Source: a virus
Direction: 5' to 3' (one strand)
DNA: 24,108 bases
Virus record (IMG/VR): IMGVR_UViG_3300011116_000842
Location: 1-24,108 of that record
Below the pieces are notes generated by a model that was not told the origin of the DNA, did not search any database, and saw only the letters and a list, made by a program, of their open reading frames with translations. Numbering within the stretch: position 1 is the stretch's first letter; each line of letters opens with the position of its first letter. Positions 1 to 24,108 of this stretch are shown here, one piece after another. Position numbers and translations under genes: made by a program.

Positions 1-936
1 GGTCAGGAACTGAACAAATATCTCAACAAGATCGTTGGCACGACCGATGTGGATTATGTGATCGCATCCGATACAGATTCTGTCTATCTCTGCCTAAACA
101 ATCTTGTTCTGAAAGTATTTCCCGACACAGGTCTTGCTGATGGAAAACCTGTATCTCGTCCCCCAACAAAGACTATAGTGGACTTCTTGGATAAATCTGC
201 GGAACAAGCAATCATTCCATTCATTGAGAAGAAGTTTGCCGAACTAGCAAAGACGATGAATGCGTATGAGAACAAGATGCAGATGGGTCGAGAAGTCATT
301 GCAGACAAGGGAATATGGACTGCCAAGAAGCGGTACATGCTGAATGTGTGGGACTCAGAAGGTGTACGATACACCGAACCAAAACTCAAGATCATGGGAA
401 TCGAAACAACTCGTTCTTCGACTCCAGAGTTTGTTCGCAAGCATCTCAAAAGCGCAATCAATATCACAATGAATGGTAGTGAGCAGGATATGATCGACTT
501 TGTCGAGAAGTGTCGTAAGGAATTCTACGCTCTGCCTCCAGAGGATATCGCTTTCCCTCGCAGCGTCAATGGCATGGAGAAGTACACTGATCGTGCTACA
601 ATCTATCGCAAGTCAACTCCAATTGCCGTAAAAGGTGCATTGATCTATAATCATTATCTTGATAAGTTCAATATTGGCAAGAAATACAAGAAGATCATTG
701 AAGGCGATAAGATCAAGTTTCTCATGCTCAAGAGACCAAATCCTCTAGGAGGATCTGTTGGAGAAGATCAAGTTGTTTCTTTTCCAAATGTCTTGCCTAA
801 GGAATTTAAACTTGAAGAGTATATTGATTATAAGATTCAATTTGAGAAATCATTTATCGATCCCCTGACCGCCATTCTAGATACTATTGGCTGGTCAACC
901 GAGAAAAAGAATACATTGGAAAACCTATTTGGTTGA
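1..936 (+). CDS. 43: T4 gp43-like family B DNA polymerase, C-terminal part (5' end outside window)
   Basis: The reading frame is open from base 1, so 311 C-terminal residues are visible and the start lies upstream. It is the replicative DNA polymerase. Visible landmarks are the catalytic palm motif DTDS at visible residues 24-27 (preceded by DYVIAS) and the B-family KKRY motif at about 109-112. The last residues, [10 protein letters not shown], resemble the C-terminal sliding-clamp-binding peptide of T4 gp43. The exonuclease and most of the palm domain are missing only because of the window edge. The GTG at 49 is inside the conserved palm and is not a real start. It heads a replication operon and is followed after 10 nt by uvsX. 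Family assignment is very secure; clamp binding is inferred from the family. Confidence 0.96.
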
Positions 937-946
937 AAGGAATATT

Positions 947-1993
947 ATGAGTGATTTTTTATCGTCTATGGTGAAGATGTCTGGAAACAAATATGCATCC
1001 TTAGTCTCTGAAGGACTGGAGGGTTCAGATGTTGGGGGATTCGTTGATACTGGATGTTATCTATTCAATGGATTGCTTTCTGCATCGCTATATGGTGGAT
1101 TGCCGAACAATAAGATTCTTGCCCTTGCAGGAGAATCTTCCACAGGAAAGACCTATTTTACTCTTGGTATAGTTTCAAAGTTCCTTAATGACAATCCCGA
1201 TGCTGTTGTTCTTTATTTCGATTCAGAACAAGCAGTTACTTCCGATATGTTCAAGAATCGTGGAATTGATCCCAAGCGTATTGCAGTTTTTCCCGTATCA
1301 ACGGTTGAGGAATTTCGTCATCAAGCGATTACGATTGTTGACAAGTATCTTGAACTTTCAAAGGAAGATCGTAAACCAACAATGATCGTTCTTGATTCTC
1401 TTGGAATGTTATCGACCTCCAAGGAGATGAACGATACTGCTGAAGGCAAGGAAACACGCGACATGACTCGCGCACAGATCGTGAAGTCAACTTTCCGTGT
1501 TCTTACGGTCAAACTAGGCATCGCAAAGATTCCCATGATCATGACCAATCACACATATCAAGTCGTTGGTGCTTATGTTCCAATGTCTGAGATGGGTGGT
1601 GGAACTGGATTGAAGTATGCAGCATCCACTATCGTCTATCTTTCGAAGAAGAAAGATAAAAATGCCGATGGTCAAGTCGTTGGAAATATCATTCATGCTA
1701 AACTCTACAAGGGTCGTTTCACCAAGGAGAATAAGCAGATCGATGTTCGCTTGAACTACGACAGTGGTCTTGATCCATATTATGGACTTGTTGATATTGC
1801 AATAAATGCAGGAATCTTCAAGAAGAATTCAACACGAATTGAACTTCCAGATGGTTCAAAGGTATTTGAGAAAACCATCTATGATAATCCTGAAAAGTAT
1901 TTCACTAAGGATGTTCTTGACCAACTAGACAAGGCAGTGTATACTGAGTTTAGTTACGGTGGAGAACCCACAGGAGATGAAACAGATGTATAA
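947..1993 (+). CDS. uvsX: UvsX-like RecA/Rad51 family recombinase
   Basis: This 348-aa strand-exchange ATPase forms filaments on single-stranded DNA for recombination-dependent replication and repair. Walker A is GESSTGKT at residues 62-69, and a Walker B-like stretch TMIVLDSLG lies near residue 145. The open frame runs back to 887, but ATG 947 is chosen because it follows AAGGA at a normal distance and lies after the gp43 stop; starting at 887 would overlap gp43 by 50 nt. T4 UvsX is somewhat longer (391 aa). The acidic C-terminal tail ([11 protein letters not shown]) is a common feature of phage RecA-like proteins. The gene overlaps the next one by 8 nt, and its neighbours are polymerase and helicase, as expected for the T4 recombination-replication machinery. 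Confidence 0.95.
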
Positions 1994-2414
1994 TGTTGTA
2001 TTGATCACTGGGGGATTTGATCCCATCCATAGTGGGCATATTGCATACTTCAAGGCAGCAAGAAAACTTGGAGATATTCTTGTTGTAGGAGTCAATTCAG
2101 ATGATTGGCTTGTAAGAAAAAAGGGTAAGTATTTCTTACCATTTAACGAACGAGCAACAATTGTCGAAAGCATCAAGGGAGTTTCATACACTTTGGCATT
2201 CGATGATTCGGATGGAAGTGCTAAAGATGCAATTGTCAAAGTTCGTCATTCTTGGCCAAATTCAAATATCATCTTCGCAAATGGTGGAGATAGAACATCT
2301 ACCAATATTCCAGAGATGGATATAGTCGATGATAAACTAACCTTCACTTTTGGTGTTGGTGGAGAAGACAAGAAGAATTCATCTAGTTGGATCCTTAATA
2401 CTTGGAAATCATAA
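1986..2414 (+). CDS. Cytidylyltransferase-like nucleotidyltransferase
   Basis: A 142-aa protein of the HxGH nucleotidyltransferase superfamily, whose members join a nucleotide to a phosphorylated small molecule with release of pyrophosphate. The nucleotide-binding motif [10 protein letters not shown] is at residues 9-18. Further on, [14 protein letters not shown] and a late NSSSWIL segment correspond to the substrate and phosphate-binding regions of the glycerol-3-phosphate cytidylyltransferase / HldE C-terminal branch. ATG 1986 is preferred over in-frame ATGs at 1959 and 1977 because AGGAG (1972-1976) lies 9 nt upstream of it. It is translationally coupled on both sides, by an 8-nt overlap with uvsX and TAATG with the helicase. 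The substrate cannot be read from sequence; a sugar- or polyol-phosphate is likely. Confidence 0.85.
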
Positions 2415-3802
2415 TGACAGATATAGAACAACTCATCTTGCATAATATGCTCCGAAATGAGACCTATGCGAGAAAAATTACTCCCTTCCTCAAAAGGGAG
2501 TATTTTCATGATAGACCTGTAAGATTTGTTTTTGAAGGAATTCATGATTTTATCATGAAGTATAACAATCTTCCGACAAAGGAAGCATTGTATATTATTC
2601 TTGATAAGAACAAATCAATAACACAAGATGAAGCAAAGCGAATATCCAATATCATAGAAGAGATTTCCGCTAATCGCGAATCATGCGATATTTCATGGTT
2701 GATGACTGAAACTGAATCCTTTTGCAAGGAAAAGGCAGTATATAATGCAATCATGGAATCCATTCAGATTATAGATGGAAAATCCCAGCAAGCACAGGGA
2801 TCTATTCCTGATATCTTGTCAAAGGCACTTGCGATTTCGTTTGATGTGCATATCGGTCATGATTACATCGAAGACTATGAAAAACGATTTGATTTTTATC
2901 ATACTGTGGAAAAGAGAGTTCCATTTGATCTCGACTTCTTCAACCAGATCACGAATGGTGGCACTCCTTCCAAGACATTGAATATCGTGATGGCAGGAAC
3001 TGGTGTTGGTAAATCTCTATTTCTTTGCCATCATGCTGCAAATTGTCTAAAGCAAAATGCAAATGTTCTTTACATCACATGTGAGATGGCAGAAGAACGA
3101 ATTGCAGAACGCATCGATGCAAATCTTCTTGATGTGACTTTGGACAATCTAAAGGATCTTCCAAAGACAATTTACGAGAAAAAGATTGAAAATCTAAGTG
3201 CTGGTGTGACTGGAAAACTAATCATCAAGGAATATCCAACCGCAACTGCAAATGTCAATCATTTTAGATTTCTATTGGATGAACTATGGTTGAAGCGTAA
3301 GTTCAAACCAGATGTGATCTTCATCGACTATCTCAACATCTGCGCATCAGCGCGTGTCAAGTCTGGTAATAATGTGAATTCCTATACCTATATCAAGTCC
3401 ATTGCCGAAGAGATTCGTGGTCTTGCCGTGGAATATAATGTGCCAATCTTCAGTGCGACTCAAACCACTCGTTCTGGATATTCAAATTCAGATGTTGGTC
3501 TTGAAGATACTTCTGAATCCTTTGGTCTTCCTGCAACCGCAGATTTCATGTTTGCATTGATCTCTACGGAAGAACTCGCTGAGATGAACCAGATCATGGT
3601 CAAACAATTGAAGAATCGCTATAATGATACAGCAGTCAATCGTAAATTCATACTTGGCATCAATCGTGCAAAGATGAAGGTATTTGATATAAAGAAAGAT
3701 GATGCTATTGTGATGCCTACGCCACAACAGCAACCACAGCAGCAATCTTCACAAAAACAATTTCCAGCAAAGCAAAAGAAATTCGATGATTGGAATTTTT
3801 AA
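2414..3802 (+). CDS. 41: T4 gp41-like DnaB-family replicative helicase
   Basis: A 462-aa hexameric 5'-3' helicase of the replication fork. The N-terminal DnaB-like helical domain (about 1-140) starts with IEQLILHNML. The RecA-like core has Walker A GTGVGKS at 195-201 and Walker B VIFIDYLNIC with D305, followed by the motif containing FSATQTTRSGYSNS. The C-terminus is a Gln-rich flexible linker (about 435-450) ending in KKFDDWNF, an acidic-aromatic tail that may be a protein-protein contact. The frame extends to a TTG at 2402, but ATG 2414 is chosen because it forms TAATG with the preceding stop. It also ends in TAATG with the primase, matching the known physical coupling of helicase and primase in a primosome. 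Confidence 0.95.
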   Translation: MTDIEQLILHNMLRNETYARKITPFLKREYFHDRPVRFVFEGIHDFIMKYNNLPTKEALYIILDKNKSITQDEAKRISNIIEEISANRESCDISWLMTETESFCKEKAVYNAIMESIQIIDGKSQQAQGSIPDILSKALAISFDVHIGHDYIEDYEKRFDFYHTVEKRVPFDLDFFNQITNGGTPSKTLNIVMAGTGVGKSLFLCHHAANCLKQNANVLYITCEMAEERIAERIDANLLDVTLDNLKDLPKTIYEKKIENLSAGVTGKLIIKEYPTATANVNHFRFLLDELWLKRKFKPDVIFIDYLNICASARVKSGNNVNSYTYIKSIAEEIRGLAVEYNVPIFSATQTTRSGYSNSDVGLEDTSESFGLPATADFMFALISTEELAEMNQIMVKQLKNRYNDTAVNRKFILGINRAKMKVFDIKKDDAIVMPTPQQQPQQQSSQKQFPAKQKKFDDWNF

Positions 3803-4788
3803 TGTCTCTTTATCTTGACAAAAAGTACATTAACCTTGTTTCAGGATCTCTTGAAAAATTCAAGTGGAAGAAGAACAATCTGGCAAATTGTCGTTGTCCA
3901 ATATGCGGAGATTCGCAGACAAATAAAACAAAGGCAAGAGGATATTTCTTTGGCTCCGATGATGCCTTCTTCTTCAAGTGTCACAATTGCGGCATATCAT
4001 ACAACATCTATAAATTTCTTGAACTGACCTCACCAAGTCTTTTTAAGCAATATTGTCTTGAACGATTCAAGGATCGGGAAACCAAGATTGAATTTATCTC
4101 CAAACCTGAAAAAGTAATAATTGTAAAATCAAATATCACTGAATATGAGATAATTGATGATCTTGATGAAACGCACAAGGCAATCATGTTCCTGGAATCA
4201 AGAAAGATTCCAAAAAAGATATGGAAGAAATTCTACTATACAGAGCATTTTGCAAAACTTGCAAAGCAATTCAACGAATCATATGATCTCATCGATGATG
4301 ATCGAATGGTAATTCCGATATTTGATGAACACAACCAGATGATTGCAATTCAAGGTAGATCATTTGGAAAGATTCAACCAAGGTATATCACCATAAAAAA
4401 GGATGAATCGATTAGACCGATATATGGAATCGAATCAATAGACAAGAGTAAACCGATTTATGTGGTCGAAGGACCAATCGATAGTCTTTTCTTGCCAAAT
4501 GCAATCGCATGTCTTGGTTCTGGAAATTTTCTTGAAGTAAGGGAAAAATTGTTAAATCAAGACTTGATTTTCGTTCCAGACAATGAGCCTCGCAATCGAA
4601 ACACGGTTGATCTGGTGCAAAAACTTATCGAAAAACGAGAAAAGGTATGCATTTGGCCATCCTTTATGAAAGATAAGGATATAAATGACATGGTCTTGAA
4701 TGGGGTCGATGTATGTGGTATACTTGAGTCTCATGTCCATGCAGGACCTTCCGCCACACTAGCATTTAATTCATGGAGAAAAATATAA
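3802..4788 (+). CDS. 61: T4 gp61-like DNA primase (zinc finger plus TOPRIM)
   Basis: A 328-aa primase that makes RNA primers for lagging-strand synthesis. The N-terminal zinc-binding domain has C32-x2-C35 and C60-x2-C63. A TOPRIM domain follows: the catalytic Glu is E223 in VVEGPIDS, and the acidic metal-binding motif is near D260 (FVPDNEP). Length matches T4 gp61 (about 340 aa). ATG 3802 forms TAATG with the helicase stop; an in-frame ATG at 3790 would overlap the helicase by 13 nt and is less likely. The 3' end again forms TAATG with the next gene, so expression of helicase, primase and the following unknown protein is probably linked. Confidence 0.94.
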   Translation: MSLYLDKKYINLVSGSLEKFKWKKNNLANCRCPICGDSQTNKTKARGYFFGSDDAFFFKCHNCGISYNIYKFLELTSPSLFKQYCLERFKDRETKIEFISKPEKVIIVKSNITEYEIIDDLDETHKAIMFLESRKIPKKIWKKFYYTEHFAKLAKQFNESYDLIDDDRMVIPIFDEHNQMIAIQGRSFGKIQPRYITIKKDESIRPIYGIESIDKSKPIYVVEGPIDSLFLPNAIACLGSGNFLEVREKLLNQDLIFVPDNEPRNRNTVDLVQKLIEKREKVCIWPSFMKDKDINDMVLNGVDVCGILESHVHAGPSATLAFNSWRKI

Positions 4789-5315
4789 TGAAAATCCCAG
4801 AACAAGATTTTATTGCACTCACCAGCATGGTCGAATTTCATTTTAAGTTCAGTGAATATATCAAGGAAAATAATCCTGATCTATTTTACCGTGCCGTCGA
4901 TTATGCAAAGACTTTTACCAGTTCCGATAAGATGAAGTTTGAATATTGGCATGAAGATACTCCTAGATTTCTTGAAGAACTCTCTAAGATCATCATGACA
5001 CGCGAGATGAAATTTACCAATTATGTGAATAAGATCGGTGATGCTGAAAATGCAAAATCCATGTGGATGAAGAAAAAGAAGACCACAAAGGATGATCATC
5101 TTGGACTTAAGAGTTATATTGATAATTTTGTTCATCATTCAAATAAACTGAATTATGATTCATTTGATGCATCTGATTGGGATAACTATATCAAGATCGC
5201 AATGTATGTGAACAACAATGAAAAATTCACTAATTTTGCCATATCTCAAGTATCGCGAGTTCTTGGCGAAGATAGTTTATATCTTAAGGAGTTGAAAAAC
5301 AATGGAAAGAATTAA
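4788..5315 (+). CDS. Unknown 175-aa protein coupled to primase
   Basis: I do not recognise a family. The protein is soluble, rich in aromatic and charged residues (Lys, Asp, Asn, Phe), and probably largely helical. It has a very basic patch WMKKKKTTKDD in the middle, and no membrane segment or cysteine cluster is visible. ATG 4788 overlaps the primase stop as TAATG, and the 3' end overlaps thyX by 14 nt, so it is embedded in the replication operon and almost certainly real. The position suggests a replication or nucleotide-metabolism accessory, for example a helicase loader or single-strand DNA partner, but nothing in the sequence proves this. Confidence 0.8.
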   Translation: MKIPEQDFIALTSMVEFHFKFSEYIKENNPDLFYRAVDYAKTFTSSDKMKFEYWHEDTPRFLEELSKIIMTREMKFTNYVNKIGDAENAKSMWMKKKKTTKDDHLGLKSYIDNFVHHSNKLNYDSFDASDWDNYIKIAMYVNNNEKFTNFAISQVSRVLGEDSLYLKELKNNGKN

Positions 5316-5997
5316 TGTTCTTGATGCGGGATTTGTCCAGTATGTTGAGCATATGGGATCTGATCTAACCATCGTGAATGCAGCAAGAGTCTCCTTCAAC
5401 AAGGAAAGCGAGTGGGATAAGAATCGCGATGGAGAACAGCAACTTTCCGATAAGGATTTCAAGTTGATTCGTTTTCTATCCGAACACGATCACTGGACTC
5501 CGTTCGCACATCCGCAGATCACCCTTCGCATCAAAGCACCCATTTCAATTCGCACACAATTTTTCAAACACAAGGTTGGATTTGTCGAGAACGAGATTTC
5601 ACGACGATATGTTTCATACGAACCCGATGTGTATTATCCTTTCTTTCGCGGTAAACCAGTTGGTGGTGCAAAGCAAGGATCTGATGAATTCATCACCGAT
5701 GAAACGATCAAGGCGAATTGTGAAAGACATTACAAGCAAGCAGCAGAGAAGTGCATCGATGCATACAATGCTCTTCTGAGTGCTGGAGTTGCACCAGAAC
5801 AGGCAAGATTTGTTCTGCCACAAGGTGTATACACTGAATGGTGGTGGACTGGATCTCTTTCAGCATATGCACGGGTATATAAGCAGAGAATCGATCCACA
5901 CGCACAATGGGAAATTCGTGAATATGCAAAGGCGATAGATGTTATAATTCGTCCACTTTTTCCAGAATCCTGGGATATGCTGGTGTCGAATACATAA
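5302..5997 (+). CDS. thyX: Flavin-dependent thymidylate synthase ThyX
   Basis: A 231-aa FAD-dependent enzyme that methylates dUMP to dTMP using methylene-tetrahydrofolate and NADPH. The family signature is at residues 89-103, KHKVGFVENEISRRY. It corresponds to the classical RHRxxSxNExSxRY but with Lys in place of the Arg residues and one extra residue before NE, which I recall from other phage ThyX proteins. Other conserved parts are HWTPFAHPQ (64-72) and the late LPQGVYTEWWWTGSL. Start ATG 5302 lies inside the previous gene (14-nt overlap). It precedes nrdJ, so two steps of deoxynucleotide supply are encoded side by side. Confidence 0.95.
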   Translation: MERINVLDAGFVQYVEHMGSDLTIVNAARVSFNKESEWDKNRDGEQQLSDKDFKLIRFLSEHDHWTPFAHPQITLRIKAPISIRTQFFKHKVGFVENEISRRYVSYEPDVYYPFFRGKPVGGAKQGSDEFITDETIKANCERHYKQAAEKCIDAYNALLSAGVAPEQARFVLPQGVYTEWWWTGSLSAYARVYKQRIDPHAQWEIREYAKAIDVIIRPLFPESWDMLVSNT

Positions 5998-6021
5998 AGT
6001 GCAACTTCAACAGGAGAACTA

Positions 6022-7941
6022 ATGCAAGATTTACCATCTGATTATCAGAAATTTATTCACACCTCCAGATATGCTCGTTGGATCGAAAAAGACAAGCGTA
6101 GGGAGAGTTGGAATGAAACAGTTAAAAGATATTTTGATTTCTTTGAGACATATCTCAAGGAAAGTAGAGACTATACGCTTACTCAGGATCTTCGTGATGA
6201 ACTGGAAAACGCTGTTCTCAATCTTGAGATCATGCCAAGCATGAGAGCATTGATGACAGCGGGTGAGGCACTGAAGCGAGATAATACCGCAGGATACAAT
6301 TGTTCCTATATTGCGGTAAATCGTGTTCGTGCATTTGATGAAATTCTCTACATCCTCATGTGTGGAACGGGTGTGGGATTTAGCGTGGAGAGACAATATG
6401 TCGAGAAACTTCCTACAATCGCTGAACACTTCTCTGCTAGCGATACCACAATCATTGTGGAAGATAGCAAAACTGGTTGGGCTAAGGCTTATAAAGAACT
6501 TGTCTCCTTACTCATTGGAGGTCAGATACCACAATGGGATGTATCGAAGATTCGTCCTCATGGGGCGCGTCTCAAGACTTTCGGTGGGAGAGCAAGTGGA
6601 CCACGACCTCTCGAAGATCTTTTTACATTCACAGTTGATACTTTTAAGAGAGCATCGGGACGAAAACTCACATCAATCGAATGTCACGATATCGTCTGCA
6701 AGATTGCAGAAATTGTCGTGGTCGGAGGAGTCCGTAGATCTGCTCTTATTAGCTTATCAAATCTCACAGATGAGCGAATGCGAGATGCAAAATCAGGAGC
6801 ATGGTGGGAAGCAAATCCTCAACGAGCACTTGCCAACAACTCCGTTGCATACAAAGAAAAACCAGAAATAGGAGTATTCATGGATGAATGGGTTTCACTT
6901 TATAAGTCAAAGAGTGGAGAGCGTGGTATCTTCAATAGAGACGCATGTCGTAGAACTGTATCTAAACTCGGAGATAGACGAGATTCCTCTTATGAGTTTG
7001 GTACAAATCCTTGCAGTGAGATTATTCTACGCGACCGTCAATTTTGCAATCTTACTGAAGTTGTAGTTCGTCCAGAAGATACCTTTGAATCCATGCAAAG
7101 AAAGATTCGTCTTGCAACCATTCTAGGAACATGGCAAGCGTCATTGACAAATTTTCCATATCTTTCATCCGAATGGAAAAGGAATTGCCAAGAAGAAGCG
7201 TTGCTTGGGGTTTCCCTTACGGGCATTCTTGATAATGTCATGATGCGCAACACCGATACTCTCAAGGATACATTGACCACACTCAAGCAAGTTGCAATCG
7301 ACACCAACAAGGAATGGGCAGCAAATATTGGAATCAATCCTGCTGCTGCAATTACCTGTGTCAAACCATCGGGAACTGTTTCACAGTTGACCGATGCGGC
7401 ATCGGGTATTCATCCTCGGCATAATGAATATTATGTTCGTACAGTTCGTGCAGATCGTAAGGATCCATTATGTCAGATGATGATTGACATGGGATTCCCT
7501 GCTGAACCATGCGTTATGAAACCAGATCATACGATGGTATTCTCCTTCCCAATGAAGGCAGAAGGTTCACTCACTCGTAATGATGTTTCCGCAATTTCAC
7601 ATCTTGAATTGTGGTTGGCATATCAGCGTTATTGGTGTGAACATAAACCATCGATTACGATCACTGTAAAGGATCACGAATGGATGGAAGTCGGAGCATT
7701 TGTGTATAAGTATTTCGATGAGATCAGTGGCATCTCTTTCCTTCCACATAGTGACCACTCATATCGTCAAGCACCTTATCAGGATTGTACTAAAGAGCAA
7801 TATGATGATCTTTTAGGCAAGATGCCTAAAATGGTCGATTGGTCTCTTCTTCGGGATTATGAGAAAGAAGACAAGACTACAAGTTCACAGTCCTTTGCGT
7901 GTAGTGCAAATGGTTGCGAACTGGTGGATCTGACTACATAA
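6022..7941 (+). CDS. nrdJ: Adenosylcobalamin-dependent (class II) ribonucleoside-triphosphate reductase
   Basis: This 639-aa enzyme reduces ribonucleotides to deoxyribonucleotides and generates its radical from adenosylcobalamin. The active-site set fits the monomeric RTPR type (Lactobacillus leichmannii). N329, C331 (thiyl radical) and E333 are in NPCSE. C94 in GYNCSY and C342 in FCNLTEV are the likely redox pair, and a swinging C-terminal pair C627/C632 (CSANGC) has the same spacing as C731/C736 of RTPR. It is about 100 residues shorter than the bacterial enzyme. ATG 6022 follows AGGAG (6012-6016). It needs the host to supply or import B12, and it ends the + strand operon just before a terminator. 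Confidence 0.94.
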   Translation: MQDLPSDYQKFIHTSRYARWIEKDKRRESWNETVKRYFDFFETYLKESRDYTLTQDLRDELENAVLNLEIMPSMRALMTAGEALKRDNTAGYNCSYIAVNRVRAFDEILYILMCGTGVGFSVERQYVEKLPTIAEHFSASDTTIIVEDSKTGWAKAYKELVSLLIGGQIPQWDVSKIRPHGARLKTFGGRASGPRPLEDLFTFTVDTFKRASGRKLTSIECHDIVCKIAEIVVVGGVRRSALISLSNLTDERMRDAKSGAWWEANPQRALANNSVAYKEKPEIGVFMDEWVSLYKSKSGERGIFNRDACRRTVSKLGDRRDSSYEFGTNPCSEIILRDRQFCNLTEVVVRPEDTFESMQRKIRLATILGTWQASLTNFPYLSSEWKRNCQEEALLGVSLTGILDNVMMRNTDTLKDTLTTLKQVAIDTNKEWAANIGINPAAAITCVKPSGTVSQLTDAASGIHPRHNEYYVRTVRADRKDPLCQMMIDMGFPAEPCVMKPDHTMVFSFPMKAEGSLTRNDVSAISHLELWLAYQRYWCEHKPSITITVKDHEWMEVGAFVYKYFDEISGISFLPHSDHSYRQAPYQDCTKEQYDDLLGKMPKMVDWSLLRDYEKEDKTTSSQSFACSANGCELVDLTT

Positions 7942-7950
7942 TATAGCCCC

Positions 7951-7971
7951 ACATAAGATCGCATCTTATGT
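7951..7971 (+). other. Perfect hairpin between nrdJ and the terminator
   Basis: Nine-base arms ACATAAGAT (7951-7959) and ATCTTATGT (7963-7971) flank a 3-nt CGC loop. No T-run follows on either strand, so it is not a terminator by itself. It sits 3 nt upstream of a real terminator. It could block 3' exonucleases, act as an RNase or antiterminator structure, or be a near-palindromic protein-binding site. Confidence 0.6.
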
Positions 7972-7974
7972 CCG

Positions 7975-8005
7975 ACAACCCCCAGAAATGGGGGTTGTTT
8001 CTTTT
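7975..8005 (+). terminator. Intrinsic terminator of the replication operon
   Basis: Nine-base-pair stem ACAACCCCC (7975-7983) / GGGGGTTGT (7990-7998), loop AGAAAT, followed by TTCTTTT. It lies 33 nt after the nrdJ stop and separates it from the convergent gene ending at 8004. On the minus strand no T-run follows the stem, so it looks one-directional. Confidence 0.9.
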
Positions 8006-9695
8006 ATGGTCTGTAAAGTGTTGGTGGTCGAGAAGGTCTTCCTGGTTGGGAAGGTGATCTTCCCGCTTCTCTCTGTTTTCTTTGTTGAGCAGCAAAATTG
8101 CTAGCAACATCCTTGATTCTGTCTGCTTCTGGATTGAGACTCAATGGAGCATTTGCAACTGGTCCTGAAGATTTGTTTGCATCTTCTGGATTGAGACTCA
8201 ATGGAGCATTTGCAACTGGTCCTGAAGATTTGTTTGCATCATTAGCAAATCTAGTCTTCATGTTAGAAGCAACATCCTTGATTCTATCTGCTTCTGATTT
8301 TTGCGCTGTTGCAAATTTAGTTGCAGTATTTTTAAGATTTGTTCTTTGATCATCTGCAAATTTAGTTGCAGTATTTCTAAGATTTGTTCTTTGATCATAT
8401 GCAAATTTAGTTGCAAAATCTTGTGGTTCCTGTGAAGTATTGAATTTGGGTGCTTCTGGTTGATCAGCTATTGGAGGATTTGGTGCGATTAATTCTGGTA
8501 CACCATATTTTGGTTTATTTTCTGGTGGAGATACTGGATCATTATCATTATTATGATATCCTCCAGTTTCCCATTTTGCGTATGCATCACTTTTGAATCT
8601 TAATGCACTAGAGCTATCGTTATTTTTAGCAATTGTTGATTTATTTTTAGCAGTTTGCAACTCCCTTACCGCATCAGCATATTCTGGAGTTGCTTTAATT
8701 CTATTAGCTCTTTGTTCATCTGCTAAATCCTTGTTCAAACCCTGAAGCACTGGATCTTTGGCATCTCTTTGCTTGTTTCTGTCTGCAATGGTTTTAGCGA
8801 CATTTCCTCTATTCATTGAAGATGCACCAGGAAGATCTAGTGCTTTATCAAACGCAGCATTTCCTGCATCTTCTCTTTCCTTTGCAAGATCCATTGGAAG
8901 TCTATTTCCTTGGTATTTTCCAAACGATGCTGGTAATTTGCCAGAATCAACATCTGCTCTGACTCTTGCTTCAGCACTATTTGGATTGACATATGATCCA
9001 CCAGTAATTACTGGTTTACCACCAACACCTCTACCCACGCCGAATCCACCACCATTGCGCTCAACTGGTTGAATAGGAGATGTTTCCGTATGCCATCTAT
9101 TGAATGATGCAGCAGCAGTTTTATATTCTGCACTATTTTTTCCATGTTCTTGTTTTGCGGACTGCATATCTGCTTTTGCCATATTTGCAGCAAGTGCTCT
9201 TGTTCTTGTTATATTACTGGTTCTGGTATTTATATCTGCACCCGAATTCTGAAGATTTGCAACATGCTTGAAATAATCTCTTGGAGTTCCTGAACCAGAA
9301 GTTGCCATTTTCGTTGCAACATCAAAATTAACCATGGTCGAATTACTAGGAGTTGTATTTGATTGATTATAAGATTTCTGAGATCCACCAAAATTAATCT
9401 CTGGTTGTTTTGCATCCTTTGGATTTATTTGAGGAGTATTTGGTTGCAATAATTTGGCAGCACCATATGCTCCTGCTGCAACAGCACCAGCAACTCCTGC
9501 TGTCTTGACGGTTGCAGCAACACCAGGTGCCTTCCATAATCTATTAGCAGCACCTTTAACTGTAGCAACTGGACGAGATCTCCATATATTAGAAGCAACA
9601 GTTCTAGCTGCATTCCAAGCACCAGATAAACTTGGTGCTTCGGTCAATATAATCTTATAGGTTTCAATTTGTTCTCTATTTAAATTTTGCGACAT
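8004..9695 (-). CDS. Repeat-rich, low-complexity late protein with T4-type capsid-targeting-like leader
   Basis: A 563-aa protein of unknown family, probably virion-internal. The N-terminus (IETYKIILTEAPSL) ends in L17-T18-E19 before A20, like the gp21 protease sites of T4 internal proteins. An Ala/Val-rich segment with weak membrane character follows (about 45-85, PGVAATVKTAGVAGAVAAGAYG). The rest is hydrophilic, rich in Asn, Asp, Lys, Pro and Ala and probably disordered. The C-terminal third has 15-aa ATKFADDQRTNL(R/K)NT repeats and two exact 19-aa DANKSSGPVANAPLSLNPE repeats. ATG 9695 is chosen over a TTG at 9707 because GGAG lies 7 nt upstream of it and a TATAAATA box sits just before. 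The gene is transcribed alone from that box. Real-gene confidence is high; function is unknown. Confidence 0.85.
   Translation of the reverse strand: MSQNLNREQIETYKIILTEAPSLSGAWNAARTVASNIWRSRPVATVKGAANRLWKAPGVAATVKTAGVAGAVAAGAYGAAKLLQPNTPQINPKDAKQPEINFGGSQKSYNQSNTTPSNSTMVNFDVATKMATSGSGTPRDYFKHVANLQNSGADINTRTSNITRTRALAANMAKADMQSAKQEHGKNSAEYKTAAASFNRWHTETSPIQPVERNGGGFGVGRGVGGKPVITGGSYVNPNSAEARVRADVDSGKLPASFGKYQGNRLPMDLAKEREDAGNAAFDKALDLPGASSMNRGNVAKTIADRNKQRDAKDPVLQGLNKDLADEQRANRIKATPEYADAVRELQTAKNKSTIAKNNDSSSALRFKSDAYAKWETGGYHNNDNDPVSPPENKPKYGVPELIAPNPPIADQPEAPKFNTSQEPQDFATKFAYDQRTNLRNTATKFADDQRTNLKNTATKFATAQKSEADRIKDVASNMKTRFANDANKSSGPVANAPLSLNPEDANKSSGPVANAPLSLNPEADRIKDVASNFAAQQRKQREAGRSPSQPGRPSRPPTLYRP
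8126..8240 (-). repeat. Two perfect tandem 57-bp repeats inside a coding region
   Basis: Units 8126-8182 and 8183-8239 are identical and encode the duplicated 19-aa DANKSSGPVANAPLSLNPE. Identity at the DNA level indicates a recent in-frame tandem duplication by slippage or recombination. Confidence 0.95.
8311..8415 (-). repeat. Tandem 45-bp repeats inside a coding region
   Basis: GCAAATTTAG begins units at 8311, 8356 and 8401 (two full copies and a partial third, with a few substitutions). They encode the 15-aa ATKFADDQRTNL(R/K)NT repeat. A further short duplication, ADRIKDVASN, is encoded near 8100-8125 and 8268-8297. Confidence 0.9.
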
Positions 9696-9710
9696 TAATA
9701 TCTCCAATGG

Positions 9711-9718
9711 TATTTATA
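9711..9718 (-). promoter_or_regulatory. T4-type late promoter TATAAATA
   Basis: Exact T4 late consensus on the minus strand. With the T4 geometry (box at -13 to -6) transcription would start near 9705, giving a leader of about 10 nt that begins with the GGAG ribosome-binding site of the gene starting at 9695. Confidence 0.8.
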
Positions 9719-9720
9719 AA

Positions 9721-9742
9721 CAATCCTCATTTCTGAGGATTG
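9721..9742 (-). terminator. Terminator hairpin abutting a late promoter
   Basis: Stem CAATCCTCA (9721-9729) / TGAGGATTG (9734-9742) with a 4-nt loop. On the minus strand it is followed by TTTATAAATA, so its short T-tail merges into the next gene's late promoter. It ends the unit whose last gene stops at 9775. On the plus strand the stem is followed by ATACTTTTT, but no gene uses that. Confidence 0.75.
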
Positions 9743-9774
9743 ATACTTTTTACCTTATTTACTATAAGTATAAA

Positions 9775-10203
9775 TTATGTTCTTTGCTGCCAATCTTTCC
9801 ATCCCCATGTATATTTTTTTGTGAAGGGATTCCATATTAAATCATAAATCATTAGGGTTCTGCCACTTCCCCCATATGGACGATATACTAAAACCCATTT
9901 TCCATATTCATCTTTTTCGACATAATATCCCATTGCTCCCTCATATGGAAGATTACCAGGTGTTGGAGCTGGAAAATCTGGTGGTAATGTTGGATATGGT
10001 GGAAAATCTGAATAATCTGATCGCATATAAGGAATTAATTGATTTGAAGATGAATTATAATTAGAATTATAATTTTGTGTAGATTGTAATGATGAATTAT
10101 TTCCATTTGATGGAATTCCACCCCCACCATTCCATGTAGCAGTATCTTCCAAATCTTCCATCAATACTTTTAATATTGCGTTTCTTAATTTATCTTTACG
10201 CAT
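9775..10203 (-). CDS. Unknown Asn/Pro/Tyr-rich late protein with leader-like N-terminus
   Basis: A 142-aa protein with no recognised family. The first 17 residues (MRKDKLRNAILKVLMED) form a basic amphipathic helix ending L14-M15-E16, similar to the leaders of neighbouring genes, though Met before Glu is not the favoured T4 cleavage context. Residues about 25-75 are a Gly/Asn/Ser/Pro/Tyr-rich, probably disordered linker. The last 55 residues (GYYVEKDEYGKWVLVYRPYGG...) look like a small beta-rich, Trp/Tyr-rich domain. It lies 12 nt downstream of the preceding gene and shares its transcript, with GAG as a weak ribosome-binding site. A minor virion or injected protein is a reasonable guess. Confidence 0.75.
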   Translation of the reverse strand: MRKDKLRNAILKVLMEDLEDTATWNGGGGIPSNGNNSSLQSTQNYNSNYNSSSNQLIPYMRSDYSDFPPYPTLPPDFPAPTPGNLPYEGAMGYYVEKDEYGKWVLVYRPYGGSGRTLMIYDLIWNPFTKKYTWGWKDWQQRT

Positions 10204-10215
10204 ATTTACTCTTTT

Positions 10216-11190
10216 TCAATATCCTCTTCCACCCATTGGAGGTCTTCCAGCGAATGGATTTGATCCACCACCCATTCCTCCACCCATTGGGGGTCTGCGG
10301 CGTTGCTGAGGCATTCCGCCACCTTGTGGACCACCTTGTTGACCACCCATCATTTGTTTCATCATATTCATCATTTGCGATGGATCTTGACCACCCTGAC
10401 CATTACCCATTGGGGGCATTCCGCCACCTTGTGGACCACCTTGTGGACCACCTTGTGGACCACCTTGTTGTTGTGCTGATGATGCTGCATTTGCAAGTGC
10501 TTGATTACGAGCATCATCGGTTGGATTGCTTAGATCTCCAAACATAGTTGGGGTTGATTTCTTTGGTTGTGCTGCTTGTGCTTGTGGTGCTGCAAAATTA
10601 AAATCATTTCCCATTGCTGGTGGTTTTGGTTGTTGTGGTGGTTGTTGTTGACCACCACCCATGCCACCCATGCCACCCATTGGTGGCATTCCGCCACCAA
10701 ATCCTTGATCCTGATCTTCTTCGCCTTGATCTTGATCTTCATATCCTCCCATTTGGGGCATTTGAGATTTGCGCTGTTGGGGCATTCCGCCACCAAATCC
10801 ACCACCCATTGGGGGCATTCCGTCGCCTTGTTGACCACCACCGAATGATGGCATTGGTGGTCCACCCATCATTCCTACTGATCTGCGTTGAGGCATTTCA
10901 CCACCAAATTCTTGATCTTGTTCTTGATCACCACCAAATGAGGGCATTCCACCACCCCGATCCGCCATTTGTGGTTTTCCTATACTAAATGATGGGGGAA
11001 TGCTGTCATCACCCATTCCAGATTGGGATTGTGGTCTACGACGAGGCATTGGAGGCATTCCGCCACCCATTGCCATTGGACCCATTCTAGATGGTCCACC
11101 CATTCCAAAGTTTTCCTTCATGAATACTTCTTGGATTGAATTATGAATCGATCTAAGTTGATTGGTGTTAAATTTATTAAATTGTGACAT
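10216..11190 (-). CDS. Met/Gly/Pro/Gln-rich disordered late protein
   Basis: A 324-aa protein. After a helical N-terminus (about 1-27, NQLRSIHNSIQEVFMKENFG, containing I19-Q20-E21) nearly everything is low complexity: GGMPPMGG, GGPQGG and GFGGGMPP units with interspersed RRR and DQDQ/EED patches. It has no hydrophobic core and no Cys, and composition predicts an intrinsically disordered protein. The DNA carries matching short repeats (for example around 10420-10470, CCACCTTGTGG). Several opposite-strand open frames here are artefacts of this composition. ATG 11190 follows a TATAAATA box at 11212-11219. Function is unknown; a head-packaged or condensate-like scaffold protein is speculation. 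Confidence 0.8.
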   Translation of the reverse strand: MSQFNKFNTNQLRSIHNSIQEVFMKENFGMGGPSRMGPMAMGGGMPPMPRRRPQSQSGMGDDSIPPSFSIGKPQMADRGGGMPSFGGDQEQDQEFGGEMPQRRSVGMMGGPPMPSFGGGQQGDGMPPMGGGFGGGMPQQRKSQMPQMGGYEDQDQGEEDQDQGFGGGMPPMGGMGGMGGGQQQPPQQPKPPAMGNDFNFAAPQAQAAQPKKSTPTMFGDLSNPTDDARNQALANAASSAQQQGGPQGGPQGGPQGGGMPPMGNGQGGQDPSQMMNMMKQMMGGQQGGPQGGGMPQQRRRPPMGGGMGGGSNPFAGRPPMGGRGY

Positions 11191-11211
11191 ATTATTTTTC
11201 TTTCTTTTCTT

Positions 11212-11219
11212 TATTTATA
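11212..11219 (-). promoter_or_regulatory. T4-type late promoter TATAAATA
   Basis: Exact consensus placed 1 nt beyond the stop codon of the upstream gene (stop 11221-11223). The inferred start near 11206 gives a 16-nt, purine-rich leader before ATG 11190. Confidence 0.8.
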
Positions 11220-11220
11220 A

Positions 11221-12159
11221 TTAATAATGACCCAATTGCGTTGATCCTGCACTTATTCTTGCTTGTGCTGCTTTTGCCGCTTTCAATCTTCTTGCAGCAG
11301 GAGTATCTGATGCTCTCGCATAATCAGCAGCAATGTTTTGACCAATTGGTGTATTTGGTCTTTGGTTTGGGTGCATTCTGCTCAATTGTTGCATTGTGGA
11401 TTGAGATGGAACTGAAGATCGAATTTCTGCTGTATCTAAACCAAGACTAATTGGTGCTCTACCAGGTTCAATTACTTTCTTCATCTCATCGGTTTCTGGA
11501 GTGCGAATCATATTAGATCCAAGTACTGATGGGGAATTCACAATTCTACCCATTTCACGACTATTTGCATCAACCCCACCAGCAACTGCTACCTTTTTAG
11601 CATCAAGAATTCTTTCATCTGCTGCTGCTCTGGTTGGATTCATTATTCCAGCAGCACCTCTTTCGCGAATTCCACTTATACTAATATCATGCAGTTTATC
11701 TATAAAATTAGGAACTGGAGACTGTGCATTTAGATTCATTGTTCTTGAAGCATTTCCAACTCCAGTTGGAGTTGGAGTTGGTGTTGCTGGTTTAGGAGCA
11801 GTTATAGGAGTAGGAGTAACAGGTGATGCGATTGGTGCTGCTGGTGCTACTTTTCGAGGAGAAGCAGGTATTACAAATGCCTTTCCTTCTGGATTTACGC
11901 CATAAAGATCACCACCAGGTGTTGTTTTTGGAACACCTTGAATTGCGCCAGAAACCTTTAAAAGTCCAGTTTCTGGATCTCTTGCTGCTGCTTGTCCTGC
12001 TTGTTGAGTTTGCAGAAGTTTTTTCTTTCGTTCATCGTCTAATTGATCGATTTGATCCATGTAAATGCCATTTGATTCACCTAAAGCAACTTGTTGTGCT
12101 GCTTTTCGTATCGAACTCATTAGATCTCTGCTAAAATAATTGGAATTATATCCGTTCAT
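11221..12159 (-). CDS. Unknown Ala/Pro/Thr-rich late protein with capsid-targeting-like leader
   Basis: A 312-aa protein without a recognised fold. The N-terminal helix (RDLMSSIRKAAQQVALGES) contains L26-G27-E28 before S29, a very good match to the T4 gp21 cleavage rule. A Pro/Thr/Ala stretch about residues 95-140 (TPTPITAPKPATPTPTPTGV) is a flexible linker. The C-terminal half is hydrophilic, with many Arg and Ala and no catalytic motif that I can see. ATG 12159 has AGGAG 7 nt upstream, itself just downstream of TATAAATA (12179-12186). It forms a single-gene transcription unit, since another late promoter follows directly after its stop. Confidence 0.82.
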   Translation of the reverse strand: MNGYNSNYFSRDLMSSIRKAAQQVALGESNGIYMDQIDQLDDERKKKLLQTQQAGQAAARDPETGLLKVSGAIQGVPKTTPGGDLYGVNPEGKAFVIPASPRKVAPAAPIASPVTPTPITAPKPATPTPTPTGVGNASRTMNLNAQSPVPNFIDKLHDISISGIRERGAAGIMNPTRAAADERILDAKKVAVAGGVDANSREMGRIVNSPSVLGSNMIRTPETDEMKKVIEPGRAPISLGLDTAEIRSSVPSQSTMQQLSRMHPNQRPNTPIGQNIAADYARASDTPAARRLKAAKAAQARISAGSTQLGHY

Positions 12160-12178
12160 GTTTTCTCCTGCTACTAAA

Positions 12179-12186
12179 TATTTATA
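12179..12186 (-). promoter_or_regulatory. T4-type late promoter TATAAATA in a divergent 30-bp intergenic gap
   Basis: Exact consensus on the minus strand, inferred start near 12173, 14-nt leader containing AGGAG for the gene at 12159. The box overlaps a TAAATATTTA palindrome and lies only 4 nt from the ATG (12190) of the divergent RuvC-like gene. Late transcription complexes here would compete with expression of that gene. Confidence 0.8.
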
Positions 12187-12189
12187 ACA

Positions 12190-12741
12190 ATGATTATTTC
12201 AGCTATCGATTATTCCTTGAATGGACCTGCAATCTGTGTTTACGACACCAAGAAGGAATTTAATTTTTTAAATTGCAATTTTTACTTTTTAACTGATACT
12301 AAAAAATATGCAACTTCATTTATGAATAATATTTATGGAGAATTATTCAATCCATATGATGAAGAATGCGAAAGATATGACTCGATTTCAGACTGGGTAA
12401 TGAGAATAATTACAGGATCTGATCAGATTGCACTCGAAGGATATGCATATAGTGCAACTGGTAGAGTATTTCATATTGCTGAAAATACAGGAATATTAAA
12501 ATATAAATTCTATCAAGCAGGACTACCTGTAGAAATAATAGAACCAACAAAGGCTAAAAAAGCATTCACGGGCAAAGGTAATGCAGATAAAAATTTGATG
12601 TACAAGTTCTTTATACAAGAAACAGGGGTGGATCTCCAAGAGATCATCACCCCCAATAAAACTCTTTTAGGTAGTCCCGTTTCCGATATTGTAGATGCCT
12701 ATGCTATTTGCATGACAATGAACAATATTTTGAAACTTTAA
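12190..12741 (+). CDS. RuvC-like Holliday junction resolvase (RNase H fold)
   Basis: A 183-aa protein resembling RuvC-type crossover junction endonucleases. The acidic catalytic set is visible in order: D7 in SAIDYSLNGPAICVY, E83 in IALEGYAYSATG, and D166/D169 in SPVSDIVDAYAI. A basic, DNA-contacting stretch PTKAKKAFTGKGNADK lies between (119-134). T4 uses the unrelated gp49 for resolving branched DNA before packaging, so this is probably the functional replacement. It is the only + strand gene within the late block, divergent from the gene at 12159 and ending 2 nt before a convergent gene. No Shine-Dalgarno is evident upstream, so its translation start is weakly supported although the protein aligns from residue 1. 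Confidence 0.88.
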   Translation: MIISAIDYSLNGPAICVYDTKKEFNFLNCNFYFLTDTKKYATSFMNNIYGELFNPYDEECERYDSISDWVMRIITGSDQIALEGYAYSATGRVFHIAENTGILKYKFYQAGLPVEIIEPTKAKKAFTGKGNADKNLMYKFFIQETGVDLQEIITPNKTLLGSPVSDIVDAYAICMTMNNILKL

Positions 12742-12743
12742 TA

Positions 12744-13247
12744 TTATTTATCGTTTCTTCCTTGAAGATAATACCAACCAACTAATAACGATAATAGACA
12801 ATAGAATAGTATCGCATACCAATTGATTCTTGTGATACTTATCTCTGTTCCAACTGGCAATATAACTTCTGATGATGCTTCGATCTTGACCTTCGCAGGA
12901 GACGATGTCTGTATATATGTGTTCTCTGAAAGAATCAGATGTGTGTTCTTCGGAAGAACGATCTCCTGTGGTTTCTCCAGAGTTTGTGCTTTTGGGTCTA
13001 ATTGAACTGGTTTTAGAAATGCAATTGAATCTTCTTCCAGAACTACTTCTGTCTTTTCATCCATATCAGTTCTTAACCAAGTACCTTTTGGAAGATCAGC
13101 AATTGTATCTTTTGGTACTATAGTAACAGTTGATGCGTTGAGAGTATCTGGTGCTTTCTCCAAAACTGGAGGAGTAGAGATAAATCCTCGACATGATGCC
13201 ATAAAGAATAAAATAGATATTGCAAGTATTTTTAAGAATGATTTCAT
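12744..13247 (-). CDS. Probable unimolecular spanin (lipoprotein with C-terminal membrane anchor)
   Basis: A 167-aa protein. The N-terminus is a lipoprotein signal (MKSFLKILAISILFFMASC) with a lipobox M16-A17-S18-C19 and Arg at +2, which favours outer-membrane sorting. A beta-rich periplasmic region follows, and one hydrophobic segment (142-161, NWYAILFYCLLSLLVGWYYL) ends six residues before the C-terminus. Lipoprotein at one end and inner-membrane anchor at the other is the u-spanin layout (phage T1 gp11), which fuses outer and inner membranes at lysis. Its ATG overlaps the stop of the holin-like gene (ATGA), and AGGA is present upstream, which supports a lysis role. The function is inferred from topology and context, not from family similarity. 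Confidence 0.7.
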   Translation of the reverse strand: MKSFLKILAISILFFMASCRGFISTPPVLEKAPDTLNASTVTIVPKDTIADLPKGTWLRTDMDEKTEVVLEEDSIAFLKPVQLDPKAQTLEKPQEIVLPKNTHLILSENTYIQTSSPAKVKIEASSEVILPVGTEISITRINWYAILFYCLLSLLVGWYYLQGRNDK

Positions 13248-13678
13248 GTCTTGTTTCCTGCAGCTGCACTGCCGAAGTAAAATCCAACTATTGAAACTAG
13301 AATTTGTCTATTTTCTTGAGTAAACAAATATCCATTTACTGTCTGAAATATGGTTTCCTTGGTCTCTGGAATCAATCCAAAAAAGAATTCTGGATGAGTC
13401 TTGCTTACTTCGACAACAGTTGGAATCCCAAAGAAAGGTAGAACAAAAGGAGCAGCGATAGTTCCAAATAGGACCATGAGAACAATGATTTGTCTAACTG
13501 CTTTGCCAGCATCGATGGAAACTCGTTCAACTGCATCATTTTGATTTTTGTTTGTTCTTTCATTTGCTTGAAGCAATCTTTGAAAGTTTTCTTGTTCTGC
13601 TTGTCTTTTCTCTGCCATATATCGAAAAAGGAATCCAGTAGCAGATCCTCCAATTAACGATATTAATTCAGTTGGCAT
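13244..13678 (-). CDS. Holin-like membrane protein
   Basis: A 144-aa protein with hydrophobic segments at about 5-20, 63-86 (RQIIVLMVLFGTIAAPFVLPFFGI) and 125-141, separated by a charged helix (KRQAEQENFQRLLQANERTN). The three-segment arrangement and size recall the GTA_holin_3TM type. A holin would open the inner membrane at lysis. I choose ATG 13678 because GGAG lies 7 nt upstream; an in-frame ATG at 13690 overlaps the previous stop as TAATG but has no ribosome-binding site. The stop overlaps the spanin-like gene by 4 nt. The matching lysozyme is about 9 kb away (22541-23389). Another small membrane protein role remains possible. Confidence 0.6.
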   Translation of the reverse strand: MPTELISLIGGSATGFLFRYMAEKRQAEQENFQRLLQANERTNKNQNDAVERVSIDAGKAVRQIIVLMVLFGTIAAPFVLPFFGIPTVVEVSKTHPEFFFGLIPETKETIFQTVNGYLFTQENRQILVSIVGFYFGSAAAGNKT

Positions 13679-13689
13679 GATATTCTCCA

Positions 13690-13887
13690 TTAGTTAGTTT
13701 TTTTATATCCTTGCAATACGATGTAGTGAGAAGGAATATCTTCTGGATTTTTTTCCGCTCTCTTTACGCCTACATCGAATTCCTTTTTGGTGAATAACAA
13801 TTCATACTGATAACCATCACTATTCACATGAGTGCAAAAGAAATACTCATCTGCCTGTCTTCCTTTTTTATTCTTGTTGGAAGACAT
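13690..13887 (-). CDS. Unknown 65-aa protein
   Basis: A small soluble protein with a lysine-rich N-terminus (MSSNKNKKGRQADEYFF) and a compact aromatic part (GYQYELLFTKKEFDVGVKRAEKNPEDIPSHYIVL). No family is recognised. ATG 13887 shares its A with the stop of the preceding gene (TGATG); a TTG one codon upstream is unlikely. No capsid-targeting-like leader is present. It is probably real because of the tight coupling in the operon. Confidence 0.65.
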   Translation of the reverse strand: MSSNKNKKGRQADEYFFCTHVNSDGYQYELLFTKKEFDVGVKRAEKNPEDIPSHYIVLQGYKKTN

Positions 13888-14165
13888 CAATATGCCTCTC
13901 TACCAACTACATTGGGACGATTGATATTAAGCATTGCTAGTCTTCTTCGTCTATTTGGCATATTCATATTTGGTGGTGAACGAAGTGAATTTGATGCAGA
14001 ATAATTCGATTGTGCATCTGTAGATATTTTTACATCATCTGGTGGGGGACCAAGTGGCGGTGGTTTTCCCAAGTTGGCACCCATTCCAGCAATTGTGCCA
14101 CCACCTGATGTCATTTCTTCATTGACATCATGTATTTTTTTGAATAATTCGTTTAATTTAATCAT
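13887..14165 (-). CDS. Small Pro/Asn/Arg-rich late protein with leader-like N-terminus
   Basis: A 92-aa protein. The N-terminal helix MIKLNELFKKIHDVNEE contains L4-N5-E6 and V14-N15-E16, both resembling gp21-type cleavage contexts. It is followed by a Gly/Pro-rich linker (GKPPPLGPPPDDV) and a basic C-terminal part (NRRRRLAMLNINRPN). It is likely disordered, and no family is recognised. The ATG overlaps the previous stop by 4 nt (ATGA) with a weak ribosome-binding site, indicating translational coupling. It could be a small internal head protein. Confidence 0.65.
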   Translation of the reverse strand: MIKLNELFKKIHDVNEEMTSGGGTIAGMGANLGKPPPLGPPPDDVKISTDAQSNYSASNSLRSPPNMNMPNRRRRLAMLNINRPNVVGREAY

Positions 14166-14539
14166 TTTATTCTTTGCAATGTTTTTTGTATTCTATGATC
14201 TAGATTGATGTTTTTAAGATCTACTTCTGGTATTTCGTGCGGAAGATATTGAAGATATTCTAGAAAGGTTTTTAGATATGAATGCAATTCTTTTGGCAAT
14301 TTATAGAACAATATTCTTGTACATCCCTCTGCTCCAAATACATTCTGAAGAATGATAAGATGATTGAGAATCAATCTATCCTTGAGATCTCCATTTTTTC
14401 TATATTTCAATAGCAATCTCTTGATATATTTGATTCTACAGATATCTTCCTTGAATTCCTCAATGCCCGTGCATAGCGGATTGCTATACATTTTCATAGC
14501 ATAAAGTACAAAATTATTTGGGCATAATCTATCTTTCAT
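14162..14539 (-). CDS. Conserved hypothetical protein of T4-like phages
   Basis: A 125-aa, mostly helical protein with a highly characteristic N-terminus (MKDRLCPNNFVLYAMKMY) and central block GDLKDRLILNHLIILQNVFG followed by ATR-like LFYKLPKEL. From memory the same sequence pattern recurs in many marine T4-like myoviruses with no assigned function. It has no capsid-targeting-like leader, unlike its neighbours, suggesting it acts in the cytoplasm or as an assembly factor. It lies between k-type virion candidates in the operon, overlapping the next gene by 4 nt. Confidence in the gene is high; function is unknown. Confidence 0.8.
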   Translation of the reverse strand: MKDRLCPNNFVLYAMKMYSNPLCTGIEEFKEDICRIKYIKRLLLKYRKNGDLKDRLILNHLIILQNVFGAEGCTRILFYKLPKELHSYLKTFLEYLQYLPHEIPEVDLKNINLDHRIQKTLQRIK

Positions 14540-14556
14540 TATATAAAAGTCTCAGA

Positions 14557-15225
14557 TTATCTTCGTGATCTTCTATAGAATTTATCTGCTCTAGCAACTA
14601 TGTCATTTGCCCTGACTCTATCTTTTTTAGTCTCTTCTTCCTTTGCTCCTGCGAGATCGGTGATTGCAGTTGCATTTGAAGTTTCAACTTGTTCAACCAT
14701 GTTACGCATTTCTTTAATCGTGCTGATTCTCTTGTTTCTCTTTGTCTTTGCAATTGCTGCTTCAGTTACTCCACCTTTTGGAGTCATAGCAGCATCAATT
14801 TGATAACCACCATCGATTTTATTGACCTTAACATTTAGATTGAATTTTGGAAGATCTTCTCCATTATAGAATCCTTTGCTAAGATCAGTAGTTGGAGTAA
14901 CACCAAATGCCTGACCTCTATTGACCTCAATGTTCATCGTTGGTTCGATTTTCTTAGTCATATTGAGATCAAAGTCAAGATTCAAGTGATTCAATCTTGC
15001 ACGAAGTTGTGCTAATTCATATTGTGGATTAAGAGTTGATCTGCGGAAAAATTGCTTCAAGAAAACATTTATTCTATGAAGCCCTTCTGGATCAAGTGGA
15101 TTTAATCTATCCTTTCCTTGAACAGTCTCTGCATCTACGGGTCCAAGTGCTCCTTGGTATTCCTGAGATTGACTGTTGGATAGGGAAGTTGGATATCCTG
15201 TGCTGTATTCGTTTAGGTTTTTCAT
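14557..15225 (-). CDS. Probable virion-associated protein with short leader
   Basis: A 222-aa protein. MKNLNEYSTGY gives an early L4-N5-E6 site. A globular part about residues 40-90 (PEGLHRINVFLKQFFRRST...ELAQLRARLNHLNLDFDLN) resembles, from memory, unnamed structural-region proteins of T4-like phages. The C-terminal third is basic and charged (KTKRNKRISTIKEMRN ... ARADKFYRRSRR). ATG 15225 has AGGAG (15231-15235) at good spacing and a near-consensus late box AATAAATA at 15240-15247. It is the first gene of a unit running down to the spanin-like gene. The role is unknown. Confidence 0.75.
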   Translation of the reverse strand: MKNLNEYSTGYPTSLSNSQSQEYQGALGPVDAETVQGKDRLNPLDPEGLHRINVFLKQFFRRSTLNPQYELAQLRARLNHLNLDFDLNMTKKIEPTMNIEVNRGQAFGVTPTTDLSKGFYNGEDLPKFNLNVKVNKIDGGYQIDAAMTPKGGVTEAAIAKTKRNKRISTIKEMRNMVEQVETSNATAITDLAGAKEEETKKDRVRANDIVARADKFYRRSRR

Positions 15226-15239
15226 ATATGCTCCTATCC

Positions 15240-15247
15240 TATTTATT
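15240..15247 (-). promoter_or_regulatory. Near-consensus late promoter AATAAATA
   Basis: One mismatch to TATAAATA. It overlaps the stop codon of the upstream gene (15243-15245). Inferred start near 15234 would give a 9-nt leader beginning with GGAG. Same geometry as the exact boxes, so plausible but weaker. Confidence 0.5.
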
Positions 15248-16028
15248 TCTTCTTTTTCTTGCCTTTTCCTGTTCGTTCTTTCTTATTTTTCTTACGCTTG
15301 CGAAGTTCTATCCAAGTAGAGATACGATGTCTCATTTCTTCTTCGGTATCTCCCTTGATTGGTTTAAACTTTTTGAAATTGCCATGTTTTGCTCTATGGT
15401 CTCGGTGTGCAATTTCACTGCCAGTCATTGTTCCAGCATTTTCTGGATTGACAATGTCTTCGGATATTCGTTGAATGATATCTTGTGTGAAACTTTCACG
15501 AATTGATTCTTTTCGTGATAATAAATTATTAATTTTTTCTTTTAGGCATACTTCGCATGACATTTCCGTATTCTCCTTTTGTATTGGTACGCAATTTGGA
15601 ACTTTCTTTCCATTTTTCATCTTCATTCCGATTGCTTCATATCCCTTCCAGCAAGCAGACTTTAATGATTTCTCAACAAGTGGTTCGTATGATTCATTGG
15701 TTCCGCATTTGCATCCCCAGACGCGAAGTGCAGCATTTATCTTGCTCTTTGGATCGTGTGCAGTCTTTGCACTCGTTCTTCTTTTCTTCATTCCGCACAT
15801 ACGAGCGCAGAATGATTTTCTTCTTGATTGTGTTTTCTTGGATAATTTACCGAATCCGCCCTTGCGCTTTGCTTCATCCTTGGTTTCGATACCAGCATGA
15901 ATGCCCTGACGATGTGCTTCCTTACGGGACAGACCGCCTTCGGGGTGGTTCTTACCCTTCACGAAGCCTTTATATGGTTTCTTGGATTTTAGTTTTTCTA
16001 ATAGTACTTGATAAATATTGTTTTGCAT
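15243..16028 (-). CDS. Basic, Cys-containing late protein with DUF6321-like segment
   Basis: A 261-aa protein, extremely Lys/Arg-rich, ending in a poly-Lys tail. After a leader-like start (NNIYQVLLEKLKSKK, L9-L10-E11) comes GGLSRKEAHRQGI, then RRKSFCARMCGMKKRRTSAK with INAALRVWGCKC (69-108), a segment I associate with the phage DUF6321 type. CWKGYEAIGMKMKNGKKVPN (126-145) is a short block recurring in many phage proteins of unknown role. Cysteines pair as C74/C78, C106/C108, C126/C146 and C158/C161, so zinc or disulfide sites are possible. ATG 16028 sits 1 nt after the previous stop; ATG 16037 is the alternative, and both have weak ribosome-binding sites. A DNA-binding internal head protein fits the charge. 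Confidence 0.78.
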   Translation of the reverse strand: MQNNIYQVLLEKLKSKKPYKGFVKGKNHPEGGLSRKEAHRQGIHAGIETKDEAKRKGGFGKLSKKTQSRRKSFCARMCGMKKRRTSAKTAHDPKSKINAALRVWGCKCGTNESYEPLVEKSLKSACWKGYEAIGMKMKNGKKVPNCVPIQKENTEMSCEVCLKEKINNLLSRKESIRESFTQDIIQRISEDIVNPENAGTMTGSEIAHRDHRAKHGNFKKFKPIKGDTEEEMRHRISTWIELRKRKKNKKERTGKGKKKKK

Positions 16029-16029
16029 G

Positions 16030-16638
16030 TTATCCATCTTTATGATCTGCTCTATTTGCAGATTTGCTTCTTGCTCTTAGATTGCTAAGAGAATTATGTT
16101 GGGGATTTCCATCTTTATGATCCACATCAACTCCATCCCCCTTATGTACTCTTCCCAATTTCATCATCAGTCTTCTAGCAAGAACTCGTTTGCTTCTATT
16201 TGCTCGTTGCTCTGGAGTTCCTTGGTAATTATCATATTCTTTACGATAATTTCTCTTTTTCTTGTGTTTAGATTCATTCAGTTTGGAACTCAATGTTCCA
16301 TCTGAAGCATAATTGTACGGTACTTCAACTGGAACTTCAAATTCCCTACCATTTACATATATTTTATTGCTTGCGAATGATGGAGAAGTGGCAATATCCG
16401 TGAAATCTATGGTCACCGTGTTCATATTGAAGTCATAGTCATCTTCAAAGAATTGATATGCTTTAAACATATCTGGTCCAATATATTCCTTTGCATCAGT
16501 TAGATACTTGGATGCTTCTTGCTTGGTTTGCGGGGGCAATGGAACAATAGCAGACATATCTTTTTTTGATATGTCTTCCACGATGCCTTTGAGTAGTTTG
16601 CTGGCAGTTAATGGTGAATGTTGAAATACTCCATTCAT
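16030..16638 (-). CDS. HNH-type endonuclease-like protein with leader-like N-terminus
   Basis: A 202-aa protein. Its C-terminus has an HNH-like signature: D173-H174 in VDVDHKDGNPQHNSLSNL, with N182 and N186, preceded by a basic helix region GTPEQRANRSKRVLARRLM. The N-terminal 100 residues are a separate domain with acidic and beta-rich parts (DDYDFNMNTVTIDFTDI) that I do not recognise. The start TASKLLKGIVEDISKK contains I19-V20-E21. ATG 16638 overlaps the previous stop (ATGA) and has AGGAG 8 nt upstream. It may be a homing-type nuclease, but fusion to a second domain, embedding in a late operon and the leader make a packaged nuclease equally plausible. Catalytic competence is uncertain because the finger part is short and lacks zinc cysteines. 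Confidence 0.75.
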   Translation of the reverse strand: MNGVFQHSPLTASKLLKGIVEDISKKDMSAIVPLPPQTKQEASKYLTDAKEYIGPDMFKAYQFFEDDYDFNMNTVTIDFTDIATSPSFASNKIYVNGREFEVPVEVPYNYASDGTLSSKLNESKHKKKRNYRKEYDNYQGTPEQRANRSKRVLARRLMMKLGRVHKGDGVDVDHKDGNPQHNSLSNLRARSKSANRADHKDG

Positions 16639-18146
16639 GTAATATTCTCCTGTGGTTCCTCTTGACTTGCTTCTGACAATATTGCACGCAGTACACTACG
16701 GAACGAATATTGTCTCCAATCATCGACAAGATCCACCTTTTCACCTAACTGCTTCTTTCTATCCTTGAACTCATTCCATTTCTTTTCAATATCAATATTT
16801 TCAATTGCTCTTGATTTGAATGTTATTTTGAATTTGATCTGATCTATGATTCTTCCAGCATAGTCGAGATCAATTGCCGTAATCTTTGCATCAGTTCCAT
16901 CTTTATTGCAACTGAATACATGAGTGGCAATTGCTGGATCGCCTGTTTGGAATTTACCATTGCCAGTCAATAATGCATATACGAAATATTTTGAAAAGGT
17001 CTTGTCTTTGGTGAGAACTTCATTAAGCATATCTGCTACCTTCTTATGTAGCTTTTCTCTTCTTTCGACTTCCTCATCTTCACCTTGACGAGTTCCTCCC
17101 ATTTGGAATAGTGTGACTGGACCTTGTTTTGTCTTGTAGTTGCCACTTAATTCTCTAGTCATGGTTTCCATGAAATCATCTAGAACTTTCTTTGATTCTG
17201 CAATAAGTGTATCTTGAATCTGAAGCATTGCCCATTTTATGAAACAAGTGGTTTCTGCTGGACTTCCAGATGTAAGTTGAGTGGCATTTCCTATCTTGAC
17301 AGATAATCCTGCAAGAATGTTTCCACTATTATCAATCATCGCTAAATCTGCTTTTGGAGTTATATCGATTACGCCATCTGCCTTTGCTTCTGGAGTAAGA
17401 TTACTAATCTGCTTTAGCTTCCCAGTATGCTTTGCAAACGAACTTCCAAATTGAGCAATTATTTGTTGTGCTGCTCTTTGACATGATGGAAGATATGACT
17501 CGTTTGGATTATCGGTTATTGCCTTGATATCCTTTTGATCAAGCAATCCCTTCATGACTATCTGCTGTGGAGACAATCCTAAGAGAGTTGCAACAGCGAA
17601 TGCAATTCCAGTTTCCATTTCCTGTGAACCATGAGAGGTTGGAAATGTATCCTTCTTCGATGCTTTCTTTGTTGCAGGTATTTTTTGTGGAGGCATTTGC
17701 ATAGGTGTAGAGGTTGTCTTTTCTTTATCTGTATTGCTCTTTGGTGAACTCTTTTTTGATTCTTTTGTCTGTCCCTTACCAGCACCACTTATGTGACCAA
17801 AGAGTCTTTCTGATGTGGTGGTATTCACAAACGCTTTATTCTTCAAATAAGGAGAGACATTTGCCATTGATGCTTTATTTGCAGCAATTACTACTTGCTG
17901 AGTTTTATCATTATATGACTCTTTATCTATGATCTCAATATTGCCATTCTTGGTGCGAACTACCATTATATTATCTTTAAAGTCCGCTGCCTTGCGATTT
18001 GTAGAATCCTTTTGTCTTTGATTTCTTTTATTCTGTCTATTTTGCGATTTTCTCTTTTGTCTACCCTGGGTATCCAAAGATCGCCTTTCTGGAGTTTTTG
18101 CTTCAGATAAGAAATTAGAAAGAAAATTTATAATAACAGGATTCAT
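16635..18146 (-). CDS. Late protein with PD-(D/E)XK-like nuclease features and capsid-targeting-like leader
   Basis: A 503-aa protein. The start NFLSNFLSEAKTPE has L13-S14-E15 before A16, an excellent gp21-type site. A very basic Gln/Arg/Asn/Lys segment follows (about 20-55). Residues 175-300 hold METGIAFA (E178), then KADLAMID (D267) and LSVKIGN (K284) followed by ATQLTSGSPAETT. This E...D...xxK order fits PD-(D/E)XK folds and resembles, from memory, unnamed phage proteins with ISLKxGxAQLxSG. Later LLTGNGKFQ and IKFKITFKSR belong to the same pattern. ATG 18146 is preferred over 18164 and TTG/ATG options upstream because the late promoter at 18170-18177 would start transcription near 18164. 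The nuclease call is tentative. Confidence 0.7.
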   Translation of the reverse strand: MNPVIINFLSNFLSEAKTPERRSLDTQGRQKRKSQNRQNKRNQRQKDSTNRKAADFKDNIMVVRTKNGNIEIIDKESYNDKTQQVVIAANKASMANVSPYLKNKAFVNTTTSERLFGHISGAGKGQTKESKKSSPKSNTDKEKTTSTPMQMPPQKIPATKKASKKDTFPTSHGSQEMETGIAFAVATLLGLSPQQIVMKGLLDQKDIKAITDNPNESYLPSCQRAAQQIIAQFGSSFAKHTGKLKQISNLTPEAKADGVIDITPKADLAMIDNSGNILAGLSVKIGNATQLTSGSPAETTCFIKWAMLQIQDTLIAESKKVLDDFMETMTRELSGNYKTKQGPVTLFQMGGTRQGEDEEVERREKLHKKVADMLNEVLTKDKTFSKYFVYALLTGNGKFQTGDPAIATHVFSCNKDGTDAKITAIDLDYAGRIIDQIKFKITFKSRAIENIDIEKKWNEFKDRKKQLGEKVDLVDDWRQYSFRSVLRAILSEASQEEPQENIT

Positions 18147-18169
18147 GCTCTCATTTATCGACATGTAAT

Positions 18170-18177
18170 TATTTATA
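18170..18177 (-). promoter_or_regulatory. T4-type late promoter TATAAATA
   Basis: Exact consensus; inferred start near 18164 and an 18-nt leader to ATG 18146. It excludes the longer N-terminal options of the downstream gene. It lies 9 nt after a terminator stem. Confidence 0.8.
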
Positions 18178-18186
18178 CAATAAAAA

Positions 18187-18202
18187 ACCCTCATACGAGG
18201 GT
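18187..18202 (-). terminator. Intrinsic terminator of the 23.5-18.2 kb late unit
   Basis: Stem ACCCTC (18187-18192) / GAGGGT (18197-18202), loop of 4 nt. On the minus strand it is followed by TTTTTATTG, and then the next late promoter. On the plus strand CTTTTTTAG follows, so it could act in both directions. Confidence 0.85.
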
Positions 18203-18207
18203 CTTTT

Positions 18208-18585
18208 TTAGTTTATTATTTCCACAAAGAAAAATCCTTTGTGTTGTCGTCTATTTCCTGATATTACCTCATAGACACTGGATCTGGTAAGATTGTTCTG
18301 CTTACAGAATTCCTGTAGATTGGTTGTTTTGTAGACATCGCCATTTTCCTTCTTAAATATCCAGGTTTTGACATTTGGTTGTTCTATGGAAGGTGATGGG
18401 TTTGGGTCTATATTAATTATTTGAGATTGAGAAGGCGACCATTCCCAGTATTTTCCAATACGAGTGAATGATCCACCATGTTTCGAAACAAATAAATCTC
18501 TAAAAGTAGAAGATTTTGAATTATCATTGCACCTTGTCCAGGTTACTGTTCCTTTACGATTCACATCATTGAATGTCAAGATCAT
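18208..18585 (-). CDS. Small protein with a NUMOD/IENR1-like DNA-binding module
   Basis: A 125-aa protein. The C-terminal half (about 74-120) reads WIFKKENGDVYKTTNLQEFC ... NLTRSSVYEVISGNRRQHKG, matching the short helix-turn-helix specificity module found at the ends of GIY-YIG and HNH homing endonucleases. No nuclease motif is present. The N-terminal half (WTRCNDNSKSSTFRDLFVSK) is unassigned. It overlaps the 3' end of the exonuclease gene by 20 nt and is the last gene before a terminator. It could be a remnant of a homing endonuclease or a stand-alone DNA-binding protein. It has no capsid-targeting-like leader. Confidence 0.7.
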   Translation of the reverse strand: MILTFNDVNRKGTVTWTRCNDNSKSSTFRDLFVSKHGGSFTRIGKYWEWSPSQSQIINIDPNPSPSIEQPNVKTWIFKKENGDVYKTTNLQEFCKQNNLTRSSVYEVISGNRRQHKGFFFVEIIN

Positions 18586-19234
18586 TAAAATTCACCTCTT
18601 TTTTATAAATATCAATTGCATCTTTCAGGGGTTTGACGAAATTAATAGTTTTTTCCTTATAAACCTGACAGAATCCTTGTTCATTGGCAATTAAAATGAC
18701 AATGACTGGAACAGATTCGCCTGTTCTTTCTTGCCACAATAGGGCATATGCCGCTGCCTGACAGAAATAATTCTCAATATCTTCTTTTTTCTTTGGATAT
18801 GTACTCGCCTTAAAGTCAATTACTGCTAGTTCTTTCTTATATTCAGCGATACAATCTACTCTTCCCGCAAGACCAATAGACTTTCCCCATAGAGGTTGTT
18901 CTATGGCACGAATATTATTGATATGATCTACTTCCTTCTTTATCAAAGTAAAAAGTTCATCATCTGGAAGAATTTCAATATCTTCATTTAAAAGATAGGA
19001 TTCTACTTTAGAATGAAGAACTACACCTCTATCACAAACTCGTTGTGATTCTTTGGCATTTTTCTTTCTCCATTCAGCAAAATATTTTTGCTTTTCCCAC
19101 CCTACTACAGTAGTGACGGATGGAAAAATACCTTCAGGTGTAGAATACAACCTGATATTATTCACATCCTTGCGTTCTATGCCTTCCTTGGGAAGGTCGG
19201 TAAAATTATGTGTAAAATTTCCAATCACATTCAT
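18566..19234 (-). CDS. PD-(D/E)XK exonuclease, MGME1/RecB-like
   Basis: A 222-aa predicted exonuclease. The order of motifs is that of the MGME1/Cas4/RecB nuclease group: PSVTTVVGWEKQ (38-49), RGVVLHS with R69-G70 and H74, then D127 in GLAGRVDCIA, D140-F-K142 in AVIDFKAS, and Q159 in YFCQAAAYALLW. These supply the metal-binding Asp residues, the catalytic Lys and the supporting Gln. It probably processes DNA ends in recombination, replication or repair. It has no capsid-targeting-like leader, and no strong Shine-Dalgarno precedes ATG 19234. It lies in a late-oriented unit, far from the replication operon, so it may be needed at the replication-packaging transition. Confidence 0.88.
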   Translation of the reverse strand: MNVIGNFTHNFTDLPKEGIERKDVNNIRLYSTPEGIFPSVTTVVGWEKQKYFAEWRKKNAKESQRVCDRGVVLHSKVESYLLNEDIEILPDDELFTLIKKEVDHINNIRAIEQPLWGKSIGLAGRVDCIAEYKKELAVIDFKASTYPKKKEDIENYFCQAAAYALLWQERTGESVPVIVILIANEQGFCQVYKEKTINFVKPLKDAIDIYKKEVNFNDLDIQ

Positions 19235-19264
19235 ATTATAATGCCTATTCTGATAATTTCAACA

Positions 19265-20329
19265 TCAAATTGATGAATTTAAATAGTTTCTTAATGAATT
19301 TTTCATTCTCATGAACATTGCAGTATGATCAGTAGATTCTGGCAATCCATGTGATATTGCAAATGAACTTCTTCTTCTATTCAATAACCATGAATTATCA
19401 TCATAGGTATCATATTGTTGACCACTATGTCTTCTTTGTGAGATTTGCGATCTACTATATCCACTTGCCTCTCCAGGAGATGATATAGAAAGAGAATGTA
19501 GATTCAATCCAATATCTGCTTTTTCTACATTGCCGTGTTCATCTTCAACTCTTGGTCTCCAATTGGGATTGGGTAAAGTTGAAGTCTTTGGTGTGTTTTG
19601 ACCTGGAATAGATGGTGTGTTTTCACCTGGAATAGATTTTGTTGCGGCATATGTTAAAAGTGATGATCCCGCAGCAGTTTTTGCTATAGTTTTAGCAGTT
19701 GATATTGGTTTTGGTTGAATCTGAGTGACTGTTTTTGTAGCAGGCAGGGGTGAGGTGCTTGGGGTAATTTTAAATGGTTTTACTTCTACCTCAGATGGAC
19801 TTTTTACGGGTAAAGTTTTGGATGGAGTCTTGAATGGTTTTACTTCCAATCCAACAGATGCCTTTTCTGCTGATCGTGCAGATTTTGCAGCAGTTGTGGC
19901 AGCATGTGCTGCCTTTCCACCTTGTAGGGCAGTTCCAAGATAAGGAATGGCAAATGCTGTTCTCAGTGCTGCCGAGAGAGCATGCTCTCCTGCCTTCGCA
20001 TAGTTTCCAGAAACAAGTTCACCCACTGAACGAGCTCCATATATTCCTGCATTTGCAAGATCTATTGCAGTTGAACTGAGTTCAGCAACTGGACTTGCTG
20101 GAGTTGGAATAAGAGCAACACCTGCTGCACCAAGACTTGCCAGGTCCATCTTATCTTGAGTTGCTTGCCATGCACTTTCTGGTTCTTGTTTCCTATTTCT
20201 AACAGGTTTAGTCTCAATCATAGTTTCTTCTTTGGTTCTTGTCGCAGAAGATCTTGGCATAGTCATAACTGTTTCGTTCAGTTTTTGTCTTGCCATATTA
20301 AGTTGATTGTTGTAGATATCTCGTCTCAT
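19265..20329 (-). CDS. Late protein with pre-toxin-like Ala/Gly region and capsid-targeting-like leader
   Basis: A 354-aa protein. The N-terminal helix YNNQLNMARQKLNETV has L17-N18-E19 before T20, a strong gp21-type match. Residues about 62-150 are Ala/Gly/Leu-rich: a LIPTPASPVAEL turn, DLANAGIYGARSVGELVSG, and then ALRTAFAIPYLGTALQGG. This recalls the helical pre-toxin segments that precede effector domains in polymorphic toxins and occur in some phage virion proteins. The rest is Pro/Thr/Ser-rich with repeats (VKPFK, IPG(E/Q)NTP) and a hydrophilic C-terminus. No catalytic toxin domain is visible. ATG 20329 forms TAATG with the zinc-ribbon gene; ATG 20341 is an alternative. Membrane interaction during injection is a guess. 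Confidence 0.75.
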   Translation of the reverse strand: MRRDIYNNQLNMARQKLNETVMTMPRSSATRTKEETMIETKPVRNRKQEPESAWQATQDKMDLASLGAAGVALIPTPASPVAELSSTAIDLANAGIYGARSVGELVSGNYAKAGEHALSAALRTAFAIPYLGTALQGGKAAHAATTAAKSARSAEKASVGLEVKPFKTPSKTLPVKSPSEVEVKPFKITPSTSPLPATKTVTQIQPKPISTAKTIAKTAAGSSLLTYAATKSIPGENTPSIPGQNTPKTSTLPNPNWRPRVEDEHGNVEKADIGLNLHSLSISSPGEASGYSRSQISQRRHSGQQYDTYDDNSWLLNRRRSSFAISHGLPESTDHTAMFMRMKNSLRNYLNSSI

Positions 20330-20628
20330 TATCCTGCCCAATACCTTCCAGTGTTAGATGATGCCTGATCCAGATTTTTATGATGTCTTTTTCCAATACC
20401 TTTTTTCATGCGCCCCATCAATTCATTCCATTGACCACCAGTTGCCTTATTTGGTGTTAAATTTGTATCGGATCCAACCGCCTGTGAAAATCCATTATAT
20501 GATCTCTTAATAGATTCTTCATTGCATTTTTCACACTTCTCTGACAATGGTATGTCTCTATCATTGATTGTTAGAAATCTATCGAAAGAGTGTGCACACT
20601 TATCACAAATAAATTCATACATTGGCAT
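20329..20628 (-). CDS. FmdB-like zinc-ribbon protein
   Basis: A 99-aa protein with an N-terminal zinc ribbon: MPMYEFICDKC with C8/C11 and EKCEKC with C32/C35, the FmdB-family layout (Y-E-[FY]-x-C-x2-C). The following 60 residues are hydrophilic and end in SSNTGRYWAG. FmdB-like ribbons are common in T4-like phage genomes, with unknown role, often regulatory. AGGA lies about 9 nt upstream of ATG 20628, within the end of the preceding gene. It is coupled to the next gene through TAATG. It has no leader-like site. Confidence 0.85.
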   Translation of the reverse strand: MPMYEFICDKCAHSFDRFLTINDRDIPLSEKCEKCNEESIKRSYNGFSQAVGSDTNLTPNKATGGQWNELMGRMKKGIGKRHHKNLDQASSNTGRYWAG

Positions 20629-20633
20629 AATAA

Positions 20634-20906
20634 TTATCCTTGATCAATTGCTGCTTTGATTTCCATAAACCTTTGAACATTTTTATTAGTCGCTGCTGAT
20701 TGAGCCTCTCTGACATTTCCTTTGAATTTTCCATTGGCAACGGCATTGCGAACACCATCAGAAGCAGCAAAGTATTTTGCTTTTCCAGAATGGTTTTCTG
20801 GAACCCTAAAACGATTACCAGTTCTAGTATCCTGTAATGTGTTGATTGAAAGTTCTTTTGCAGCAGCAGTTGCTGATTTGATTGGATTTTGACCTGTTCT
20901 TGCCAT
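20634..20906 (-). CDS. Unknown 90-aa basic protein
   Basis: A small soluble protein, Ala/Lys/Asn-rich, with no family recognised. A helical start (MARTGQNPIKSATAAAKEL) leads to a central TRTGNRFRVPENHSGKAKYF and helical end (VQRFMEIKAAIDQG). There is no clear (L/I)-x-E leader. The ATG is 1 nt downstream of the preceding stop (TAACATG), and spacing to the zinc-ribbon gene is 5 nt, so it is part of the same unit. Basic character could mean nucleic-acid binding. Confidence 0.65.
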   Translation of the reverse strand: MARTGQNPIKSATAAAKELSINTLQDTRTGNRFRVPENHSGKAKYFAASDGVRNAVANGKFKGNVREAQSAATNKNVQRFMEIKAAIDQG

Positions 20907-20907
20907 G

Positions 20908-21462
20908 TTATGATTCCTTATTCTTATTTAGTTTATTCTTGACATGGTCTATGATTCGCTTCGTTTTTGGATCTATCTTCTTCTTGACTATTTTTTGATT
21001 TGCAGTTGAAGATTCATAATTGTTTCCCAATCTACGGACTATGTCATCAAAATAACGAATTCCATCCATAAAATGGATCACATCGGGATCATGGGATTTT
21101 ACATGATGTGAAACTATTGGAAGAATCATTCGATGCAAATCGATTGGTTCCATTTTTTCAACACCCATGTTTTCATACGATATTGAACTTTTTGTCTCAT
21201 GACCAGATAATGATCGCGAAATTCTGTGATTTATCTCCACAACCCCACTGATGTTTCCATCCTTAAAATGATAGATGTGAGTACCTGAATTTGATCCTTC
21301 ATCGTTTGATGGAATAAATGAATATCTAATTGGAAATGCAGCATTTCTCAAATACCCACGATGAATGACATCACCATTTGACGATGCAGAAGGAAGAAAA
21401 TCATCTGGATTATTTCTTTTCTTTATCGATTCATTTATAGATTGAAACAATTCATTAAACAT
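20908..21462 (-). CDS. Unknown late protein with capsid-targeting-like leader
   Basis: A 184-aa protein. MFNELFQSINESIKK gives I9-N10-E11 before S12, a near-ideal gp21-type site. The globular part (about 30-140) alternates beta strands and helices: IRYSFIPSN, THIYHFKDG, SGVVEINHR, then HRMILPIVSHHVKSHDPDVI. The last stretch resembles phage domains, seen with other virion-region proteins, in which a helix is followed by a KPDxIxF strand; I cannot name the fold. The C-terminus is Lys-rich. The ATG is 3 nt downstream of the LysM gene stop. It is probably a packaged protein. Confidence 0.72.
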   Translation of the reverse strand: MFNELFQSINESIKKRNNPDDFLPSASSNGDVIHRGYLRNAAFPIRYSFIPSNDEGSNSGTHIYHFKDGNISGVVEINHRISRSLSGHETKSSISYENMGVEKMEPIDLHRMILPIVSHHVKSHDPDVIHFMDGIRYFDDIVRRLGNNYESSTANQKIVKKKIDPKTKRIIDHVKNKLNKNKES

Positions 21463-21465
21463 TAT

Positions 21466-21831
21466 TTATTTTCTGGTTCTTATTTGTGTTCCTTGTGGAA
21501 CCATAGATGGATTCTTTATCCCTTTGTTCAGATTCATCAATTCATGCGTGGTTGTTCCATGCTTTCTTGCAATCTGTTCCAATGATTCATTGGATCCAAC
21601 CGTATACATTGGACTTGGTTGTGGTCCTTTTGTCTTAGGTGCAGATATAGTTGTCGATGGTCCAAGAGTTATTACTTTGGATACTGGTTTTTCGACAGGG
21701 GGTTCTTCTGGTTGTGCTTCTATCTCAGGTTTATCCTCTGGAAATGAAACAGCATCTGGACTCTGAAGTATATTGGGCAATCCCTTTATGATTCTTGTTG
21801 CTTCGATTATGTGTTGTTTGAATGAAATCAT
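21466..21831 (-). CDS. LysM-domain protein with capsid-targeting-like leader
   Basis: A 121-aa protein in three parts. The first is a leader, MISFKQHIIEATR (I8-I9-E10 before A11), closely similar to those of the lysozyme and neighbouring genes. The second is a Pro/Glu-rich linker, about 30-72. The third is a C-terminal LysM domain (about 76-120) with YTVGSNESLEQIARKHGTT, ELMNLNKGI and QGTQIRTRK. LysM binds N-acetylglucosamine in peptidoglycan or other glycans. There is no catalytic domain. If processed and packaged it would be delivered into the periplasm, where wall binding makes sense; a baseplate or tail LysM role is the alternative. It is 3 nt downstream of the His-rich gene. Confidence 0.82.
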   Translation of the reverse strand: MISFKQHIIEATRIIKGLPNILQSPDAVSFPEDKPEIEAQPEEPPVEKPVSKVITLGPSTTISAPKTKGPQPSPMYTVGSNESLEQIARKHGTTTHELMNLNKGIKNPSMVPQGTQIRTRK

Positions 21832-21834
21832 ATA

Positions 21835-22443
21835 TTATTGACCGTAGTCAAAATCTCCTCTATCATATCTATTTTCTCTATCCCAATCTGTAGCATCATT
21901 CATATATTGATCTGTTCTTTTTCTTTCTTCTCGCTTTGCACTACGAATGCTATCAGCGTCTAACCAGACATGCATGGTCTTGGATTTTGGATCAAAATGC
22001 ATATTTGGTTCATCGATATGATGCCGCAATGTCATGGAAAGAGATTTTCCAAGATGTTCTTCTGATGTTTTCGATAACTCTGGATGATGTTCATCTGCAC
22101 CAAAAACATCAAGTTTTCTTGCCATATTGTGAGAGATATTATGATCAGAAAGATGATGAGCATATTCAGATGCATCTGCGGTGATGTGAATTTTACCGTC
22201 AGATTCTTTCATGCTGGTGATTGGAAGATGATGAAATGTCAACTTATCAGATCCCGATGGGGATGCGTGTACTAATGGAATCGATCCATTTAATCTTCTC
22301 ATCAACCAATCGTGATGTGGTAGACCTTCTTCTGGAACATTCTCATGTGGTGCATCACTTGCATGTCCAAACATTGAATGGATATAATTATCCCAATCAT
22401 TTCCTGATTTTATTTCGGATAATAATTGTTTAAAGTTCTTCAT
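21835..22443 (-). CDS. His-rich late protein with capsid-targeting-like leader
   Basis: A 202-aa protein with no recognised family. The leader MKNFKQLLSEIKSG (L8-S9-E10) is nearly the same in DNA and protein as that of the lysozyme gene. About one residue in ten is His (HH pairs in LPHHDW, FHHLPI, AHHLSDH, EHHPEL, LRHHID). The C-terminus is charged (RSAKREERKRTDQY, then Asp/Tyr-rich). Metal binding is possible, but no fixed spacing motif is seen. ATG 22443 has GAGG 6 nt upstream and overlaps by 4 nt the stop of a truncated small gene. It is probably a packaged protein. Confidence 0.75.
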   Translation of the reverse strand: MKNFKQLLSEIKSGNDWDNYIHSMFGHASDAPHENVPEEGLPHHDWLMRRLNGSIPLVHASPSGSDKLTFHHLPITSMKESDGKIHITADASEYAHHLSDHNISHNMARKLDVFGADEHHPELSKTSEEHLGKSLSMTLRHHIDEPNMHFDPKSKTMHVWLDADSIRSAKREERKRTDQYMNDATDWDRENRYDRGDFDYGQ

Positions 22444-22530
22444 GTATGCCTCTTAAACCATTCTATCTGTTGTAATCTTTTAACTGCTGCTTCTTTACTT
22501 TTAAACTTACCGAGTTGCTTAAAAGTTTTT
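22440..22530 (-). pseudogene. Truncated copy of the 52-aa leader gene
   Basis: Reading backwards from the TGA at 22440-22442, the frame encodes KQLGKFKSKEAAVKRLQQIE then WFKRHT. This is nearly identical to the C-terminal half of the intact 52-aa gene at 23386-23544. The N-terminal half, including the leader, is missing and no ATG is available; the homology ends at about 22521, just downstream of the lysozyme stop. The ATGA overlap with the next gene is preserved, so read-through or coupled translation may still matter. Confidence 0.8.
22457..22521 (-). repeat. 65-bp direct repeat, copy 1 (truncated gene)
   Basis: Matches 23403-23467 in 64 of 65 positions, offset 946 bp. Weaker similarity continues through the following ATG and the first ten codons of the downstream genes (His-rich protein here, lysozyme at copy 2). 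Confidence 0.95.
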
Positions 22531-22540
22531 ATATTTAACC

Positions 22541-23389
22541 TTACTTGATTGTGATTTTTTGACCTGGTTTGATGAAATTTGGATCCTTTATGGAAGGATT
22601 CTTCTTGCTTATCTCGTCCACGGTTGTTTTATATTTATTTGCAATCGTGGTAAGATTATCGCCTTTTGCAACAGTATGCACGACTCCAGGATTTGCTTGT
22701 GGTGCTGGAATTGAAGTTGGTTGCCACTTTGGTTGTTCTTGTTGCTTTGGAGATTGTGGAATTGAAGTTGGTTGTTGTGTCTGTGGTTTTGGTTGAGCAA
22801 CTACTGGTTTAGCAGATTCACCAGAATTCCATAGAGTTGCTTCTGCATTTCTTCTTCGAACAAGACCAGATCTAATCTGACCATCACTCTTATTATAGAG
22901 TTTCATTGCTGCTGGAACAGAATCCCAATCTTTATTTTTAAGTGCCTTTGTGATTGTACCAAATTTTTCAGTATTGCCATAGAATGCACCACCAGTGTTG
23001 TATGCAAAACCAATCAATGCTGCTTGTTTTCCAGCATCCATGTCATCCCATCCAGGGATCTTTTCAAGTTTAGAAGAGACATGCTTTTCAATATGTTGTC
23101 TGAGATGTTCTTCAGCTTGTTCTAACGAAACACTATCGCCTTGTTTGATTGGTTCTCCGTTTGGATATTTTCCAGTAATACCATATCCAATGGTCAAAGG
23201 TTTACCAGTGGTGATTGTATCTACTTTTACCTTTGGAAGAAACCCTTCAAAATCTTTAATATGTTCGACTGCTTTATCCATTGCTTCTTGCTTTGGGGGT
23301 GCTGCCATTGCACCTGTTGCCAATCCAAGTGCTGCAAGAGTTGCAAGTCCATATTTTTCTTCAAGATAATATTGTTTAAAACTCTTCAT
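22541..23389 (-). CDS. GH24 (T4-type) lysozyme with C-terminal LysM and capsid-targeting-like leader
   Basis: A 282-aa muramidase. The GH24 core (about 35-190) has catalytic E48 in FEGF, TIGYGIT at 66-72, and the family's GLVRRRNAEATLW (175-187). A Pro/Gln linker with a repeated QPTSIP leads to a LysM domain (about 238-281: HTVAKGDNLTTIANKYKTTV ... IKPGQKITI). The N-terminus is a composite: MKSFKQYYLEEK matches the leaders of neighbours, and residues 13-30 (YGLATLAALGLATGAMAA) look like a signal-peptide or signal-arrest-release segment. It may be the endolysin exported to the periplasm, a packaged lysozyme acting at entry, or both. ATG 23389 overlaps the preceding stop (ATGA); ATG 23407 is less likely. 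Confidence 0.9.
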   Translation of the reverse strand: MKSFKQYYLEEKYGLATLAALGLATGAMAAPPKQEAMDKAVEHIKDFEGFLPKVKVDTITTGKPLTIGYGITGKYPNGEPIKQGDSVSLEQAEEHLRQHIEKHVSSKLEKIPGWDDMDAGKQAALIGFAYNTGGAFYGNTEKFGTITKALKNKDWDSVPAAMKLYNKSDGQIRSGLVRRRNAEATLWNSGESAKPVVAQPKPQTQQPTSIPQSPKQQEQPKWQPTSIPAPQANPGVVHTVAKGDNLTTIANKYKTTVDEISKKNPSIKDPNFIKPGQKITIK

Positions 23390-23544
23390 TTGTGTCTCTT
23401 GAACCATTCTATCTGTTGTAATCTTTTAACTGCTGCTTCTTTACTTTTATACTTACCGAGTTGCTTACCTTTTTTGCTCAAAATAGCATAATCATTGCCT
23501 TGCTTGACGATTGTTTCTTTTAGAATATCCTTAAAGTTCTTCAT
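23386..23544 (-). CDS. 52-aa basic protein with capsid-targeting-like leader (short gene)
   Basis: Continuous frame from ATG 23544 to TGA 23386. The protein begins MKNFKDILKETIVKQGNDYA, continues ILSKKGKQLGKYKSKEAAVK and ends RLQQIEWFKRHK. The leader (L8-K9-E10 before T11) matches those of downstream genes. The rest resembles a small phage domain (xxYxIxSKKGKxLGxYKSKEAA) that I recall next to similar leaders in other phages. The stop overlaps the lysozyme ATG by 4 nt. A TATAAATA box lies so close (23550-23557) that the mRNA would begin at or next to the A of the ATG, so translation may be leaderless. A truncated second copy is at 22440-22530, which supports this being a real gene. Confidence 0.8.
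   Translation of the reverse strand: MKNFKDILKETIVKQGNDYAILSKKGKQLGKYKSKEAAVKRLQQIEWFKRHK
23403..23467 (-). repeat. 65-bp direct repeat, copy 2 (intact 52-aa gene)
   Basis: Partner of 22457-22521 with one mismatch. It lies in the 3' half of the intact small gene, immediately upstream of the lysozyme start. Confidence 0.95.
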
Positions 23545-23549
23545 CTTTT

Positions 23550-23557
23550 TATTTATA
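23550..23557 (-). promoter_or_regulatory. T4-type late promoter TATAAATA heading the largest late unit
   Basis: Exact consensus; five nucleotides separate it from the ATG at 23544. With T4 geometry +1 falls on the A of the ATG. It heads about ten genes, down to the terminator at 18187-18202. Confidence 0.8.
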
Positions 23558-23562
23558 AAATT

Positions 23563-23587
23563 GGGGGGATCACACCTGGATCCCCCC
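23563..23587 (-). terminator. GC-rich terminator hairpin ahead of a late promoter
   Basis: Stem GGGGGGATC (23563-23571) / GATCCCCCC (23579-23587), 7-nt loop. On the minus strand it is followed by AATTTTATAAATA, so a short T-tract leads into the next promoter box. It would end transcription of the 62-aa gene upstream. Confidence 0.75.
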
Positions 23588-23622
23588 CTAGTCCATCAGG
23601 TAGCGAAGCCCGAGCGGTCTAG
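23588..23622. other. GC-rich island with a tRNA D-arm-like motif
   Basis: About 35 bases of clearly higher GC than the roughly 30% surroundings, between a stop codon and a terminator. It is bounded by CTAG on both sides (23588-23591 and 23619-23622). The plus strand reads AAGCCCGAGCGGTCTAG at 23606-23622, similar to the D-arm of class II (Ser/Leu) tRNAs. No acceptor stem, anticodon arm or T-arm follows, so it is not a tRNA gene. Confidence 0.35.
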
Positions 23623-23807
23623 TGTTTATTTTTTAATGATTTTAGATATTTTTTATTTTTAGTAAAAAATAACATTGGATCTATTTTTCTTTTTATGGAT
23701 TCTTTGTTTAAATATTGTAAAAACTGTGGAGATAATAATATCTCTGAGGATGCCGATGTTTGCATTAGAGAGTTAAGGGTTTTACCATATCTCTTGTTTT
23801 TACTCAT
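23619..23807 (-). CDS. Small 62-aa unknown protein
   Basis: Basic protein (MSKNKRYGKTLNSLMQTSAS ... FLQYLNKESIKRKIDPMLFF ... KSLKNKH) with a probable helical centre. No family is recognised. No convincing Shine-Dalgarno precedes ATG 23807, and the AT-rich TATATATA just upstream might serve as a promoter for either direction. It is followed by a terminator hairpin on its own strand and is divergent from the 43-aa membrane protein. An overlapping + strand frame is less protein-like. Moderately likely to be real. Confidence 0.5.
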   Translation of the reverse strand: MSKNKRYGKTLNSLMQTSASSEILLSPQFLQYLNKESIKRKIDPMLFFTKNKKYLKSLKNKH

Positions 23808-23822
23808 ACAAGTATATATACA
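23794..23822 (+). promoter_or_regulatory. Possible sigma70-like promoter for the 43-aa membrane protein
   Basis: TTGTTT (23794-23799), 17-nt spacer, TATACA (23817-23822), upstream of AGGAGG and ATG 23837. This is unlike the TATAAATA boxes on the other strand, so an early or host-polymerase promoter is possible. The region is AT-rich and the match may be chance. Confidence 0.4.
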
Positions 23823-23836
23823 ACAGGAGGTAATTT

Positions 23837-23968
23837 ATGGAATTACAAGGCGTATTGAGCAATACACTAGGAACAGTTTTTTTCAGTATCGTAGTATTTG
23901 TATTGGGAGCACTTGTTGGTGTTCCACTTTGGAATTGGATCAATAAGAAACTTCCGTGGAATAAATAA
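23837..23968 (+). CDS. 43-aa single-span membrane protein
   Basis: Short frame with a perfect Shine-Dalgarno AGGAGG (23825-23830), 6 nt before ATG. The protein is MELQGVLSNTLGTVFFSIVV followed by FVLGALVGVPLWNWINKKLP and WNK. A single hydrophobic helix spans about residues 12-33 and ends in a basic, Trp-rich tail, so the C-terminus is likely cytoplasmic. No named family is recognised, but similar tiny proteins ending in PLWNW-NKK occur, from memory, in other phages. Its own terminator follows at 24012. Candidates are a small host-membrane modifier, an antiholin-like regulator or a superinfection protein; none is proved. Confidence 0.75.
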   Translation: MELQGVLSNTLGTVFFSIVVFVLGALVGVPLWNWINKKLPWNK

Positions 23969-24011
23969 GTCTTATACATAATTTACAAAACAGTGAGACG
24001 AATGTAAGATT

Positions 24012-24038
24012 GGGAGTCGAAAGACTCCCTTTCTTTTT
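24012..24038 (+). terminator. Intrinsic terminator after the small membrane protein gene
   Basis: Stem GGGAGTC (24012-24018) / GACTCCC (24023-24029) closed by a GAAA tetraloop, followed by TTTCTTTTT. The GNRA loop and T-run make this a strong rho-independent terminator, 43 nt after the gene stop. Confidence 0.92.
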
Positions 24039-24043
24039 ATACC

Positions 24044-24108
24044 ATGGGGTACTATCAACAGGGGGGTACTATCAACGGGGGGGTACTATCAACATGGGGT
24101 ACTATCAA
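24044..24108. repeat. Tandem ~17-bp G-rich repeats reaching the window end
   Basis: Four copies of GGGGTACTATCAA(C), with the T of TACTATCAA at 24050, 24067, 24084 and 24100 (periods 17, 17, 16). The G-tracts are 4, 6, 7 and 4 long. The array continues to the last base, so its true length is unknown. No gene is visible in 23969-24108. It could be iterons, a G-quadruplex element, a packaging or recombination signal, or an artefact of a contig end. Confidence 0.9.

Follow-up and report, generated by a model that had tools for sequence, protein, structure and literature searches.

We consider it probable (roughly 0.6) that in a group of uncultured T4-type phages recombination over the conserved DNA of a 52-aa gene (g52) and the leader codons that follow it reassorts genes for proteins that are probably packaged in the head, and that in the stretch studied here a lysozyme gene of another lineage was set between g52 and the gene of a His-rich protein, a partial g52 being left behind. 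The spot looks like a recombination seam. Internal proteins with a conserved tag and variable cargo, as well as cassette-mediated shuffling, are already known for T4-like phages; new here are the locus, the cargo (cell-wall enzymes) and the seam. If this is true, T4-type phages beyond the enterobacterial model would choose what enters the host with the DNA by the same tag-and-swap logic, head cargo would include peptidoglycan-active enzymes, leader and cassette would suffice for finding cargo genes in metagenomes, and the diversification of head cargo would gain a testable explanation in the seam.

The late-gene island and its repeat

The window, i.e. the whole stretch of DNA that was analysed, is a 24.1-kb IMG/VR fragment (24,108 nt) of a T4-type phage. 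Genes of UvsX/RecA-like, DnaB-like helicase, primase, ThyX-like and ribonucleotide reductase proteins, named from sequence and gene order, are on the plus strand and the late genes on the minus strand. The exonuclease gene has matches in 961 phage records, all below 60% identity and most often from cyanophages. The region at 20.9-23.6 kb would represent a late-transcribed island for proteins with a T4-like capsid-targeting leader of about 10 residues. Its order in the direction of transcription is g62, promoter cassette, g52, lysozyme, a g52 remnant (g52'), His-rich protein, LysM protein and MFN, as follows.

23619..23807, minus strand: g62, conserved gene of 62 aa that borders the cargo island upstream; homologues at the same place in 8/8 relatives reaching there
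23548..23624, minus strand: promoter cassette with the box ACTAG..CCGC..GGGC(T)TTCGCTACC..GGACTAG, a GGGGGGATC/GATCCCCCC stem-loop and the T4 late promoter TATAAATA; in 9/9 contigs (window and eight relatives)
23557-23550, minus strand: the late promoter TATAAATA itself; TATACATA instead in the relative L010
23386..23544, minus strand: g52, intact ORF of 52 aa with the leader MKNFKDILKE and a basic KRLQQIEWFKRHK module; homologues in 8 relatives and a broken copy in a ninth
23403..23467, minus strand: repeat copy 1, inside intact g52 and upstream of the lysozyme; 64/65 nt identical to copy 2
22541..23389, minus strand: lysozyme cargo with the leader MKSFKQYYLEE, an Ala-rich hydrophobic stretch, GH24 Phage_lysozyme and LysM (Pfam PF00959, 1e-19; PF01476, 4e-14)
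22440..22532, minus strand: g52', a second copy of g52, incomplete and lacking a start; supported by its reading frame and by a six-frame match to residues 10-51 of g52
22457..22521, minus strand: repeat copy 2, inside g52' and upstream of the His-rich gene
21835..22443, minus strand: His-rich cargo protein with the leader MKNFKQLLSE; homologues in two relatives, directly behind g52
21466..21831, minus strand: LysM cargo protein with the leader MISFKQHIIE (Pfam LysM, 2.5e-9); homologue in L010
20908..21462, minus strand: MFN (MFNELFQSINESIKKRN...), conserved downstream border gene; in all relatives reaching the end of the island

The preliminary description had reported a direct repeat of 65 bp with one mismatch in these minus-strand genes, and this was borne out, the copies lying at an offset of 946 nt. 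A wider alignment (22402-22521 with 23348-23467) gives 85% identity over 120 nt. An extension at lower identity across the next ATG and the leader codons, also reported, was recovered as a likeness that decays over about 7 codons; near-identity stops at the ATG, and the leader codons are far less similar (MKNFKQLLSE versus MKSFKQYYLEE). The 24-kb window holds no further two-copy repeat of similar length and identity except for a tandem within a gene at 8126-8239, and chance is therefore excluded as an explanation for the 65-bp repeat.

Upstream of the lysozyme g52 is intact, as had been described, and overlaps the lysozyme ATG (23387-23389) as ATGA; the same overlap is retained at the His ATG. 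The frame of the remnant is open, has no ATG, GTG or TTG start and ends ...KRLQQIEWFKRHT-TGA. The earlier statement that only the 3' half of the 52-aa gene survives before the His-rich gene holds in so far as the copy is partial and start-less, but there may be more to it than a 3' half. Read post hoc, the 5' edge of the remnant (TAAGG-TTAAAT-ATA-AAA-ACT-TTT-AAG-CAA) may comprise a Shine-Dalgarno-like stretch and a leader-like IKTFKQ (ATA for ATG), joined at AAGCAA to the KQLGK of g52.

Gene orders and breakpoints in relatives

Scanning of viral contigs with g52, lysozyme, exonuclease and MFN returned about ten related fragments, nine of them covering the locus and all of them metagenome fragments from IMG/VR. 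No g52 homologue was found in cultured phages, among 50,697 phage records, or in GTDB genome contigs, so that the comparison draws wholly on the IMG/VR fragments. The His-rich protein, used alone as a query of viral contigs, gave no match. Distant matches sharing just the KRLQQIEWFK module (at the portal C-terminus, or in a gene that lies between portal and major capsid protein) were rejected as a widespread module and not g52. In unrelated phages the KRLxQIEWFK module was seen at the C-terminus of a portal protein (L012:49-1590) and also as a gene of 46 aa located between those for portal and capsid (L002:5998-6138).

The borders g62 and MFN are constant in the window and its relatives, and the content between them is variable.

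L003, L017, L018: g52-lysozyme
L008: 238-aa gene, g52, lysozyme
L007: 237-aa gene, g52, 218-aa protein
L010: g52, His, lysozyme, LysM
L033: 241-aa gene, g52, His, lysozyme
L016: five leader-bearing genes and a broken g52
L038 (starts inside g52): g52, then an HExxH protein

Whole cargo genes are thus present, absent or re-ordered between the cassette and MFN, which is the gain and loss at junctions that had been anticipated. The 3' end of g52 directly precedes four unrelated genes, those for lysozyme, the His-rich protein, the 218-aa protein and the HExxH protein. The accompanying expectation, that these genes would bear leaders, holds for the first three and fails for the HExxH gene, which has none at its start and a leader-like LKEFKEYITE further inside. 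The 218-aa protein was considered by eye to resemble a lytic transglycosylase; having no Pfam, PHROG or PDB match it is called unclassified. At or near the C-terminus of the 237- and 238-aa genes (L007:1945-2658, L008:2411-3127), right before g52, stands a leader-like IM[GT]FK[QE]FI[RL]E, which could be either a stranded leader or a C-terminal tag.

Among the locus-covering fragments, the lysozyme ahead of the His gene with a piece of g52 between them is found in the window only, and the orders in L010 and L033 suggest that g52-His was the earlier adjacency in its lineage. The phylogeny of the window lysozyme is discordant with that of its neighbour genes. In trees of only seven to nine sequences, exonuclease and MFN place the window with L010, L016, L017, L018 and L033 (100/100 and 100/99), apart from L003, L007 and L008, and the lysozyme joins that of L008 (100/98). 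AU tests reject the vertical grouping (p=0.009) and window+L010 (p=0.004) for the lysozyme, and window+L008 for MFN (p=4e-6) and exonuclease (p=1e-7).

An assembly chimera, with the contig joining a g52-lysozyme strain to a g52-His strain, would account for the grouping of the lysozyme with another lineage and for the presence, near the contig end, of both adjacencies that relatives have separately. We regard it as highly improbable: the junction between the lysozyme stop and the remnant (22521-22541) is unique sequence and offers no repeat on which a misjoin could form, a misjoin via the repeat would leave one copy and not two with a mismatch, the contig contains no Ns, and other contigs show exchange independently.

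Identity between L003 and L007 stands at 97.7% across g62 and the promoter cassette and lasts to the start codon that follows, where the extra 237-aa gene is inserted in L007. Their g52 and 10-11 codons of the next gene are 94.3% identical and are followed by unrelated cargo (lysozyme versus 218-aa protein), after which the MFN genes share about 73%. The high identity extends upstream far past the junction, so that only one edge of the exchange falls at a leader. Between L033 and L018 a 172-bp block, which starts 2 nt ahead of the g52 ATG and runs to codon 5 of the following gene (His in L033, lysozyme in L018), is 96.5% identical, with flanks at 82% and 75%. Where their amino acids agree, the two contigs also share the codon at 48/51 sites of g52, versus 211/324 sites of g62, lysozyme and MFN together (Fisher p=6e-6), an excess that points to a recent transfer of the block and not to protein conservation alone. 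Replacement of the L018 g52 relative to L017 was unsupported, g52 of this pair behaving like its neighbours in the same test (p=0.79).

The broken g52 of L016 (about 3908-3985) comprises the 5' half, opposite to the half in the window remnant, with ATG changed to ATA and TAA at codon 6, and ends right before the ATG of a leader-bearing 479-aa gene. The 317-aa and 105-aa genes of this contig have about 115 nt of leader region in common (alignment score 86, shuffle maximum 36). Because of this broken copy and this shared leader region, the locus does not correspond to a one-off duplication with the same cargo order in relatives and no junction homology elsewhere, the outcome which the preliminary description had named as contrary to its proposal.

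Ordinary T4-type mosaicism would consist of generic swaps in which the junction has no special role, breakpoints coinciding with leaders only through the conservation of leaders and g52 by selection on protein function. Recombination-driven replication and widespread mosaicism are features of T4-like phages (PMC1524935, PMC2993671), the g52 protein of relatives is well conserved (71-79% to that of the window), and the 64/65 repeat could be one local event. This explanation carries some weight and is on the whole unlikely, as the synonymous identity of g52 in L033/L018 is far above that of its neighbours, a block for which protein selection alone does not account, and as broken g52 copies stand at leader junctions in two lineages.

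In the preferred reading, recombination over g52/leader DNA, the leaders and the ~160-bp g52, often ahead of a cargo gene, would be conserved in DNA and serve phage-encoded recombination as short homology. The gene behind the leader would be replaced, added or lost, with promoter, coupling ATGA and leader kept. In the ancestor of the window a lysozyme from another lineage would have been placed between g52 and the His gene, leaving before the latter the partial g52 copy, i.e. the 65-bp repeat. It had been proposed that recombination at small-gene/leader junctions duplicates the leader and swaps the cargo. The different cargo behind g52/leader in relatives supports this in part; the 65-bp duplication itself need not have copied the leader, and the sharing of leaders goes back much further and is far more widespread than this recent repeat. 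We give little weight to the notion that g52 and the following leader codons are a selected exchange cassette, a mobile homology patch of ~170 bp with leader codons at both sides, the spread of which helps to load new enzymes, including cell-wall hydrolases, into heads.

Leaders and probable capsid targeting

The pattern M..[FL]...[IL].E is matched exactly by 20 of the 24 tabulated island leaders and by all 24 with up to 3 extra residues. It scores [F/L] at residue 4 and [I/L]xE ending at residue 10-13 (8 and 10 in the exact form), position 7 lying outside the scoring. The corresponding values in shuffled leaders are 0.13 (exact) and 0.5 (relaxed), with 0/28 in other genes of the window; since the pattern was drawn up after the leaders had been viewed, the comparison with T4 outweighs the shuffle result. 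In T4 IPIII targeting depends mainly on residues 4 and 7 and processing on residues 8 and 10 (PMC9026906), and the T-even internal proteins are diverse, only the capsid targeting sequence being conserved (PMC3012670). The island has N-terminal leaders of about 10 residues that agree at 4, 8 and 10, and at this variable locus the conserved leader precedes mature proteins that are unrelated to one another. Because the leaders match the T4 motif, the island proteins are probably taken up into the prohead and cleaved inside it.

The T-even IPI, IPII and IPIII likewise have a short N-terminal leader with key residues 4, 7, 8 and 10, conserved on mature parts that are unrelated and variable among relatives (PMC9026906, PMC3012670, PMC12373910). 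Unlike these, the island includes a GH24 lysozyme and LysM proteins in its cargo, the packaging of which is a prediction here, and the cargo is preceded by the small, itself leader-bearing g52 gene. As at the sites of the T4 gp21 prohead protease, the island leaders end in [I/L]xE at residue 10-13, a likeness in sequence. PF03420 (gp21-type prohead protease) matched nowhere in the fragments, the controls being equally silent and the genomes partial.

In the lysozyme (window and homologues; ...AMAAPPK) and the 218-aa protein (L007:2809-3465) the leader runs straight into an Ala-rich hydrophobic stretch, as in signal-anchor endolysins. This would fit a leader that is the cytoplasmic N-region of secreted or signal-anchor proteins and not a head tag, with the lysozyme acting as lysis endolysin. 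Such a role is improbable in view of g52, the His and LysM proteins and the L016 proteins of 105-479 aa, which bear a like leader with no such stretch seen after it; moreover the spacing of F4, [IL]8 and E10 fits the T4 processing signal. Melnitz, a distant isolate relative annotated with a gp21-type prohead protease, is an isolate where packaging could be tested. A hypothetical protein of Melnitz (L039:4204-5289, corresponding to 12203-13288 of the Melnitz record) begins with MQGFKTFLSEAK, likewise a leader of this type, and its gene lies behind a late promoter.

The promoter cassette

Each fragment has one copy of the full cassette box; stem-loop/late-promoter pairs of other sequence exist elsewhere. 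In the stem 98.9% of cells are paired and 5/10 pairs are changed on both sides, beyond all 500 shuffles. A comparison of the window with Rfam gave no match. The box, at 23594-23624 between g62 and the stem-loop, is near-invariant in nine contigs. Five different genes stand directly after the cassette, depending on the contig (g52, 237/238-aa, 241-aa, 317-aa), the 237-aa and 238-aa genes being related only in part.

The PeSL mobile regulatory cassettes of T4-like phages (Arbiol 2010; Comeau 2014), as they are described in PMC4503421, similarly have a conserved stem-loop and promoter at the head of a region of gene shuffling. Unlike the PeSL of that description, which join an early promoter to the stem-loop and exchange single-gene modules through many dispersed copies, the stem-loop here adjoins the T4 late octamer TATAAATA and not a known early promoter, there is a single full cassette per fragment, and within the island the seams are coding (g52/leader), not intergenic.

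In 21 cases in 11 contigs an ATG lies 5-6 nt beyond TATAAATA, without a Shine-Dalgarno sequence (window 23557-23550 and 18177-18170, both minus strand, and 19 sites in related loci); most other late promoters of this sequence have the ATG at 15-24 nt, mostly with a Shine-Dalgarno sequence. As the T4 late promoter octamer spans -13 to -6 (PMC1524935), an ATG at this short distance implies leaderless late mRNAs. Melnitz has only one such close-ATG late promoter in the 73 kb scanned. At the contig end, the window carries a tandem array of GGGGTACTATCAACAGG (24046-24108; 3.8 copies of 17 bp).
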